This document shows, in pieces, positions 1-64,000 of a stretch of DNA of 64,000 bases. Numbering within the stretch: the stretch's first letter is position 1; each line of letters opens with the position of its first letter. Source of the stretch: Bacteroidia bacterium (GTDB lineage: Bacteria > Bacteroidota > Bacteroidia > Flavobacteriales > Flavobacteriaceae). Made by a program: the position numbers and the translations under genes. The notes beneath the pieces were generated by a model. The model saw only the letters and a program-made list of their open reading frames with translations. It did not search any database and was not told the origin of the DNA. The stretch covers positions 1,164,963 to 1,228,962 of the forward strand of contig JAUIAY010000001.1 of the NCBI GenBank assembly GCA_030425285.1. The letters run 5' to 3'.

Positions 1-1
1 T

Positions 2-574
2 GCTCAAGGTCAATATTTGAAGAATCTAAACATGGATAATGTGGATTACGAGTTCGCTTTTCAATTATTACCAATTGATTATGATGTTAAAAATGACCAA
101 TTAGACGACGCTGCACAGAAACCAAAAAACAATGAGGGTTTGTTTACCGTAAGACCTGAAATAGATTCTGTTCTTTTAGAAGTTACAAATAATGGTAAAA
201 AACCAATATATTTTTCAATAATTGAAATTAATTCAAAAGGAGAAATAGCACAGTTTTTTCCAAATCCAAATTGTAATTTAAACGATAACGAGAGGCGGTT
301 AATGCCTGGTAAGACTATGGTTTTTAAAGATTGCATTTTCTCTTTTTATCCACCTTATGAAAAATTAGTGTTAAAAGGATTTGCATCCCCAAATCCCATT
401 AACTTTCAAACAACAATAGAAAGTCAAGGAGCCAATAGTAGAACTCTTTTAAACCCACTAGAATCATTTGTTAGTGATACGTACAACCAAACTAGAGGAG
501 GGAAGGCTATTAGCCGAAGTGCTAATATTGATGCCTACACATCGGAATTTTTGTATGAAATAGTCAAGGAATAA
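2..574 (+). CDS. DUF4384-domain protein, C-terminal part (probably caspase-like)
   Basis: The reading frame is open from base 2 to the stop at 574, so this is the 3' part of a longer gene. The visible ~190 residues match a DUF4384 module: a strand ending in SVLLEVTNNG, then PIYFSIIEINSKG, then FFPNPNC, a LMPG turn, and a strand around KGFASPNPI. In known proteins DUF4384 usually sits behind a caspase-like (peptidase C14) domain or a kinase domain. That upstream domain would lie outside the window, so calling it caspase-like is inference. The next gene begins 4 bases after the stop and encodes a CHAT (caspase-relative) protease, which suggests co-transcription and supports a proteolysis-related role. 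Confidence 0.6.
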   Translation, partial: AQGQYLKNLNMDNVDYEFAFQLLPIDYDVKNDQLDDAAQKPKNNEGLFTVRPEIDSVLLEVTNNGKKPIYFSIIEINSKGEIAQFFPNPNCNLNDNERRLMPGKTMVFKDCIFSFYPPYEKLVLKGFASPNPINFQTTIESQGANSRTLLNPLESFVSDTYNQTRGGKAISRSANIDAYTSEFLYEIVKE

Positions 575-578
575 CAAT

Positions 579-3476
579 ATGGTTTTAAAAATCAACTTTT
601 CTGGTATCGTACTTATTGTTTTTATGCTTTTAAGCATTAATTGTTTTTCACAGCAACCAGATTACTCAAAAAAAATAGAAACTTATCAAAAAAGGCTAGA
701 TTCCATTGAACAAATTTCGGGGACAGAAAATCTTGAATATGGTAAGAATTTATTGAGGTTATCAAAGGAACTTCGTAAGGAAGGTAATCTTTATGAAGCA
801 AAAGAAAATAATATAAAGGCGAATTCTATATTCTCTAATTTGCAATATTTTAATTGGCTTGCGGTAGGTCAAATTAATTTATCACAGATTTATCGTGCTC
901 TTGGTAAGTTTGATAGAGCGATAAGTCTACAAAGTGAAGCATTATTGTATTTTGGTGATGAGGATAAAAAAACTTCAAATTATTTAGGTGGATTAAATAA
1001 CCTTGCAATTCTTTATGGCGAAATAGGGGACTATAAAAATGCTATTCCAATTTTTAAGGAGATTTTATCAATATTACCTGAAACTCACAAGGGGTTTTTG
1101 TCTGTAAATATTAGTCTGGCCGAAACCTACCAGCGTATGGGAGACTATGAAAATGCCCTTAAAATATATCTTGAATTATTGGATTCTGGCGATAAAGGAC
1201 ATAAAGATTATTGGCAACTCTTACAAAATTTAGCATTTGTATATGTTAAGCTTGGCGAATTTGATAAGGCTATGCAAATCTATGATGAAGCTCTGGTTAG
1301 TTGTGAAACTCAACTTGGTCAAGACCATTTTTTATATGGAAAATTACAGAACAATGTTGGTAAACTTTACTTCCAAATGGGTAATATTGAAAAAGCTCAA
1401 GCACTGTTTAAAGATGCCATAGATAACCTTTTAATTAAATACGACACGAGTAAAAAAGAGTACGGTTATTATCTCAATGATTATGCTGCCACTTTTTTAT
1501 ATCAAGGAAATTATGATAAAGCAATATCTTTATTGGAAGACAATGTTGACATAGGAAAGGAGAACCTAAATAAGGAAGGTTTGGACTATTGGAATAGAAA
1601 TTACCACTTGGCAAATGCTTATAATATGGCTGGCCGTTATGAGGAAGCAAAGCCTATTTTAGAGAAGGCTACTACAGAAATAAGAAATATTCTTGGAGAG
1701 AATCACACAACTTATGCAAAAATGTTGAATAGTTTGTGTGAAACTTATATTGCGTTGGACCTAGTAGATAAGGCAATTCCTTTACTGGAAGAATCCAATA
1801 GTATATTTGTAAGCGAGTTAAATAATATTTTCCAATTTCGTAGTGAGCAAGAAAAAAAGGCCTATTTGCAGTTGGTTCTCAAACATTTTGATTTTTTACA
1901 ATCCATTCCCATTGTTAAAAATGAAGATTACCCGAAATTAAATAATATTAATCTCAATAATCAATTAATGCTTAAAGGGCTATTGCTTAATAATTCAAAG
2001 AATATTCTAGAAAAACTTTCTAAATCAAATGATACACTTATTCAAAATAAAGTAATAGCCTATCGTTCAGAAAAATCAAAGATTTCGAGTTTGCTATCTC
2101 AGCCATTTGATGATAGAGATATGGATGTCGATAGTTTAAAAGAAATTGTTAATAGAAAAGAGGTTGATTTGGTGAAGTACTATAGCGATAATTTTGGTTC
2201 AGATTATTCTTTAAACAAAGATTGGAAAAAGCTTCAAGATCATTTAAAGAAAAAGGAATTAGCTATTGAATATTCTAGGTTTCAATTGACAAAAGGAAAT
2301 AAGGTATTGGATACTGTTTTTTATGCAGCTTATTTGTACCAAAAGAATTGGGAAAACCCAATTATGGTTCCATTGTTTGAAGACAGCCAGCTTAAGGAGG
2401 CCTTGTCTAAGAAAACCATAAATCAACTTTATGCTTCTAGAGGGTCAAAAGCTGTTAGTAAAGCAGATATAAAAGAAGTATATGAACTTCTTTGGGCTCC
2501 AATAGAAACGTATGTAAAGGATGTGGAGACAATTTATTTTTCACCCAGCGGATTATTGAACCAAGTTCCTTTTGCGGCAATTAATTTAGAGGGAGAGCCG
2601 TCATTGAATGAGCAATTTGACCTTATACAATTAAGTAGTACTGAACAATTAAATAAAGTGACTGTAAATCCAAATTTAACAGGTTCTATGTTTATCGGCG
2701 GTGTCAATTATGATTATTCAAAAGAATCTTTAAATACCAGTGATACGTTAAAGTACGCTAATTTAAATACTGACAATATCGGAAACTCTGGAGCTAGTAA
2801 TAATAGAGGAGATAATTGGGCTTATTTGCCAGGAACATTAAAGGAGATTGAAGATATTCAAGCCACTTTAAAGTCAAAAAATATAAAGTATTCAAGCTTA
2901 ATAGGCGATCAAGCTACAGAATCGAACTTCAAAAAAATTAGTGGAAATAGCCCAAGTGTTTTGCATATAGCAACTCATGGTTTTTTCTTTGAAGATTCAA
3001 AAGATTTAGAAAAATCAGATTCAGATGTGGGTTTAGAAAATGAATTTAAGTTTGCTGAAAACCCATTACTGCGTTCAGGCCTTCTATTGGCTGGAGCAAA
3101 TCATGTTTGGAAAAATGGTGTAAATCTGTTTGAAAATGAAGATGGTATTTTGACTGCCTTGGAGATTTCAAATTTAGATTTAAGCAATACTGATATTGTG
3201 GTGTTAAGTGCTTGTGAAACAGGTTTAGGTGACATTGAAGGCAGTGAAGGAGTTTATGGGTTGCAACGGGCTTTTAAAATGGCAGGAGTTGATATTATTG
3301 TCATGAGCCTTTGGCAGGTTCCTGATACAGAAACAGCAGAGTTTATGAATCTCTTTTATCTAAACTGGATTCAAGGACTTCAGGTTAGACAAGCATTTAT
3401 TCAAGCTCAAAAAACCATGCAAAAGAAATATGAAAATGATCCTTTAAAATGGGCAGCATTTGTTTTATTGGAATAG
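579..3476 (+). CDS. TPR-CHAT domain protein (caspase-like protease)
   Basis: This 965-residue protein has an N-terminal signal-like segment (GIVLIVFMLLSINCFSQ). About eight tetratricopeptide repeats follow, over residues 55-400 (for example YGEIGDYKNAIPIFKEIL and YVKLGEFDKAMQIYDEAL), then a helical linker. A CHAT domain fills roughly residues 640-965. The CHAT His-Cys dyad is visible: His800 in IATHGFFF and Cys879 in LSACETGLGD. The following GVYGLQRAFKMAGV and SLWQVPD motifs are typical of CHAT. CHAT proteins are clan CD cysteine peptidases usually gated by a sensor partner. The signal peptide suggests this one works in the periplasm or at the outer membrane, not in a cytoplasmic Cas-type complex. 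It follows the DUF4384 gene by 4 bases. Its substrate is unknown. Confidence 0.85.
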   Translation: MVLKINFSGIVLIVFMLLSINCFSQQPDYSKKIETYQKRLDSIEQISGTENLEYGKNLLRLSKELRKEGNLYEAKENNIKANSIFSNLQYFNWLAVGQINLSQIYRALGKFDRAISLQSEALLYFGDEDKKTSNYLGGLNNLAILYGEIGDYKNAIPIFKEILSILPETHKGFLSVNISLAETYQRMGDYENALKIYLELLDSGDKGHKDYWQLLQNLAFVYVKLGEFDKAMQIYDEALVSCETQLGQDHFLYGKLQNNVGKLYFQMGNIEKAQALFKDAIDNLLIKYDTSKKEYGYYLNDYAATFLYQGNYDKAISLLEDNVDIGKENLNKEGLDYWNRNYHLANAYNMAGRYEEAKPILEKATTEIRNILGENHTTYAKMLNSLCETYIALDLVDKAIPLLEESNSIFVSELNNIFQFRSEQEKKAYLQLVLKHFDFLQSIPIVKNEDYPKLNNINLNNQLMLKGLLLNNSKNILEKLSKSNDTLIQNKVIAYRSEKSKISSLLSQPFDDRDMDVDSLKEIVNRKEVDLVKYYSDNFGSDYSLNKDWKKLQDHLKKKELAIEYSRFQLTKGNKVLDTVFYAAYLYQKNWENPIMVPLFEDSQLKEALSKKTINQLYASRGSKAVSKADIKEVYELLWAPIETYVKDVETIYFSPSGLLNQVPFAAINLEGEPSLNEQFDLIQLSSTEQLNKVTVNPNLTGSMFIGGVNYDYSKESLNTSDTLKYANLNTDNIGNSGASNNRGDNWAYLPGTLKEIEDIQATLKSKNIKYSSLIGDQATESNFKKISGNSPSVLHIATHGFFFEDSKDLEKSDSDVGLENEFKFAENPLLRSGLLLAGANHVWKNGVNLFENEDGILTALEISNLDLSNTDIVVLSACETGLGDIEGSEGVYGLQRAFKMAGVDIIVMSLWQVPDTETAEFMNLFYLNWIQGLQVRQAFIQAQKTMQKKYENDPLKWAAFVLLE

Positions 3477-3664
3477 TTTTGACTAAACCTTTAAAAGTGC
3501 CGTTAATGGGATTAAATTTGAATTTTAACGAATTTTTAAGAAAAATCACACATAGACTTTTGGGGCTAATTGATTATTAATTAATTTGTTACTCTAGTTT
3601 GTGCTATTAACTTTAGAATCCCCATTTTTTCTACTATTTGACCCGCTGTAAATAACTTTTTAAA

Positions 3665-6600
3665 ATGAATAAGTATTTAGGCGTGCTATTATTGCTGTTA
3701 CCTTTTTTTTTAACCGCCCAAACAGTTTCTATTCCAGATCCAGAATTTGAACAATTTTTAATTGATGATGGCATTGATAGTGATACAACTATTAATGGTG
3801 AAGTACTTTTAAGTGATGTGTCTTCAGTTCCTATTTTATTTATTTCAGATTATGATATATCTAATTTAGAGGGACTTCAGTTCTTTTCTGGTTTAACAAA
3901 TTTTACATTGTATAATAATACGGGAGCACTATTAAATATTGATTTTTCTCAAAATGTATTATTAGACAAAATAATAATCATTGATTCTCCTTTTTTAAAT
4001 TCGATTGATATTAATTCCAATATTTTGCTTGAAGAGTTACAGTTGAATACTGGAAATGAAGGCTTTAGCGTTGTGGATGTTAGTTCAAATATAAATCTAA
4101 CCCTTTTAAATTTAGCAGATAATGGTATTAATTCTGTCAATGTTTCCAATAACACTCAATTAATTTCTTTAGTTTTAAGTGGTAATCCAATTACTTCAAT
4201 AGACGTAACTGAACTACCTGAATTACAAATATTATTGGTTCATTACACCCAATTAACGTCAATAGATGTTTCTTCTAATCCATTTATTCGAGATCTATGG
4301 GTTAATAATTGCAATTTAATCAATGCAAATCTAAAAAACGGATTTAATCAATTTATGACATCGGTATTATTAGATGGTAACCCTTCATTATCATGTGTTG
4401 AAGTTGATGATGTCGCTTATGCTAATACAGCTACAGGATGGTTGAAAGATGCAACTGCTGATTACGCCAATAATTGTAACCCTATTACTATTAATTCTTA
4501 TCCATATATAGAAGATTTTGAATCTGGTGCTAATGGTTGGTCTGTTAATGGTTATAATCCCTCTTGGGAATTAAATGTTCCGAATGGTAACTTTATTCAG
4601 GGTGCTGCATCTGGTAGTAATGCTTGGGTGACTAATGCTGTGGGTCCTCATAATCAATGGGAAGAGAGTTGGGTTGAAAGCCCGACTTTTGATTTGTCGT
4701 CTTTAAACACACCACATTTGCAAATTGATATTTGGTGGGAATGTGGGGAAGGTATTAACGGAGCATTAATACAATCAACCTTTGATAATGGTTTAACTTG
4801 GCAGAATCTTGGTTTTTTAAATGATCAACCGAATTGGTACAATAATAATAACATTAATAGTGAACCAGGAGGCAGTAATGTTGGGTGGTCTGGTAATGGA
4901 ATTTTTACAAATGGCTCTTTAAAATGGTTGAGGGCATATCAAGATTTAAGTCATTTAGCAGGGCCTAATAATGTGAAATTTAGAGTGGTTTTTGCTTCTA
5001 ATGGGTTTAATTTTGGGAGAGATGGCTTTGCTTTTGATACATTTTCAATTTTAGAAGAACCTTGTTTTGCAGGAAATGATATGACGCAATTTGTTTTGGG
5101 TTGTGAACTAGAAAGCGGTATTGTTAATTTAAATAGTTTTCTAACTGAAGAGACTAACGCTAATGGTGTTTGGGAAGCACTAGATGGTGTGGCTGTTTCA
5201 GTTAATGGAGACATTGATTTTACTGGTGTATCCGAAGGTAATTATGATTTTCAGTATTTAGTATCAACGGAAGGTGGTGCATGTACAGATGTAGCCATCA
5301 TAACCATTGATTTTCAGGAGACATTATCAGCCGGTACAAGTACTGAAATAGAAACCTGTGGAGGAGATGAATATTCTAGTTTTGATATGTTTGATTTTAT
5401 AGGGCTATATTTTGATGGTCTTAATCAATCAGGTGTTTGGACAGATTCAGGCGGATTTGAGGTTGAATTTCCAATATTTCCTTCGGATGGTGATGTTTAT
5501 ACCTACACTCATGCGGCAAATGGAGATTGCCCAGAGGTATCTTCAACAGTTACATTTATCCAACCACCAATATTAAGTGCTGGGGAAACACCTGAAACGG
5601 AAGATTTGGGATGTAATCCTCCAGAATTTACGATTGAATTGAACTCTAAATTAGTAAATGCTGATATTGGGGGAGAATGGAGAAATGCACCAGATGATTC
5701 AGGTGATATTGAAATTGTTTCTAGTACAGGTGATGGAGGAGAGCCCATAGATGAAGTTGATTTTGGAACATTAGGGGCAGGTTCATATTATTTCAGATTT
5801 GAATATGCAGTTCCAGATGATTGTGGGCTTTCGGAAAGTCCAACTGCTATTATTTCATTCGAGATTGCAATTTTTGATTCTCAAGCACCTAATGTTAGTA
5901 TCTCGTTTTGTGAAGATGATTTGAATCAAATAGATATTGAACAAGTTTTAGATTTTTTCGTTCAAGATGATGGTACAGGATTGTGGTCTTGGGATTATTT
6001 TGCTGGGCCAGGGAATTATGGTGACATAGGTGTGTATCAATTGTCAAATGGCTGTGGTGAACCATCAGGCTTTGTAAATGTATATTTAAACGCCTTACGT
6101 CCAAAAGTATTTTTGCAAGGAGCCCTATTAAACCCCAATGTTGGTGAAGAGCATTTAATGCGTGATGATTTAAGAGTCATGGGGCAATTACCAAGCCAAT
6201 CGCCTTACGCAGATGGTTCGTTTGTTTCTGGAGACCCCTTTTCAGTATCTGGAGAAAATGCTATTGTAGATTGGGTTTTGGTTGAGTTGCGTGATGAAGA
6301 ATCTTTGAGTACAGTTATGTTTTCACAACCTGCCTTATTGCAACGAGATGGTGATGTTGTTGGTTTGGATGGGGTATCGGCGCTTTGTTTTAAAGAAGAA
6401 TTTTCAGATACAGGAATTACAGGGAATTATTTTTTATCCATTAAACACAGAAACCATTTGGCTATAATGACGGAAAATCCAGTAGCAATTGGATTATCAT
6501 TTACAGAGTTAGTTGTAGATTTCACAGATGCCAATAATTCTATAACGTATGGAATAGACGCCCAAACTAACTTTGGAATGCCTGATAATAAATTGGGGAT

Positions 6601-6889
6601 GTGGGCTGGCGATGTAGATGGAAATGGAGTCATTCAATATGTTGGTGCTCAAGCCGAAACACCTAGTATGTTGTCCTTTATTATGAATCATCCATCAAAT
6701 ACACTTAATTTACCAACTTGGACAATAAATGAATATAATGATAATCCTTTTGATGTAGATTTAAATGGGACTACGCAATATGTGGGATCGGATTCCGAGT
6801 TACCATTTATTTTGCAGAATATATTTGCCTTTCCTGGAAATACATTTAATTTACCGACTTGGGTTATAGAGCAACAATTGCCTGATTAA
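3665..6889 (+). CDS. Large secreted LRR adhesin with C-terminal dockerin-like repeats
   Basis: The protein has 1074 residues and a clear signal peptide (YLGVLLLLLPFFLTAQ). Residues 40-270 are Bacteroidetes-type leucine-rich repeats (INSVNVSNNTQLISLVLSGNPITSIDV-like units). A beta-rich lectin or MAM-like region starting PYIEDFESGANGW follows, then Ig-like repeats. The tail from about residue 815 carries conserved segments DWVLVELRD, QRDGDVVGLDG and IKHRNHLAIMT. It ends in two Ca-binding-type repeats, DVDGNGVIQYVG (from residue 983) and DVDLNGTTQYVG (from residue 1030), each followed by a helix and a LNLPTW segment. No T9SS sorting domain is visible at the C-terminus. The T9SS-tagged gene that follows starts 16 bases later. 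The role is probably surface adhesion or glycan binding; the ligand is unknown. Confidence 0.75.
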   Translation: MNKYLGVLLLLLPFFLTAQTVSIPDPEFEQFLIDDGIDSDTTINGEVLLSDVSSVPILFISDYDISNLEGLQFFSGLTNFTLYNNTGALLNIDFSQNVLLDKIIIIDSPFLNSIDINSNILLEELQLNTGNEGFSVVDVSSNINLTLLNLADNGINSVNVSNNTQLISLVLSGNPITSIDVTELPELQILLVHYTQLTSIDVSSNPFIRDLWVNNCNLINANLKNGFNQFMTSVLLDGNPSLSCVEVDDVAYANTATGWLKDATADYANNCNPITINSYPYIEDFESGANGWSVNGYNPSWELNVPNGNFIQGAASGSNAWVTNAVGPHNQWEESWVESPTFDLSSLNTPHLQIDIWWECGEGINGALIQSTFDNGLTWQNLGFLNDQPNWYNNNNINSEPGGSNVGWSGNGIFTNGSLKWLRAYQDLSHLAGPNNVKFRVVFASNGFNFGRDGFAFDTFSILEEPCFAGNDMTQFVLGCELESGIVNLNSFLTEETNANGVWEALDGVAVSVNGDIDFTGVSEGNYDFQYLVSTEGGACTDVAIITIDFQETLSAGTSTEIETCGGDEYSSFDMFDFIGLYFDGLNQSGVWTDSGGFEVEFPIFPSDGDVYTYTHAANGDCPEVSSTVTFIQPPILSAGETPETEDLGCNPPEFTIELNSKLVNADIGGEWRNAPDDSGDIEIVSSTGDGGEPIDEVDFGTLGAGSYYFRFEYAVPDDCGLSESPTAIISFEIAIFDSQAPNVSISFCEDDLNQIDIEQVLDFFVQDDGTGLWSWDYFAGPGNYGDIGVYQLSNGCGEPSGFVNVYLNALRPKVFLQGALLNPNVGEEHLMRDDLRVMGQLPSQSPYADGSFVSGDPFSVSGENAIVDWVLVELRDEESLSTVMFSQPALLQRDGDVVGLDGVSALCFKEEFSDTGITGNYFLSIKHRNHLAIMTENPVAIGLSFTELVVDFTDANNSITYGIDAQTNFGMPDNKLGMWAGDVDGNGVIQYVGAQAETPSMLSFIMNHPSNTLNLPTWTINEYNDNPFDVDLNGTTQYVGSDSELPFILQNIFAFPGNTFNLPTWVIEQQLPD

Positions 6890-6905
6890 TGCTAAAATTA
6901 TCACT

Positions 6906-7721
6906 ATGAGAAAAATATTGTTTTTTACAGCGCTTCTGCTTTGTTTTAATGGCAAAGCCCAAAATTACTCCTTTAGTTTAGTACACAATTCTGAATATAG
7001 TTTTTCAGTTGTTGCGGTACCTGATTTTGATTCTGGTTCATTTGAGCCTATGGTCCAATTTTACGGGTTTACATTAGTATTGCCAGCTGGAACAACAGTT
7101 ACCGTTGATGATATTCAACCCAATGGGCTAACATTAATAGGAGGTAGTTATAGTATTGTTCCTGGTACTGCTGTTTCAAGTGCCGATGCTTCAATGTCTG
7201 ATAAAAGTTTATTGCTTTTTGCAACTGATGCCAGTTCAGGCTTATCTATTGGAAGTCATACTAGTGGACAGCAAATTTCCATGATTACATTCATAGTCAA
7301 TGGAAGCCCAAGTTCAGGTGAGTTAACGCTTTTAGGTAATGATACATTAACTGGTTTAGCTTATCCGGCACTTCAAAACTTTTATACAATTGATGCGTAC
7401 GATGATTCAGTGTTTTCAGCTGTTGACTTATACTCTGGTCAAACTGGCACAAGTAGTTTTGACTTTGCCACTTTGGATATTGTTGAAAATACTCTTAATG
7501 AAATAACAGTTTACCCAAACCCAGTGGCTGATGCGATTAGAATTAAAGGAGATGTGTCAAAAATTGAAGTTGTTGAGTTGTATTCTATGTCAGGTAAACT
7601 CATATACTCAATCTCTAATAGCTTTGAAAGTATTGATGTTAAAGGGTTAGATTCTGCAGTGTATTTTATAAAGTTAAAATCTGGGAATTCAACTAGGGTC
7701 ATTAAAATTGTAAAGGATTAA
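6906..7721 (+). CDS. T9SS type A sorted surface protein, possibly cohesin-like
   Basis: This 271-residue protein has a signal peptide (FFTALLLCFNGKAQ). A single beta-sandwich-like domain covers residues 20-190. A classic type A sorting domain follows, starting NEITVYPNPVADAIRIKG with VELYSMSGKLIYS and ending SGNSTRVIKIVKD, which directs export and cell-surface attachment through the type IX system. The beta domain has the feel of a cohesin module (an early strand FSVVAVPDFDSGSF, hydrophobic FTLVLPAG, late MITFIVNG), but sequence alone does not prove this. It lies 16 bases after the dockerin-repeat adhesin and is very likely in the same operon, so it could be the anchor of that protein. Its stop codon overlaps the convergent gene's stop. 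Confidence 0.8.
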   Translation: MRKILFFTALLLCFNGKAQNYSFSLVHNSEYSFSVVAVPDFDSGSFEPMVQFYGFTLVLPAGTTVTVDDIQPNGLTLIGGSYSIVPGTAVSSADASMSDKSLLLFATDASSGLSIGSHTSGQQISMITFIVNGSPSSGELTLLGNDTLTGLAYPALQNFYTIDAYDDSVFSAVDLYSGQTGTSSFDFATLDIVENTLNEITVYPNPVADAIRIKGDVSKIEVVELYSMSGKLIYSISNSFESIDVKGLDSAVYFIKLKSGNSTRVIKIVKD

Positions 7722-8497
7722 AACGCACATAATTTATAAGTATCACACAAAACTGAATTTATTTCTGTTTCGGAGACACCTAATTTTTTTAAATCCTTAA
7801 TTAAAGATTTGTGTTCCTTTTTTAACTCTGAAAACTGTTTGGAGTCGACAATGGAAAAGAAATTATAAGGTATGTTTTTTAAATTTGGAAACTCTTCTGT
7901 AGTGACTGTCCATTTGTATTCGGTATCATTACTGAAGAAAGAATTCTTCGTGTCAAACGTAATAAAACTATTCTCTGTTTCAGTTTGAAATAACTCGTTT
8001 GTTTTTAGGTTTTGTAAATAAAAATAATAAACACCCTTGTCAGATTCTTTCCAATTGAACTCAATTGTCTTTCCTGTTATAAAAGATTGGTCTTCAGGTG
8101 TGCTCATTAAAGCATCGCCTCTAAAAACACCTGCGATTTTAGTTTCTGTATTTTCCCTGTTTAATAATTCATCCCAGATGAATTTAAAATATTTTGTGGT
8201 CAAACTTGATGTTTTACCTTCAAATTTTGAAAGTAATAAGGTGTTGAAATCACACAGGCCTTCTTGGTCTCTTTTAAAAATGTTTCCTTCTTTATCAATG
8301 GCTGTTATTTGGGATTTTGGGAATAGATTTAGTATATATTCTTTTGTAACAATATCACCCTTTGAAATAGGTTTTGTGCTTTGAGGGGATTTTAAAAGTA
8401 TGTCGCCTTCAAACCTATAAACACATAGACTGTCTTGCGAGAAACCACATTGAATGATTAATATGAATATTAAGAATCTAAAAATTGACTTTTCCAT
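7718..8497 (-). CDS. Secreted protein of unknown function in CHASE2 operon
   Basis: The 259-residue protein has a signal peptide (RFLIFILIIQCGFSQ), so it is periplasmic or lipidated. I do not recognise a family. The middle (ISKGDIVTKEYILNLFPKSQ) looks like a short FecR or SH3-like segment, and residues 125-210 (GKTIEFNWKESDKGVYYFYLQN, then TEYKWTV) look like a fibronectin-like beta domain. A charged helical tail follows. Its start lies 28 bases inside the end of the upstream CHASE2 gene, so the two are translationally coupled. Downstream it converges on the T9SS gene with overlapping stop codons. It is possibly a binding partner of the CHASE2 protein. Confidence 0.65.
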   Translation of the reverse strand: MEKSIFRFLIFILIIQCGFSQDSLCVYRFEGDILLKSPQSTKPISKGDIVTKEYILNLFPKSQITAIDKEGNIFKRDQEGLCDFNTLLLSKFEGKTSSLTTKYFKFIWDELLNRENTETKIAGVFRGDALMSTPEDQSFITGKTIEFNWKESDKGVYYFYLQNLKTNELFQTETENSFITFDTKNSFFSNDTEYKWTVTTEEFPNLKNIPYNFFSIVDSKQFSELKKEHKSLIKDLKKLGVSETEINSVLCDTYKLCAF

Positions 8498-9636
8498 TTA
8501 AAACGTTTATTTAGAAAATTTAATAGATGTGTATAATACCCTATCATTCCTAATCCAACTAAAGAAAGAATAAGAATTGGCGTAATATAAATATATACAT
8601 TGGATTCAATAAGTTTTATTGCCGCATATAACAATAGTATTGATATTATTAGTTGTAAGAACTTTATAGTTAGATCATAGACTAATTCATTTTTTTTCTT
8701 AAGTCTAAAACCAAGAAGTGTAATGAAAAAGCATAGAACGAAAGCTATTGTAAACGAGATGAAATTTGGTATTTTTTTTATGAAGTTTTCTTGAATCAGC
8801 ATTTTGATAATGTTGGCTTGGATAACTACTCCATGCATGTCTGGTGTTGAACGACCAACAAATTTCTCATTCAAAGGCGTAAAGTGCTTGTCTTCAATGT
8901 CGTATGGGTTGCCAGTTGGAGTTCCAAGGTATCCAAACAGGACAATGGCATTATTCAAAGCAGGGATAGTATTTGATGAGAGAATTTCTTCAATATCAAA
9001 TGTTAGGAATGAATCTAAATTTCCAAAATAGTTTATGGGGATTCTTGATTGTAATATGTTTTTTACATTCTTTTCACCAGAGTATCCAGATGCCATAGCA
9101 ATTTTAGAGGCAAAGGAAAAACTGTCATTCCTAAATCCAACGAAATCCCTAATAACTGAATTTTGATTCTCAAGTTCAACATTAATAAACCCTTCGTTGT
9201 AATCATTTAGCCTAAAGTACGGATGGTTCTCTATCTTGTTATCGCCATCGTAGTAAAATGAAAAAACTAGGTTGTCACGATTGCTAAAAGAACCTTTTAA
9301 AATGGAATCGTAATAAGAGTTTTTGAGATCTTTGAAAATAATATCTAAACCAATAACTTTTGGGTTGTGACTTGAAACCATGTCGATGGCCTTGGCTATT
9401 TGGTACCTGTCTTCGTGTTTTATATTTACAATAATTATATCATTACTAACTCTTTTGTCTAAAATTTTAGAGTGATAAATATCAGTAAAGCTAAAATCTG
9501 TAAATGCTCTTTCAAAAGGATCTAAAATAGAAAGGTTGACAACAAATAGATAAAGGATGCCTGATACAATAAAGGAAAATACCGTGCAAAACAATGCGTC
9601 AAAGCATAAATAATTCCATTTCCTTTTTATTGCCAT
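8470..9636 (-). CDS. CHASE2-domain membrane protein
   Basis: The protein has 388 residues. One N-terminal membrane helix (residues ~14-34, FCTVFSFIVSGILYLFVV) is followed by a large extracytoplasmic CHASE2 sensor region containing IIIVNIKHEDRY, NPKVIGLDIIFKD and NAIVLFGYLG. The C-terminus has three membrane helices (around FISFTIAFVLCFFITLLGF, LQLIISILLLYAAIKL and ITPILILSLVGLGMIGYY) and only a short cytoplasmic tail. This is the standard CHASE2 topology. However, the cyclase, kinase or phosphatase that usually follows is absent, so output must come from a partner. It is flanked by an unknown lipoprotein (7 bases upstream) and an unknown secreted protein. CHASE2 and CHAT genes co-occur in other bacteria, and a CHAT gene is only 5 kb away here. 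Confidence 0.85.
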   Translation of the reverse strand: MAIKRKWNYLCFDALFCTVFSFIVSGILYLFVVNLSILDPFERAFTDFSFTDIYHSKILDKRVSNDIIIVNIKHEDRYQIAKAIDMVSSHNPKVIGLDIIFKDLKNSYYDSILKGSFSNRDNLVFSFYYDGDNKIENHPYFRLNDYNEGFINVELENQNSVIRDFVGFRNDSFSFASKIAMASGYSGEKNVKNILQSRIPINYFGNLDSFLTFDIEEILSSNTIPALNNAIVLFGYLGTPTGNPYDIEDKHFTPLNEKFVGRSTPDMHGVVIQANIIKMLIQENFIKKIPNFISFTIAFVLCFFITLLGFRLKKKNELVYDLTIKFLQLIISILLLYAAIKLIESNVYIYITPILILSLVGLGMIGYYTHLLNFLNKRFKWKSQFLDS

Positions 9637-9643
9637 AATAAGA

Positions 9644-10543
9644 TTAATCTATTATTTTCTCAATTATTGAATTCCCTTGCTTAATAATAGAACTCTTGTT
9701 TTTACTCAACAAATCAGGAAGCTTGTTAACGTACTTGCTTTTTTTGCCTTCATACTCCTCTAATTGAATACTTACTTGGAGCACACCGTAGCTCGATACA
9801 TCTTCTAAATCGGAATAAATGGGTATGTCATAATACCAAGGAGATAAAATGGGTTCGTTTATTTGATTTCCATAGCCATACTTTAAGTCCTTAAAAACAT
9901 ACTCTTGTTCAATTAAAGTGCCTTTATTTGGGGTTCCGTCTTGATTTCTCCACTCTCCTTCAACTAAAATTGAAATTTTAGCATTTAGATTTTCATCTTG
10001 ATAAACTTTAGTTTTTGAAAATAAAATGAATAATTCATTGAAACTTAACCTAGAAACACCAGGGTTTTCAGGGTCGCTTAAAATACCTATTACAGCATGG
10101 AAATTAAGTAAATCATCCTGCTCGTCTCTAATAATCTCATTTAGTTCAAGATAGGAGTTTTCTCCTCTGGTTTTAGGTATGCTTGTGTATTCAGTTTCTA
10201 GAAGGTTCTCAACATATTCTTTCTGATCTATCTTAATAGGTTTTGAGTATTTTTTTATATGAATTTCATTGTAGGTTTTTTCGATATCGCCAGTAAAATT
10301 ATTGTAATAATCGTTTATTGAGACTGATTGAACATATGAGGACACAAGTGACTGACTGTTTTGTTCTACTAAATAAGTGGCTCCAAGAACCACGCCTTGA
10401 AGAGCTATATCAATTAAGCCACCTCTTGAGCTGGATCTTTTTAACTCAACAACAAAATCCTCATTTCCTTTAACAAAAGAACGTTTGTGTGTTACACATG
10501 AAGAAAATGCAAACAACAGTAGTAAGACAATTAAAAACCTCAT
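9644..10543 (-). CDS. Lipoprotein of unknown function, first gene of CHASE2 operon
   Basis: The 299-residue protein has a lipoprotein signal: hydrophobic FLIVLLLLFAF, then lipobox SSC with Cys16. I recognise no family. A short Gly-containing hydrophobic stretch near residue 45 (LIDIALQGVVLGATYLV) could dip into the membrane. The rest is mixed alpha/beta with segments such as AKISILVEGEW and YGVLQVSIQLEEY. It lies 7 bases upstream of the CHASE2 gene and is probably the first gene of that operon, since the next gene upstream is divergent across a 207-base gap. It could be a periplasmic partner of the CHASE2 sensor; that is inference from position only. Confidence 0.7.
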   Translation of the reverse strand: MRFLIVLLLLFAFSSCVTHKRSFVKGNEDFVVELKRSSSRGGLIDIALQGVVLGATYLVEQNSQSLVSSYVQSVSINDYYNNFTGDIEKTYNEIHIKKYSKPIKIDQKEYVENLLETEYTSIPKTRGENSYLELNEIIRDEQDDLLNFHAVIGILSDPENPGVSRLSFNELFILFSKTKVYQDENLNAKISILVEGEWRNQDGTPNKGTLIEQEYVFKDLKYGYGNQINEPILSPWYYDIPIYSDLEDVSSYGVLQVSIQLEEYEGKKSKYVNKLPDLLSKNKSSIIKQGNSIIEKIID

Positions 10544-10716
10544 AGTCAGTATTTTGTATTATTAAAATCAAATATCGTACCGTAATAAAATCATTTTTGT
10601 TAAGTACGTTTTAAATATTGTACCCTAATTTAATAAAAATTATGCCTTAAACAGGTTGAGTTGAACTTAATACATACTTTCTTTTTTATTTAGAGCAGTC
10701 TATTAGTTTTAAATCC

Positions 10717-10724
10717 TATATTTG
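10717..10724 (+). promoter_or_regulatory. Bacteroidetes -7 promoter box
   Basis: TATATTTG is a perfect match to the Bacteroidetes housekeeping -7 consensus TAnnTTTG. It lies 26 bases before the GTG start of the Omp85-type gene. I see no good -33 TTTG partner, so this is moderate evidence only. Confidence 0.45.
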
Positions 10725-10750
10725 ATAAACAACACCAACCTATATTAAAT

Positions 10751-11929
10751 GTGAGGACTTCTATTGATAATAAATACGGTCAAAAAGCAGTGTTTCTTTT
10801 CAAGATAGTTTTGCTTTTTGGTATTTATTTGGGTTCAACAAATGGCTTATCACAACAACAAGATACTATTCAAGATCAAAAGGAACCCTCCAAGTTTGAT
10901 AAATTCAATAAAAAAGCCGAAAAATGGTTTACCTATATTCCGGCACCAATATATTCCTATTCTTCTGAAGCAGGTCATGTTTATGGACTGGCAAAGTTTA
11001 ATGTAATTGACCTTTATAAAGGCGATACTATTACAAAACCTTCTAGAATATCTGAAGTAGTAACATTTTCCAGTAAAGGGAGAATCAATGTGTCATCATC
11101 AACTGATTTAATGTTTAAGGACAACAAATATTTAGTGCTTGCTTTTTTTAATTATAAAAAAACGCCTGAATATATTCAGGGAATTGGGAACAATGTGAAT
11201 AGAGATAGTATTGAAGAAATTTCAACAGAGCGCTTTAGGTTTTCAGCTATTGGATTACGGAAGTTTGGCAATAAAAACTTTTACGCTGGTTTTGGTTTAG
11301 ATATAAATAATTATTTTGAAGTTAAGACGGAACCAGATAGTTATTTAGTGCAGAACAATGTTCCTGGACTAGATGGTGGCTTTGAATTTGGACTTCAAGC
11401 TATTGTGGCATTGGAAGGAAGAGAAAATCGTTATAATCCTCAAGGTGGACATTTTATTATTTCAAAGTATTCTTATTTTCCATCTTTTTTAGGAAGTGAT
11501 TATGAATATGTAAGTTGGGAATTGGATGCACGAAAATATTTTAACCCATGGCTTAACCACGTAGTTGCAATTCAGGCCACAACCGAATGGAATAATGGCG
11601 AAGTACCTTTTTATTCACTAGCTCAAATGGGTGGGTCTGATAGAATGCGAGGCTATTACGAAGGGATTATACGCGATAGGGTGTTGTTGGATGGTCAAAT
11701 AGAATACCGTATGCCTGTTTGGAACATCTTTGGAATAGTGGGTTGGATTGGAACAGGACGTGTGGCGCCAACCTATGAAGACCTTAGCTTGAATGGGTTT
11801 AGGTTGTCTTATGGTACAGGATTGCGTATTATGGTCGATAGTAAGCATCAGACAAATTTAAGATTCGATTTTGGATTTGGGCCAAATGGCGTTCATGGGT
11901 TTATCATAAATTTCGCCGAAGCATTTTAA
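10751..11929 (+). CDS. BamA/TamA-type outer membrane beta-barrel protein (Omp85 family)
   Basis: The protein has 392 residues: an export signal (FLFKIVLLFGIYLGSTNGLSQ), a short linker with WFTYIPAPIYSYSSEAG, and a beta-barrel ending in Phe as outer-membrane proteins do. The GGSDRMRGYYEGIIRD motif corresponds to the conserved RGF/RGY element of the Omp85 lid loop. GTGLRIMVDSKHQTNLRFDFGF is the usual penultimate strand pair. It has no POTRA domains, so it resembles the short surface-antigen (D15) members and not BamA itself. The start is GTG; no in-frame ATG precedes the signal peptide. It stands alone, with a -7 box 26 bases upstream. The substrate is unknown. Confidence 0.8.
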   Translation: MRTSIDNKYGQKAVFLFKIVLLFGIYLGSTNGLSQQQDTIQDQKEPSKFDKFNKKAEKWFTYIPAPIYSYSSEAGHVYGLAKFNVIDLYKGDTITKPSRISEVVTFSSKGRINVSSSTDLMFKDNKYLVLAFFNYKKTPEYIQGIGNNVNRDSIEEISTERFRFSAIGLRKFGNKNFYAGFGLDINNYFEVKTEPDSYLVQNNVPGLDGGFEFGLQAIVALEGRENRYNPQGGHFIISKYSYFPSFLGSDYEYVSWELDARKYFNPWLNHVVAIQATTEWNNGEVPFYSLAQMGGSDRMRGYYEGIIRDRVLLDGQIEYRMPVWNIFGIVGWIGTGRVAPTYEDLSLNGFRLSYGTGLRIMVDSKHQTNLRFDFGFGPNGVHGFIINFAEAF

Positions 11930-12008
11930 TGTACTTTGTTAAGTCGAAAAGGTTCTATTCTGATATTAATTAATACAGAGTTGTCTAGGATCTTTTTATT
12001 TTTGCTTT

Positions 12009-12467
12009 ATGGTAGATAATTTTCACAATGAATATTTTGGAATTGGTATTCAAAATGGCAAAACACCTGAAAATTTAGGTGTGCTTTGGCGTTCGGCTCA
12101 AAATCTAGGTGCCAGTTTTATTTTTACTATAGGAAATCGTTATGCCAAACAAGCTTGCGATACACATAATGCGGTAAAAGCCATGCCATATTTTCATTAT
12201 AATACTTTTGATGATTTTTATAGCCATTTGCCCAAAGGCGCCATGCTTGTGGGTGTTGAGTTGACTGATGAGGCGGTTAGTTTGGAATCGTTTCATCACC
12301 CAAGACGTTGTGTCTATCTTCTAGGAGCTGAAGACCATGGTTTATCTAAACAGGCCATAGAAAAATCACACCATTTGGTTAAATTTAATTCAGAGTTGAG
12401 TTTAAATGTTTCTGTTGCAGGAAGTATTATCATGTATGACCGTGGAATAAATAAACCAAGGTCGTAA
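12009..12467 (+). CDS. SpoU/TrmH-family RNA methyltransferase
   Basis: This 152-residue SPOUT-fold enzyme would methylate a ribose 2'-OH or base in tRNA or rRNA using S-adenosylmethionine. All three SpoU motifs are visible: motif 1 NLGVLWRSAQNLGA, motif 2 LLGAEDHGLS and motif 3 LSLNVSVAGSIIMYD, which together build the knotted SAM site. The length is that of a catalytic domain alone, without the L30e-like RNA-binding domain of RlmB or TrmH. It is located 21 bases before era, a pairing that suits ribosome or RNA maturation. The exact target base cannot be read from the sequence. Confidence 0.88.
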   Translation: MVDNFHNEYFGIGIQNGKTPENLGVLWRSAQNLGASFIFTIGNRYAKQACDTHNAVKAMPYFHYNTFDDFYSHLPKGAMLVGVELTDEAVSLESFHHPRRCVYLLGAEDHGLSKQAIEKSHHLVKFNSELSLNVSVAGSIIMYDRGINKPRS

Positions 12468-12472
12468 CTTTG
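12465..12472 (+). promoter_or_regulatory. Possible -7 box for era
   Basis: TAACTTTG matches TAnnTTTG exactly. It overlaps the stop codon of the methyltransferase gene and sits 16 bases before the era ATG, giving a very short leader. No clear -33 element is seen. Confidence 0.4.
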
Positions 12473-12488
12473 CATAAATATATTTAAC

Positions 12489-13367
12489 ATGCACAAAGCC
12501 GGTTTTGTAAACATCATAGGAAATCCTAATGTGGGTAAGTCTACACTAATGAATGCATTTGTTGGTGAAAAATTATCCATTATTACATCCAAGGCGCAAA
12601 CAACACGCCATAGAATTCTGGGTATCGTAAATGGTGAGGATTTTCAAATGATTTTGTCTGATACACCTGGGATTATCAAGCCAGCTTACGAACTGCAAGA
12701 ATCCATGATGGATTTTGTAAAGTCAGCTTTTGATGATGCTGATGTCTTGATTTATATGGTTGAAATAGGTGAAAAGGAATTGAAGGACGAAGCCTTTTTT
12801 AATAAAATCACCCATTCCAAAATACCTGTTTTATTACTCCTAAATAAGATTGATAGATCCAACCAAGAACAATTGGAAGAACAAGTAGCTTTGTGGTCAG
12901 AAAAAGTTCCCAATGCCGAGATTTTTGCTATTTCAGCTTTAGAGGGATTTCAGGTTCAGGAAGCTTTCGATCGTATTATAGAATTGTTGCCAGAATCACC
13001 ACCGTTTTATCCTAAGGATCAACTGACTGATAAGCCTGAACGGTTTTTTGTTAACGAAACCATTCGAGAGAAAATATTATTGCACTACAAGAAAGAAATA
13101 CCTTATGCTGTAGAAATTGACACTGAAGAATTTTTTGAAGAAGAGGATATCATCAGAATGCGATCAGTCATCATGGTAGAACGTGATACACAAAAAGGGA
13201 TTATTATTGGTCATAAAGGCGCTGCTTTGAAGCGTGTGGGAATGGAGGCAAGAAAAGATCTTGAGAAGTTTTTTGGAAAGCAGGTACATTTAGAGCTTTA
13301 CGTAAAAGTGAATAAAAACTGGAGAAGTAATCAACAACAGCTGAAACGTTTTGGTTACAATCAGTAG
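12489..13367 (+). CDS. era: GTPase Era
   Basis: Era is the essential GTPase that binds 16S rRNA near its 3' end during 30S assembly. The 292-residue length is normal. G motifs are visible: G1 GNPNVGKSTLMN, the effector-region threonines in SKAQTTRH, G3 DTPG, G4 NKID and G5 SALEG. The C-terminal KH domain is seen in IIIGHKGAALKRVGMEARKDL with its GHKG-type loop, followed by LYVKVNKNWR. The ATG begins 22 bases after the SpoU gene and has its own possible -7 box, so it may be transcribed both with that gene and alone. Confidence 0.97.
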   Translation: MHKAGFVNIIGNPNVGKSTLMNAFVGEKLSIITSKAQTTRHRILGIVNGEDFQMILSDTPGIIKPAYELQESMMDFVKSAFDDADVLIYMVEIGEKELKDEAFFNKITHSKIPVLLLLNKIDRSNQEQLEEQVALWSEKVPNAEIFAISALEGFQVQEAFDRIIELLPESPPFYPKDQLTDKPERFFVNETIREKILLHYKKEIPYAVEIDTEEFFEEEDIIRMRSVIMVERDTQKGIIIGHKGAALKRVGMEARKDLEKFFGKQVHLELYVKVNKNWRSNQQQLKRFGYNQ

Positions 13368-13453
13368 TGTTTTCTAACAAAAACTTGGTTTTTAGTTAAC
13401 ACAAACTTTATATGTAAGCACCATATTTGTTGGTATAACAAACCATAACAAAT

Positions 13454-14974
13454 ATGAAACAATTAAACACATTTTTTTTAGCTGCAATTTTTTTATTTTT
13501 CAATTCATGTAATAATGATGATGACAATCAAGTTGTTGTTGACAATATAAATACTAATGTTAATTTTCAACACAAATCAACAATTTCTGTAGGAGGTGTA
13601 GGTGCTTCAGAAATTACAGCCTTTGATACTGACACCAACAAATTATTTGTTGTAAATGTCGAACTTAACGAGTTATCAGTATTTGATATTTCAGATTTAG
13701 ATTCCCCTCAACAAAATCCTTCAATCAATTTAAATGCTTATGGTACACCAAACAGTGTTGCTATTTCTGAAAGCCTATTGGCGGTTGCCGTAGAAGCGCC
13801 AGTAAAGCAAAACCCTGGAAAAGTATTATTGTATAATACTGAAAATAATGAGTTGCAGCAAGAATTTACTGTGGGTTCATTACCAGATATGGTAACATTT
13901 TCTAAAGATGGAAATTTAATCATTACAGCCAATGAAGGTGAACCAAATGATGACTATACCGTAGATCCTTATGGAACGGTTAGTATTATAGATCTATCAG
14001 ATAATTCAGTTGTGACTTTAGATTTTACAGCTTTCAGTGGTCAGTTGGCAACATTAGAATCTGATGGTTTACGCGTATTTGGTCCAAATGCAACACTTGC
14101 TCAAGATTTAGAGCCAGAATATGTTGCTGTTTCAGATGATTCTAGAACGGCTTGGGTTACTTTGCAAGAAAACAATGGTATTGCGAGAATAAATTTAGTT
14201 ACAAAAACTATTGATGCAATCTACCCACTAGGGTTTAAGGATTATAATCAATCCAATAATAGTATTGATGCCAGTGATCGGGACTTGGTAAAAGAATTAA
14301 AAAATTGGCCAGTATACGGTATTTATCAACCTGATGCCATTGTTTCGGTTTCAATTAATGGTGTAGATTATGTCATTTCAGCAAATGAAGGAGATACAAG
14401 AGATTATGGGGGATTTAGTGAAGAAGTGCGAGTAGATGACTTAATGCTGGACGAAACAGTTTTTCCTTTAGCAATGGATTATCAAAATGAAATGAATTTA
14501 GGTAGACTAAAAACTACTATAACTATGGGTGATGATAATAATGACGGATATCACGAAGCTATATATAGTTTTGGTGCGCGTTCTTTTAGTATTTGGTCAG
14601 CCAATGGCGATTTGGTTTATGATAGTGGTAACAGTATTTCCCAAGAAACCCTAATGCTAACTCCGGATAGATTTAATGATGATGATGGTCGTAGCGATGA
14701 TAAAGGGGCAGAACCAGAAAGTGTTGAAATTTTGAATATAGGTAATCAACGCTATATTTTGTTTGTAGGATTAGAACGTAATGATCAGGTTTTAGTTTAT
14801 GATATTACAAATCCAACAGCACCTCAATTTTTAAGTATTTTATCGCACACTGGTGATGAAGCCCCAGAAGGATTACTGGTAGTGCCTTCTAAAGATAGTC
14901 CCAATGGTAAAGATTTATTGATTGTTTCTAACGAAGACAGCGGAACTGTTACCATATATGAAAACAATAATTAA
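13454..14974 (+). CDS. Choice-of-anchor I family lipoprotein (beta-propeller)
   Basis: The protein has 506 residues and a lipoprotein signal (FFLAAIFLFFNSC, Cys19), followed by the Asn/Asp-rich linker NNDDDNQ common in surface lipoproteins of this phylum. Repeated blades such as LFVVNVELNELSVFDISD, PDMVTFSKDGNLIITANEGEP and GTVSIIDLSD indicate a seven-bladed beta-propeller of the choice-of-anchor I group, which is related to secreted alkaline-phosphatase-associated proteins. Acidic loops (DDDGRSDDKGAEPE) may bind metal. It is monocistronic and ends before a clear hairpin terminator. The ligand and any catalytic activity are unknown. Confidence 0.8.
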   Translation: MKQLNTFFLAAIFLFFNSCNNDDDNQVVVDNINTNVNFQHKSTISVGGVGASEITAFDTDTNKLFVVNVELNELSVFDISDLDSPQQNPSINLNAYGTPNSVAISESLLAVAVEAPVKQNPGKVLLYNTENNELQQEFTVGSLPDMVTFSKDGNLIITANEGEPNDDYTVDPYGTVSIIDLSDNSVVTLDFTAFSGQLATLESDGLRVFGPNATLAQDLEPEYVAVSDDSRTAWVTLQENNGIARINLVTKTIDAIYPLGFKDYNQSNNSIDASDRDLVKELKNWPVYGIYQPDAIVSVSINGVDYVISANEGDTRDYGGFSEEVRVDDLMLDETVFPLAMDYQNEMNLGRLKTTITMGDDNNDGYHEAIYSFGARSFSIWSANGDLVYDSGNSISQETLMLTPDRFNDDDGRSDDKGAEPESVEILNIGNQRYILFVGLERNDQVLVYDITNPTAPQFLSILSHTGDEAPEGLLVVPSKDSPNGKDLLIVSNEDSGTVTIYENNN

Positions 14975-15016
14975 TCGGTTAAGTTTTATATTTTAGTTAA
15001 TTATTTAAGTGGAAGG

Positions 15017-15047
15017 TAGCCCAACTGATTATAGTTGGGCTATTTAT
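15017..15047. terminator. Hairpin terminator between convergent genes
   Basis: A perfect 10-bp stem, TAGCCCAACT (15017-15026) with AGTTGGGCTA (15033-15042), has a 6-base loop and a T-rich flank. It ends the anchor I gene. The right arm includes the stop codon of the convergent membrane-protein gene. Confidence 0.75.
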
Positions 15048-15537
15048 TTATGATATCATTCATGAAATTATGTAAAGCATGCATTTCTTCTTTGCTGGAA
15101 TCTTTTCCAATTCTACCCGAAAAATAAAGCACAAACCATAAAACAACCAACAAAAACATAATACCCAATTGAATACTATAGGAGTTGTCTAATTTCCAAT
15201 TGGAGTAAGCCCAAATGGAAGCAGCAATAAAAAGTCCTGCAACAACAAAATGAAAGAACATAAACATAGTCCAAACCGTAGGATTAGGACCAAATACGCC
15301 ATGTAAAACAGATGTTTTTTCACCATCTTCTACAATCTCCAAATGCAATTGAGGAGACCAAAACTGTTGTTGGTCTTTGGGAAGTTTTAAGAAAACATGA
15401 TCGTCTACTATCGAAACAATAAAATCTTTCTGACTTTTTTTAGCGATTTTAAACTGCTCCAAGTAATACGTGTTTGTTCTTGGTAAAAGCTTTTTAAATC
15501 GCGGTCTTAATACGATATCTTGTTTGATAATAGACAT
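15040..15537 (-). CDS. Small membrane protein of unknown function
   Basis: The 165-residue protein has a soluble N-terminal half of ~85 residues (FKIAKKSQKDFIVSIVDDHV, FWSPQLHLEI) and two membrane helices (MFMFFHFVVAGLFIAASIWAY and IQLGIMFLLVVLWFVLYF). A short cytoplasmic helix ending ALHNFMNDI follows. I recognise it as a type common in flavobacteria but know no function. It is divergent from der, 108 bases away, and its stop lies within the hairpin terminator shared with the convergent gene. Confidence 0.7.
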   Translation of the reverse strand: MSIIKQDIVLRPRFKKLLPRTNTYYLEQFKIAKKSQKDFIVSIVDDHVFLKLPKDQQQFWSPQLHLEIVEDGEKTSVLHGVFGPNPTVWTMFMFFHFVVAGLFIAASIWAYSNWKLDNSYSIQLGIMFLLVVLWFVLYFSGRIGKDSSKEEMHALHNFMNDIINK

Positions 15538-15619
15538 TTAGTTTTTCTAGTGAACTGTATTTTTGGTTTTTACACTTTTTTGTTATGACTAAAATATAAC
15601 GAAATCATAAGCTTATCAT

Positions 15620-15627
15620 TATATTTG
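15620..15627 (+). promoter_or_regulatory. -7 promoter box of der
   Basis: TATATTTG matches TAnnTTTG exactly, 18 bases before the chosen ATG of der, giving a leader of roughly a dozen bases. No convincing -33 box was found. Confidence 0.5.
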
Positions 15628-15645
15628 CACCAAATTTTATATGCA

Positions 15646-16950
15646 ATGAGCAATATTGTAGCCATAGTAGGAAGACCTAATGTTGGTAAATCAACTTTTT
15701 TCAACCGTTTAATACAACGTCGTGAAGCTATTGTTGATGCTGTTAGTGGTGTGACCAGAGATCGCCATTATGGGAAAAGTGATTGGAACGGTAGGGAGTT
15801 TTCTTTGATTGATACAGGTGGCTACGTTAAGGGTAGTGACGATATTTTTGAAGCTGAAATAGACAAGCAGGTTGAAATAGCAATCGATGAAGCCGATGCC
15901 ATAATTTTTATGGTAGATGTGGAAACTGGAGTGACTGGAATGGATGAAGATGTAGCAAGATTATTGCGCAAAGTCACCAAACCTGTTTTTTTAGTCGTAA
16001 ATAAGGTAGACAATGCCAAACGTGCTGAAGATGCTGTTGAATTTTATGCCTTGGGATTAGGTGATTACTATACTATTGCCAGTATCAACGGTAGTGGTAC
16101 AGGCGATTTGTTAGACGCTCTTGTTGCAGCGCTTCCTGAAAAAGAAGAAGTTGAAGAAGCCGAATTGCCTCGTTTTGCTGTTGTTGGAAGACCCAATGCA
16201 GGAAAATCATCTTTCATTAATGCCCTGATAGGTGAGGATAGATATATTGTAACCGATATTGCTGGAACCACACGCGACGCTATTGATACAAAATACAACC
16301 GTTTTGGTTTTGAGTTTAATTTAGTGGATACTGCAGGAATTAGAAAAAAATCTAAAGTCAAGGAAGATTTGGAGTTCTATTCTGTTATGCGAAGTGTTCG
16401 TGCTATTGAACATTGTGATGTATGCTTATTGGTTTTAGATGCGACCAGAGGTTTTGATGGTCAGGTACAGAATATTTTTTGGTTGGCTGAACGTAACAGG
16501 AAAGGTATCGTGATTTTGGTCAACAAATGGGATTTGGTTGAAAAGGACAACAAAACCATTAAAGAGTTTGAAAAGTATATAAAATCCCAGATTGAACCAT
16601 TTACAGATGTCCCCATTGTATTTATTTCGGTATTGAACAAACAACGGATTTATAAGGCTATTGAAACAGCTGTAGAAGTTTATAAAAACCGAACAAAAAA
16701 AATTAAAACCAGCAAGCTAAACGAAATTTTACTGCCTATTATTGAAAGCTACCCTCCACCAGCTTACAAAGGTAAGTTTGTGAAAATTAAATATATCATG
16801 CAACTGCCCACACCACAACCACAGTTTGCGTTTTTCTGTAATTTGCCACAATATGTTCGCGACCCTTACAAACGATTTTTAGAGAACAAACTACGTGAGC
16901 ATTTTGACTTCCATGGAGTTCCCGTAAGTGTCTACATGCGAAAAAAATAA
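15646..16950 (+). CDS. der: GTPase Der (EngA), 50S assembly factor
   Basis: Der has two tandem GTPase domains and a KH-like domain and acts in 50S ribosome assembly. Domain 1 shows [17 protein letters not shown] and NKVD; domain 2 shows [17 protein letters not shown] and NKWD. The C-terminal KH-like part contains [17 protein letters not shown] and ends [12 protein letters not shown], as expected. I chose the ATG at 15646 ([12 protein letters not shown]), giving 434 residues. The seven codons in frame upstream overlap the -7 box and the likely transcription start. It is monocistronic. Confidence 0.97.
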
Positions 16951-17042
16951 CAGAACTTTATAGTTTTTTTAAGAAAATTCATACGATAATAGGATTACTT
17001 TCGTTTTTAGAAAAAATCGTGAGCAACCATCAATCAAAAAAC

Positions 17043-19850
17043 ATGAAGTACCTATTTCTTGTAGTAAGTTTTTTTTGCCTTTCTTTTACATTTTCACAAT
17101 CCAATGATTTCAAAATATCTGGGAGTATCAAATCAATAGATGAGAATTTACCATTGGAATCTGCAACTGTTCATGTTGAGCGGGTTAAGGATAGTACAGT
17201 AATAACTTATACCATTACCGATAAGGATGGGAAGTTTGAATTGGAAGACAAATCCAATGATAAATCGGTTAACTTATACATTTCCTATGTAGGGTACAAA
17301 ACCTACTTTAAGAATGTTGAGCTAAAAAGTGAAGATATAGATTTGGGAGTCATTGAGATGGAAGTTTCTAATGCGCTTGATGAGGTAGTCATTAAATCTG
17401 CTGCTCCCATAACCATTAAAAAAGACACTTTAGAGTTTAATGTAAAGTCTTTTAAAACAAAGAAAGACGCTACTGTTGAAGATTTACTCAAACAATTACC
17501 AGGAGTAGAAGTTGACGATGAAGGAAAAATACGGGTTAATGGTAAAGAGGTCAATAAAATTTTGGTGAATGGCAAGCCGTTTTTTGGTGATGACCCAACC
17601 ATTACTACCAAAAACCTGACTAAAGATATTATTGAAAAAATTCAAGTTGTTGACACCAAGACAAAATCAGAAGCTTTTACAGGAGAAACGGTTGACGGTG
17701 AAAACAAAACAATTAACCTGACCATAAAAGAAGAAAACAATAAAGGTGTTTTTGGACGTGTTGCTGCTGGTGGCGGAACCGATGAACGTTATGAAATGGC
17801 AGGTATGTTAAACTATTTTGACAACGACCAACGAATTAGTGTTTTGGCAGGAGGAAATAACATCAATTCGCCAGGATTTAGTTTTGGTGAAATTAGAAAA
17901 ATGTTTGGTGGTGGCTACAGTATGTCAATGTCCAGTAACGGATCCTTTACTATTGACGGACGATCGTTTGGTGGAGGTGAAGGTATTGTGAAATCTCAAA
18001 ATGTAGGTGCCAATTATGCTGATGAATTAAGTGAAACAACTGATATTTCGGCCGATTATTTTTATTCCGGTAGTAGTTCAGAAAACAAGACAGCTACCCA
18101 GAGAGAGAACATATTGCCAGATTCTAGGTATTATACAAACTCACTTTCAAGCAGCTATAACGATAGTGACAGTCATAGTGCCAATGTGGGATTTGACATT
18201 GAAGTAGACTCTACTTTTCTGATAAATATTGATCCTTCCTTTAGATATTCTATAAGTAAAAATACTTATGACAGATTTGAAGAATCCTTAAATGATGAAA
18301 GAGTATTAACCAATGAGTCCAATACCAATTCATTTGTTGAAAATAATGCCAAGAATTTTAGAAATAGAATTAGTACTACCAAACGTTTTGGAGATAAAGG
18401 TGCATTTGTTAGGGTTAATTTAACCAACGAGATAACCTCGCGAACCTCTGATGATTATTTGAATTCGCAAACAAATGTTTATGGCGAGGACCCTAATGAC
18501 CCCAACAATCCGGATTACGTGTTGATTGACCAGGTGATTCGTGATCAATTTACTGATGGTGAAGGTAGTGTGAACAATTTTAATTCTGAAATAAGATACC
18601 GTTTACCCATTGTCAAGAAGGAGTTTTTTATAAACTTTGACTATGATTACGCTAGAAACAAAAGTACAAATAGAAGGAGCACATTTGATAAAGATTTCAA
18701 TGGTGAATACACCGATTTTAATACCGATTTAAGTACTGATTTTGAATATTTAGATGAAAGTATAAAGCCAGGGATTAGCTTGAGCTACCGAAAAGAGAAA
18801 TGGTCAGCCAGAGCAGGAATGGATTATGTTTTCAGAACCCTTGAAAATGTAGATTTATTACGTCCGCATTTAAATATCAAGCGTCGCTTTAAAGCCCCCG
18901 AAATATGGTCTAGCTTTAATTACCGTTTTAGTCCAAAAGCTTCGTTGTGGACCAGCTATAGGCTGAACAATAATCCGCCGCAGCTGGAACAATTGCAGCC
19001 TTTTGAAAATGTAACCGACCCATTGAATACGGTTGTTGGTAACCCTAATTTGGAACCATCCAATAACCATAGGGTTAGTATGGGGTTTAATGCCTTTGAT
19101 TGGCAAAAAAGAACAGGTTTTTATAGTTATTTAAGTGCCACTTTTACAGAGAATCAAGTAGTGTCTAAAACAACTATTGATGAAAATTTTGTAAGAGAAA
19201 CAACCTATGCCAATGTTGATGGCAATTATAGTGTAAACGGAAATTTAAGTTATAGTAAGGATGTTAAAGTAGATTCTTTACGAACCGTCAAATTTGAAGT
19301 TGGCGCCTTTGGTAATTTAAATAAAAACATCAATTTTAATAATGATGTACAGTATGCCAGTAATGTCCAATCTCTTTCACCAAGTTTAGGTATGACTTTT
19401 ACTTGGAAAGATGTACTAGAAGTCAGACCAAGATACCGCATAACGTTTACCAAAAATCAATACGATATTGATGATTTTGAAGACAGGGAATTTGCCTATC
19501 ACGATTTGAATATTAGAACTGCTTTGTTTTTGCCTAAAAATTTTGAGTGGCGTAATGATATTCAATATAACTACAACCCAAATATTGGTCCGGGATTCCA
19601 GAAAAGTGCCTGGTTTTGGAATTCAACATTAGCCTATTCTGTTTTGAAAGATAATGGTACGGTGACTTTAAAGGTTTATGATTTACTAAATCAGAATACA
19701 AATGCCAGACGAACTGCTACCCAGAATTATATCCAGGATTCGCAGAGTACTGTTTTGGAACAATACTTTATGTTGAGTTTTAGTTGGAAGTTTAATAGTC
19801 TCGGTAAAAAAGGAGAAACAGGAGGGAATGATGTGTTCTTTTTTGATTAA
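17043..19850 (+). CDS. TonB-receptor-like outer membrane beta-barrel protein
   Basis: The protein has 935 residues. A signal peptide (YLFLVVSFFCLSFTFSQ) is followed by a CarboxypepD_reg-type beta-sandwich (residues ~20-105: ISGSIKSIDENLPLESATVHV and LYISYVGYKTYFKNVEL). A plug-like domain comes next (VEDLLKQLPGVEVDDEGKIRVNG, ILVNGKPFFGDDP), then a large beta-barrel ending LEQYFMLSFSWKFNSLG. This is the outer-membrane beta-barrel family related to TonB-dependent receptors, common in Bacteroidetes for uptake of unknown substrates. No SusD partner gene is adjacent. I chose the ATG at 17043 directly before the signal peptide and not the GTG eight codons upstream. Confidence 0.88.
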   Translation: MKYLFLVVSFFCLSFTFSQSNDFKISGSIKSIDENLPLESATVHVERVKDSTVITYTITDKDGKFELEDKSNDKSVNLYISYVGYKTYFKNVELKSEDIDLGVIEMEVSNALDEVVIKSAAPITIKKDTLEFNVKSFKTKKDATVEDLLKQLPGVEVDDEGKIRVNGKEVNKILVNGKPFFGDDPTITTKNLTKDIIEKIQVVDTKTKSEAFTGETVDGENKTINLTIKEENNKGVFGRVAAGGGTDERYEMAGMLNYFDNDQRISVLAGGNNINSPGFSFGEIRKMFGGGYSMSMSSNGSFTIDGRSFGGGEGIVKSQNVGANYADELSETTDISADYFYSGSSSENKTATQRENILPDSRYYTNSLSSSYNDSDSHSANVGFDIEVDSTFLINIDPSFRYSISKNTYDRFEESLNDERVLTNESNTNSFVENNAKNFRNRISTTKRFGDKGAFVRVNLTNEITSRTSDDYLNSQTNVYGEDPNDPNNPDYVLIDQVIRDQFTDGEGSVNNFNSEIRYRLPIVKKEFFINFDYDYARNKSTNRRSTFDKDFNGEYTDFNTDLSTDFEYLDESIKPGISLSYRKEKWSARAGMDYVFRTLENVDLLRPHLNIKRRFKAPEIWSSFNYRFSPKASLWTSYRLNNNPPQLEQLQPFENVTDPLNTVVGNPNLEPSNNHRVSMGFNAFDWQKRTGFYSYLSATFTENQVVSKTTIDENFVRETTYANVDGNYSVNGNLSYSKDVKVDSLRTVKFEVGAFGNLNKNINFNNDVQYASNVQSLSPSLGMTFTWKDVLEVRPRYRITFTKNQYDIDDFEDREFAYHDLNIRTALFLPKNFEWRNDIQYNYNPNIGPGFQKSAWFWNSTLAYSVLKDNGTVTLKVYDLLNQNTNARRTATQNYIQDSQSTVLEQYFMLSFSWKFNSLGKKGETGGNDVFFFD

Positions 19851-19904
19851 AAGATTTAACTAATGTTATCCTATTAGTAAGTACTGTTAAGATACTTTTT
19901 TAAT

Positions 19905-20216
19905 TCACTTGTAAATGGAAATTATCAATATTAACATATAAGATGTCATAAAGATTATCCCAAATAAAAATCCAACTTTCCATAAGTTTATGGAAAGTTT
20001 AGCACTTTTTTTTGTTTTTGTATCAGTAGTAAGCTCTAAAATCTTTTTTGTTTCGCTGTAAGTTGGGCCCCAAGTTCTTATTTTGATATCAAATCCAGCT
20101 TTATTTGGATTTATGTATATATGTGTTAACTGGTTGACCGCTAAAATCATACATATTGGCATTAAAATAAAGAATAAAGGTGTTAAGATGAGTAAAGTAT
20201 CCAATAAAATTTTCAT
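19905..20216 (-). CDS. Small two-helix membrane protein of unknown function
   Basis: The 103-residue protein has two strongly hydrophobic helices (LLDTLLILTPLFFILMPICMI and VGFLFGIIFMTSYMLILII) flanking a polar middle (WGPTYSETKKILELTTDTK). I recognise no family. It lies 66 bases downstream of the TPM/LemA operon on the same strand and could be its last gene. The codon pattern and paired helices argue that it is real, but the evidence is modest. Confidence 0.55.
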   Translation of the reverse strand: MKILLDTLLILTPLFFILMPICMILAVNQLTHIYINPNKAGFDIKIRTWGPTYSETKKILELTTDTKTKKSAKLSINLWKVGFLFGIIFMTSYMLILIISIYK

Positions 20217-20281
20217 GAATTAATGTTATTCTATTTCTATTTATAAAAACAGTTTTTGTTTTGATGTTACTGTTCTTAAAA

Positions 20282-21115
20282 CTACCAGCCACCTGAAGCA
20301 CCACCGCCTCCAAATCCTCCACCACCGAAGCCGCCTCCGAAACCGCCTCCGCTGAAACCACCACCACTGGAGCCACCACCAAATAATCCGCCTCCAGAAC
20401 TGCCGCCGTAACTACCTCGCCCCATATTGCTTAAAATAATGGCGTCCAAAATACTCATGCCTTCTTGTTTCCTGCCACCAGAGCCGCCATTATTACCACC
20501 TCTTCGGTTTTTGGATATGGCAATCAAAATGATAATAAAAACTATAAACAAAAAGAAGAAAAACCCAATAGGAAAATCGTTTGAAGAGGATTGCCTAGTA
20601 CCTTGGTATTCGCCGGTCATAACTTCGAAAATGGCATCGGCACCTCGATTTAAGCCACCAGCATAATCATTGTTTCTAAAATAGGGTATAATGTCTCTTT
20701 CTATAATACGTTTGGACATGGCATCGGTTAAAAGATGCTCCATACCATAACCAGTATTAATGGCAATTTTACGATCGTCTTTGGCCAGTAAAATCAATAC
20801 GCCATTATCTTCCTTTTCCTGGCCAATACCCCATTTGTGCCCCCATTGTGCACCAAGGTAATTAATGTTTTCGCCGTCTGTTGAAGAAATGATGGCTACA
20901 ACTATTTGTGTAGAAGTAGTGTCAGAATAACGTATTAGTTTTTCCTCAAGTCTATTTCTTTCTGATGATGGTAATAAATTAATGTAATCATAAACACTGG
21001 TTTGTTCAGTTGGTTTTTCAGGTATCTTGAACTGCGCAAACGCGTTGGAATTAGCAACCAATAAAAAACTGATTGCGATGATAACTTTGTAAAATATGTT
21101 AACTGTTTTTGTCAA
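20282..21115 (-). CDS. TPM-domain protein with Gly-rich tail (YgcG-like)
   Basis: The 277-residue protein has a signal peptide (YKVIIAISFLLVANSNAFAQ) and a TPM domain (residues ~35-180) with VYDYINLLPSSERNRLEEKL, QIVVAIISSTDGENI and GVLILLAKDDRKIAINTGYGME. A membrane helix (FPIGFFFFLFIVFIIILIAI) and a tail of Gly/Ser/Phe repeats follow. TPM domains are implicated in photosystem repair phosphatase activity in plants and in envelope functions in bacteria. I chose a TTG start at 21115 because it overlaps the preceding gene's stop by four bases (TTGA) and sits right before the signal peptide; no ATG fits. It is the third gene of a LemA-TPM-TPM operon. Confidence 0.85.
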   Translation of the reverse strand: MTKTVNIFYKVIIAISFLLVANSNAFAQFKIPEKPTEQTSVYDYINLLPSSERNRLEEKLIRYSDTTSTQIVVAIISSTDGENINYLGAQWGHKWGIGQEKEDNGVLILLAKDDRKIAINTGYGMEHLLTDAMSKRIIERDIIPYFRNNDYAGGLNRGADAIFEVMTGEYQGTRQSSSNDFPIGFFFFLFIVFIIILIAISKNRRGGNNGGSGGRKQEGMSILDAIILSNMGRGSYGGSSGGGLFGGGSSGGGFSGGGFGGGFGGGGFGGGGASGGW

Positions 21116-21549
21116 CCTTTTGAAATAGTATTTGGAAGTTCGTTGGTGTCTCCGTGTTCCCAAGGGAAATAGGTTTCAAGTTCTTTGCCAGCTCTTAAAA
21201 CACCATCAATAAGTCCTTGCTTAAAATCACCTTTCTTAAATTGTGATAGCATCGCATCTCGGGTTTTATCCCAAAAATCACCAGTAACCACATCATTAAT
21301 GCCTTGGTCGCCATAAATAACAAAGGTTTTGTCTTCGACAGCGACGTAAATCAACACGCCGTTTTGTTGCTTGGTATTGTCCATTTTCAATAAATGGAAA
21401 ACTTCTTTGGCGCGTTCAAAAACATCTAAATCAGTTGATTTTTCTAAATGAATACGAATTTCACCCGACGTGTTTTTTTCTGCAGTACGTATGGCATCAA
21501 TAATCTCTTGTTCCTCAGCTGCTGTTAGAAAATCTTCAATTTTTGACAT
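21112..21549 (-). CDS. TPM-domain protein, cytoplasmic short form
   Basis: This 145-residue protein consists of a TPM domain alone, without a signal peptide or membrane helix: EEQEIIDAIRTAEKNTSGEIRIHL, then NGVLIYVAVEDKTFVIYGDQGIND and ISKG at the end. Its motif order matches the longer TPM protein that follows, suggesting an old duplication. It starts 5 bases after the lemA-like gene and overlaps the next gene by four bases, so translation is coupled. The biochemical role is unknown. Confidence 0.85.
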   Translation of the reverse strand: MSKIEDFLTAAEEQEIIDAIRTAEKNTSGEIRIHLEKSTDLDVFERAKEVFHLLKMDNTKQQNGVLIYVAVEDKTFVIYGDQGINDVVTGDFWDKTRDAMLSQFKKGDFKQGLIDGVLRAGKELETYFPWEHGDTNELPNTISKG

Positions 21550-21554
21550 AATGA

Positions 21555-22154
21555 TTATTCGAAATCAAAATCGACATCAGGAGCATTTTCACTACCAGCA
21601 TCGGCTTTGTAATAGTTCATTTCATCAAAATTAAAAAGACCCGCCAATAACATATTTGGAAAGGTTTTAATATGCTTGTTGTAAGGTTCTACGGCTTCAT
21701 TGAAACGGTCTCTGGCAACATTGATGCGGTTTTCGGTGCCTTCCAATTGTGATTGAAGTTCTAAAAAGTTTTGATTGGCTTTAATGTCCGGATAGCGTTC
21801 AACAGATACCAAAAGTTTTGACAAGGCTCCACTCAAGCCAGATTGTGCTTGTTGGAATTGAGCCATGTTTTCAGCATTTAAATTACTGGCGTCAATGGTT
21901 GTTGAGGTCGCTTTAGCTCGTGCTTCAATAACTTCTCTCAACGTAGTGCGTTCAAAATCGGCCGCACCTTGAACAGTTTTGACCAAATTACCAATAAGAT
22001 CATTTCGTCTTTGGTAACTGCTTTCTACATCTCCCCAAGCTTTGGTTGCGGTTTCTTTTAATTCAACAGCTGTATTGTTAAAATTTTTACCCCAAGAGTA
22101 ACCACCCAATACTATTACAGCAATAATAATTACGGGAATTAGCCATTTTTTCAT
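21555..22154 (-). CDS. LemA family membrane protein
   Basis: The 199-residue protein has an N-terminal membrane anchor (WLIPVIIIAVIVLGGYSWG) followed by the long coiled-coil helices of LemA: QRRNDLIGNLVKTVQGAADFER, LSKLLVSVERYPDIKANQNF and NRINVARDRFNEAVEPYNKHI, then PNMLLAGLFNF. LemA proteins almost always sit next to TPM-domain genes, as here, and are thought to act in the cell envelope, but the molecular function is not settled. It is the first gene of this operon. Confidence 0.93.
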   Translation of the reverse strand: MKKWLIPVIIIAVIVLGGYSWGKNFNNTAVELKETATKAWGDVESSYQRRNDLIGNLVKTVQGAADFERTTLREVIEARAKATSTTIDASNLNAENMAQFQQAQSGLSGALSKLLVSVERYPDIKANQNFLELQSQLEGTENRINVARDRFNEAVEPYNKHIKTFPNMLLAGLFNFDEMNYYKADAGSENAPDVDFDFE

Positions 22155-22218
22155 AATATGTAATTTTAATGTTAGTGTTTGTTAATCATGTCTATAGGTT
22201 GTGAAAACCTACAAATTG

Positions 22219-22548
22219 TTACAATTGCTCTTTAATTTTAATAAGTTGCGCTTTGACATCTTCCAACTTACTAATAATTTCAAAGTTGTTTAATGTTTGT
22301 TGCTTTTCTTCTTTTAAGTGAATTTTGGCACCTTCTAAAGTAAAGCCACGTTCTTTAACTAAATGATAAATAAGTTTTAGATTTTTAATATCATCTGGAG
22401 TAAATTTTCGGTTGCCCTTGGCATTTTTCTTGGGCTTGAGAACATCAAATTCTTTTTCCCAAAATCTAATTAGTGAAGTGTTTACATTGAATGCCTTAGC
22501 TACTTCACCAATGCCATAGTATCGTTTTTCAGGTAGTTCAATATGCAT
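22219..22548 (-). CDS. MerR-family transcriptional regulator
   Basis: The 109-residue protein has an N-terminal MerR winged helix (YYGIGEVAKAFNVNTSLIRFWEKEF, then KGNRKFTPDDIKNLKLIYHLV) followed by a short C-terminal coiled coil. It lacks a C-terminal effector-binding or metal-binding domain. This is the short MerR type common in Bacteroidetes. Its start codon overlaps the stop of the upstream M23 peptidase gene by one base (TAATG), so they form an operon. Its targets are unknown. Confidence 0.9.
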   Translation of the reverse strand: MHIELPEKRYYGIGEVAKAFNVNTSLIRFWEKEFDVLKPKKNAKGNRKFTPDDIKNLKLIYHLVKERGFTLEGAKIHLKEEKQQTLNNFEIISKLEDVKAQLIKIKEQL

Positions 22549-23519
22549 TAGTCTAATGATTGGTTTTCTAAATTTGCTTTTTCAAGTAGCTCATTAAATT
22601 CCTGAGGCGATAAACTACCATAGTAAAAATTAATAGGATTTATCCGTTGTTCATCCTTAAAAATCTCATAGTGTAAATGAGGTGCTTCCGAACGTCCTGT
22701 GTTGCCCACAAAGCCGATAAGGTCACCACGTTTAACTTTTTGATTCTTTCTGACGTTGTACTTATATAAATGGGCGTAAAGACTTACGTAGCCATAACCA
22801 TGGTCTATTCGAATATGCTTACCATATCCAGCCGAATTACTATCGGCACGTGTAACAACACCATCGCCTGACGCATATACAGGTGTACCTCTTGGAGCCG
22901 TAAAGTCCATGCCCCAATGCATTTTTCTGACCTTGGTAAATGGATCATTACGCATACCATAACCAGAAGCCATTCTGGTCAAGTCTTCATTTCTTACAGG
23001 TTGAATGGCAGGAATGGCCGCCAATAATTTCTCTTTTTCTTCGGCTAGTTTAGCAATCTCGTCAAGAGATTTTGATTGTACGACTATTTGTTTTTGAAGA
23101 ATATCCAAGCGTTTGCTACTTTCAATAATCAGTTTTGAATTGTCAAACCCTTCTAAATATTTATAGCGATTTACACCACCAAATCCGGCTTTGCGTTGTT
23201 CATCAGGTATAGGATTGGCCTCAAAATACAATCGGTAAATATTATTATCTCTATTGGCTATATCTTCAAGAACCAATTGGGCTTCATCCATTTTTCGGTT
23301 GAGTAATTCATACTGCAATTGCATATTGGACAATTCGCGCTTAAGGGCTTTTTCTTTAGGAGATTCAATATATTGGCTTGTGATAAAAACAGTAAGAAAC
23401 CCAAAAAGGGCAGAAGCCAATATAAAGACAGAGACAAACTTCAGAGTACGCCTCTTTTTTTTCTCGATTTTTCGGTAAGAAAGCGTTTCTGAATCGTAAT
23501 AATATTTTACCTTACTCAT
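22548..23519 (-). CDS. M23-family zinc metallopeptidase (LytM type), membrane anchored
   Basis: The 323-residue protein has one membrane helix near residues 28-48 (FVSVFILASALFGFLTVF), a coiled coil (residues 55-165) and a C-terminal LytM domain. The zinc and catalytic motifs are HWGMDF (HxxxD), HIRIDHGYGYVSLYAHL and HLHYEIF (HxH). Such proteins cleave peptidoglycan cross-bridges or, when degenerate, activate amidases. All the metal ligands appear to be present here. It is divergent from alaS, an order common in flavobacteria, and coupled to a MerR gene. Confidence 0.92.
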   Translation of the reverse strand: MSKVKYYYDSETLSYRKIEKKKRRTLKFVSVFILASALFGFLTVFITSQYIESPKEKALKRELSNMQLQYELLNRKMDEAQLVLEDIANRDNNIYRLYFEANPIPDEQRKAGFGGVNRYKYLEGFDNSKLIIESSKRLDILQKQIVVQSKSLDEIAKLAEEKEKLLAAIPAIQPVRNEDLTRMASGYGMRNDPFTKVRKMHWGMDFTAPRGTPVYASGDGVVTRADSNSAGYGKHIRIDHGYGYVSLYAHLYKYNVRKNQKVKRGDLIGFVGNTGRSEAPHLHYEIFKDEQRINPINFYYGSLSPQEFNELLEKANLENQSLD

Positions 23520-23532
23520 TGGCTAAATTTAC

Positions 23533-23540
23533 TATTTTTG
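23533..23540 (+). promoter_or_regulatory. Possible -7 box for alaS
   Basis: TATTTTTG matches TAnnTTTG exactly, in the divergent gap, 109 bases before the alaS ATG. It would give a leader of about 100 bases. No clear -33 box was found. Confidence 0.4.
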
Positions 23541-23649
23541 CAGATAATTATTGGAAATAATCAGTTTTTCTAATTAGTAAACTAACAAATATAAAAATAG
23601 TTTAGCACTTTACTGAATTTTAACATAAGCCTGTAACACAAATTCATAC

Positions 23650-26262
23650 ATGAAATCCCAAGATATTCGCTCTAAATTTTTAAAGTTTTTTAAAGACAAG
23701 CAGCATGCCATAGTGCCTTCGGCACCAATGGTGTTAAAAGATGATCCAACTTTAATGTTTGTCAACTCTGGAATGGCACCTTTTAAAGAATATTTTTTGG
23801 GTAATGCCACACCAAAAAGCAATAGAATTGCTGATACTCAAAAATGCTTGCGTGTTTCTGGAAAACATAACGATTTAGAAGAAGTTGGCTATGACACGTA
23901 TCATCATACATTGTTTGAAATGTTGGGTAACTGGAGTTTTGGCGATTACTTTAAAAAAGAAGCTATTGCTTGGGCTTGGGAACTATTAACGGAAGTATTT
24001 AAAATAGATAAAGACATTTTATATGTAACCGTTTTTGAAGGAGATAAAGGCGATAACATCCCTATGGATCAAGAGGCTTATGATTTTTGGAAAGCCCATA
24101 TTTCCGAAGACAGAATCCTTATGGGAAATAAGAAGGATAACTTTTGGGAAATGGGAGATCAAGGTCCTTGTGGTCCTTGTAGTGAGATTCATGTTGATAT
24201 TCGTTCTGCTGAAGAAAAAGCAAAAATTTCTGGTAAAGAGTTGGTGAATATGGACCATCCGCAAGTGGTTGAAATCTGGAATCTGGTTTTTATGCAATAC
24301 AACCGTAAAGCCAATGGTTCATTAGAAAGCTTGCCTAGCAAACATATAGATACAGGAATGGGATTTGAACGTTTGTGTATGGTGCTTCAAGGTGTAAAAA
24401 GTAACTATGATACCGATGTGTTTACTCCGATTATTCGCGAAATTGAAACCATTGCTGGAAAAGATTATGGGAAAAATGAAAAAGTAGATGTTGCTATTCG
24501 AGTTATTTCTGACCACGTGCGAGCAGTGGCATTTTCTATAGCAGATGGACAATTACCAAGTAATACAGGTGCAGGTTATGTAATACGTAGAATTTTACGT
24601 CGTGCTATTCGATATAGTTTTACGTTTTTAGATCAAAAAGAACCTTTTATTTATAGATTGGTTGATGTTTTGAGTAAAAAAATGGGAGATGCATTCCCAG
24701 AATTGAAAACTCAAAAGCAACTCATCGAAAATGTTATAAAAGAGGAAGAAGCTTCGTTTTTAAGAACCTTGGAGCAAGGTTTGGTGCTTTTAGATGGCAT
24801 AGTTGCCAATACAAATGGCGATACGGTTTCAGGAGAAAAAGCATTTGAATTATACGATACTTATGGCTTTCCAATTGATTTAACAGCGTTGATTCTATCT
24901 GAAAAAGGATTAAAACTTGATGAAAAAGGTTTTAAAGAGCAATTAGAAAAACAAAAAAATCGCTCGCGTGCTGCTAGTGAAATGAGTACTGATGATTGGA
25001 CGGTTTTAATCGATGATACCGAACAGGAGTTTATTGGATATGATAGTCTAGAAGCCAATGTGAAAATTACACGTTACCGCAAGGTGACTTCTAAAAAAGA
25101 TGGTGATATGTACCAATTGGTATTTAACCTTACGCCGTTTTATGCTGAAGGTGGTGGGCAAGTTGGTGATAAAGGCTATTTAGAAGATGTTAATGGTGAT
25201 GTGGTTTATGTTCTGGATACCAAGAAGGAAAACAATGTTATTATTCATTTTGTGAAAAACCTTCCTGAACATTTATCAGATACGCATAGAGCTGTTGTAG
25301 ATGCTAATCAACGTTACAGAACGGAGTGTAACCATACGGCAACACACTTACTGCATCAAGCACTGCGTGATATTCTAGGAACACATGTTGAGCAAAAAGG
25401 AAGTGCAGTTCATTCCAAATATTTGCGATTTGATTTCTCACACTTTTCTAAAGTAACTACAGAGGAATTGCAGGAAGTTGAAAATTTTGTCAATGCCAGA
25501 ATAGCTGGAAAATTACCATTACAGGAGCAGCGTAATATACCAATGGATAAAGCCATAGATGAAGGAGCAATGGCGTTGTTTGGTGAAAAATATGGAGATA
25601 CAGTGCGAACCATTCGATTTGGGCAGTCTATAGAATTATGTGGAGGTACTCATGTAAAAAACACAGGCGATATATGGTATTTTAAAATTGTATCTGAAGG
25701 TGCTGTGGCTGCTGGAATAAGAAGGATTGAAGCCATTACCAATGATGCTATGAAAAATTATTTTGAAGAAGGTTATCAAGTTCTAACCGATATCAAAAGT
25801 ATGTTGAATAATACCAAGGAACCTGTAAAAGCGCTTCAAAGTTTGCAGGATGAGAATAGTAATTTAAAAAAGCAAATAGAGCAGCTTTTAAAAGACAAAG
25901 CCAAAAACCTAAAAGGAGAGCTTAAAAATGAATTGACCGAAATTAATGGTATAACCTTCCTAGCAAAACAAGTTGATTTAGATGCAGCAGGAATAAAAGA
26001 TTTATGCTTTGAGTTAGGAAGTCAATATGACAACCTATTCCTACTTTTTGGTGCTGAAAACGATGGTAAGGCATTATTGTCATGTTATATCTCAAAAGAA
26101 TTGGTTGCTGAAAAAAGCTTAAATGCAGGACAGATTGTTAGAGAATTAGGGAAGCACATCCAAGGTGGTGGAGGCGGACAACCGTTTTTTGCAACTGCTG
26201 GAGGAAAAAATCCTAGTGGTATAAAAGACGCTTTAGAAGCAGTGAAATCATATTTAAATTAG
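23650..26262 (+). CDS. alaS: Alanyl-tRNA synthetase
   Basis: This class II synthetase charges tRNA-Ala. Its 870 residues are normal. The catalytic core near the N-terminus shows [19 protein letters not shown] and [19 protein letters not shown]. The editing domain shows the zinc site [11 protein letters not shown] (HxxxH) and [13 protein letters not shown] (CxxxH). The C-Ala/DHHA1 domain ends with [19 protein letters not shown]. It is divergent from the M23 peptidase gene, and a TPR lipoprotein gene follows 11 bases later. Confidence 0.98.
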
Positions 26263-26273
26263 TTCTTAATTGT

Positions 26274-27098
26274 ATGAAATTTAGTTATTTATTGATTTTT
26301 ATTTTGTTTTCATGTAACCAAAAAGCATTGAATAATGATGAGTCATCCAACTATTTAAAAAAAGAAGATTCTATCCGAATAAATAACTATGTAGACAAAG
26401 CTTTTATTCATGGTGTATATTCTCAAGAACGCCAAAAGTATTTGGATTCGGCTCTTTTGATCCAACCAAGAAATGCGTATTTATGGCAACAAAAAGCAAT
26501 GCCACTATATAAAATGCGCAAATATAGTCTAGGAAAACCTTTTTTAGAAAAATCAGTTCTTTATAATGAAGAAAAGTATCTAGATTACAGTGCATTTATG
26601 AAATGTGTTTTTTCTAAAGAATATCAGGAATCTATAGATGAGTTTTTTGAAATGAAAAAAAAATATGGTGATTCATATGTTATGGATCATACTTATAATT
26701 TTTACATAGCACTTAACTATCTTCAGCTAAATAAATTCAAAGAAGCTAAAGACTTTTTATTGAAGAGTAAACTTCAGCAATTTAATGATTTTCCAAATGA
26801 CCCACCTGAAGAAGCTTGTCATTATCTTGATTGGTTTTATTTAGGAGTGACTAATTACGAACTGGGTAATTATAAAGAAGCGATAAATGATTTTAATATG
26901 TCTCTGAAGGTGTACACTAATTTTGGTGATGCAATGAATTATATAGCTAGATGCTATTTAAACCTAGGAGAAAAAGAATTGGCTTCAGAATGGTTTGAGT
27001 TGGCTAAATTAAATAAGTATAATACGATTAATGAGGATAATGTTTTTTATGAAGTTTATCCTTATCAAGTATATCATAGACTAATAGTTATGGATTAA
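26274..27098 (+). CDS. TPR lipoprotein of unknown function
   Basis: The 274-residue protein has a lipoprotein signal (YLLIFILFSC, Cys14). Helical repeats of TPR type run across residues 60-260, for example NAYLWQQKAMPLYKMRKYSLGK, YLGVTNYELGNYKEAINDF and YIARCYLNLGEKELASEWFEL. It would be a periplasm-facing scaffold. It starts 11 bases after alaS, and its stop overlaps the next start (TAATG), so it is probably co-transcribed with both. No catalytic motif is seen. Confidence 0.8.
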   Translation: MKFSYLLIFILFSCNQKALNNDESSNYLKKEDSIRINNYVDKAFIHGVYSQERQKYLDSALLIQPRNAYLWQQKAMPLYKMRKYSLGKPFLEKSVLYNEEKYLDYSAFMKCVFSKEYQESIDEFFEMKKKYGDSYVMDHTYNFYIALNYLQLNKFKEAKDFLLKSKLQQFNDFPNDPPEEACHYLDWFYLGVTNYELGNYKEAINDFNMSLKVYTNFGDAMNYIARCYLNLGEKELASEWFELAKLNKYNTINEDNVFYEVYPYQVYHRLIVMD

Positions 27099-28048
27099 TG
27101 AATTTTCAAACCCAAATACCATTACAATCAGAGCCGCATAATCAAATAGATTATCATTCTAAAATAGCGTTATTTGGGTCTTGTTTTGTTGAAAATATAG
27201 GAGAGAAGTTTAACTATTTTAAGCTTCAGAATTTTCAAAATCCATTTGGTATTTTATTTCATCCGCTAGCCATTGAAAGTTTGGTGGCTAATGTGATTAA
27301 TTCTAAAACGTACACTGAAGAAGATGTCTTTTTTCATAACGAACAATGGCATTGTTATGAAGCGCATTCCAAGTTAAGTAGTGACAATAAAGATGATTTG
27401 TTGCATGCATTGAACAATGCTGTTCAGTCAACAAATCAGCAAATACACCAAGCAACACATGTTATTGTTACATTAGGAACTGCTTGGGTTTATAGACATA
27501 CAACATCAGATGTTATTGTTGCCAATTGCCATAAAGTACCACAAAAACAATTTACAAAAGAGCTGCTAACGGTTGATGAAATTTCAGAATCATTACAAGC
27601 TATAGTTGCTTTAATAAAAAGCGTTAATCCAAAAGCGTCTGTAATTTTCACAGTATCTCCTGTGCGACATATTAAAGATGGTTTTGTTGAGAATACGCAA
27701 AGCAAAGCACATTTAGTTGCAGCTATTCATCAAGTTGTTGAACCAAGAAAGCAGCAGTATTATTTCCCTTCGTATGAAATTATGCTGGACGAGCTTCGCG
27801 ACTATCGTTTTTATAAAGCCGATATGTTACACCCTAATGATGTAGCAGTAAATTACATTTGGGAAAAATTTAAACAGGTTTGGATTTCAGAAAAGGCTCA
27901 TAAAACATTAAACGAGGTTGATGTGATACAAAAAGGACTTCAGCACAGACTGTTTAATCCAAATTCTAATAGCTATAAGGCATTTCTTCAATCATTAAAA
28001 GACAAACAAAACCAGTTACAGTTGTCTTTTCCTAATATCGTATTTTAA
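27098..28048 (+). CDS. GSCFA-domain protein
   Basis: The protein has 316 residues. The GSCFA family is named for the motif seen here near residue 30, LFGSCFVENIGEKF. Further conserved segments are NPFGILFHPLAIE, THVIVTLGTAWVY, NCHKVPQ, ASVIFTVSPVRHIKDGF and YYFPSYEIMLDELRDYRFYKADMLHPND. The fold is SGNH-hydrolase-like, with Ser of GSCF and the Asp and His of DMLHPN as likely catalytic residues, but the substrate is unknown. It overlaps the TPR gene by one base. Confidence 0.92.
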   Translation: MNFQTQIPLQSEPHNQIDYHSKIALFGSCFVENIGEKFNYFKLQNFQNPFGILFHPLAIESLVANVINSKTYTEEDVFFHNEQWHCYEAHSKLSSDNKDDLLHALNNAVQSTNQQIHQATHVIVTLGTAWVYRHTTSDVIVANCHKVPQKQFTKELLTVDEISESLQAIVALIKSVNPKASVIFTVSPVRHIKDGFVENTQSKAHLVAAIHQVVEPRKQQYYFPSYEIMLDELRDYRFYKADMLHPNDVAVNYIWEKFKQVWISEKAHKTLNEVDVIQKGLQHRLFNPNSNSYKAFLQSLKDKQNQLQLSFPNIVF

Positions 28049-28051
28049 AAT

Positions 28052-28070
28052 ATACGTAATTCATCGTATT
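28052..28070. promoter_or_regulatory. Palindromic site upstream of DUF6252-like lipoprotein
   Basis: ATACGTAATTCATCGTATT is an inverted repeat with half-sites TACG and CGTA separated by eight bases. A near-identical site (17 of 19 bases) lies at 31108-31126 before the LuxR-type response regulator. It lies 58 bases before the lipoprotein ATG. It is a candidate regulator site; the regulator is inferred. Confidence 0.4.
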
Positions 28071-28127
28071 GTTTTGATTGCTCTATTGTTGCAATTTTGG
28101 CATTATTAACAATAAATATTATCAACA

Positions 28128-28649
28128 ATGAGAAATTTAAAACAATTTATGTTACTGATTATGGTAACTTCAATGGTATCCTTAACGTCATGTAAAAGTG
28201 ATGATGATGGTGGTGATTCAGGTGGAGGTGGAGCTGCTTCGGGAACAATCACTGCTAAAATTAACGGAGACCAATTTACATCTTTGGAAATAACTTCATT
28301 TGCAAACATAACATCAGGCGGAGGACAGACAACTCTGGTTATGCAAGGAAATACCCAGTCTCAAGCAATTAATATTGTTATTAATGGCTATGAAGGTGTT
28401 GGTGGCTATGAAATTTCAGATGACAACGTTTTTATTATAGCCTCTTATATTGAGCCTAACATTAGCAATCCAAGTGATACGCAAACATGGTCAGCTCCAT
28501 TTCAAGATTCAGGTATTGTAGGTGAAGTGAGAATCTCTGAAGAAACTGAATCTAAAGTTAAGGGGACTTTTCACTTTGATTGCAAGAACAGCAATGATGA
28601 TACTATGAAGAGTGTAACAGATGGTTCATTCAACTTAAATCTTATGTAG
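28128..28649 (+). CDS. Lipoprotein of DUF6252-like type
   Basis: The 173-residue protein has a lipobox (LTSC, Cys22) followed by an acidic and glycine-rich surface-export-like spacer (KSDDDGGDSGGGG). The remainder is a beta-rich domain beginning GTITAKINGDQFTS and containing AINIVINGYEGVGGYEI and VKGTFHFDCKN, which fits the DUF6252 group of flavobacterial lipoproteins. The acidic residues right after Cys resemble the Bacteroidetes surface-lipoprotein export signal, so it is likely surface-exposed. Function is unknown. A palindromic site lies upstream. Confidence 0.75.
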   Translation: MRNLKQFMLLIMVTSMVSLTSCKSDDDGGDSGGGGAASGTITAKINGDQFTSLEITSFANITSGGGQTTLVMQGNTQSQAINIVINGYEGVGGYEISDDNVFIIASYIEPNISNPSDTQTWSAPFQDSGIVGEVRISEETESKVKGTFHFDCKNSNDDTMKSVTDGSFNLNLM

Positions 28650-28721
28650 ATAAAAAAAGGTTTGTCATAAGAACATGAAAATCTTAACAGAAAAAAGGTG
28701 AATCTTGTTGTTGAGATTTGT

Positions 28722-28765
28722 GATTGGGCGTGATGACATATGTGTTGTTACGCTTAATCTTTTTT
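28722..28765 (+). terminator. Probable terminator after the lipoprotein gene
   Basis: GATTGGGCGT (28722-28731) pairs with ACGCTTAATC (28750-28759) at eight of ten positions, followed by six T residues. An A-run upstream extends the symmetry. Confidence 0.5.
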
Positions 28766-28878
28766 AAAGGCAGTTTGTCGAAAATTTAATTTTGATAAGA
28801 CTTTAAATTGTAAATTTATTATGCTATTAATCAATATATAAAGAAACATCAATGTATTAAATCGCCAAAAAACGATTT

Positions 28879-29193
28879 ATGATTGGTGTTTTTTTTGTTC
28901 AATATCCTCATCTAAAAATGTTTGATGTTATCCTTGCTGCATTCATAGTCTTTGTTGTAATAGTTTCAATTGTTAAGGCATTTGAGATTTTTAAATACTC
29001 CAGTAGTGTAGATCAAAAACTGGAAGCAATAAAGACTGAGTTATACTCTGAAATAGAAATTCAGAGTTTGCTAAAATCTAGGATCAAATTGTTGGAAGGT
29101 TTAAATACCTCAATGTTCGTGCGTATTTCTTTTATAGTTAATGAGCTTATGGACTTTCAACGCGGTATATTATCCAGTAATACAGAAGGATAA
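28879..29193 (+). CDS. Small single-helix membrane protein of unknown function
   Basis: This protein has up to 104 residues; an ATG at 28918 (MFDVILAAFIVF) would give 91 and fits the helix equally well. One membrane helix (VILAAFIVFVVIVSIVKAF) is followed by a predicted coiled coil (SVDQKLEAIKTELYSEIEIQ). I recognise no family. It lies 38 bases before the TPR histidine kinase gene on the same strand and may be a small partner in that operon. Confidence 0.55.
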   Translation: MIGVFFVQYPHLKMFDVILAAFIVFVVIVSIVKAFEIFKYSSSVDQKLEAIKTELYSEIEIQSLLKSRIKLLEGLNTSMFVRISFIVNELMDFQRGILSSNTEG

Positions 29194-29231
29194 ATAATTT
29201 TTAATTATTATTGAAATGTAAAAACACCTTC

Positions 29232-31115
29232 ATGAAACAAGTATTTTATTGTGTAATAGTTTTTTTTACAACGCTATCTTTTTCTCAAAACCGGGCCCAA
29301 GTGCTGAATGATTCAGCATTGAATATATACAAGGAAGACCATCAAAAAGCCATTTCAATTTTGGAAGAGGGTCTTGCATTTGCTCAAAACAATAATGACA
29401 AAAAAGAAATAGGGCGGTTAAAGAATAGTTTGGGAATTGTTCATAGGGATTTGGGGGAGTTTGAGAAATCAAAATCACTTTCTTTGGAATCCTTGAGCTA
29501 CACGAAAGATTCTATCATAAATGCTTCTGCCTACAACAATATTGGTGTTGTCAATAGGAGTTTGGGGCTTTATGATGAGGCTGTGGAATACCTCTTAAAA
29601 GCCCTTGAAATTTATGATCTAAAGAGGATGCTTAAAGAATCGGCTACCACCAATAATAACATAGGGATTGTGTATAGCTTCAACAATTTGTATGAGAAAG
29701 CAATAGAATATCACCTAAATGCGAAATTAGATTTTGAAAAACTGGATGATAAAAAAGGCATTTCGGAAGTGTATAACAATATTGCCATTATTTACGCCAA
29801 TGAAGGGGATTTAAAAAAAGCCCTAGAATATTTTCAATATTCATTGGAAATAGAAATAAGTTTAAAAGACAAGAAAGGTATAGCTGAATCGGCTAATAAT
29901 GTTGGAGCTGTCTATTACTACATGACAGAAATAGATTCAGCGCTGGTGTATTTTGAGAAGTCTGCTCAACTGGAAAAAGAAATAGGGAACTTTGCGGGTT
30001 TAGGAGCAAGCTACAATAATATAGCACAGGTTTTATTAGAAAACAGTAGGCTTTCTGAAGCAAAAGTCTACATTGACAGTGCTTACACGACAGCAAAACA
30101 ATACAAGGTTGCTACAGATATTGAAATGGCTCTCGAGAATTATTCAACGTATTATCAAGCGAATAAAGAGCCTCAAAAAGCTTTGGAGTATTACAAAAAT
30201 TTTACGGCATTTAAGGATAGTATCCATAGTCAAACAACTAAAGGTAAGATTGCAGAATTGGAAATTGAATATCAAACTGAAAAAAAAGAAAAAGAAATCC
30301 TTGCTCAAAGGGCTGATCTAGCCGAAAAGGAATTGGATTTAAATAGAAAAAACACACAAGTTATTGGCTTGATTATTTTAGCCGTACTTCTCACAATTTT
30401 AGGTTACCTGTTTTACAGTCAGCAAAAGCTCAAAAACAAACAATTGCAGAGAGAGAGTGAGTTAAAAGAAGCTTTGGTGAAAATAGAAACCCAAAATAGA
30501 CTTCAAGAGCAGAGGTTGAGAATATCAAGGGATTTACATGACAATATAGGTGCACAGTTAACATTTATTATATCGTCATTGGATAACCTTAAATATGGTT
30601 TTGAGTTACCCCAAAAACTAAATGACAAATTAAATTCCATAGGAAGTTTTACATCTTCTACCATTTACGAGTTACGGGATACCATTTGGGCCATGAACAA
30701 GAGTGAAATCTCTATGGAAGATTTACAGACCAGGATTTCTAACTTTATTGATAAGGCCCATTTAGCTTCCGAAGGCATTACTTTCAATTTCATTAAAAAC
30801 GAAGGTATTGATGACAGCCTCAAGTTTTCATCGGTTGTAGGGATGAATATTTATAGAATTATTCAAGAAGCTGTTAATAATGCCATAAAATATGCTGAAG
30901 CCAATAAAATTGAAGTCCTTGTTGAGCAAAGAGCAGATGGATTAAAAATTGAGATAACTGATAATGGAAAGGGGTTTGATGTTGCCGATGTTGAAATGGG
31001 TAACGGGTTGAACAATATGGAAAAGCGGGCAAAGGAGATTGGTGCCAACTTCAAGTTGACTTCCAACAAAGGTAAAGGTACAAGCATCACCATTGACCAT
31101 TTTACAAATACGTAA
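29232..31115 (+). CDS. TPR sensor histidine kinase (HisKA_3 type)
   Basis: The 627-residue protein has a signal peptide (VFYCVIVFFTTLSFSQ) and a periplasmic array of about seven tetratricopeptide repeats (to ~residue 340). A membrane helix (VIGLIILAVLLTILGYLFY), a coiled coil and a HisKA_3 dimerisation helix with the phospho-acceptor His436 in RISRDLHDNIGAQLT follow. The ATPase domain shows IIQEAVNNAIKYAEA (N box), ITDNGKGFD (G1) and NGLNNMEKRAKEIG/NKGKGTSI (G2). This is the NarX/DesK-type kinase architecture of Bacteroidetes with TPR sensing. I chose the ATG at 29232, directly before the signal peptide. The cognate response regulator lies 53 bases downstream. Confidence 0.93.
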   Translation: MKQVFYCVIVFFTTLSFSQNRAQVLNDSALNIYKEDHQKAISILEEGLAFAQNNNDKKEIGRLKNSLGIVHRDLGEFEKSKSLSLESLSYTKDSIINASAYNNIGVVNRSLGLYDEAVEYLLKALEIYDLKRMLKESATTNNNIGIVYSFNNLYEKAIEYHLNAKLDFEKLDDKKGISEVYNNIAIIYANEGDLKKALEYFQYSLEIEISLKDKKGIAESANNVGAVYYYMTEIDSALVYFEKSAQLEKEIGNFAGLGASYNNIAQVLLENSRLSEAKVYIDSAYTTAKQYKVATDIEMALENYSTYYQANKEPQKALEYYKNFTAFKDSIHSQTTKGKIAELEIEYQTEKKEKEILAQRADLAEKELDLNRKNTQVIGLIILAVLLTILGYLFYSQQKLKNKQLQRESELKEALVKIETQNRLQEQRLRISRDLHDNIGAQLTFIISSLDNLKYGFELPQKLNDKLNSIGSFTSSTIYELRDTIWAMNKSEISMEDLQTRISNFIDKAHLASEGITFNFIKNEGIDDSLKFSSVVGMNIYRIIQEAVNNAIKYAEANKIEVLVEQRADGLKIEITDNGKGFDVADVEMGNGLNNMEKRAKEIGANFKLTSNKGKGTSITIDHFTNT

Positions 31116-31126
31116 TTTGTCGTATT
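31108..31126. promoter_or_regulatory. Palindromic site upstream of the response regulator gene
   Basis: ATACGTAATTTGTCGTATT shares 17 of 19 bases with the site at 28052-28070. Half-sites TACG and CGTA are eight bases apart. It overlaps the kinase stop codon and lies 42 bases before the response regulator ATG, so autoregulation is plausible. Confidence 0.4.
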
Positions 31127-31168
31127 TCACAAATGCTTGATAAGCCTTACTTTTCATAAAAATATAAT

Positions 31169-31819
31169 ATGAATATTAAAATAGCCATAGTAGATGATAA
31201 TTCCTTTCTGATAAATACAGTAAAGGAAAAACTGTCTTTTTTTGAGGATTTGGTTTTTAAGTTTTCGGCAAAGGATGGCTCTGACTTGTTGAATAAGCTT
31301 GAAGAAAATCACAATTTGGATTTAATCCTTATGGATATTGAAATGCCTGTTTTAAATGGTATTGAAACAACTGAAGTTGTTAAAAGAAAATATCCTCACA
31401 TAAAAATCATCATGCTTACGGTGTTTGACAATGATGAAAATATTTTCAATGCTATTAAGGCTGGAGCTGATGGTTATTTGCTAAAAGATGTCAATGCTAA
31501 AGATTTGCATGATGGAATCATAGAAACCTTAAATGGCGGTGCAGCTATGAACCCTTCAATAGCTATGAAAACTTTAAAGTTGTTGAGAAATCCGTTGGAT
31601 ATTGAAAATGAAACTGATCAAGAAGATATTAAACTCACACAGCGGGAAGTTGAGGTTCTTGAACAATTAAGTAAAGGTTTGAGTTACAATTCAATTGCCG
31701 AAAATTTGATTTTATCTTCAGGAACGGTTAGAAAGCATATTGAAAATATTTACAAAAAATTGCAGGTTCACAACAAATTGGAGGCTGTGCAAAAGGCGAA
31801 GAAAAATAAACTTATTTGA
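31169..31819 (+). CDS. LuxR/NarL-family response regulator
   Basis: The 216-residue protein has an N-terminal receiver domain with acidic pocket (IAIVDDNS), phospho-acceptor Asp56 in LILMDIEMPVLNG, the conserved Thr in IIMLTVFD and Lys in YLLKDVNA. The C-terminal LuxR helix-turn-helix is LTQREVEVLEQLSKGLSYNS through LSSGTVRKHIENIYKKLQV. It is the partner of the upstream TPR histidine kinase. A palindromic site of matching type occurs just upstream and also before the lipoprotein gene at 28128, which are candidate targets. Confidence 0.95.
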   Translation: MNIKIAIVDDNSFLINTVKEKLSFFEDLVFKFSAKDGSDLLNKLEENHNLDLILMDIEMPVLNGIETTEVVKRKYPHIKIIMLTVFDNDENIFNAIKAGADGYLLKDVNAKDLHDGIIETLNGGAAMNPSIAMKTLKLLRNPLDIENETDQEDIKLTQREVEVLEQLSKGLSYNSIAENLILSSGTVRKHIENIYKKLQVHNKLEAVQKAKKNKLI

Positions 31820-31963
31820 TGATTTTTTTATAACAATAGTTTAACAGTAATTCAGATTTGTTGTGCCATTTTTGTATTGCTATTAATCAAGGATAAACTT
31901 AAGCATTGGTAAGGCTTCATCGTCGAAGATATCAGTGCTTTGTTTTTTTGTGTATTTTAGGGT

Positions 31964-32578
31964 ATGCGAAAAATTCTAATAGGAGTCATTGTAACATTAG
32001 TCATTCTCTTCACATTTAAGTATTGTGGAGACAAGCGTGAAGATAGATTGGTATTAAAGGAAAACTCTGCCTTAATTCAAGAGCAAATAAATAATGTTGG
32101 CAAGTTGGTTGTTACTGAAGGTCATTTTAGTGAAGTGTTCAGTTATAAAAACTCCAAAGCTATTTTTGGCGATTTAATTGAAGTTGAAAAAAAAGCTCTT
32201 GTTGTAGTTAATGCTGATGTGACTATTGCTTATGATCTTTCCAAGATTGAATACAACATTGATGAAAGTACCAAAACACTCCAAATAATAAGTATTCCAA
32301 AAGAAGAAATAAAAATTAGTCCGGATTTTGAATACTATGATATTCAAGCTGATTATTTGAACCCATTTGAAGCCAAGGATTACAATGAAATCAAGGAAAA
32401 GGTAAAAAAATCGTTGATGAAAAAAATTGAGACTTCCGAGATAAAATCAAATGCAAAAAATAGATTAATTAGTGAACTCTCAAAATTCTATATTCTTACA
32501 AATTCTTTAGGTTGGACACTTAAATATCATGAAGAGCCTATAAGTAACATTGAAGAGTTTATGGGATTGAAATTATAG
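31964..32578 (+). CDS. DUF4230 membrane-anchored protein
   Basis: The 204-residue protein has an N-terminal membrane helix (ILIGVIVTLVILFTFKYC) and a DUF4230 domain covering the rest: VGKLVVTEGHFSEVFSY, ALVVVNADVTIAYDLSKIEYNID, TLQIISIPKEEIKISPDFEYYDI and KEKVKKSLMKKIETSEIKSNA. The function of this widespread family is unknown. The last six bases overlap the convergent rhodanese gene. Confidence 0.88.
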   Translation: MRKILIGVIVTLVILFTFKYCGDKREDRLVLKENSALIQEQINNVGKLVVTEGHFSEVFSYKNSKAIFGDLIEVEKKALVVVNADVTIAYDLSKIEYNIDESTKTLQIISIPKEEIKISPDFEYYDIQADYLNPFEAKDYNEIKEKVKKSLMKKIETSEIKSNAKNRLISELSKFYILTNSLGWTLKYHEEPISNIEEFMGLKL

Positions 32579-32878
32579 TTTTTTATTCAAGTTTACCCAG
32601 CCACCACCGTTGGTAGCATCAATATTATTTAGATTTAGAAATTTAGCAGCTTTAGCCGATCTTACACCGCTTTCGCAGCAAACAACAAAAGGTTTGTTCG
32701 CCGCTTTTAATTCCTCAACATGGTCTTTAAGCTTATCTAATGGAATATGTCTAGCGCCTTCAATGTGACCATTGTCCCACTCACGTTGCGTTCTAACATC
32801 AAGAATTTCAGCACCGTTTTGCATATATAGTTGAACCTGTCTTTTTTTTGCTCCAAAAATAAAATCTAAAAACCCCAT
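32573..32878 (-). CDS. Rhodanese-like sulfurtransferase
   Basis: The 101-residue single rhodanese domain has GAEILDVRTQREWDNGHIEGARHIPL (the CH2-type motif) and an active loop CESGVRS, with the catalytic Cys following VVC. Such proteins carry persulfide sulfur in the cytoplasm. It is divergent from the TetR regulator gene across 48 bases that contain an AT-rich inverted repeat. It is convergent with and overlaps DUF4230. Confidence 0.92.
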   Translation of the reverse strand: MGFLDFIFGAKKRQVQLYMQNGAEILDVRTQREWDNGHIEGARHIPLDKLKDHVEELKAANKPFVVCCESGVRSAKAAKFLNLNNIDATNGGGWVNLNKKL

Positions 32879-32888
32879 AGTTTTACTT

Positions 32889-32917
32889 TTTATATAAATT
32901 TACAATAATTATATAAA
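32889..32917. promoter_or_regulatory. AT-rich inverted repeat between rhodanese and TetR genes
   Basis: TTTATATAA (32889-32897) and TTATATAAA (32909-32917) form a perfect 9-bp inverted repeat with 11 bases between, in the 48-base divergent gap. It may be an operator or an artefact of back-to-back AT-rich promoters. It does not resemble the paa operator. Confidence 0.3.
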
Positions 32918-32926
32918 ACTCAATAA

Positions 32927-33505
32927 TTGAAACAGGAAACCCGAAAAGAAGAGATAATAAGTACAGCGGCAAAACTATTCAAAGAAAAAGGATACAGTGC
33001 CGTAACCATGAGAGATTTGGCTTCGGCTATGGGTATGAAGGCAGCGAGTCTATACAACCATATAAACTCTAAACAACAAATTCTTAAGGAAATAATTATT
33101 TCCCTTGCTGAAGACTTTACAGATGGGTTAAAAAATATTCAAAAGTCAGACCTCACAAATATTCAAAAACTGCAAGAAGTCGTAAAGTTGCATGTGCGTA
33201 TAACCTCTCAAAACACATTCGGTATGGCGTCACTCAACAATGATTGGATGCATCTTGAAGAAAAGCTAGACTACTATTTGGATTTACGAGCCAATTATGA
33301 AGAAGAATTCAGGAATATTATTCAGAAAGGTATTGAAAATGATGAAATCATTAACGACAATGTTGAAGTTATACTTTTCTCCATATTATCAACTTTACGC
33401 TCACTCTATCTATGGATACCTAAAAAAGAAGACCTAAACCCAGAAGAACTCTCACAACAATTAAGCAAAGTGCTCATTAACGGTATTAACAAAAAAATCA
33501 ATTAA
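32927..33505 (+). CDS. paaR: TetR-family regulator of the paa cluster (PaaR-like)
   Basis: The 192-residue protein has an N-terminal TetR helix-turn-helix (KEEIISTAAKLFKEKGYSAV, then TMRDLASAMGMKAASLYNHI, then SKQQILKEIII) and a C-terminal ligand domain. TetR-type PaaR repressors in other phyla respond to phenylacetyl-CoA; that ligand is inferred here from context. The start must be the TTG at 32927: a TAA stands directly before it, and the next Met lies inside the DNA-binding helix. It lies 50 bases before paaE, and an 18-base palindrome in that gap is its likely operator. Confidence 0.8.
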   Translation: MKQETRKEEIISTAAKLFKEKGYSAVTMRDLASAMGMKAASLYNHINSKQQILKEIIISLAEDFTDGLKNIQKSDLTNIQKLQEVVKLHVRITSQNTFGMASLNNDWMHLEEKLDYYLDLRANYEEEFRNIIQKGIENDEIINDNVEVILFSILSTLRSLYLWIPKKEDLNPEELSQQLSKVLINGINKKIN

Positions 33506-33512
33506 AATTTTG

Positions 33513-33520
33513 TAAATTTG
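33513..33520 (+). promoter_or_regulatory. -7 promoter box of the paa operon
   Basis: TAAATTTG matches TAnnTTTG exactly, 35 bases before the paaE ATG. The operator palindrome begins 7 bases further on, so it would cover the transcription start. No convincing -33 element is seen. Confidence 0.55.
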
Positions 33521-33527
33521 TCAAACA

Positions 33528-33545
33528 AACTAACAAGTGTTAGTT
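33528..33545. promoter_or_regulatory. PaaR-type operator upstream of paaE
   Basis: AACTAACA-AG-TGTTAGTT is a perfect 8-bp inverted repeat with a 2-base centre, placed just after the -7 box. The core CTAACANNTGTTAG resembles the CNAACGNNCGTTNG pattern I recall for TetR-type PaaR of Thermus, with A/T in place of the inner G/C pair. Its position suits repression by the adjacent TetR protein. Confidence 0.65.
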
Positions 33546-33555
33546 AAATTGAATT

Positions 33556-34629
33556 ATGGCAGATTTTCATAAATTAAGAATAAAAGATATTTACAAGGAA
33601 ACAAAAGATACATCAGTTGTAACTTTTGATATTCCTGAAGCGTTGCAAGACGAATTTAAATTCTCGCAAGGGCAACATTTAACGCTTAAGGCACTAATTA
33701 ATGGCGAAGATGTGCGTCGTTCATACTCGTTATGTTCTAGTCCATTTGATAACGAATGGAAAGTGGCAGTCAAAGAAATTCCAGGAGGGAAATTCTCAAC
33801 CTTTGTCAATAGCACTTTAAAAACAGGAGACGAGCTAGATGTTATGGCACCTAGCGGAACATTTGGCGTAGATTGTAATGCAGACAATGCTAAAAACTAT
33901 CTGTTTTTTGCGGCAGGAAGTGGTATCACACCAATTCTTTCAATGATTAAAGCGCATTTGGCAGCTGAACCAAAGGCAACTTGTAAGTTGTTTTATGTCA
34001 ATAGGACAGCAAAATCCATTATCTTTAAGGAAGAGTTAGAGCAATTGAGAAACACTTATTTTGGAAGATTAGAAATCTATTATTTCTTAACCAAAGAGAA
34101 GCGAGATATTGAGTTGTTCAATGGTCGTTTTGATGATGAAAAAATGAAAGTGCTCACCAAAACATTCATTGATATTCCAGATACAAGCGAAGTGTTTTTA
34201 TGTGGACCAGAAGATATGGTCAATTACGTGAGTAATTATCTGGCTGAAGCAGGTTTACCAAAAGATTTAATTCATTTCGAATTATTTGTAAAAGGCCTAA
34301 CCGAAGAAGATAAAAAACGTGTTGAGCGTTTATCAGAACAAAAAATTGATGGTGTCGAAGTTGTTGTTATCGATGGCGGAAAAGAATTCCGTTTTACAAT
34401 GCAGAAAGACGATGATAACATTTTAGATGGCGCACTAACTGCCGGAGCAGATTTGCCTTTTGCATGCAAAGGAGGCGTTTGCAGTACCTGTAAGTGCCAA
34501 GTAATGGAAGGCGAAGTTGAAATGAAAATTAACTACGCATTAGAAGAAGATGAAGTCGCACAAAACTATGTGTTAAGTTGTCAAGCCGTTCCAACTACTA
34601 AAAAAGTGGTGGTCGATTTCGACGTTTAA
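33556..34629 (+). CDS. paaE: 1,2-phenylacetyl-CoA epoxidase, reductase subunit PaaE
   Basis: PaaE passes electrons from NADPH through FAD and a 2Fe-2S centre to the PaaABC oxygenase. The 357-residue protein has an FAD domain (DVRRSYSLCSSPF, PGGKFSTFVN), a nucleotide domain (NYLFFAAGSGITPILSMI, EVFLCGPEDMV) and a C-terminal ferredoxin domain. The cluster ligands are CKGGVCSTC and the later Cys in LSCQAVP. It is the first structural gene of the operon and follows the operator. In many other paa clusters the order is A-B-C-D-E; here E comes first. Confidence 0.95.
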   Translation: MADFHKLRIKDIYKETKDTSVVTFDIPEALQDEFKFSQGQHLTLKALINGEDVRRSYSLCSSPFDNEWKVAVKEIPGGKFSTFVNSTLKTGDELDVMAPSGTFGVDCNADNAKNYLFFAAGSGITPILSMIKAHLAAEPKATCKLFYVNRTAKSIIFKEELEQLRNTYFGRLEIYYFLTKEKRDIELFNGRFDDEKMKVLTKTFIDIPDTSEVFLCGPEDMVNYVSNYLAEAGLPKDLIHFELFVKGLTEEDKKRVERLSEQKIDGVEVVVIDGGKEFRFTMQKDDDNILDGALTAGADLPFACKGGVCSTCKCQVMEGEVEMKINYALEEDEVAQNYVLSCQAVPTTKKVVVDFDV

Positions 34630-34635
34630 AATAAT

Positions 34636-34709
34636 GGCGTTACCCAAGGGTCAGGCTTTCGGCAGTCGCTCTCTACGAGGAGCTTCAACAAAGCCTCAAT
34701 CCTTAACGC
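34636..34709. repeat. Structured intergenic repeat, copy 1 (GCGTTA...TAACGC)
   Basis: This 74-base element is bounded by inverted GCGTTA (34637) and TAACGC (34704). Inside, AGGCTTT (34653) pairs with AAAGCCT (34690), and an inner GCTC/GAGC hairpin is visible. It shares GGCGTTACC, CAAGGGTC and TCAATC with the element at 47541-47623. The remaining bases to the paaA start are A/G-rich degenerate repeats (variants of gctaatagcc). Confidence 0.65.
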
Positions 34710-34798
34710 ACCAACAGCCAATGGCAAATAGCCAGCAGCTATAAAAATTAAGTTTCACTAGCTAATAGCGAAATGCTAATAGCCAAAAGCTAAAAGAA

Positions 34799-35755
34799 AT
34801 GAGTGAAGAACAAATAAAAAACCTGGAAGAGCAATTTGAAGCGCGTATCGCTCGCGACGAAAAAATTGAACCTAAAGACTGGATGCCAGAAAAGTATCGC
34901 CAAACGCATATTAGGCAAATCAGTCAGCACGCGCATTCCGAAATTGTAGGAATGTTACCAGAAGGTAACTGGATTACTCGTGCGCCATCCTTACGTCGTA
35001 AAGTAGCCTTATTGGCAAAAGTACAAGACGAAGCTGGTCACGGGTTATACCTATACAGTGCTTGCGAAACATTAGGCATCTCGCGAGACGAGTTATACGA
35101 GCAATTGCATTCGGGTAAAGCAAAATATTCTTCCATATTCAATTACCCAACAGTAACTTGGGCAGATATAGGAGCTATCGGTTGGTTGGTAGATGGTGCA
35201 GCCATTATCAATCAAGTGCCACTTTGCAGCACGTCTTTTGGACCTTATGCAAGAGCAATGGTGCGTGTGTGCAAGGAAGAGAGTTTTCACCAGCGTCAAG
35301 GTTACGAAATTATGCTAAAACTTTGTAATGGAACACCAGAACAAAAAGAAATGGCACAAGATGCACTTAACCGTTGGTGGTGGCCAAGTTTAATGATGTT
35401 AGGGCCAACTGATGATATGTCAGTTCATACCGAACAATCAATGAAATGGAAATTGAAGCGAAAAACCAATGACGAGTTACGTCAGCAGTTTATTGACCAA
35501 ACCGTGCCACAAGCTGATATTTTAGGATTGACAATTCCAGACTCAGATTTAAAATGGAATGAAGAGCGTCAGAGTTATGATTTTGGAGAAATTGATTGGG
35601 ATGAATTCTGGCAAGTTGTAAAAGGTCACGGACCAATGAACAATGCAAGAATGAAAGCAAGAGTTGGTGCTTGGGAACGTGGCGAATGGGTTAGAGACGC
35701 AGCAATGGCTCACGCAGAAAAACAACAAGAAAGAAAAAACAAACAAGTAGTATAA
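34799..35755 (+). CDS. paaA: 1,2-phenylacetyl-CoA epoxidase, catalytic subunit PaaA
   Basis: PaaA carries the di-iron site that epoxidises the aromatic ring of phenylacetyl-CoA. Its 318 residues are normal. The two iron-binding helices are visible as [15 protein letters not shown] (ExxH) and [16 protein letters not shown] (ExxH), and [11 protein letters not shown] is also characteristic. It forms the core with PaaC, and PaaB bridges the dimers. It is separated from paaE by 169 bases of repeats, unusual inside an operon. Confidence 0.97.
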
Positions 35756-35762
35756 TCAGAAG

Positions 35763-35842
35763 GTTAGACTCGAGAAATGAGAAAAGTACTCTGATAAGGT
35801 CTAACACCTAATATCTAATATCTAATATCTAATGTCTAATAA
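35763..35842 (+). repeat. Inverted repeat and heptamer tandem array running into paaB
   Basis: GTTAGAC (35763) and GTCTAAC (35799) form a 7-bp inverted repeat. From 35801 a 7-base unit (CTAATAT with variants CTAACAC, CTAATGT, CTAATAA) repeats six times. The paaB start codon lies within the fifth unit (35829-35835), so the repeat forms the ribosome-binding region. Confidence 0.7.
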
Positions 35843-36122
35843 AAAGAACTGGCCACTTTGGGAGGTTTTCGTAAGAAGTAAAAACGGATTAGAACATCGT
35901 CATTTCGGAAGTCTTCACGCAGCAGATGCAGAAATGGCTTTAGAAAATGCAAGAGACGTTTACACAAGACGTAACGAAGGTGTAAGCATTTGGGTTGTAG
36001 AAAGTAAGCATATTACAGCATCAAATCCAGAGCATAATGGCGAATTATTTGAACCAGCACAAGACAAGGTGTATCGTCATCCAACATTTTATGATTTACC
36101 AGACGACGTAAAACATATGTAA
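35832..36122 (+). CDS. paaB: 1,2-phenylacetyl-CoA epoxidase, subunit PaaB
   Basis: This 96-residue small structural subunit bridges PaaA-PaaC pairs in the epoxidase. Typical segments are WPLWEVFVRSKNGLEHRHFG, SLHAADAEMALENARDVYTRR, SIWVVESKHI and DKVYRHPTFYDLPDDVKHM. The start ATG lies inside a heptamer repeat; the first codons (SNKK) come partly from the repeat, and the conserved part begins at NWPLWEV. It sits between paaA and paaC with repeat-filled gaps on both sides. Confidence 0.96.
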   Translation: MSNKKNWPLWEVFVRSKNGLEHRHFGSLHAADAEMALENARDVYTRRNEGVSIWVVESKHITASNPEHNGELFEPAQDKVYRHPTFYDLPDDVKHM

Positions 36123-36214
36123 CAAAGCAAGGCTTTGTCATCCTGAACTTGTTTCAGGATCTCTTTATTTATGTTAAATGTCACCTTGAGCGCAGTCGAA
36201 AGGTCTCAATTTGA
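36122..36214. repeat. Small palindromic repeats between paaB and paaC
   Basis: The gap holds ACAAAG/CTTTGT (36122-36138), then TCCTGAAC-TTG-TTTCAGGA (36141-36159), then a CCTTGAGCGCAGTCGAAAGG unit near 36184-36203. The last two recur, one inside the other, at 37695-37738. Similar motifs are common between genes in this phylum. Confidence 0.65.
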
Positions 36215-36220
36215 TTAAAA

Positions 36221-36976
36221 ATGAAAAACAAAAACCTATACAACTACATTCTTGGCATTGCAGACAACAGCCTCATTCTCGGTCAGAGATTAGGAGAGCT
36301 TTGCGGTCACGGACCAAGTTTAGAAACAGATATTGCGTGCACTAATATGTCACTGGATTTATTAGGACAAGTACGTAGTTATTATCAATATGCAGCGAAG
36401 ATAGCTGAAGACGGCAGAACTGAAGATGATATCGCTATGCTTCGTAAAGAACGCGAATACTTCAATGTTTTATTGGTAGAACAGCCAAATACCGATTTTG
36501 GGTACACAATGGCAAGACAATTCTTATTCGATGTATATCATTTTTTAATGCTAACCGAATTAGAAAAAAGTACCGATTTAAATCTGTCTGCAATTGCAAA
36601 AAAATCCATCAAAGAAGTGAGTTACCATAAGCGTTTCTCATCCGATTGGATTAAGCGATTAGGAGATGGTACTGAAGAAAGTCATAGTCGTATTCAAACC
36701 GCAATAAATGATTTATGGACGTATACCGATGAATTATTTCATCAAACCGAAGCTGATAAAGTTATGGTTGCTGAAGGCGTTGGAGTAGATGTCACTAAAT
36801 TAAAAGACGCTTATTACGAAGAAGTAAATGCAATTTTAGAAGAAGCAACGTTAAGCGTTCCAGAAAGCAAATATTTTCAAAAAGGAGGAAAGCAAGGCAT
36901 TCATACCGAACATATGGGTTACTTGCTAGCCGATTTACAATATATGCAACGTACCTATCCAAATATGGAATGGTAA
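36221..36976 (+). CDS. paaC: 1,2-phenylacetyl-CoA epoxidase, subunit PaaC
   Basis: PaaC is the structural partner of PaaA, with the same ferritin-like helical fold but no intact iron site. The 251 residues are normal. Family segments are LGQRLGELCGHGPSLETDIA, MSLDLLGQVRSYYQYAA, NTDFGYTMARQFLFDVYHF, KEVSYHKRFSSDWIKRLGDG and HTEHMGYLLADLQYMQR. A 129-base repeat-bearing gap to paaD follows. Confidence 0.96.
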   Translation: MKNKNLYNYILGIADNSLILGQRLGELCGHGPSLETDIACTNMSLDLLGQVRSYYQYAAKIAEDGRTEDDIAMLRKEREYFNVLLVEQPNTDFGYTMARQFLFDVYHFLMLTELEKSTDLNLSAIAKKSIKEVSYHKRFSSDWIKRLGDGTEESHSRIQTAINDLWTYTDELFHQTEADKVMVAEGVGVDVTKLKDAYYEEVNAILEEATLSVPESKYFQKGGKQGIHTEHMGYLLADLQYMQRTYPNMEW

Positions 36977-37096
36977 CCAATTCCTGCGAAAGCAGAAATC
37001 TGAAATCGAAATCGAAACTGAAGTCGAAGTCGAAGAAGAGAGTATCAATATTGTAATTTTAATTGTCCCCTTGAGGGGACTTTAGGGGTGTTTTAA
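36977..37096. repeat. Repeats between paaC and paaD
   Basis: The gap contains a CTGC-GAAA-GCAG mini-hairpin, then a purine-rich run of gaaatcgaaatcg/gaagtcgaagtcg units (about 37001-37036), then the hairpin GTCCCCTTGAGGGGAC with a following TTTAGGGGTGTTTT. The tcgaaa units resemble those read as protein in the E2 linker near 47950. Confidence 0.55.
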
Positions 37097-37105
37097 GATT
37101 TAATT

Positions 37106-37606
37106 TTGACAAAAGACAAATTACAAATAGACCAAAAGTTATATAAAATATTGGAAGGTGTAAGCGACCCAGAAATCCCAGTATTATCCATTATGGATAT
37201 GGGAGTTGTGCGTTCTGCTGTTATCGAAAATGATATTGTAAAAATCGAAATCACACCAACTTACAGTGGCTGTCCTGCAATGGATGTTATCGGAGATGAT
37301 ATCAAACGCGCAATGCAAAAAGCAGGTTATATAGCTGAAGTAGATTTGATTTTACATCCAGCTTGGACAACCGATTGGATTACACCAAGAGGCCGAAAAG
37401 CACTCGAAGATTATGGTATCGCAGCACCATTAGATGAAGAAGCTGACAAGTCCGTGTTGCTGGAAGGAAAACAATTAGTAAAATGTCCGCAATGCGGAAG
37501 CACAAATACAAAAATGATAAGTCAATTTGGTTCAACGGCTTGCAAAGCACAATTTCAGTGCAACGACTGCCAAGAACCATTTGATTATTTTAAATGTTTG
37601 AAATGA
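37106..37606 (+). CDS. paaD: PaaD, epoxidase iron-sulfur maturation subunit
   Basis: The 166-residue protein has an N-terminal MIP18/DUF59 domain (LEGVSDPEIPVLSIMDMGVV, IEITPTYSGCPAMDVIGDDI, ILHPAWTTDWI). A C-terminal zinc-ribbon-like segment with four cysteines follows (KCPQCGSTN and QCNDCQEPF). PaaD is needed for assembly of a working PaaABCE complex, probably iron-sulfur delivery. The start is TTG at 37106: the in-frame stop upstream leaves no ATG, and the sequence that follows aligns with the family from its beginning. Confidence 0.94.
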   Translation: MTKDKLQIDQKLYKILEGVSDPEIPVLSIMDMGVVRSAVIENDIVKIEITPTYSGCPAMDVIGDDIKRAMQKAGYIAEVDLILHPAWTTDWITPRGRKALEDYGIAAPLDEEADKSVLLEGKQLVKCPQCGSTNTKMISQFGSTACKAQFQCNDCQEPFDYFKCLK

Positions 37607-37607
37607 T

Positions 37608-37677
37608 TTGTCATTCAGAGCGAAGCGAAGAATCTAAATATAAAAAGATTGCCACGTCCTACGTCCTCGCAATGACA
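37608..37677 (-). repeat. 70-base inverted intergenic repeat, minus-strand copy
   Basis: Read on the minus strand it begins TGTCATTGCGAGGACGTAGG and ends in GATTCTTCGCTTCG...TGACAA. Its first 32 bases are identical to 49025-49056 on the plus strand, and the ends (TGTCATT/AATGACA) are inverted repeats. It lies directly after the paaD stop. Confidence 0.75.
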
Positions 37678-37694
37678 ACTAAAAAGATTTGTTA

Positions 37695-37738
37695 TCCTGA
37701 ACTGTCACACTGAGCGCAGTCGAAGTGTCGTTTCAGGA
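37695..37738. repeat. Nested palindromic repeat upstream of paaG
   Basis: The outer arms TCCTGAAC (37695-37702) and TTTCAGGA (37731-37738) match the element at 36141-36159. In place of the 3-base loop there is a 28-base unit (37703-37730) containing CTGAGCGCAGTCGAAGTG, a relative of the unit at 36184. One repeat appears to have inserted into the loop of another. Confidence 0.65.
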
Positions 37739-37766
37739 TCTCATTAAGATTAATAATTATAAAATT

Positions 37767-38546
37767 ATGAGTTCAATAGAACTAAAAATAGAAAACAACA
37801 TAGCCTACATCACATTAAACCGACCAGAAGTTTTTAACAGCTTCAATCGTGAAATGGCCTTAAAACTTCAATCCGTTTTAGATGACTGTGAAAGCAATCC
37901 AGAAGTAAGAGCAATCGTGCTAACTGGAAATGGAAAAGCATTTTGCGCAGGTCAAGACTTAAAAGAAGTTACAAGTCCGGAACTAAACCCAGGATTCAAG
38001 AAAATTCTAGAAGAGCATTACAATCCAATCATCACCAGAATTAGAAACATTAAGAAACCAATCATTGGTGCGATAAATGGCGTAGCAGCTGGTGCAGGAG
38101 CAAACATTGCATTGGCTTGTGATATCGTTGTGGCTCACGAAAAAGTAAGTTTTATTCAAGCATTTAGTTTAATAGGGTTGATTCCTGATAGCGCGGGAAC
38201 GTTCTTTTTACCTCGCTTAATAGGTTTTCAAAAAGCATCAGCATTAGCGATGTTAGGAGATAAAGTGTCTGCCGATGAAGCCGAAAAAATGGGAATGATT
38301 TACAAAGTGTTGCCATTAGAAAGTTTTGAAGAAGAAGTGAATAAATTAGCCTTAAAACTCGCTAATATGCCAACATTAGCTTTAGGGAAAATTAAGGAAG
38401 CGTTTAATCAATCTTTAACCAATAATTTAGAAGAGCAGTTAGCATTGGAATCAAAATTACAAATAGAAGCAGCTCAAACTAAAGATTACGAAGAAGGCGT
38501 TTCAGCTTTTGTAGAAAAACGTAAACCAACTTTTAAAGGAAAATAA
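37767..38546 (+). CDS. paaG: Epoxy-phenylacetyl-CoA isomerase PaaG (enoyl-CoA hydratase family)
   Basis: PaaG isomerises the ring epoxide to oxepin-CoA and later shifts a double bond. This crotonase-fold protein has 259 residues. The oxyanion-hole segments are GNGKAFCAGQDLKEV and NGVAAGAGANIALACDIVVA. The catalytic Asp sits in LIPDSAGTFFLPRLIG, where true hydratases carry Glu, which favours PaaG over PaaF. I chose the ATG at 37767; the codons in frame upstream belong to a repeat. It is part of the paa operon. Confidence 0.88.
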   Translation: MSSIELKIENNIAYITLNRPEVFNSFNREMALKLQSVLDDCESNPEVRAIVLTGNGKAFCAGQDLKEVTSPELNPGFKKILEEHYNPIITRIRNIKKPIIGAINGVAAGAGANIALACDIVVAHEKVSFIQAFSLIGLIPDSAGTFFLPRLIGFQKASALAMLGDKVSADEAEKMGMIYKVLPLESFEEEVNKLALKLANMPTLALGKIKEAFNQSLTNNLEEQLALESKLQIEAAQTKDYEEGVSAFVEKRKPTFKGK

Positions 38547-38569
38547 AGAATAACGAATAGTTAACCGAA

Positions 38570-39022
38570 GAATATTGAATAAAGAAGTATTTATGAAAAA
38601 TTATAAATATGACATAGAAGAAAGATTAATTCAGTTTTCGGTTGATGTTATTATTATATGTGGAAAAATTGATGGTAATTTTGCATCACAACATTTGTCA
38701 AAACAGTTAATTCGTTCGGCAACGGCTTCAGCACTTAATTATGGCGAAGCACAAAGCGCAGAATCTTCTCGAGATTTTCTTCATAAGATGAAAATATGTT
38801 TGAAAGAATTGAGAGAGTCTTTAGTGAATTTAAAAATTCAAAAAGGTGCAAACCTGATTTCAGATTTACAAAAGTTAGAACAACTTTTAAAAGAAAATAA
38901 TGAACTCATTGCGATTTTTGTATCGAGTATTCGAACATCGCAAAATAAAAATAAATAGATGGATGTTTATCAGATAATAGAAATTCAACACTTCTAAATT
39001 CTGTATTTAACATTCAATATTC
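38570..39022. mobile_element. Candidate cassette: four-helix-bundle gene with inverted flanks
   Basis: Left flank GAATATTGAAT (38570-38580) and AGAAGT (38583-38588); right flank ACTTCT (38990-38995) and ATTCAATATTC (39012-39022). The 11-bp and 6-bp arms are perfect inverted matches in mirrored order. Only one gene lies between them and no transposase is present, so any movement would need help in trans. Confidence 0.45.
38593..38958 (+). CDS. Four-helix-bundle protein (23S rRNA intervening-sequence type)
   Basis: This 121-residue all-helical protein of the family first found in 23S rRNA intervening sequences and related to Avd proteins shows ERLIQFSVDVIIICG, HLSKQLIRSATASALNYGEA and FLHKMKICLKELRESLVNLK. 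The ATG at 38593 gives the usual length. It has no known role in phenylacetate breakdown. It interrupts the paa operon between paaG and paaH and is flanked by imperfect inverted repeats (38570-38588 and 38990-39022), suggesting a mobile cassette. No reverse transcriptase is nearby. Confidence 0.85.
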   Translation: MKNYKYDIEERLIQFSVDVIIICGKIDGNFASQHLSKQLIRSATASALNYGEAQSAESSRDFLHKMKICLKELRESLVNLKIQKGANLISDLQKLEQLLKENNELIAIFVSSIRTSQNKNK

Positions 39023-39032
39023 GATATTAATT

Positions 39033-40187
39033 ATGAACGTAGGAATAATCGGTTCAGGAACAATGGGAAGCGGTATCGCTCAAGTAGCGGCAACTGCAGG
39101 TTGTTCTGTGAAATTATACGATACAAATCAAGCGGCTTTAGACAAAGCTAAAGCAAGCCTTGAAAAAATATTAAATAGACTCATTGAAAAAGGTCGAATA
39201 GATGCTGAAGAAAAAAACAGAATTCAGTCAAATATCAGGTATGTCGATAGTCTAAAAGCATTAGCAGATTCAAATCTTACGATTGAAGCTATCGTCGAAA
39301 ATATCGATATCAAGAAGAAAGTCTTTTCTGAATTGGAAAGCTATGTTACGGATGATTGTATTATCGCTTCAAACACATCGAGTTTATCGATAGCATCTAT
39401 AGCATCATCTTTACAAAAACCTGAACGTTGCATCGGTATACACTTTTTCAACCCAGCACCATTAATGAAATTGGTTGAGGTTATTCCAGCAGTGCAAACC
39501 TCAAAAGCGGTTTTAGACAAATCGGTTGAAACCATAAAAAGTTGGAAAAAAACAGTAGCTGTTGCCAAGGATACACCTGGTTTTATCGTAAACCGCGTAG
39601 CGCGACCATTTTACGGAGAAGCTTTAAGAATATATGAAGAAGGATTGGCAGATTTTGAAACCATTGACCATAGTTTAAAAACATTGGGAGGTTTTAGAAT
39701 GGGACCATTCGAGTTAATGGATTTTATAGGTAACGATGTTAATTACACCGTAACAGAAACCGTGTTTACAGCCTTTTATTTCGACCCAAGATACAAACCG
39801 AGTTTCACACAAAAGCGTTTAAGTGAAGCAGGTTATTTAGGAAGAAAAACAGGAAAAGGTTACTATGATTATTCTGAAGGAGCTGTAAAGCAAGAACCAA
39901 AAGAAGATAGCGAATTAGCAAAAAACATTTTCGACCGTGTTCTAGTAATGTTAATCAACGAAGCAGCAGACGCTTTGTTTTTAAACATCGCATCAGCAGA
40001 AGATATAGACAACGCTATGACTAAAGGTGTTAACTATCCAAAAGGATTATTAGCTTGGGCAGATAAAAAAGGCATTGATTGGTGCGTAACCAAATTAGAT
40101 GAATTGTACAACGAGTACCACGAAGACCGTTACCGTTGTAGTCCGTTGTTGCGTAAAATGAATAAAGAAAATAAAACATTCTTTTAA
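39033..40187 (+). CDS. paaH: 3-hydroxyadipyl-CoA dehydrogenase PaaH
   Basis: This NAD-dependent 3-hydroxyacyl-CoA dehydrogenase has 384 residues. The N-terminal Rossmann motif is GIIGSGTMGSGIAQVA. SNTSSLSIASIASSL and GIHFFNPAPLMKLVEVI hold the catalytic His, and DTPGFIVNRVARPFYGEALR follows. A helical 3HCDH C-terminal domain (FELMDFIGNDVNYTV) and a second short 3HCDH-type part complete it. In this pathway it would oxidise 3-hydroxyadipyl-CoA to 3-oxoadipyl-CoA. Its stop overlaps the paaI start by one base. Confidence 0.92.
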   Translation: MNVGIIGSGTMGSGIAQVAATAGCSVKLYDTNQAALDKAKASLEKILNRLIEKGRIDAEEKNRIQSNIRYVDSLKALADSNLTIEAIVENIDIKKKVFSELESYVTDDCIIASNTSSLSIASIASSLQKPERCIGIHFFNPAPLMKLVEVIPAVQTSKAVLDKSVETIKSWKKTVAVAKDTPGFIVNRVARPFYGEALRIYEEGLADFETIDHSLKTLGGFRMGPFELMDFIGNDVNYTVTETVFTAFYFDPRYKPSFTQKRLSEAGYLGRKTGKGYYDYSEGAVKQEPKEDSELAKNIFDRVLVMLINEAADALFLNIASAEDIDNAMTKGVNYPKGLLAWADKKGIDWCVTKLDELYNEYHEDRYRCSPLLRKMNKENKTFF

Positions 40188-40597
40188 TGCAAGGAGAGCA
40201 AATTCCACATAAAATGTTAAGTCAAGATGCATTCAGCACTTGGTTAGGCATCGAAATCCTAGAATGCGAAATTGGTCGTTGTCGCGTGGCAATGACAGTT
40301 CGCAAGGAAATGCTTAATAGTATGGGGAAAGCACACGGCGGAATCAGTTATGCATTGGCAGATACCGCTTTTGGTTTTGCGGCAAATACACACGGAAAAT
40401 TTGCTGTGTCTATAGAAACCAGCATCAATCATATTGAAGCATTAAATGAAGGAGATTATTTAGTCGCTGAATCTGTGATAGAAAACGTGAAAAACAGACT
40501 CGGATTTAATATAGTAGAAGTAAAACGAGGAGATGAACTGGTAGCACTTTTTAAAGGTGTTGTTTATCGCACTCAAAAAGATTGGACAAATGAATAA
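40187..40597 (+). CDS. paaI: PaaI hotdog-fold thioesterase
   Basis: This 136-residue hotdog-fold acyl-CoA thioesterase is thought to rescue CoA from dead-end ring-hydroxylated phenylacetyl-CoA intermediates. The family signature is KAHGGISYALADTAFGFAAN, with the catalytic Asp on the long helix, and SIETSINHIEALNEGDYLVA follows. It is coupled to paaH by a TAATG overlap. A 90-base gap with AT-rich degenerate repeats leads to paaJ. Confidence 0.92.
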   Translation: MQGEQIPHKMLSQDAFSTWLGIEILECEIGRCRVAMTVRKEMLNSMGKAHGGISYALADTAFGFAANTHGKFAVSIETSINHIEALNEGDYLVAESVIENVKNRLGFNIVEVKRGDELVALFKGVVYRTQKDWTNE

Positions 40598-40686
40598 CGA
40601 TTGGATAATAACGATTGAAGATTTAAGAAGTATCAGTGAAAACTTCAAAAATCAAAAATCGTAAATCCACAATCTCAAATAATAAA

Positions 40687-41895
40687 ATGGAAGCATACAT
40701 AATAGACGGCATAAGAACACCAATAGGAAATTACAAAGGCACATTATCGGCTGTAAGAACAGATGATTTAGCAGCTTTAGTAATTAAAGAAATAGTAAAA
40801 CGAAACCCAAATATCCCAAAAGAAGCATACGACGATGTTATTCTGGGTTGTGCTAACCAAGCAGGAGAAGACAACCGTAATGTCGCTAGAATGGCATCAC
40901 TTTTAGCAGGATTACCGTTTACAGTTCCTGGGGAAACTGTAAACAGACTATGTAGTTCTGGTTTGTCAGCAATTATCCACGCAAACAGAGCGATAAAAGC
41001 AGGAGATGGCGATGTATTCATTTCAGGAGGTGTTGAGAATATGACACGCGGACCATACGTTATGGCAAAACCATCAAGCGCTTTTGGTGGCGATTCAAAA
41101 CTGTACGATTCCACATTCGGATGGCGTTTTGTAAACTCAAAAATGCACGAAATGTATGGCACAGACGGAATGGGAATGACAGCAGAAAATCTTGTCGAGA
41201 AATATAATATCTCGCGAGAAGACCAAGATGCATTCGCGTACTGGAGTCAGATGAAAGCATCACAAGCACAAGAAAACGGAAGATTAGAAAAAGAAATTCT
41301 ACCTGTCGAAATTCCACAACGCAAAAAAGACCCAATCGTTTTTGCAAAAGATGAGTTTGTAAAGCCAACAACGTCAAAAGAGATTTTAGCCAAATTACGA
41401 CCAGCCTTTAAAAAAGAAGGAGGAAGCGTAACCGCAGGAAATGCATCAGGTTTAAACGACGGAGCAGCAGCAACCATTATCGCTTCAGATGAGGCAGTAA
41501 AAAAATATAATCTAAAACCTTTAGCGCGCATCGTGAGTTCCGCTGTCGTAGGTGTAGAGCCGCGAATTATGGGCATTGGTCCAGTCGAGGCGTCCAACAA
41601 AGCTTTGGCAAAAGCCGGATTAACAATGGATGATATCGACATCATAGAACTCAACGAAGCCTTTGCAGCACAAGCATTGGCGTGCACCAGAGCTTGGGGA
41701 TTGGCGGACAATGACCCAAGAATCAACCCAAATGGAGGCTCTATCGCAATTGGCCATCCGCTTGGGGTTACAGGCACCAGAATCGCCTATTCAGCGGCTT
41801 TAGAGCTCAAAGAGCAAAACAAGCGCTACGCATTGGTAACAATGTGTATTGGCGTGGGGCAAGGATATGCAGTTGTGATTGAAAATGAGAATTAA
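40687..41895 (+). CDS. paaJ: 3-oxoadipyl-CoA thiolase PaaJ (PcaF-like)
   Basis: This thiolase has 402 residues. The nucleophilic Cys is in ETVNRLCSSGLSAI, the His in GGSIAIGHPLGVTGTR, and the C-terminal Cys loop in VTMCIGVGQGYAVVI. Opening segments YIIDGIRTPIGNYKG and DDVILGCANQAGEDNRN fit the 3-oxoadipyl-CoA/3-oxo-5,6-dehydrosuberyl-CoA thiolase group, which releases acetyl-CoA and finally succinyl-CoA. The ATG at 40687 fits the family start, and the 17 codons upstream are repeat-like. It is in the paa operon. Confidence 0.92.
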   Translation: MEAYIIDGIRTPIGNYKGTLSAVRTDDLAALVIKEIVKRNPNIPKEAYDDVILGCANQAGEDNRNVARMASLLAGLPFTVPGETVNRLCSSGLSAIIHANRAIKAGDGDVFISGGVENMTRGPYVMAKPSSAFGGDSKLYDSTFGWRFVNSKMHEMYGTDGMGMTAENLVEKYNISREDQDAFAYWSQMKASQAQENGRLEKEILPVEIPQRKKDPIVFAKDEFVKPTTSKEILAKLRPAFKKEGGSVTAGNASGLNDGAAATIIASDEAVKKYNLKPLARIVSSAVVGVEPRIMGIGPVEASNKALAKAGLTMDDIDIIELNEAFAAQALACTRAWGLADNDPRINPNGGSIAIGHPLGVTGTRIAYSAALELKEQNKRYALVTMCIGVGQGYAVVIENEN

Positions 41896-42026
41896 AATTA
41901 GAATGTAGACCGCTACGCTGTTAGAATTTAGAATAGAGACAGCAGGTAGGCTTCGTTGAAATGCAGAATAAAAAAATGAAAGCGTTAAAAATTTTTGAAA
42001 CCTTGGAAAAAATTTAGATTTCATTT

Positions 42027-42113
42027 TGAGGTTTTCAATCTGTAAAACAAGATTGAAAAATTCCTCATTTCAACTTGAATTTTTGGTTCGTTTTGTTTCA
42101 AGACAAAATGAAC
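42027..42113 (+). repeat. Two hairpins upstream of paaZ
   Basis: Hairpin 1: TTTTCAATC (42032) with GATTGAAAA (42051), extended by TGAGG/CCTCA. Hairpin 2: GTTCGTTTTGT (42086) with ACAAAATGAAC (42103), 11 pairs with one G-T. The preceding 41900-41960 stretch has tagaatgtaga/ttagaatttagaatagaga repeats. These may act on mRNA stability or simply be repeats. Confidence 0.5.
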
Positions 42114-42129
42114 ATAAATATAAAATAAG

Positions 42130-44667
42130 ATGAAAAAAATAGAACATTATATTTGCGGAAACTGGACTACAGGAAAAGAAGAAGGAGCACCAATTTACGA
42201 TGCCATAACAGGCGAACACTTCACAAATTGGGCTGTTGAAGGATTAGATATTCCTGAAGTCCTTAACTACGGACGCACAAAAGGAGGCGAAGTGCTTCGT
42301 AAAATGACCTTTCAAGAGCGAGGTAATATGCTCAAAAAATTGGCACTTTACCTTACAAAACGCAAAGAACAATTTTACGATTTGAGTTACAGAACTGGGG
42401 CAACGCGTGTAGATAGTTGGATAGATATTGAAGGTGGTTTTGGTAACCTGTTTGCCAATGCATCATTACGAAAATTGTTTCCAAACAAACCGTTTCACGT
42501 AGAAGGCGACCCAATCGATTTATCTCGTGGCGGACGCTTTATGGCGCATCATATAATGGTGCCCAAAAAAGGTGTTGCAGTACATATCAACGCATTTAAC
42601 TTCCCAGTTTGGGGAATGTTAGAAAAGTGTGCTGTAAACTGGATGGCAGGTGTCCCAGCAGTGGTTTTACCAGCACCATCATCGGCTTATTTAGCTGAAG
42701 CTGTAGCGAGAGAAATTATCAATTCAGGTATTTTACCAGAAGGCGCACTTCAAATCATAAACGGAACGGTTAAAACCGTTTTAGATACCGTTGAATCTCA
42801 AGATGTCGTAACCTTTACAGGTTCAGCAGCAACAGGTCGTTTGTTAAAAGCACACCCAAGATTGATTGAAGAATCTGTACCTTTTACAATGGAAGCCGAT
42901 TCGTTAAACGCGTCAATTTTAGGAGAAGATGCAGTTCCTGGAACACCAGAATTCAATTTTTTTGTTAAGGAGGTTCGAAAGGAAATGACCGTAAAAGCTG
43001 GACAAAAATGTACAGCTATCCGACGTATTATTGTGCCAGAAAATTTAGTTGAAGATGTTCAAATTGCATTAGCAAAAGAACTCGATAAAGTTACCATTGG
43101 AGACCCAAGACTTAAGGAAGTGAGAATGGGCTCATTGGTAAGTAAACAACAAGTTGAAGCTGTTAAAAGTTCTATTGCAGATATCAGTAAAGAAGCTGAA
43201 ATGGTTTATGGCAATCTCGATAATATCGAAACTATTGGAGCAGATTTCAATAAAGGTGCGTTCATAAGTCCAGTGGTGTTTAGAACTGATAATCCTTTCC
43301 AAAATAATGTCGTTCACGAGCGTGAAGCTTTTGGACCTGTAAGTACCATTATGCCTTACAAGTCAATGGACGAAGCTGTGCAATTAGCGCAAATGGGTAA
43401 AGGCTCGTTAGTGTCTTCTATTGCAACTTACGATGATAACATCGCAACTGATTATGTAGTAAATGCCGCAAGTCATCACGGAAGAATTTTGGTGATTAAT
43501 CGCGAAATGGCAAAACAAAGTACAGGTCACGGTTCGCCATTACCTTACTTGGTTCACGGAGGTCCAGGACGTGCTGGTGGTGGAGAAGAAATGGGTGGAA
43601 TGCGTGGTATTAAGCATTATTTGCAACGTACAGCCATTCAAGGAACACCATCAACAATTACAGAAATCACTGGCATATATCAGCAAAATGCAAAATATAA
43701 GGAAGCTGAAGACCATCCGTTTAAGTACCATTGGGAAGATATTCAACCAGGAATGTCTTTAAAAACGCATAAGCGTACACTTACGGATACTGATATTCAG
43801 AATTTTGCCAATTTAACTTGGGATCATTTTTATGCACACACAGACATTACCTCTTTAGATGGAAGCATTTTTGAAAAACGAACAGCACACGGTTATTTCA
43901 TAATTTCGGCTGCGGCTGGATTGTTTGTGTATCCAAATAAAGGTCCTGTAGCGGCAAATTACGGTTTGGATTCTATCCGATTTTTAAGACCATTATACCA
44001 CAATGATACCATTTATGTGCGTTTAACCTGTAAAGAAAAAGTGGATAGAGATGTCTCATCAACCGAGCATCCAAGTGGTATTGTAAAATGGCACGTTGAG
44101 GTTTTTGATGCTAATTTTGAAAACCGTCCAGAAAGTCAAAAAACAGACAAAGACAGTCCGTTGGTTGCCGTGGCTACCATCTTAACAATGGTTCAGAAAA
44201 GGCAAGAAACATTTGTTGAAATGACCGAAGGGAAAATCAATGAATGCTTATCAAAGTTAAAAACAGATACTAAACCAAAATGGGGCATTATGACGCCTCA
44301 ACATATGATTGAGCATTTAGAATACACTTATAAAATTGCGTCTGGCGAAATTCAAGATTTTGAAATTGCCACACCAGAAAAGATTTTAGACAAGGTGCAC
44401 GCAAGTTTATATAACTATAGAAAGTTTCCACAAAATTCTCAATTTCCACAGTTAGAAAAAGATACGCTAGACGATTTAAAACATCAAGATTTAGAAACAG
44501 CGATTGAGAAGTTTAAGGAACAACGCAAAAAGTATATCGAGTTTTTCAAGGAAAATCCAGATGCTAAATTGAAGAATTTAGTGTTTGGAGAGTTGAATCG
44601 TTATGAGTCATACTTACTCGAAAGAAAACACTTAAACCATCATTTTGAACAATTTGGATTAATATAA
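42130..44667 (+). CDS. paaZ: PaaZ ring-opening enzyme with C-terminal DUF1569/DinB-like domain
   Basis: The 845-residue protein has three parts. Residues 1-520 are an aldehyde dehydrogenase with catalytic Cys294 (KAGQKCTAIRR) and the Glu-bearing FTMEADSLNASI. Residues ~535-685 are an MaoC-type hotdog hydratase (THKRTLTDTDIQNFANLTWD, TAHGYFIISAAAGLF). Together they hydrolyse oxepin-CoA and oxidise the aldehyde, as in PaaZ. The familiar PaaZ length is ~680. Here ~150 extra residues form a helical DUF1569/DinB-like domain with WGIMTPQHMIEHLEYTY, LVFGELNRYESYLL and HLNHHFEQFG, whose histidines could bind a metal. The function of the extra domain is unknown. Confidence 0.93.
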   Translation: MKKIEHYICGNWTTGKEEGAPIYDAITGEHFTNWAVEGLDIPEVLNYGRTKGGEVLRKMTFQERGNMLKKLALYLTKRKEQFYDLSYRTGATRVDSWIDIEGGFGNLFANASLRKLFPNKPFHVEGDPIDLSRGGRFMAHHIMVPKKGVAVHINAFNFPVWGMLEKCAVNWMAGVPAVVLPAPSSAYLAEAVAREIINSGILPEGALQIINGTVKTVLDTVESQDVVTFTGSAATGRLLKAHPRLIEESVPFTMEADSLNASILGEDAVPGTPEFNFFVKEVRKEMTVKAGQKCTAIRRIIVPENLVEDVQIALAKELDKVTIGDPRLKEVRMGSLVSKQQVEAVKSSIADISKEAEMVYGNLDNIETIGADFNKGAFISPVVFRTDNPFQNNVVHEREAFGPVSTIMPYKSMDEAVQLAQMGKGSLVSSIATYDDNIATDYVVNAASHHGRILVINREMAKQSTGHGSPLPYLVHGGPGRAGGGEEMGGMRGIKHYLQRTAIQGTPSTITEITGIYQQNAKYKEAEDHPFKYHWEDIQPGMSLKTHKRTLTDTDIQNFANLTWDHFYAHTDITSLDGSIFEKRTAHGYFIISAAAGLFVYPNKGPVAANYGLDSIRFLRPLYHNDTIYVRLTCKEKVDRDVSSTEHPSGIVKWHVEVFDANFENRPESQKTDKDSPLVAVATILTMVQKRQETFVEMTEGKINECLSKLKTDTKPKWGIMTPQHMIEHLEYTYKIASGEIQDFEIATPEKILDKVHASLYNYRKFPQNSQFPQLEKDTLDDLKHQDLETAIEKFKEQRKKYIEFFKENPDAKLKNLVFGELNRYESYLLERKHLNHHFEQFGLI

Positions 44668-44671
44668 TTAG

Positions 44672-46180
44672 ATGGAAAAAATAGTTTACATAATAGTATG
44701 TCTAACCATTATTTTTGGGTGCAAAAACAAAGAAGAAACCCAAAAAGCTGTAGCTGTTGATGAAGATAAATTTTCTCAACTTACCTCACTTATAGATCAT
44801 TTTGCTGAAGAAAATCTTTCAAAAGGAAATGTTAATTCTTTTGCAGTCGCTGTATACAGAGATGGTAAAATGTACCAGAATTATTATGGCACTATTAAAG
44901 GTAATCAAACAAATAAGCCAAACGATACTTCACTTTACGAAATTGCTTCCATAACAAAAACATTTACAGGTTCTTTAGTGGCTAAAGCGGTTTTAGCAGG
45001 TAAACTGAATTTAGATGATGACATCAGAAAATATCTTGATGGAGACTACACAAATTTAGAGTTCAAAGGCAAACCAATAACAATAAAACATTTATTAACC
45101 CATAGTTTAGGTTTTAAAATAAAAACACCACCAAAGTTAGAAGCGTTTAATCAAAGAATGAATTCTGGTGAAAATGTAGATACAATAAAACCATACACTA
45201 TACAAGATTTGTTAGAAGAGCTCAAAACCATTGAGTTAAATAAAAAACCAGGAACTCATTATGCATACACTTCGGTTGGACCAGAACTATTAGCCTACAT
45301 TTTGGAGAAAGTCAATAATAAACCATTTAAAGAACAATTGACAATATTTCTTGATGACATAGGAATGCACAATACCTACTTAAACGAATCTGAAAAGCAT
45401 CTTAACAATTTAGTAAGAGGTTATGATGGCAAAAAATTGGCACCTGTAGATTATTGCCCAATTTATGGAGCAGCAGGTGGTGCTATTTCTACACTTTCAG
45501 ACTTGTCAATCTATATGAAATATCTGGTAGACAATAAAGAATTGCCTTGGGTAAAAGAAGCATCTAGGCAGTTGTTTGAGGATACAGAAGAAGATGAAAC
45601 CGTTGGTTACCTTTGGCAAAACATTGGTTTTGCAAAAGAAGAAGGTTATTACTACTCTAAAACAGGTACCTCAAATGGTATACAAAGTGTAGTATTAATT
45701 TGCCCAGATTCAAATTATGGTATGGTAGTTTTAGTTAATAACACATCAGACGAAGCTTTCAATGATTGGGTAAATTTAACTTATAGAGATATTGAGCCTT
45801 TGCTGATTAAGTATCCAAAATTAAACCTTACTTCCATATTTAGAAAAGACTTTAGTGACAGCCCAAGTATAGCTTTTCAAAACTTTAGAGAACTTAAAAA
45901 TGATACAATTAATTATAGCTTTTCAATAAGGGGATTAAATAATTTTGGTTATGATTTGTTAAATGAAAAGCAGAATGAAAAGGCCATTAAAGTATTTCAG
46001 TTTTTAACAAAAGAGTTTCCTGAAAATGCAAACCTTTACGACAGTCTAGGCGAAGCATTTTTTATATCAGAAGAGTACGAAAATGCATTACAAAACTTTA
46101 AAAAAGCATTGCAGATAAACCCAGATATGAAATCGTCAAAAGATTACATAAAGAAAATAGAAGAAAAAAAATCAAAATAA
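44672..46180 (+). CDS. Beta-lactamase-family serine hydrolase lipoprotein with TPR tail
   Basis: The 502-residue protein has a lipoprotein signal (ending IIFGC, Cys17). Its class C-type beta-lactamase/PBP fold has the SxxK motif in EIASITKTFTG, a YxS-type motif in YAYTSVGPELLAYIL and a KTG motif in YYSKTGTSNG. A C-terminal part from ~residue 400 ends in TPR repeats (YDSLGEAFFISEEYENALQNF). It probably hydrolyses an ester, amide or peptide in the periplasm. It starts 4 bases after paaZ and ends 2 bases before the paaF-like gene, so it is co-transcribed with the paa genes, although I know of no role for it in the pathway. Confidence 0.85.
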   Translation: MEKIVYIIVCLTIIFGCKNKEETQKAVAVDEDKFSQLTSLIDHFAEENLSKGNVNSFAVAVYRDGKMYQNYYGTIKGNQTNKPNDTSLYEIASITKTFTGSLVAKAVLAGKLNLDDDIRKYLDGDYTNLEFKGKPITIKHLLTHSLGFKIKTPPKLEAFNQRMNSGENVDTIKPYTIQDLLEELKTIELNKKPGTHYAYTSVGPELLAYILEKVNNKPFKEQLTIFLDDIGMHNTYLNESEKHLNNLVRGYDGKKLAPVDYCPIYGAAGGAISTLSDLSIYMKYLVDNKELPWVKEASRQLFEDTEEDETVGYLWQNIGFAKEEGYYYSKTGTSNGIQSVVLICPDSNYGMVVLVNNTSDEAFNDWVNLTYRDIEPLLIKYPKLNLTSIFRKDFSDSPSIAFQNFRELKNDTINYSFSIRGLNNFGYDLLNEKQNEKAIKVFQFLTKEFPENANLYDSLGEAFFISEEYENALQNFKKALQINPDMKSSKDYIKKIEEKKSK

Positions 46181-46182
46181 TA

Positions 46183-46935
46183 ATGAGCCAACCATACGTA
46201 AAACAAACCATAGAAAACCAAGTAGGATACATCGAATTTTTTCATCCTGCGCATAATTCATTACCAGGAAATATTCTGGCTGAACTAGCACAGACTATTA
46301 CCGATGCAGGCAATAATGACGACATTAAAGTTATCGTTTTAAAAAGTGGAGGAGATAGAACATTTTGTGCAGGAGCAAGTTTTAACGAACTAATCAATAT
46401 CAATGATGAAGCCACAGGAAAAGTCTTCTTTTCAGGATTTGCTAACGTGATTAATGCGATGCGAAAATGTCCAAAATTCATTATTGGTCGAGTACAAGGA
46501 AAAACTGTTGGTGGTGGAGTAGGAGTGGCATCGGCAACCGATTATTGTATGGCAACAAAATTTGCAGCTATAAAGTTAAGTGAGCTAAACGTTGGTATCG
46601 GTCCGTTTGTGGTTGGTCCTGCTGTAGAGCGCAAGTTAGGTTTAAGCGGGATGTCACAAATCGCCATTGATGCTAATACATTTTATCCAGCAGAATGGGC
46701 AAAACAAAAAGGCTTATTTACACAAGTGTTTGAAACGACAGAAGCATTAGACGAAGCCGTAAAAACCTTTGCCGAAAACCTTTGCAGCTACAATCCGGAA
46801 GCAATGAAAGAAATGAAAAAAATCTTCTGGCAAGGTACCGAAGATTGGGACACGCTTTTAGCTGAAAGAGCAGCCATTAGTGGTCGCTTGGTATTAAGTG
46901 ATTTTACAAAAGAAACATTAAAACGATTTAAATAG
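46183..46935 (+). CDS. paaF: Enoyl-CoA hydratase, probable PaaF
   Basis: This 250-residue crotonase-family protein has oxyanion segments GDRTFCAGASFNELI and GKTVGGGVGVASATDYCMAT, followed by LSELNVGIGPFVVGPAV. In this operon the missing step is hydration of 2,3-dehydroadipyl-CoA, so PaaF is the natural assignment, but crotonases are hard to separate by sequence and this rests on context. Its stop TAG overlaps the GTG start of paaY by one base. Confidence 0.75.
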   Translation: MSQPYVKQTIENQVGYIEFFHPAHNSLPGNILAELAQTITDAGNNDDIKVIVLKSGGDRTFCAGASFNELININDEATGKVFFSGFANVINAMRKCPKFIIGRVQGKTVGGGVGVASATDYCMATKFAAIKLSELNVGIGPFVVGPAVERKLGLSGMSQIAIDANTFYPAEWAKQKGLFTQVFETTEALDEAVKTFAENLCSYNPEAMKEMKKIFWQGTEDWDTLLAERAAISGRLVLSDFTKETLKRFK

Positions 46936-47531
46936 TGATTTACGCATTCCAAGGATACACACCAGTCGTACACGAAAGTAGTTTCGTGCATCCGTTGGCA
47001 GCAGTCACTGGCAATGTCATCATTGGCAAAAACTGTTACATCGGTCCAGGTGCAGCCATTCGTGGAGATTGGGGACAAATCATTTTAGAGGATGGTGTTA
47101 ACGTGCAAGAAAACTGTACAGTGCATATGTTTCCAGGTAAATCTATTACCCTAAAAGAAAGTGCACACGTTGGTCACGGAGCCATCATTCACGGAGCCAA
47201 TTTGGGGCGTAACTGTCTCATTGGTATGAATACCGTAATTATGGATGATGCCGAAATTGGAGATGAAAGTATCGTTGGAGCCATGGCATTTGTTAAAGCC
47301 GAAACTAAAATTCCACCACGTAGTTTGGTGGTTGGTAATCCAGCAAAAGTCATCAAGCAGGTAAGCGATGAGATGATTGCTTGGAAAACTAAAGGAACGC
47401 AGTTATATCAGCAGTTACCGCAAGATTGTCACAACAGTCTAAAAGCCGTTGAGCCATTACGCGAAGTTCCAGAAAATATGAAAATCCAAGAAGGTGCTTA
47501 TGACACTTTGAGGGATTTTATGAAAAAGTAA
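46935..47531 (+). CDS. paaY: PaaY, gamma-carbonic-anhydrase-like hexapeptide protein
   Basis: This 198-residue left-handed beta-helix protein has hexapeptide repeats (VTGNVIIGKNCYIGPGAAIR, LEDGVNVQENCTVHMFPG, HVGHGAIIHGANLGRNCLIG) and three zinc-ligand histidines in TVHMF and VGHGAIIHG. PaaY proteins are thioesterases of the gamma-carbonic-anhydrase fold that clear CoA-bound pathway by-products. The start is GTG at 46935, sharing its first base with the preceding stop; the sequence MIYAFQGYTPVVHESSFVHP fits the family N-terminus. Confidence 0.92.
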   Translation: MIYAFQGYTPVVHESSFVHPLAAVTGNVIIGKNCYIGPGAAIRGDWGQIILEDGVNVQENCTVHMFPGKSITLKESAHVGHGAIIHGANLGRNCLIGMNTVIMDDAEIGDESIVGAMAFVKAETKIPPRSLVVGNPAKVIKQVSDEMIAWKTKGTQLYQQLPQDCHNSLKAVEPLREVPENMKIQEGAYDTLRDFMKK

Positions 47532-47540
47532 AATAATTTG

Positions 47541-47623
47541 GGCGTTACCACAAGGGTCGCGCTTTACACTATATCTTTTTTGCTTTTAATAGCAAAAAAG
47601 GATGCCGTTTCAATCGCTAACGC
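47541..47623. repeat. Structured intergenic repeat, copy 2 (GCGTTA...TAACGC)
   Basis: The outer arms are GCGTTA (47542) and TAACGC (47618). A perfect 10-bp inner hairpin joins CTTTTTTGCT (47575-47584) and AGCAAAAAAG (47591-47600). The border sequences GGCGTTACC, CAAGGGTC and TCAATC match the copy at 34636-34709, while the inner stem differs. Confidence 0.65.
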
Positions 47624-47635
47624 GTAAGAAATAAA

Positions 47636-47653
47636 AACTAACAAACGCTAGTT
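47636..47653. promoter_or_regulatory. Second, degenerate PaaR-type operator upstream of the E2 gene
   Basis: AACTAACA-AA-CGCTAGTT has the same left half-site and 2-base centre as the operator at 33528; the right half matches at six of eight bases. It lies 54 bases before the E2 ATG, suggesting that the same TetR regulator controls the dehydrogenase genes. Confidence 0.45.
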
Positions 47654-47707
47654 AATGCGTTTAGTCATTCAGCATATGATGCAGAATCTAAATTGAAGAT
47701 AAAGACT

Positions 47708-49018
47708 ATGTCTAAATTTGAACTAAAAATGCCCAAAATGGGCGAGAGCATCACAGAAGGAACCATCATTAATTGGTTAATCAATGAAGGCGATTCTTTT
47801 GATGAAGGCGATATCATATTAGAAGTAGCCACAGATAAGGTGGATAACGAAGTGCCTGCACCAGCAGCAGGAACGTTGCTAGAAACCAAATACCAAGCAA
47901 AAGATGTGGTAAAAGTTGGTGAGGTTATCGCTCTTCTAGAAATAGAAAAATCGAAATCGAAACCGAAATCGAAAGATGATGTAACGTCGAGCGCAGTCGA
48001 GACTTCGAAAAAGAAAACCAAAAAGATTCGTCCAGTAGCATCCAGTTCTAGTAAGGAAGCTCTTTCGGTTTCAACTTCAGCTTCAACTTCGAATTCAAAG
48101 TTCTTCTCACCATTAATCATTTCCATTGCAAAGGAACATCACATTAGTTTTGAAGAATTAGCAAGAATCCCAGCAACCGGAAACGAAGGACGATTAAGAA
48201 AAAGCGATGTATTCAATTATATCGAAGACGGAAGGCCTTACAAGTTTGCGCAGCCAGTAGTTCAAGATCCAACAGCTTATCGCATTCCACAATTAACGTT
48301 CGATAAGGGCAAAGGAAAGATTGTAGAAATGGATCGTATGCGTCAAATGATTGCAGATCATATGGTGTATTCCAAGCATACGTCACCGCACGTAACGGCT
48401 TATGTTGAAGCAGACTTAACTAATATGGTAAACTGGCGAAATGAAAATAAAGTTGCGTTTCAAGAAAAATATGGCGAAAAACTAACGTTTACACCATTGT
48501 TTGTAGAAGCCGTAGCTAAAGCAGTTAAAGATTTTCCAAACATCAATGCGTCTGTTGATGGTAACAATATCATCGTAAAAGAAGACATTAATATTGGTAT
48601 GGCAACAGCATTACCAAGTGGAAACTTAATTGTTCCAGTAGTTAGAAATGCAGATACCAAAGACCTAAAAACCCTAGCCGAAAACGTAAATGAACTGGCA
48701 GGAAAAGCAAGAGAAAACAAGTTGAGTGGCGACGATATCAAAGGCAGCACGTTCACTATTTCTAATGTTGGGACGTTTGGAAGCGTTATGGGAACACCAA
48801 TTATCAACCAGCCAGAAGTTGCCATTTTAGCATTAGGAATTATTAAAAAGCGAGCCGAAGTCATTGAAACTGAAAAAGGCGATGAAATCGCTATTAGAAG
48901 TATGATGTACTTATCACTGTCTTTCGATCATCGTGTCGTTGATGGTTTCCTAGGTGGAAGCTTTGTGCGAAGAGTTGCCGATTATTTAGAGCAATTTGAT
49001 ACGAATAGAAAAATATAG
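47708..49018 (+). CDS. 2-oxoacid dehydrogenase E2 (branched-chain type dihydrolipoamide acyltransferase)
   Basis: The 436-residue protein has an N-terminal lipoyl domain with lipoyl-Lys44 in ILEVATDKVDNEVPAP. A linker of repeated Lys/Ser runs (residues ~78-135) and a peripheral-subunit-binding domain (FSPLIISIAKEHHISFEEL, TGNEGRLRKSDVFNYI) follow. The catalytic domain has MATALPSGNLIVPVVR and the active motif LSFDHRVVDGFLGG. The ATG at 47708 begins MSKFELKMPKMGES. The linker contains repeat DNA, including TCGAGCGCAGTCGAGA at 47987-48002. With the next gene it forms a complex making acyl-CoA from a branched-chain or aromatic 2-oxoacid. Confidence 0.9.
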   Translation: MSKFELKMPKMGESITEGTIINWLINEGDSFDEGDIILEVATDKVDNEVPAPAAGTLLETKYQAKDVVKVGEVIALLEIEKSKSKPKSKDDVTSSAVETSKKKTKKIRPVASSSSKEALSVSTSASTSNSKFFSPLIISIAKEHHISFEELARIPATGNEGRLRKSDVFNYIEDGRPYKFAQPVVQDPTAYRIPQLTFDKGKGKIVEMDRMRQMIADHMVYSKHTSPHVTAYVEADLTNMVNWRNENKVAFQEKYGEKLTFTPLFVEAVAKAVKDFPNINASVDGNNIIVKEDINIGMATALPSGNLIVPVVRNADTKDLKTLAENVNELAGKARENKLSGDDIKGSTFTISNVGTFGSVMGTPIINQPEVAILALGIIKKRAEVIETEKGDEIAIRSMMYLSLSFDHRVVDGFLGGSFVRRVADYLEQFDTNRKI

Positions 49019-49024
49019 TAGATA

Positions 49025-49092
49025 TGTCATTGCGAGGACGTAGGACGTGGCAATCTTATCAAGAGATTCTTCGCTTTGCACAGTATGACAAA
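49025..49092 (+). repeat. 70-base inverted intergenic repeat, plus-strand copy
   Basis: The first 32 bases (starting TGTCATTGCGAGGACGTAGG) are identical to the minus-strand copy at 37608-37677, and the right part GAGATTCTTCGCTTTG...TATGACA is similar. It fills nearly the whole gap between the E2 and E1 genes. Confidence 0.75.
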
Positions 49093-49102
49093 TAAAATAA
49101 AA

Positions 49103-51178
49103 ATGAATAAAGACATATTAAAAAAAGCATTTACAAATTTGGTTACCGCCAAAACAATGGCAGAATTGTATGAAGCCAACTTCAAAGTAGTTTCAAAATA
49201 CGTACACGCCACATCACGCGGTCACGAAGCCATTCAGACCGCTTTAGGAATGCAATTGTTACCTCAAGATTATGCATTTCCGTATTATAGAGACGATGCC
49301 ATGTTATTGGCTTTTGGTATGACACCTTACGATTTAATGCTTCAGGTATTAGCTAAAAAAGACGATCCATTTTCTGGTGGAAGAACCTATTATTCGCATC
49401 CAAGTTTAAAAGATGCTGATAAGCCTAAAATTCCACATCAATCATCAGCAACAGGTATGCAAGCCATTCCTGCAACTGGTGTCGCAATGGGAATGCAATA
49501 TTTGGAAAAGCAAGGACTTCAAAATTCAAATGTTGTTCAGAATGATAGCAAAGAATCGCAATTAAAACCTATCACGGTTTGTAGTTTAGGTGACGCATCA
49601 GTAACCGAAGGCGAAATTGCAGAAGCCTTTCAAATGGCTGCTTTAAAGCAAATGCCAATTCTATATTTGGTGCAAGACAATGGTTGGGATATTTCAGCCA
49701 ATGAAGCCGAAACCAGAGCTCAAAATGCTGCAGAATATGCAAAAGGTTTTCACGGATTAGAAGCCATTTCTATTGATGGTGCTAACTTTATTGAAAGTTA
49801 CGAAGCATTAGAAAAAGTTATAAAAACCATAAGAGAAGAACGTCGTCCATTTTTGGTGCACGCTAAAGTGCCATTATTGAATCATCATACGTCTGGTGTG
49901 CGTATGGAATGGTATCGAGATGATTTGGAAGAAGCAAAATCTCGTGATCCATATCCTGTTTTAAAACAGCAAATGTTAGATAATGGTTTCACCCAAAAGG
50001 ATATTGATACTATTGAAGCGGAAATAAAAACCTTGGTTGAAAATGATTTTCAAAACGCCTTAAAGGCAGAAGATCCAACACCAGAAGATTTATTTACGCA
50101 TGATTTTGCACCAACACCAATTATCGATGAAAAAGGTGAGCGTTCGCCTGAAGGTGCTGAAAAAGTTGTGATGGTAGATTGTGCCTTATTCGCTGTGGAA
50201 GAATTGATGCGCAAGCATCCGGAATGTCTGCTTTATGGACAAGATGTTGGTGGACGACTTGGTGGTGTATTTAGAGAAGCGGCAACATTAGCACAGAAAT
50301 TTGGTGACGACCGCGTTTTCAATACGCCAATCCAAGAAGCTTTTATTGTGGGCTCTACGGTTGGTATGAGTGCGGTAGGATTAAAGCCGATTGTTGAGGT
50401 TCAGTTTGCTGATTATATTTGGCCAGGACTTAACCAATTATTTACCGAAGTGAGCCGTAGCTGTTATTTAAGTAACGGAAAATGGCCTGTGAGTATGATT
50501 TTGCGTGTACCAATTGGTGCTTATGGTAGTGGTGGACCTTATCATTCATCCTCTGTGGAAAGTGTGGTCACAAATATTAGAGGTGTTAAAATTGCTTATC
50601 CAAGTAATGGTGCTGATTTAAAAGGCTTAATGAAAGCAGCATATCACGATCCAAATCCTGTGGTTATTTTTGAGCATAAAGGCTTGTATTGGTCTAAAGT
50701 ACCCGGAACGCAAGGTGCAACCTCTGTAGAACCTGCTGAAGACTATGTATTACCTTTTGGAAAAGCTTGGGTATTACAAGAAATCTGGAAGCAAGACGAT
50801 GTAGAAACCTGCACTATTGTAACCTATGGAATGGGTGTGCATTGGTCAATGAATGCTTCAGAAGAAATGGGTTTAAAAGATCAAATAGAAGTTATCGATT
50901 TAAGAACATTGTATCCTCTAGATGAAGCAACCATAATGAAATCGGTTAAGAAAACAGGTAAGTGTTTAGTAGTAACTGAAGAGCCAAGTGATAATAGTTT
51001 TGCAAGAGCATTATCTGGGAAAATTCAAGAAGAATGCTTCAAATATTTAGATGCACCAGTAATGACAATTGGTAGTGAAAATATGCCTGCAATTCCATTG
51101 AACTCAACATTAGAGCAGACAATGATTCCTTCAACTGAAAAAGTTAAGGCGAAGATTAAGGCTTTATTTGATTATTGA
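49103..51178 (+). CDS. 2-oxoacid dehydrogenase E1, fused alpha-beta (branched-chain type)
   Basis: The 691-residue protein joins E1-alpha and E1-beta. The alpha part has RGHEAIQTALG, YYRDDAMLLAFGM and the thiamine diphosphate motif GDASVTEGE...VQDNGWDIS. The beta part begins near residue 345 (KVVMVDCALFAVEELMRKHP) and has LYGQDVGGRLGGVFREAATL, FNTPIQEAFIVG and VEVQFADYIWPG. Fused E1 of this kind is usual for the branched-chain complex in Bacteroidetes. I chose the ATG at 49103; the ATG at 49085 lies inside a repeat. No E3 gene is nearby. The link to the paa genes suggests phenylpyruvate as a possible substrate. Confidence 0.88.
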   Translation: MNKDILKKAFTNLVTAKTMAELYEANFKVVSKYVHATSRGHEAIQTALGMQLLPQDYAFPYYRDDAMLLAFGMTPYDLMLQVLAKKDDPFSGGRTYYSHPSLKDADKPKIPHQSSATGMQAIPATGVAMGMQYLEKQGLQNSNVVQNDSKESQLKPITVCSLGDASVTEGEIAEAFQMAALKQMPILYLVQDNGWDISANEAETRAQNAAEYAKGFHGLEAISIDGANFIESYEALEKVIKTIREERRPFLVHAKVPLLNHHTSGVRMEWYRDDLEEAKSRDPYPVLKQQMLDNGFTQKDIDTIEAEIKTLVENDFQNALKAEDPTPEDLFTHDFAPTPIIDEKGERSPEGAEKVVMVDCALFAVEELMRKHPECLLYGQDVGGRLGGVFREAATLAQKFGDDRVFNTPIQEAFIVGSTVGMSAVGLKPIVEVQFADYIWPGLNQLFTEVSRSCYLSNGKWPVSMILRVPIGAYGSGGPYHSSSVESVVTNIRGVKIAYPSNGADLKGLMKAAYHDPNPVVIFEHKGLYWSKVPGTQGATSVEPAEDYVLPFGKAWVLQEIWKQDDVETCTIVTYGMGVHWSMNASEEMGLKDQIEVIDLRTLYPLDEATIMKSVKKTGKCLVVTEEPSDNSFARALSGKIQEECFKYLDAPVMTIGSENMPAIPLNSTLEQTMIPSTEKVKAKIKALFDY

Positions 51179-51330
51179 GTTGATATTGTTTAAGCTAACT
51201 TACTTATGTTAGTTCATAGTGTACTTAAACCGATATTTTAGCAGTATATGGAATATTAAAAATGTTCTGTAACATTATACTGTTATATTTTGTATATTCA
51301 ACCACTTGAAATATTAAATTCTAAACTATC

Positions 51331-51690
51331 ATGAAAAAATACATTACTTTATTTAGTGTCATAGCGTTATTTTTTATTGGAATGCAAAATTCTGTGGCTC
51401 AAAATAAACAACAAACTCCTGAAGCTATTGCTAAACTTAAAACCTATGAGTTGCATAAATTAGTGAATTTGTCAGGTAAGCAACAAGGAGAGGTTTTTAA
51501 GGTGTTAGTTGATGCTGAAAGCAACATGTCAGCTGTTGATTCCAAAGGACAAAATATACAGTCGTCTCAAAAAACTAAAGCAGCAATTTTAGATAACACG
51601 AATACAAGAATTAAAGCTATTTTAAATCCTGAACAATATGCGATTTATTTAAAATCTCTTGAAAAAGAAAAAGAAGAGGTGAAAAAGTAA
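51331..51690 (+). CDS. Small secreted Spy-like protein
   Basis: The 119-residue protein has a signal peptide (YITLFSVIALFFIGMQNSVAQ) and an all-helical remainder with a LTxxQ-like pattern (LHKLVNLSGKQQGEVFKVLV, then RIKAILNPEQYAIYLKSLE). This pattern resembles small periplasmic Spy/CpxP-type or Bacteroidetes relatives that bind unfolded protein or metals. It is similar in layout to the protein at 62977-63432. It ends before a strong bidirectional terminator. Confidence 0.65.
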   Translation: MKKYITLFSVIALFFIGMQNSVAQNKQQTPEAIAKLKTYELHKLVNLSGKQQGEVFKVLVDAESNMSAVDSKGQNIQSSQKTKAAILDNTNTRIKAILNPEQYAIYLKSLEKEKEEVKK

Positions 51691-51705
51691 GTTTTGATTT
51701 ATATA

Positions 51706-51742
51706 TCACAAAAAAAGCGGCTTTAAGCCGCTTTTTTTGTGA
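51706..51742. terminator. Strong bidirectional terminator
   Basis: A perfect 16-bp stem, TCACAAAAAAAGCGGC (51706) with GCCGCTTTTTTTGTGA (51727), has a 5-base loop. The A-run and T-run serve both strands, ending the convergent genes at 51690 and 51754. Confidence 0.95.
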
Positions 51743-51753
51743 TTGAGATTCAT

Positions 51754-52293
51754 TTACATTTCTGGTGGATATTTTTCCATAATTTGTTTTACAAATTCTT
51801 TAATGCGAGCTTCCTTTTTATCAATGTTGTTAGAAACACTTAAGTAGCCTACACCTTGTCCTTGCCAAACCAATTCTTTCTTTTTGGCATCAATTAAATC
51901 AATATAAAGTACACCTTCAGTAGAAGAAGATACAGTATTATAATTTCCATAGAAATATGGATTCCAACCCCAGCCCCAACCAGGACCATAGAAATTATTG
52001 TAAACATCAATTTTTTCCCTAGAAGAGGTAATGATACTTACTAGTAAGTCAGGATTCTCTGATTTTGTAAAGCCTTTAGATAACAATTCGGTTTCAATGG
52101 CTTTTAAAATACGCCTTTTGTCTAAATCACTGATTTCAGCTTTGTCAATACCAGTCTTGTAAAAAGCGAATGTTTTAAAGTCGTTGAAATTGGCTTGTTT
52201 GTCATAATCTGCAACGACCCTAACAGAACTACAGGAGGTAAGTATTGCCAAGACAAAAGCCGCAGGCAATAAAATGTTCATTAATTTTTTCAT
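51754..52293 (-). CDS. DUF4136 lipoprotein
   Basis: The 179-residue protein has a lipobox (LTSC, Cys21). The DUF4136 domain begins SSVRVVADYDKQANFNDFKTFAFY, with KRRILKAIETELLSKGF and NPDLLVSI. An aromatic/Gly loop (YGPGWGWGWNPYF) and GVLYIDLIDAKKKELVWQG follow, and the end is LSVSNNIDKKEARIKEFVKQ. These lipoproteins are common in Gram-negative bacteria and have no known function. It lies 24 bases downstream of hutU on the same strand. Confidence 0.92.
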   Translation of the reverse strand: MKKLMNILLPAAFVLAILTSCSSVRVVADYDKQANFNDFKTFAFYKTGIDKAEISDLDKRRILKAIETELLSKGFTKSENPDLLVSIITSSREKIDVYNNFYGPGWGWGWNPYFYGNYNTVSSSTEGVLYIDLIDAKKKELVWQGQGVGYLSVSNNIDKKEARIKEFVKQIMEKYPPEM

Positions 52294-52317
52294 AGCGTTA
52301 ATTTTTAAAACGAGTTA

Positions 52318-54306
52318 TTAAGATAATAAATTATCGTTTACCATGTTTGGAAGTGTTACCTTTAAATTAGGTTCTACTTCCATGGCACGTTTAATAGCAA
52401 AAATAGCACCTTCATTTCTAGCCCAACTGCGACGGGAAATGCCATTGTTTACATCCCAGAAAAGCATTGATTTTAAGCGTGTTTCTGCTTCTGTAGTACC
52501 ATCAAGAACCATACCAAATCCACCATTGATAACTTCTCCCCAGCCAACACCACCACCATTGTGGATACTTACCCAAGTGGCTCCTCTAAAACTATCTCCT
52601 ATGACATTATGTATAGCCATATCTGAAGTGAAACGAGAACCATCGTAAATATTGCTGGTTTCGCGATATGGTGAATCTGTACCTGATACATCATGGTGAT
52701 CACGGCCTAGAACAACGTAGCCTATTTCGCCTTTTGCAATGGCCTCGTTGAATGCTTTAGCAATTTTCATTCGACCTTCAGCATCTGCATAAAGAATTCT
52801 GGCTTGTGAGCCTACGACTAATTTGTTTTCTTGAGCACCTTTAATCCACTGAATATTATCAGCCATTTGTTGTTGGATTTCTTCAGGTGAATTTTTCATG
52901 ATTTCCTCTAAAACTTCGCAGGCAATGGTATCGGTTTTGGCCAAGTCTTCTGGTTTTCCTGAAGTACATACCCAACGGAAAGGACCGAATCCATAATCAA
53001 AACACATAGGTCCCATAATATCTTGTACGTAGCTTGGATACTTAAATTCACGACCAATAGTTGGGCTGTTGGACATCACATCAGCGCCGGCACGAGAGGC
53101 TTCGAGCAAGAAAGCATTTCCGTAATCAAAGAAATAGGTGCCTTTCTCTGTATGTTTATTTATTGCAGTTGCATGACGACGTAAGCTTTCCTGAACTTTA
53201 GTTTTGAAAAGGTCTGGATTATTAGCCATCATGTCGTTAGCATCCTCAAAAGGTATTCCAACAGGGTAATAACCACCAGCCCAAGGATTATGCAATGAGG
53301 TTTGATCACTTCCTAAATCAATATGGATATTAGAATCATCAAATTTTTCCCAGACATCAACAACATTTCCTAGGTATGCAATTGATATTGTTTCTTTATT
53401 AGTCTGTGCTTTTTGTACTCGTGCTACTAATTCATCTAAATCTGAAATTTTTTCATCAATCCAACCTTGATCTAATCGAATTTGAGTGATTTTAGGATTC
53501 ACTTCTGCGCAAATCGTAATACAGCCAGCAATGTTGCCTGCTTTTGGTTGTGCACCAGACATTCCGCCTAAACCAGAGGTGACAAAAATATGTCCTTTAG
53601 GTGATTTGTTTATTTTTCTAAATCCGTTTAAAACGGTAATTGTTGTGCCATGTACAATACCTTGAGGCCCAATATACATGTAGCTTCCGGCTGTCATTTG
53701 TCCGTATTGTGTAACGCCAAGAGCGTTGAATTTTTCCCAATCATCTGGTTTGGAGTAATTAGGAATCATCATGCCGTTTGTAACAACTACACGAGGCGCG
53801 TTTTTATGTGATGGAAATAAACCCATGGGATGACCAGAATACATAACAAGCGTTTGCTCATCTGTCATGGTTGCTAAATATTGCATGGTTAATAAATACT
53901 GCGCCCAGTTAGAAAACACAGCGCCATTGCCGCCATACGTAATTAATTCATGTGGATGTTGCGCAACAGCATAATCCAAATTGTTTTGAATCATTAACAT
54001 GATAGCTGCAGCTTGCTTTGATTTGGCAGGATATTCATCAATTGGGCGTGCATACATTTTATAATCTGGACGAAAACGATACATGTAAATGCGTCCATAA
54101 GTCTCTAATTCTTCTTTGAATTCAGGAAGAAGTGTTGCGTGGTGTTGCGGTTCAAAGTAGCGCAACGCATTTTGAAGGGCTAATTTTTTTTCTTCATTAG
54201 AAAGAATCTCCTTACGTTTAGGTGCATGATTAATAGAAGCTTCATAAGGTTTAGGATTAGGTAATGTGTTTGGTATTCCTTGTAGTATTTGTTCTTGAAA
54301 TGTCAT
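52318..54306 (-). CDS. hutU: Urocanate hydratase
   Basis: HutU converts urocanate to 4-imidazolone-5-propanoate in histidine degradation, using tightly bound NAD+ as an electrophile. The 662 residues suit the long Bacteroidetes form. The NAD-binding motif is VTSGLGGMSGAQPKAGNIAG. The catalytic Cys region is DYGFGPFRWVCTSGKPEDL, and YVVLGRDHHDVSGTDSPYRET and WVSIHNGGGVGWGEV are also conserved. Other hut genes are not in the window. Confidence 0.97.
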   Translation of the reverse strand: MTFQEQILQGIPNTLPNPKPYEASINHAPKRKEILSNEEKKLALQNALRYFEPQHHATLLPEFKEELETYGRIYMYRFRPDYKMYARPIDEYPAKSKQAAAIMLMIQNNLDYAVAQHPHELITYGGNGAVFSNWAQYLLTMQYLATMTDEQTLVMYSGHPMGLFPSHKNAPRVVVTNGMMIPNYSKPDDWEKFNALGVTQYGQMTAGSYMYIGPQGIVHGTTITVLNGFRKINKSPKGHIFVTSGLGGMSGAQPKAGNIAGCITICAEVNPKITQIRLDQGWIDEKISDLDELVARVQKAQTNKETISIAYLGNVVDVWEKFDDSNIHIDLGSDQTSLHNPWAGGYYPVGIPFEDANDMMANNPDLFKTKVQESLRRHATAINKHTEKGTYFFDYGNAFLLEASRAGADVMSNSPTIGREFKYPSYVQDIMGPMCFDYGFGPFRWVCTSGKPEDLAKTDTIACEVLEEIMKNSPEEIQQQMADNIQWIKGAQENKLVVGSQARILYADAEGRMKIAKAFNEAIAKGEIGYVVLGRDHHDVSGTDSPYRETSNIYDGSRFTSDMAIHNVIGDSFRGATWVSIHNGGGVGWGEVINGGFGMVLDGTTEAETRLKSMLFWDVNNGISRRSWARNEGAIFAIKRAMEVEPNLKVTLPNMVNDNLLS

Positions 54307-54444
54307 TTAATAAGTTTTTAATCAATAATATCATCTAAAAGTTGCATTCTAATTTAGATGGAAACTATGGATAGCGAATATCAACACGATGGTGTGTGTT
54401 GGCAACTTTAATGCGATATGTCATTAAAAGAATGTCCAAAACCT

Positions 54445-54603
54445 TTATTGTGAATTCTTTTTTTTATTATAGCCATAAGGACAGTGTCTACAGCCACTTT
54501 CGCAACAATAGCCACGTTTTAAATGGTATTGTTCGGTGAAACAACGATACCCTTCAGGCGTCCAATAAAAATCACCTTCTTCAATAGGTATTATTTTTTT
54601 CAT
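54445..54603 (-). CDS. DUF5522 cysteine-rich miniprotein
   Basis: This is a 52-residue protein: the minus-strand ATG is at 54603 and the stop at 54445-54447. The core EGYRCFTEQYHLKRGYCCES followed by GCRHCPYGY matches the short DUF5522 family found in many bacteria. Its CC and CxxxC-type cysteines suggest metal or iron-sulfur binding. The start is preceded by a short AT-rich gap to the divergent gene at 54651. Function is unknown. Confidence 0.85.
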   Translation of the reverse strand: MKKIIPIEEGDFYWTPEGYRCFTEQYHLKRGYCCESGCRHCPYGYNKKKNSQ

Positions 54604-54650
54604 GTTACAAAGATACTATAAATTGGAGCGATTTTTGATTAAGAAAATAT

Positions 54651-54977
54651 ATGATTTTGATTTCAAAACATCTAGTACCTAAAGGCTATGTAGGAATTAC
54701 ACTATTTCCTTTTATTGTCTTAAAACACCAAATAAGTAAATTAGATAATGTGTTGTTGAATCATGAACGTATTCATTTAAGGCAACAAATGGAATTATTG
54801 ATTGTGTTTTTCTATGTTTGGTATGTTTTAGAATTTGTGATAAGATTGTTTCAATTCAAGAATTGGTATTTAGCTTATAGGAATATTTCTTTTGAACGCG
54901 AAGCCTATTCAAAAGAAAAAGACCTTGACTATTTGAAATCAAGGTCCTTTTGGAGATTTATGAAATATTTAAATTAA
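54651..54977 (+). CDS. Mini membrane protein with HExxH motif
   Basis: The 108-residue protein has a HExxH motif at residues 38-42 (LNHERIHLRQQ) next to a membrane helix (LLIVFFYVWYVLEFVIRLF). A downstream Glu84 in ISFEREAYSKEK could be the third zinc ligand. The layout recalls the zinc core of M56/BlaR1-type membrane peptidases in miniature. Whether it is an active protease is unknown. It is a conserved-looking flavobacterial type. Its stop codon overlaps that of the convergent T9SS gene (TTAA at 54974-54977). Confidence 0.7.
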   Translation: MILISKHLVPKGYVGITLFPFIVLKHQISKLDNVLLNHERIHLRQQMELLIVFFYVWYVLEFVIRLFQFKNWYLAYRNISFEREAYSKEKDLDYLKSRSFWRFMKYLN

Positions 54978-57900
54978 TGTTTAAGGACTACTTTTTGAAC
55001 TTTTTCTTGACCATTTTCCAAAAGAGCTTTTACAAATAGTACTCCATCGCTTTGGTATAAATTATCTATATTGAACTCCAGTTGATTAACAGCATTTTTG
55101 TAATAAAGCTGTCTGCCCAAAACATCATAAACAGTAATGGTTTGAATAGGACTATTACTAGCTTTTATTTTTATGTAATTATTGCCTGGAGCGCTTATAG
55201 AGATAGCTGTTTCGGAGTTGAATTCATCCACACCCAAAGAATTATTGGTGTACCTTAATATAAATCGGTCATCATAGGTACCGCTTTCAATATTAAAGCT
55301 ATAAGGAGCGACTCTTAAATCATGGATGACCTGCATATAAGTATCCTCTATATAAATAGTTTGGTCTGTATTTAGGAACAAACCGTCTAAAGTGTTGATA
55401 CCAATAGAATAATTACCATTTTGTGGTATAACTAAACCTAAAGGTACGCGGTCGCTATCAATAAATGGTAAGGATCTTCCTTGAATAGACATTTTGTCTT
55501 CTTCTATCAATGAATAAAAACTAACATTCGATCCAGCAAATTCAAAGCCATCATAAAGTCTATCGTTGCCATTTGTAGCTCCTTCAATATAGCCAACTAA
55601 AATAGAGGTTCCTATGTCGTTAGGACTAATAAGGTCTAGCCAGATTCTATGGCGTTCAATGTTTGACTGTCTAGTGTTATTCGCTCTATAAAATTGACTG
55701 TTGTTCAGAGTTTCATCACGCATGGTATTATTAAATGTGATGTTTTCAGAAGTTCCAGCAGCTGGGCTATCCAACATCAACACAAAAAAGGCTTGACCTG
55801 CAGCGATATCGCCATTGAAACCAGGAGGATTGGAACCAGTATAATTATTGTCAATATAATCGTCACTATAGTTATAGATAAAATCATAGTAAAATGGACT
55901 GTTCTGAAAAACAGGTCCAGTTTGGTGCGTCCAAAAGTATATGGTGCCGTCAATAAAACTGTTAGCTGAAATAAAATCAGTATAAGATATAGCTGAAGGA
56001 TATGGGTTACCAATTAGGTTCCAGTTATCATCTTCATTGGTAGCTAAAGCATCCCCTTGCGATGTGTAATTACCCGAATTATGTGTACCCCTAGTAATAG
56101 GAACAGTAACAACACCATTTTGAGGCCTCCCAGAAAATTGAGCGGTATTGGCAGGAACTGGGTTGGTTGACACAAGTCCTCTAACAATATAGCCTTTTCC
56201 TCTTTGCATAATACCAGATGCAGGTATCCAATCACCGTGAATGATGCCATCCAATGTAGGATTCCATTCATAGATTAACTCGCCTGTAGCCGAAGAAATA
56301 TCAGTAACATTAAAGTCTTCGTCTGTAGGGGAAGACCAATAAATATAATCGTATCCATTGACACCAGTTGGGACTGTACGCTGCATGTTCATAACACCGT
56401 TTCCAGTATTGTTGTTTACATTGGGAGCACCTTCGTTTATTTGAATTAAACTTCCGGAATCTCTTATGTTTAATATACCATCCAGATGTATCCAATCAGT
56501 GACAACTAATTTAGTGTCAGTTAAAACTTCGAGCCTCGCAGTTGAAGCAATTGTTAGATTTAGTGCAGAAGCAGCTGGAGGCGGTATTGGCGGAGGTCTA
56601 TTATTAACATCTGCAATTGGGTAGTCTATGTTCGAAACTGTAATATCAGGAATAACAACACAATCTAATGGTGTAGGCACGCCGTTTGGCTCCCAATTAC
56701 CATCTACGTACCAGTTATCGTCTATATACCCCATCCATGTTTTTCTTGAGTCTGTTACCAAGATTTCATCAGATAAGGTAACCGTGTTTCCGCAAACAGT
56801 ATATTCTGTGACTGCAAAATAAGTGTTTTCTGCACTAACTGTAACAGTGTCATCTGCATTGGCTGTTATAATATTTCCAGGAGCAATAGCACCTTCGTAC
56901 CAAGTTACTGTATTCGGATTTATAACGGCACCGTTTGGAACAAAACGCCAAGCTTCATTTACTGTTTCCCAATTGGAATCCAATCCATTTCTACAAGGAG
57001 CAACTGTGTATTCGTTGGCAGGATTATTTGGATTATTGTTTGCATTCACCCCTTGAATACCGACTATAGCATTGCCATCATTCCAGGGGAAAACATCACC
57101 GTTTTCAATACGTTTCTCTTCTATAAATACTTCAATAATATTGGTGGTTTCGTGTAAAACAATCATGCCAGTGTAAAAACGAGATGAATCCCCAAACATC
57201 GGAATATTATTCCATGAAATTTGAACTTGTCTACAAGGAGAGGTGCCTATTACTCTACTCTTAATTGGAGTTCCTGACATACCTGTGGGGTCGATGTCAT
57301 GATACACGCCATAAATGGTTTGTTCAAAAATATAATTATCCCAGGTGTCTAAATTACTAGGTAGGTTCTCAGTGAATTCCCAACCGCAATATTGTTCGGG
57401 CGAAGGAAGTTGTGTTGATGGAAAATCAGGGTCTACTTCAATATCAAAATCAAATGTCACCATTCCGTTGGCTCCAACCAGAAATTCATCATAACATTGA
57501 CCATAGAAGCTAAAGTCAAAAGGAATTGTAGTTGCTGAATCTGCCCAAACATCATCAGTGTTTATATTTTGGGCGCTACCCCCTAAAAGCGGGAAATCGT
57601 AGTTAGGAGCTGGGTTTGGATAAGCGATTTTTTCAACTATATAACTAGTGGTCTCTCTTAAGTTGGCATGAGCGGCAAGCGTTACATCACCATTATCACA
57701 ATCTAATTGTGTTGTTGGGTCAGCAATAAAAGGGTTAGCAGTAAAAGGGTTGTTGGTAGCTTCATCAATAATTACTGGGCATACTGTTGGAGTATTGACT
57801 AAATCAGTACAGCCAGTATTGAAGCTTGTTGTTACCCAAACGCCTTGATCTGTAGTATTGCAGACACCTCTTATAAATACATAATAGGTTGTTCCAGCAC

Positions 57901-59707
57901 TTAATCCAGTTATGTTAATGCTGGTATTGGTTGTAGTGCTTGTTATATCATCACCTGGTGTCCCGGTCGTATTATCGGTAGATATAATATACTCATAACC
58001 ATCTCCTGGAGGCGGAGCTGGTGCTGTCCAACTAATTGTGGCTGTTGTGGTTGTAGTTGCGTTTGCCGTTACATTTATTGGATCAGATATACAATTTAAG
58101 GGTGTTACAATCAATGTATAGTCATGTGTTTCACTTCTATCATCATGACCACAAGAATCAACATCTGTGTTAGACCAATCTGATCGGACACGCATTCTAT
58201 AATTACCTGCTGCAACTCCTGGTATAATAAAATTACCTGCAACTGGGTTGTCATAGGCAGTTGTTTCAAATACTTTTTCGGAAGGGTCATTAAAGTCTAA
58301 ATCATTATTCCAATCGACCCAGATATTGGTTTCAAATGTTCCTCCAACATGATTAATGTTGAAGTTTATATTCCCACCAGGGAATTGTGTAACATTCATA
58401 GCTGTAAAGTCTCCATATCCTCCAGCAGAAAAACCAGAGTTATTATGTGTTATGTTTGTGGTGCCACCAGTTGTTGTAAAATCATCAATGTAATAAGAAG
58501 AACTTGTTGATGAAGGGGTGCAATATGTAGGTGGATCAGTTGTGGTGTCGTCATTTAACGAAGTAGGACTGTAAGCAGGTCCGCCACTACAGCCACTATC
58601 ATTAAAAGCATAGATATAAAAGTAGTAAGTGGTGTTACCGGTCAAGCCATTTGCTGTAAAATTAGTGTTTCCGTCGTTATCAATAACAGTTGCACCTAAT
58701 GACGTGTTTCCTATGTTATAATCAACACCATCTGTAGGAGGAGTAGGAGGTGTTCCAGAAGTGTTCATTAAAACAAGATAATTATTGGCTCCAGATCCAG
58801 TAAAACTGCCATTTATAACAACATCGGTAACTGTGTTAAATACCAGATTGGTTGGTGCAACTGGTGTTGTGCAAGCAGGAGGTGTAGCTGTACCACATAT
58901 TGTGGCTTCCCAACCAGGTTCAGTTGTAGAACCATCACTATCAAAAACAAAGGTCAGAGCGCCGCTAGGGTCTGTTGAGGTAAACGGGCCAGGAATAGTT
59001 GTTCCAGTGTATGAGCCTATTAATGGTGATCCAGTGTCAGGACCATCGTATACATCCAAATAGTCCCAACCAGCTTCTAAATCAAAAAATGTAAATGTGG
59101 CAGTGACAGGACCGCCATCTGGATAGAATGTCCAGGTTAAATCTTCGTTGTTGCTATAGTTGCCACCAGCACCACCAGAATCGTAAAATGCTGTTGTGGT
59201 GCCAGTACATGCTCCACAGGTTGGAGCAGTTGTATTATATACAGCAATAGCATCTAAAAAATAAGCTCCTCCACTACGTGCAGTCATATTAAAACGTACG
59301 TATCTAGAAGTAGTATTTAAAGCATAATTTAATGTATAGGTTGTGTTATTATTTGTGACTTGTGCATTTGTTACTGTTGCCACTGTTGTATATGTAATGC
59401 CGTCAACAGATTCTTCAACTAGAAGTGTTTTAGCATGAGCGCTGTTTCTCTGTATGTTGAAAGAAACATTCGTAGCTGCAGATGCATAATTTACAAATGC
59501 GAATTCATTATTTGTGTTGTTAAAGCGGATAACATTATTTCCAGTACAATCAAAATTATTAGTTGGTGTATCAACTCCTCCACCATAAGTCCATCCTATT
59601 TGAGGAATAGTTGGATCTGTATTATAGACGGGCAATAAAGCCTGCCCGAATCCAGTGTAACTTGAAAAAGTAACAAACAAAACCAAAAAAAGTAATTTTC
59701 TTATCAT
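54974..59707 (-). CDS. Giant T9SS-secreted adhesin with CUB, FN3 and GEVED domains
   Basis: The 1577-residue protein has a signal peptide (LLFLVLFVTFSSYTGFGQ). Domains in order are a discoidin-like beta domain (residues ~25-160), a CUB domain (~165-275: TAFYDSGGAGGNYSNNED, WDYLDVYDGPDTGSPLIGSY), an FN3-like module (~280-390) and a GEVED domain (~400-530: NIWVDWNNDLDFNDPSEKVF). A second FN3 (~540-630), a long beta-rich region and a C-terminal T9SS type A domain follow (TITVYDVLGRQLYYKNAV, ending VQKVVLKH). It is exported through the type IX system and likely acts in adhesion or polymer binding. It is monocistronic. Confidence 0.92.
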   Translation of the reverse strand: MIRKLLFLVLFVTFSSYTGFGQALLPVYNTDPTIPQIGWTYGGGVDTPTNNFDCTGNNVIRFNNTNNEFAFVNYASAATNVSFNIQRNSAHAKTLLVEESVDGITYTTVATVTNAQVTNNNTTYTLNYALNTTSRYVRFNMTARSGGAYFLDAIAVYNTTAPTCGACTGTTTAFYDSGGAGGNYSNNEDLTWTFYPDGGPVTATFTFFDLEAGWDYLDVYDGPDTGSPLIGSYTGTTIPGPFTSTDPSGALTFVFDSDGSTTEPGWEATICGTATPPACTTPVAPTNLVFNTVTDVVINGSFTGSGANNYLVLMNTSGTPPTPPTDGVDYNIGNTSLGATVIDNDGNTNFTANGLTGNTTYYFYIYAFNDSGCSGGPAYSPTSLNDDTTTDPPTYCTPSSTSSSYYIDDFTTTGGTTNITHNNSGFSAGGYGDFTAMNVTQFPGGNINFNINHVGGTFETNIWVDWNNDLDFNDPSEKVFETTAYDNPVAGNFIIPGVAAGNYRMRVRSDWSNTDVDSCGHDDRSETHDYTLIVTPLNCISDPINVTANATTTTTATISWTAPAPPPGDGYEYIISTDNTTGTPGDDITSTTTNTSINITGLSAGTTYYVFIRGVCNTTDQGVWVTTSFNTGCTDLVNTPTVCPVIIDEATNNPFTANPFIADPTTQLDCDNGDVTLAAHANLRETTSYIVEKIAYPNPAPNYDFPLLGGSAQNINTDDVWADSATTIPFDFSFYGQCYDEFLVGANGMVTFDFDIEVDPDFPSTQLPSPEQYCGWEFTENLPSNLDTWDNYIFEQTIYGVYHDIDPTGMSGTPIKSRVIGTSPCRQVQISWNNIPMFGDSSRFYTGMIVLHETTNIIEVFIEEKRIENGDVFPWNDGNAIVGIQGVNANNNPNNPANEYTVAPCRNGLDSNWETVNEAWRFVPNGAVINPNTVTWYEGAIAPGNIITANADDTVTVSAENTYFAVTEYTVCGNTVTLSDEILVTDSRKTWMGYIDDNWYVDGNWEPNGVPTPLDCVVIPDITVSNIDYPIADVNNRPPPIPPPAASALNLTIASTARLEVLTDTKLVVTDWIHLDGILNIRDSGSLIQINEGAPNVNNNTGNGVMNMQRTVPTGVNGYDYIYWSSPTDEDFNVTDISSATGELIYEWNPTLDGIIHGDWIPASGIMQRGKGYIVRGLVSTNPVPANTAQFSGRPQNGVVTVPITRGTHNSGNYTSQGDALATNEDDNWNLIGNPYPSAISYTDFISANSFIDGTIYFWTHQTGPVFQNSPFYYDFIYNYSDDYIDNNYTGSNPPGFNGDIAAGQAFFVLMLDSPAAGTSENITFNNTMRDETLNNSQFYRANNTRQSNIERHRIWLDLISPNDIGTSILVGYIEGATNGNDRLYDGFEFAGSNVSFYSLIEEDKMSIQGRSLPFIDSDRVPLGLVIPQNGNYSIGINTLDGLFLNTDQTIYIEDTYMQVIHDLRVAPYSFNIESGTYDDRFILRYTNNSLGVDEFNSETAISISAPGNNYIKIKASNSPIQTITVYDVLGRQLYYKNAVNQLEFNIDNLYQSDGVLFVKALLENGQEKVQKVVLKH

Positions 59708-59901
59708 ATGCGTTGCGATTATTATTACGAAAACAAATTGTAATTTGCCCTAAAAAATAAAAGGCAAAGTTTTTAGTAGAAATCGGGCGATTTATAGTGT
59801 TTTTTATAAAGTTAAATAGATTTAACTAATATTTAAGAAATATACTAAAAATAATATAACGATAAACTTAAAATGCTGATTTAAGTTTAAAATTAGATAA
59901 A

Positions 59902-60792
59902 GTGTTTAATAATTTAGATGTAACAAATATTTTTATTGATAATCAAGTTTTTATAAAGCCAGAGTATAAAATTGATGCGGTTATTTCAGGCAATAAATAC
60001 CGTAAATTAAAGTATAATATTATTGAAGCTAAAAGATTAGGTTTTCATAATCTCTTAACTTTTGGTGGTGCCTTTTCCAATCATATTGCTGCAGTGGCTG
60101 TTGCCGGAAAAAAGTATGGTTTCAACACTATTGGGGTTATAAGAGGGGAAGAATTAAATGATAAATCTGAATTAAACCCCACACTGGCTTTAGCAAAAGA
60201 AAACGGTATGAAGTTTAAATTTGTGTCACGCGAAGCCTACCGTAAGAAATCGGAAACAGATTTTATTGAATCCCTAAAAAAGGAAATGGGAAATTTTTAT
60301 CTGATACCAGAAGGTGGCACCAATGGACTAGCGGTCAAGGGATGTGAAGAGATATTGACTTCGGTTGATTCTGAATTCGATTTCATTTGTTGTCCTGTAG
60401 GTACTGGAGGGACTATTTCAGGGTTGATTAACTCGAGCTTTTCAAATCAGAAAGTTTTAGGATTTCCAGCACTTAAAGGCGATTTTATAAAGAAAGATAT
60501 TAGTAAATTTGCAAAAAAAAATAACTGGGAGCTGATTACAGATTACCATTTTGGCGGTTATGCTAAAATAAATGACGATTTAATCAGTTTTATAAACAGT
60601 TTTAAGGAAAAGTACAATATACCTTTGGACCCCATTTATACAGGGAAAATGGTATTTGGTATTTTTGATTTGATTGATAAAGGTTTCTTCCCTGAAAATG
60701 CTAGAGTATTGGCGATTCACACGGGTGGTTTGCAAGGTATAGCAGGAATAAACCAAGAGTTGGAACGAAAAAAAAAGACATTAATAACGTGA
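59902..60792 (+). CDS. PLP-dependent ACC-deaminase/D-cysteine desulfhydrase family protein
   Basis: This 296-residue fold-type II PLP enzyme has the PLP-Lys in ISGNKYRKLKYNI, and LLTFGGAFSNHIAAVAVAG and PEGGTNGLAVKGCEEI give the phosphate-binding loops (VGTGGTISGLI). The family includes ACC deaminase and D-cysteine desulfhydrase; the substrate here is undetermined. The start is GTG at 59902: the in-frame stop at 59869 leaves no ATG or TTG between. The stop overlaps the GTG of the next gene by four bases (GTGA). Confidence 0.88.
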   Translation: MFNNLDVTNIFIDNQVFIKPEYKIDAVISGNKYRKLKYNIIEAKRLGFHNLLTFGGAFSNHIAAVAVAGKKYGFNTIGVIRGEELNDKSELNPTLALAKENGMKFKFVSREAYRKKSETDFIESLKKEMGNFYLIPEGGTNGLAVKGCEEILTSVDSEFDFICCPVGTGGTISGLINSSFSNQKVLGFPALKGDFIKKDISKFAKKNNWELITDYHFGGYAKINDDLISFINSFKEKYNIPLDPIYTGKMVFGIFDLIDKGFFPENARVLAIHTGGLQGIAGINQELERKKKTLIT

Positions 60793-61610
60793 AGAAAAGT
60801 ATACTGATTTTTAGCCTAATTCTTTTGGTTTTTAGTTGTGGTTCAAAGAAGAAAGCGGTGAATAAAACAACCAAAAGTAAGCCAAGAACCGAACGCGTTG
60901 TAAAGGGATCACAATCAACCAATACGCCAGATAAAAACAATCCTGTTCAAACAACCAATAACCCAAAATATTCGGGAACACCTACTGAGCAATATATTCA
61001 GCTATATGGCCCAATAGCGCAAAATGAAATGCGTCTTTATGGGATTCCTGCCAGTATAACATTGGCTCAAGGGATTTTGGAGTCGGGTTCTGGTCAAGGC
61101 CGTTTGTCTGTTGAAGCTAACAATCATTTTGGTATTAAATGCCATGAATGGACTGGTGCCAAAATATATCATGATGACGATGCACATCAAGAATGTTTCA
61201 GAAAATATAATGATGCCAGATATTCGTTTCGAGACCATTCATTATTCTTAAAGGAACGCAAGCGCTATTATAAATTATTCGAATTAAGACAGGATGATTA
61301 CAAAGGTTGGGCACGAGAATTGCGTGCAGCGGGCTATGCAACAGACCGTAAATATCCAGATAAATTGATTAGTTTGATTGAACGCTATGAACTGTATAAA
61401 TATGACCAAGTTGTTTTAGGAAAAAATACGTCTCAGCCTTCCAATTCTGAATCAGTAAGCATGGCCATTACCCATCAAATAATGAAGGGCGATACCTTAT
61501 ATTCTCTATCTAAACGTTACAACACAACAGTTGATGAAATTAAACGGTTGAACAATTTAACATCCAATGCTTTGACCATTGGAGATATCTTGGTTGTGAA
61601 ATCAGAATAA
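60789..61610 (+). CDS. Glucosaminidase-LysM lipoprotein
   Basis: The 273-residue protein has a lipobox (LVFSC, Cys17) and a Lys/Thr-rich linker. Its GH73-type glucosaminidase domain (~residues 60-205) has [19 protein letters not shown] with the catalytic Glu, [11 protein letters not shown] and [22 protein letters not shown]-terminal LysM repeat follows ([20 protein letters not shown], then [14 protein letters not shown]). It likely cleaves peptidoglycan. The start is GTG at 60789, overlapping the PLP gene by four bases, so the two genes are coupled. Confidence 0.9.
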
Positions 61611-61620
61611 TCCAAGTTTT

Positions 61621-62907
61621 ATGAATTACAAAAGAAGTAGTGCTTTGTTTTCTGAAGCCGAAAAAGTTATACCAGGTGGTGTTAATTCGCCTGTTCGAGC
61701 ATTTAAAGCTGTTGGTGGTACACCAATTTTTATTGAGAAGGCAAAAGGAGCCTATTTGTATGATGCAGATGGTAACCAATATATAGACTATATCAATTCT
61801 TGGGGACCTATGATTTTGGGTCATGCCCATAAGCCTGTTATTGAAGCTATTATTGAGAAAACAAAACTGGGGACTTCTTTTGGTACACCTACCGAAATAG
61901 AGACTCAAATTGCTGAATTGGCGGTTTCCATGGTGCCAAATATCGATAAAATCCGTTTTGTGAATTCGGGAACTGAAGCTTGCATGAGTGCTGTAAGGTT
62001 GGCTAGAGGATTTACTGGTAAGGAAAAGATTATCAAGTTTTCTGGATGTTACCATGGGCACAGTGACAGTTTTCTCATTCAAGCGGGAAGCGGAGCCGTA
62101 ACCTTTGGTTCACCTAATAGCCCTGGTGTTACACAAGGTACAGCAAAAGACACTTTGTTGGCTAAATACAATGATATAAAACATGTTGAAGAAATTTTAA
62201 ATGCTAATAAAGCCGAAATAGCCTGTATTATTTTGGAGCCAGTTGCAGGAAACATGGGTTGTATTCCGCCTAAAGATGATTTTTTGAGGCAATTAAGAAG
62301 CCTTTGTCATAAACACAACGTGTTGTTGGTTTTTGATGAGGTGATGACAGGCTTTAGATTGGCTAAAGGTGGAGCACAGGAATTATATGATGTCCAAGCA
62401 GATATTGTGTGCTTTGGAAAGGTAATAGGCGGTGGTTTACCTGTTGGTGCTTTTGCGGCACGAAACGAAATCATGAGCCATTTGGCGCCTCTAGGTTCTG
62501 TTTATCAAGCTGGAACATTGAGTGGTAATCCACTTGCTATGGCTGCGGGTCTGGCTATGCTTCAGGAATTGAATAATGATCCTGAAATTTATAACAGATT
62601 GGAAAGTAAAACGGAATATCTTCACAAAGGTTTGTCGGAAGTATTGAAAGCAAATAATGTCAAGCATACAATCAATAGAGTGGGATCTATGATTTCAGTT
62701 CATTTTTCCGAAAAGGAAATTATGGATTTTGAAACAGCAGCTCATGGCAATAATGAAACCTTCAAACGGTTTTTTCATGGAATGTTATCCGAAGGTATTT
62801 ATATTGCACCTAGTGCCTTTGAGACTTGGTTTATAACCGATGCGTTGACCTATGAGGATCTGGATAAAACCATTGAAGCTTGCAATAAAGTTGCCAAAAA
62901 CCTATAA
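61621..62907 (+). CDS. hemL: Glutamate-1-semialdehyde 2,1-aminomutase
   Basis: HemL makes 5-aminolevulinate for haem by the C5 route. The 428 residues are normal. Motifs are [57 protein letters not shown] and [18 protein letters not shown] and [16 protein letters not shown] hold the PLP-binding Lys, and [16 protein letters not shown] is also conserved. It lies 10 bases after the glucosaminidase gene and ends before a hairpin terminator. Confidence 0.97.
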
Positions 62908-62912
62908 AAAGA

Positions 62913-62947
62913 AAAGAGGGTCGTGACATTGAAACACAACCCTCTTT
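62913..62947. terminator. Hairpin terminator between hemL and the Spy-like gene
   Basis: AAAGAGGGT (62913-62921) pairs with ACCCTCTTT (62939-62947), with GTG/CAC extending the stem inward. A- and T-tracts on both sides allow use from both strands. Confidence 0.8.
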
Positions 62948-62976
62948 AACAAACTAACCAATCAAACTAACTCAAA

Positions 62977-63432
62977 TTATTTTTTGTGCGTGCGCTGTTT
63001 TTTGTATTGGCGGCCACGATCCATTTTCTTTTGTACCATAGCCTCCCATTTTTGATATTGCTCGTCATTTAAAACCGCTTTCATCTGCTTTTTTATTTCT
63101 ATTTTACGGTCTAGCATATCATTTTTAAGCTTTAATTTTTCTTCCTTCGAAATTTCTTTAGCCTCTTTGTTCTCCATGCGTTCTTTTCTAGCTTCCATCA
63201 TGGCTTTTCGCGATTCGGCATTCTTTAGGTTAATAGCCATAATCTTATCTTGTTGTGCTTCAGTTAGATCCAAATCCAAAGTCATTTGCTTTGTTTGCAG
63301 CTGGGCGATTTCTTGAGGTGTATAGTCGCTCATGCGTTCTGATTTTTGTTTTCTTTCGTGTAGTTCTCTTTTTTCTTGAGCCGTCATTTGAAGACTAACA
63401 AGTGCCAATGCAATTAAAAATATTTTCTTCAT
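62977..63432 (-). CDS. Spy-like periplasmic protein
   Basis: The 151-residue protein has a signal peptide (IFLIALALVSLQMTAQ) and a highly charged, all-helical body. The LTxxQ-type motif is DLDLTEAQQDKIMAIN, followed by KAMMEARKERMENKEAKE and a second helix KQMKAVLNDEQYQKWEAMVQ. This matches the small periplasmic Spy/CpxP-like proteins of Bacteroidetes. Chaperone or metal-binding roles are known for the family, but none is proved here. It converges on hemL across a terminator. Confidence 0.8.
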   Translation of the reverse strand: MKKIFLIALALVSLQMTAQEKRELHERKQKSERMSDYTPQEIAQLQTKQMTLDLDLTEAQQDKIMAINLKNAESRKAMMEARKERMENKEAKEISKEEKLKLKNDMLDRKIEIKKQMKAVLNDEQYQKWEAMVQKKMDRGRQYKKQRTHKK

Positions 63433-63720
63433 CGTTTTCGTTTTTAAGTTTTTTAATGATGTTCTATTGCTATGACATTGGAAAGTGATTTTGGTTTAAT
63501 GTGTACTTAAATTTTAACCATACATTAACAGTTTGTCCAAATAGCTTCCTTTTTAATGCTTTAGATTGTTTTATTAAAAACCTTAACGTTTTAAGAGTGA
63601 GACTCTTAATAAAAGCATAAAGTATTTGATAATAGTGTTAAAGATTTCAAAACAGATGTAACTTTTTGAAAAAAAAGCAGTCACTTGATGTATAAATTAA
63701 ACTATTAAATCTTTACCACA

Positions 63721-64000
63721 ATGAAACTAGTATTTTTAATGAGCAGCTTGATACTTGCAGCAAGTTCAGTTGTCGCCGATGTAGCCATCGATGAACCAGA
63801 GGATAATGTATCCCATAAAACAGAGTTAAGTGAAAAAGCTTACTTGGAATCTATTTTGTTCCACAATCCAGATGCCAAACCTATAGCAATTGAAGACATT
63901 CATGTTCTGGAAGTTGAAGAAGACGTTTGCTTATCTTTTGAAGTCAGCAAATACTTGCCTGAAAATTTTAATCCGTTAAAAGGAAAACACGATTTGGACT
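63721..64000 (+). CDS. Secreted protein of unknown function, cut by window end
   Basis: Translation from the ATG at 63721 runs open to the end of the window (93 codons). The first 20 residues form a signal peptide (VFLMSSLILAASSVVAD). The rest begins with an acidic stretch (VAIDEPEDNV) and a mixed part with IHVLEVEEDVCLSFEVSKYL. I recognise no family. The 288-base gap before it is AT-rich; I see no good promoter match or repeat in it. Confidence 0.7.
   Translation, partial: MKLVFLMSSLILAASSVVADVAIDEPEDNVSHKTELSEKAYLESILFHNPDAKPIAIEDIHVLEVEEDVCLSFEVSKYLPENFNPLKGKHDLD

Follow-up and report, generated by a model that had tools for sequence, protein, structure and literature searches.

At present, what identifies a protein as cargo of the type IX secretion system (T9SS) is the C-terminal domain (CTD) that it carries itself. 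For type A cargo, removal of this sorting domain and attachment of the protein to the cell surface are established, and type B cargo is served by PorP/SprF-type proteins acting as dedicated helpers, the genes for SprB and SprF adjoining one another. In clostridial cellulosomes, the anchor proteins use S-layer homology repeats. A cellulosome-like system has been described for Candidatus Stygibacter (Cloacimonadota), in which dockerin-bearing secreted proteins, and a cohesin protein whose C-terminal domain is of the T9SS type and serves surface attachment, were inferred from MAGs (PMC8542988). Here we describe two adjacent genes from a 64,000-nucleotide stretch of Bacteroidota DNA (the window, the whole stretch that was analysed), which appear to represent the cohesin-dockerin kind of pair in a new form, wired to the T9SS. 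We consider it likely that their products make up a docking pair of the cohesin-dockerin type with surface anchoring.

Results

Gene 1 (3665..6889; this and all other features lie on the + strand) encodes 1074 aa and is the putative client, a leucine-rich repeat (LRR) adhesin-like protein predicted to be Sec-exported. Residues 1–19 (3665..3721) form a signal-peptide-like N-terminus, judged from the sequence alone, and residues 60–238 (3842..4378) an LRR region with a weak internalin-type match (NF033187, 42.6 bits, far below the model cut-off; LRR_4, 15.3 bits, also below cut-off). An earlier, sequence-only reading of this DNA had given the adhesin a signal peptide and no T9SS sorting domain; the former agrees with our own assignment, and neither Pfam nor NCBIfam yielded a T9SS domain for gene 1 at E<=1. 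The same reading had placed two DxDxNGxxxYVG Ca-type repeats at residues 983 and 1030, and both positions were confirmed (DNA 6611 and 6752).

The repeats are preceded by a conserved domain of ~140 aa, designated domain D (6101..6541; alignment A4), and the tail is therefore a two-domain module. Calcium loop 1 (residues 983–998; 6611..6658) and calcium loop 2 (residues 1030–1045; 6752..6799) are both F-hand-like, with an acidic residue at loop position 16. Among type 1 tails (n=115), D/N predominates at loop positions 1, 3 and 5, ~96–99% have D or E at position 16, and the glycine at position 6 is weak in repeat 1 (46%). The window-type loop has G at position 12 and the acidic residue at 16 in place of the canonical 12-residue loop with its acidic residue at 12; hence we describe the window tail as dockerin-like and do not file it as a canonical dockerin. 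The canonical loop is present in type 2 tails, which account for 41 of 156 by pattern.

The Pfam dockerin model gave no match to the window tail even at E<=10, and neither Pfam Cohesin nor Pfam Dockerin matched the window proteins at E<=1. When eight tails were scanned with the Pfam dockerin model, three of type 2 scored under the cut-off of 22.9 (16.1, 13.4 and 7.5 bits). A sequence search of the PDB with the window tail returned dockerin 4dh2_B at E 0.65, ranked under three methyltransferase rows (0.38–0.39). Profile A6, built from type 2 dockerins (28 of the 33 sequences retrieved), had two ScaB dockerin entries at the top of its PDB matches (4e-5) and few dockerins among many calmodulins in the rest of the 60 matches listed, so that it indicates EF-hand-type loops more than dockerin membership. 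At the level of fold, the comparison was made with a relative (L131) whose tail is 53% identical to that of the window: residues 1–251 of its tail model matched two CipA chains, 4fl4_C with Z 8.5 (rmsd 3.5, 142 aligned) and 3kcp_A with Z 8.4 (145 aligned), values that are only just over the level the tool calls common, in a part of the model covered by few other rows, and that belong to the relative and not to the window tail itself. The CipA chain residues matched, 162–310, are what we take to be the X-module and type II dockerin, and on this match domain D of the relative would be X-module-like by fold.

Gene 2 (6906..7721; 271 aa) is separated from gene 1 by 16 bases and encodes the putative carrier, a T9SS-sorted protein with a predicted cohesin-fold domain. 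Its residues 1–19 (6906..6962) read as a signal-peptide-like N-terminus, with a helix at residues 2–13 of the model. The T9SS type A sorting domain at residues 202–270 (7509..7715; ending at 268 or 270 in the model matches) was recognised by PF18962 (46.5 bits, cut-off 27) and TIGR04183 (52.8 bits, cut-off 23), and model residues 198–271 matched the T9SS CTD 8glk_D with Z 11.1. The AlphaFold2 model (mean pLDDT 86.3) contains a single beta-sandwich domain; this domain, the type A domain and the distance of 16 bases are all as the sequence-only reading had described them. In VIA-align comparisons, model residues 16–190 matched cohesins best (6kgf_C, Z 10.5, rmsd 3.0, 129 aligned; 1ohz_A, Z 9.8), other beta-sandwich rows being lower (9lty_A, Z 8.4; 9ifr, Z 8.1), and the cohesin-fold domain was assigned to residues 20–190 (6963..7475). 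Foldseek alone returned only two chains at E<=0.001, a T9SS CTD and a chain of IL-23; cohesins and Ig-like folds began at ~1e-3. By sequence, gene 2 retrieved from the PDB T9SS CTDs and then unrelated chains, with no cohesin, and the profile of type 1 cohesin-like domains (A1) likewise retrieved no cohesin from the PDB. The earlier proposal of a cohesin-type partner was to be given up if no cohesin fold were predicted for 6906..7721; such a fold was predicted. A joined model of the pair was read at the level of its pTM, which was 0.51. SprA (TIGR04189) scored 2775.2 bits in the window genome (G000) and was found in 0 of 14 control genomes.

The tail was found in 23 of 199 family genomes, and domain D in 46 of 395 Bacteroidota genomes. 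In each of the 23 tail-bearing family genomes, a partner gene immediately follows one or more of the tail genes. Strong partner matches, taken as those with E<1e-10 on a limit chosen after the list was seen, occur in 18 genomes, all among these 23, and in the remaining five a second partner type adjoins the tail gene; besides its own pair the window genome has another, of the other type. A further 17 genomes, all lacking the tail, gave no more than weak matches (best 8.3e-6) in the family search with profile A1 and were set aside. On the fetched family loci a recognised partner stands directly after 37 of 70 distinct tails (the tail search listed 74 matches, those unfetched including four contigs of G079, a genome with ten matches, and two of the four matches of G148). 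Across the loci of the three surveys together, by comparison, the 271 other neighbour pairs on the same strand included only 6 whose second gene was T9SS-tailed. The adjacency of tail and partner is more than chance. The neighbour was a non-partner, or none was recognised, for 33/70 family tails and for 39/86 tails of the named loci, which are the best 80 of 537 and for which partner counts cover the loci and not whole genomes; at least one of these "unlinked" tails (L035) stops near a contig end that holds a partner fragment.

When partners were found by their N-terminal domain alone, using a profile whose seed was drawn from the YPNP-picked partner set, a local profile recognised a T9SS CTD in 38 of 39. 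This count is preferred to the 20/20 T9SS hits in alignment A2, which were set aside as evidence and are partly circular because those partners had been picked by a YPNP-type motif. An unrelated T9SS protein located 222 bases downstream (L067) was removed from the partner set, and one sequence (L123) was excluded from the fold alignment owing to TAG stops. Pfam Cohesin was found in two of 37 distant partners (~360–445 aa; best E 0.012) and in 0/10 distant partners re-scanned singly. Each carrier has one cohesin-like domain (320 aa examined). The window client has LRRs, and nine clients that were scanned showed peptidase, fn3, LRR or HYR domains or nothing.

Among 42 linked pairs, the distances between dockerins and those between cohesins correlated with r 0.87, against 0.14–0.34 for the other five combinations; the partial r given D and CTD was also 0.87. 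For 25 non-redundant pairs the dockerin-cohesin r was 0.68 (Spearman 0.46; Mantel p 0.0005), the others being <=0.30. Domain D shares a polypeptide with the adjacent dockerin, yet its combinations fall within 0.14–0.34, and nearest neighbours agreed between dockerin and cohesin in 23/42 cases and between D and cohesin in 8/42. These patterns clearly point to joint evolution of dockerin and cohesin, and co-inheritance of a short DNA segment could explain part of the co-variation. Two natural fusions (L157 and L159) combine D, dockerin-like repeats, a cohesin-like domain and a CTD in one ORF. Together with the calcium-loop pattern and the CipA match of the relative (Z 8.5), the co-variation and the fusions lend support to the dockerin-type tail that had been proposed for the window protein. 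The sequence-only reading would have been undermined by wide occurrence of the tail without a T9SS neighbour; superficially this is so for the 33/70 family tails, yet all 23 genomes have a linked pair, and for 30/31 unlinked tails the dockerin has its closest counterpart among the linked dockerins of the genome that encodes it (7/31 when compared by D domain). This resemblance and the linkage in 23/23 genomes fit one carrier for several clients. The sequence-only interpretation as a whole is thus far borne out in part.

Discussion

We propose that gene 1 encodes a client, an adhesin exported by Sec whose C-terminal end would comprise an X-module-like domain and a dockerin-like module bearing the pair of calcium loops, and that gene 2 encodes its carrier or anchor, in which an N-terminal cohesin-like domain would be followed by the T9SS type A sorting domain. 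Sec would take both proteins, given their predicted signal peptides, to the periplasm, where the dockerin-like tail would bind the cohesin-like domain, probably with calcium, as suggested by the fold, the motif and the co-variation. The carrier, either alone or in complex with the client, would then pass through the T9SS by means of its sorting domain, SprA being present in the genome; the sorting domain would be cleaved off, the carrier attached at the cell surface, and the client kept there non-covalently by the carrier. In genomes with many tails, several clients per carrier are conceivable.

Whether client and carrier cross as a ready-made complex is a separate matter, and to such co-translocation we would give about even chances. 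The foremost alternative is that the carrier is anchored by the T9SS first and later captures clients that come from neighbouring cells or reach the outside in some other way. The evidence for docking and anchoring is silent on where binding occurs, and unlinked clients (33/70 tails) need no co-translation with the carrier; we nevertheless regard separate exit as unlikely, since the clients bear Sec signals (98/104 tail genes by a crude rule, compared with 63/65 partners) but no recognised outer-membrane export signal, and the two genes of a pair are often only tens of bases apart (16 in the window), which suggests assembly in step.

A quite improbable explanation is that the machinery directly reads the tail as a sorting signal of a T9SS-related kind, gene 2 being a dedicated helper or chaperone. 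Gene 2 appears to be T9SS cargo in its own right, having both a type A domain and a predicted cohesin fold, and no PorP/SprF-type outer-membrane family was matched in it at E<=1; moreover, 33/70 tails are far from any partner, and the fusions have their own CTD, which a self-sufficient signal would make needless. These observations outweigh the strictly C-terminal position of the tail, the want of other T9SS domains in clients (of 183 distinct tail proteins, only the two natural fusions have a CTD of their own) and the adjoining of a helper gene as in SprB/SprF, all of which such a signal would accommodate. Least credible is the notion that two unrelated surface proteins simply share an ordinary operon and never touch, and that the calcium loops, common to many surface proteins, only stabilise the tail, for despite the lack of sequence-level cohesin or dockerin matches in the window proteins, the specific co-variation, own-genome matching, fusions and 23/23 linkage would be unexpected of unrelated neighbours.

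The docking of a client on a T9SS-tagged carrier thus remains the reading that we prefer, and it invites a broader one. Tentatively, and with the odds somewhat against it, Bacteroidota may have a general second T9SS route, by which signal-less clients carrying a distinct class of dockerin, with a calcium loop four residues longer and situated behind an X-like module, would be translocated as ready-folded complexes with small cohesin carriers that bear the T9SS tag; in some genomes a single carrier would be enough for a whole set of clients. If clients do travel on a carrier, many large signal-less surface proteins of Bacteroidota would be miscatalogued as periplasmic or of unknown location, and the T9SS would be able to handle non-covalent complexes, which bears on the working of the translocon. 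The pair family would also supply naturally occurring orthogonal dockerin-cohesin pairs, with their specificity legible in the co-variation.

Comparison with known systems

The likeness to clostridial cellulosome pairs, in which CipA with its X-module and type II dockerin meets a surface anchoring cohesin, lies in the predicted cohesin fold of the partner, the apparently X-module-like domain (on the structural match of the relative's tail) joined to dockerin-like repeats, the separate anchor protein and the matching of dockerin and cohesin subtypes. The two differ in the anchor, which is a T9SS type A domain here and S-layer homology repeats in the clostridia; in the loops, acidic at position 16 in the window and at 12 in clostridial dockerins; and in content, with one recognisable cohesin-like domain per carrier and clients that are LRR, fn3, HYR or peptidase proteins in contrast to the cellulases of cellulosomes. 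A cellulosome in the sense of a multi-cohesin scaffoldin with plant-wall enzymes is not what the window pair encodes.

As with SprB and SprF, a large adhesin is followed by a partner gene, which in that system is needed for surface display; however, the partner here is itself type A cargo and the adhesin is without a type B domain, neither such a domain nor a PorP/SprF-type neighbour being detected in genes 1 and 2 at E<=1. The system of Candidatus Stygibacter, which shares the T9SS-type anchoring of a cohesin protein, is built on a single scaffoldin of 3,755 aa that has tandem cohesins as well as CBMs, as opposed to a 271-aa protein with one cohesin-like domain beside its client, and the available sections of that report describe neither a gene pair nor co-variation (PMC8542988). 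By the TIGR04183 model gene 2 is type A cargo, its 52.8 bits lying above the cut-off of 23; unlike the usual cargo of this type, it appears to carry a second protein and not itself only.

Results

The two genes lie in tandem on the forward strand as intact open reading frames (ORFs): gene 1 (3665-6889; 1074 amino acids), the proposed client, and gene 2 (6906-7721; 271 amino acids), the proposed carrier. The 16 bases between them, pointed out in the sequence-only reading, were confirmed. Gene 1 has a signal-peptide-like start. A Pfam/NCBIfam scan agreed with that reading in that gene 1 lacks a T9SS domain and gene 2 carries a T9SS type A domain (residues 202-270); the LRR region of gene 1 was matched weakly. 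The two DxDxNGxxxYVG repeats of gene 1 were located, as claimed, at residues 983 and 1030, and are preceded by a conserved domain of ~140 amino acids, designated D, which together with the dockerin-like repeats makes up the tail. SprA, a T9SS translocon component, was found in the same genome. The window also encodes a DUF4384-like protein (17-574, forward strand; 24.2 bits, not reaching the cut-off of 27), directly behind it a protein with TPRs and a CHAT (caspase-like) domain (579-3476, forward strand; 199 bits) and, just past the pair on the reverse strand, a CHASE2-domain protein (8470-9636; 80.3 bits), two neighbours of which are without a Pfam match.

Gene 2 was modelled with AlphaFold2 using 20 relatives in the alignment (mean pLDDT 86.3), and structural matches were obtained by Foldseek followed by VIA-align. 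The cohesin-like partner postulated from sequence was borne out at the level of predicted fold: cohesins were the best VIA-align matches for residues 16-190 (6kgf_C, Z 10.5, rmsd 3.0, 129 aligned; cohesin 1ohz_A, Z 9.8), types I, II and III were all represented, and non-cohesin sandwiches ranked lower (pilin 9lty_A, Z 8.4; 9ifr, Z 8.1). Residues 198-271 aligned with T9SS C-terminal sorting domains (CTDs; 8glk_D, Z 11.1). Foldseek alone gave weaker results than VIA-align, with cohesins intermixed with Ig-like folds, and no cohesin was found by sequence when gene 2 was searched against Pfam and the PDB, or a cohesin-like-domain profile against the PDB.

The tail was modelled in a relative, L131, joined to its partner with the intervening stop codon read as glycine; pLDDT was mostly 80-98 in D and the dockerin-like part, and whole-model pTM was 0.51. 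Residues 1-251 matched CipA chains 4fl4_C (Z 8.5, 16% identity over 142 aligned) and 3kcp_A (Z 8.4, 145 aligned) over chain residues 162-310, which we take to be the X-module and type II dockerin, and residues 290-454 again matched cohesins (4uyq_A, Z 9.0). This joined model bears on the predicted domain folds, not on the tail-partner interface. Tails were typed by pattern, type 2 having the canonical 12-residue loop (41 of 156 distinct tails) and type 1, to which the window tail belongs, lacking it (115 of 156). Type 1 loops have D/N mostly at positions 1, 3 and 5, an acidic residue at position 16 (96% of first repeats, 99% of second repeats) and glycine at position 6 in 97% of second repeats but only 46% of first repeats. 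Among eight tails scanned, three, all type 2, matched Pfam Dockerin_1 below the cut-off, and the window tail gave no match. The repeats differ strongly among lineages (at distant-phylum loci such as L237, L241, L243 and L272), the loops of L237, for instance, being without the usual D/N pattern; D remains recognisable.

A second pair, of type 2, is present in the window's genome, where a 3721-residue ORF is followed 23 bases on by a 290-residue T9SS-tailed protein. In the family search the tail occurred in 23 of 199 genomes; strong partner matches (E<1e-10) fell in 18 genomes, every one among these 23, and in the remaining five a type 2 partner adjoined the tail gene. All 23 contain at least one directly linked pair. 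The partner lay directly behind 37 of 70 tails in the family loci fetched, against a background of 6 T9SS-tailed second genes in 271 same-strand pairs without a tail gene in front. Genome G096 has 17 tails versus 3 partners, and G195 13 versus 2. In 79 named loci, drawn from the best 80 of 537, 86 tails were followed by a recognised partner (27), another T9SS-tailed gene (4), a gene that was cut off (10), too little sequence (6) or something else (39).

Across the phylum, D was detected in 46 of 395 Bacteroidota genomes (E<=1e-10), 35 of which supplied 44 tails on 40 regions; the gene behind was a complete same-strand ORF in 38 cases, an edge-cut ORF in 4 and an opposite-strand gene in 2. Scanning of 37 complete neighbours (the one omitted, of 2404 residues, itself bears a tail) yielded T9SS type A matches in 26 and type B in 2 (E<=0.01), and weak Pfam Cohesin matches in 2; Pfam Cohesin was absent from 10 neighbours re-scanned one by one. 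Because T9SS-tailed neighbours are frequent and Pfam Cohesin matches few and weak, we regard the arrangement as wide in Bacteroidota and do not extend the cohesin fold to distant partners.

Pairwise distances over 42 distinct linked type 1 pairs revealed strong co-variation of dockerin and cohesin (r 0.87, Mantel p 0.0005), compared with 0.18 for dockerin-D, 0.14 for D-cohesin, 0.34 for D-CTD, 0.28 for cohesin-CTD and 0.20 for dockerin-CTD. With 25 non-redundant pairs the dockerin-cohesin correlation was 0.68 (Spearman 0.46, Mantel p 0.0005), all other combinations being <=0.30. Since D adjoins the dockerin and the CTD adjoins the cohesin within the same proteins, DNA proximity alone is insufficient to account for this contrast. 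Dockerin and cohesin had concordant nearest neighbours in 23 of 42 cases, D and cohesin in 8. For unlinked tails, which have no recognised adjacent partner, the nearest linked dockerin came from the same genome in 30 of 31 (five genomes); compared by D, this held for only 7 of 31.

Of the 183 distinct tail proteins, just two possess their own CTD. These are natural fusions, L157 (571 amino acids, Chlorobiota MAG) and L159 (Winogradskyella), both ordered D, dockerin-like repeats, cohesin-like domain, CTD. By a crude rule, signal peptides were present in 98 of 104 tail genes and 63 of 65 partners. Nine clients scanned contained peptidase regions (M43 in two, M60-like in one), LRRs (two), fn3 (one), HYR (one) or nothing recognised (two). 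Enlarged type 2 carriers of 742-1463 residues (L109, L135, L181, L190, L195, L196, L159) have one N-terminal cohesin-like domain, a terminal T9SS CTD and other sequence in between. Tail proteins of only ~290-350 residues, made up of a short N-terminal stretch followed by D and the dockerin-like repeats, are numerous (L049, L050, L051, L053, L073, L106, L109, L113 and others), and may be adaptors rather than adhesins.

Discussion

From the anatomy, predicted folds, recurrence, co-variation and fusions observed, we conclude that gene 2 probably acts as a cohesin-type carrier, supplying gene 1 in trans with a signal for T9SS export and anchoring. The tail of gene 1 would bind the cohesin-like domain of gene 2, probably with the participation of calcium; the two proteins may then cross the T9SS as a complex, and gene 2 would anchor the pair at the surface.

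A literature search at the level of titles and abstract openings found no description of such a pair. A paper on rumen Bacteroidetes reports neither cohesins nor dockerins, in line with other Bacteroidetes (PMC5831590). In a rumen metasecretome study, 20% of the cohesin sequences were attributed to Flavobacteriaceae (PMC4035507). The closest published system found is a scaffoldin of Cloacimonadota that has tandem cohesins and attaches by a C-terminal domain (PMC8542988).
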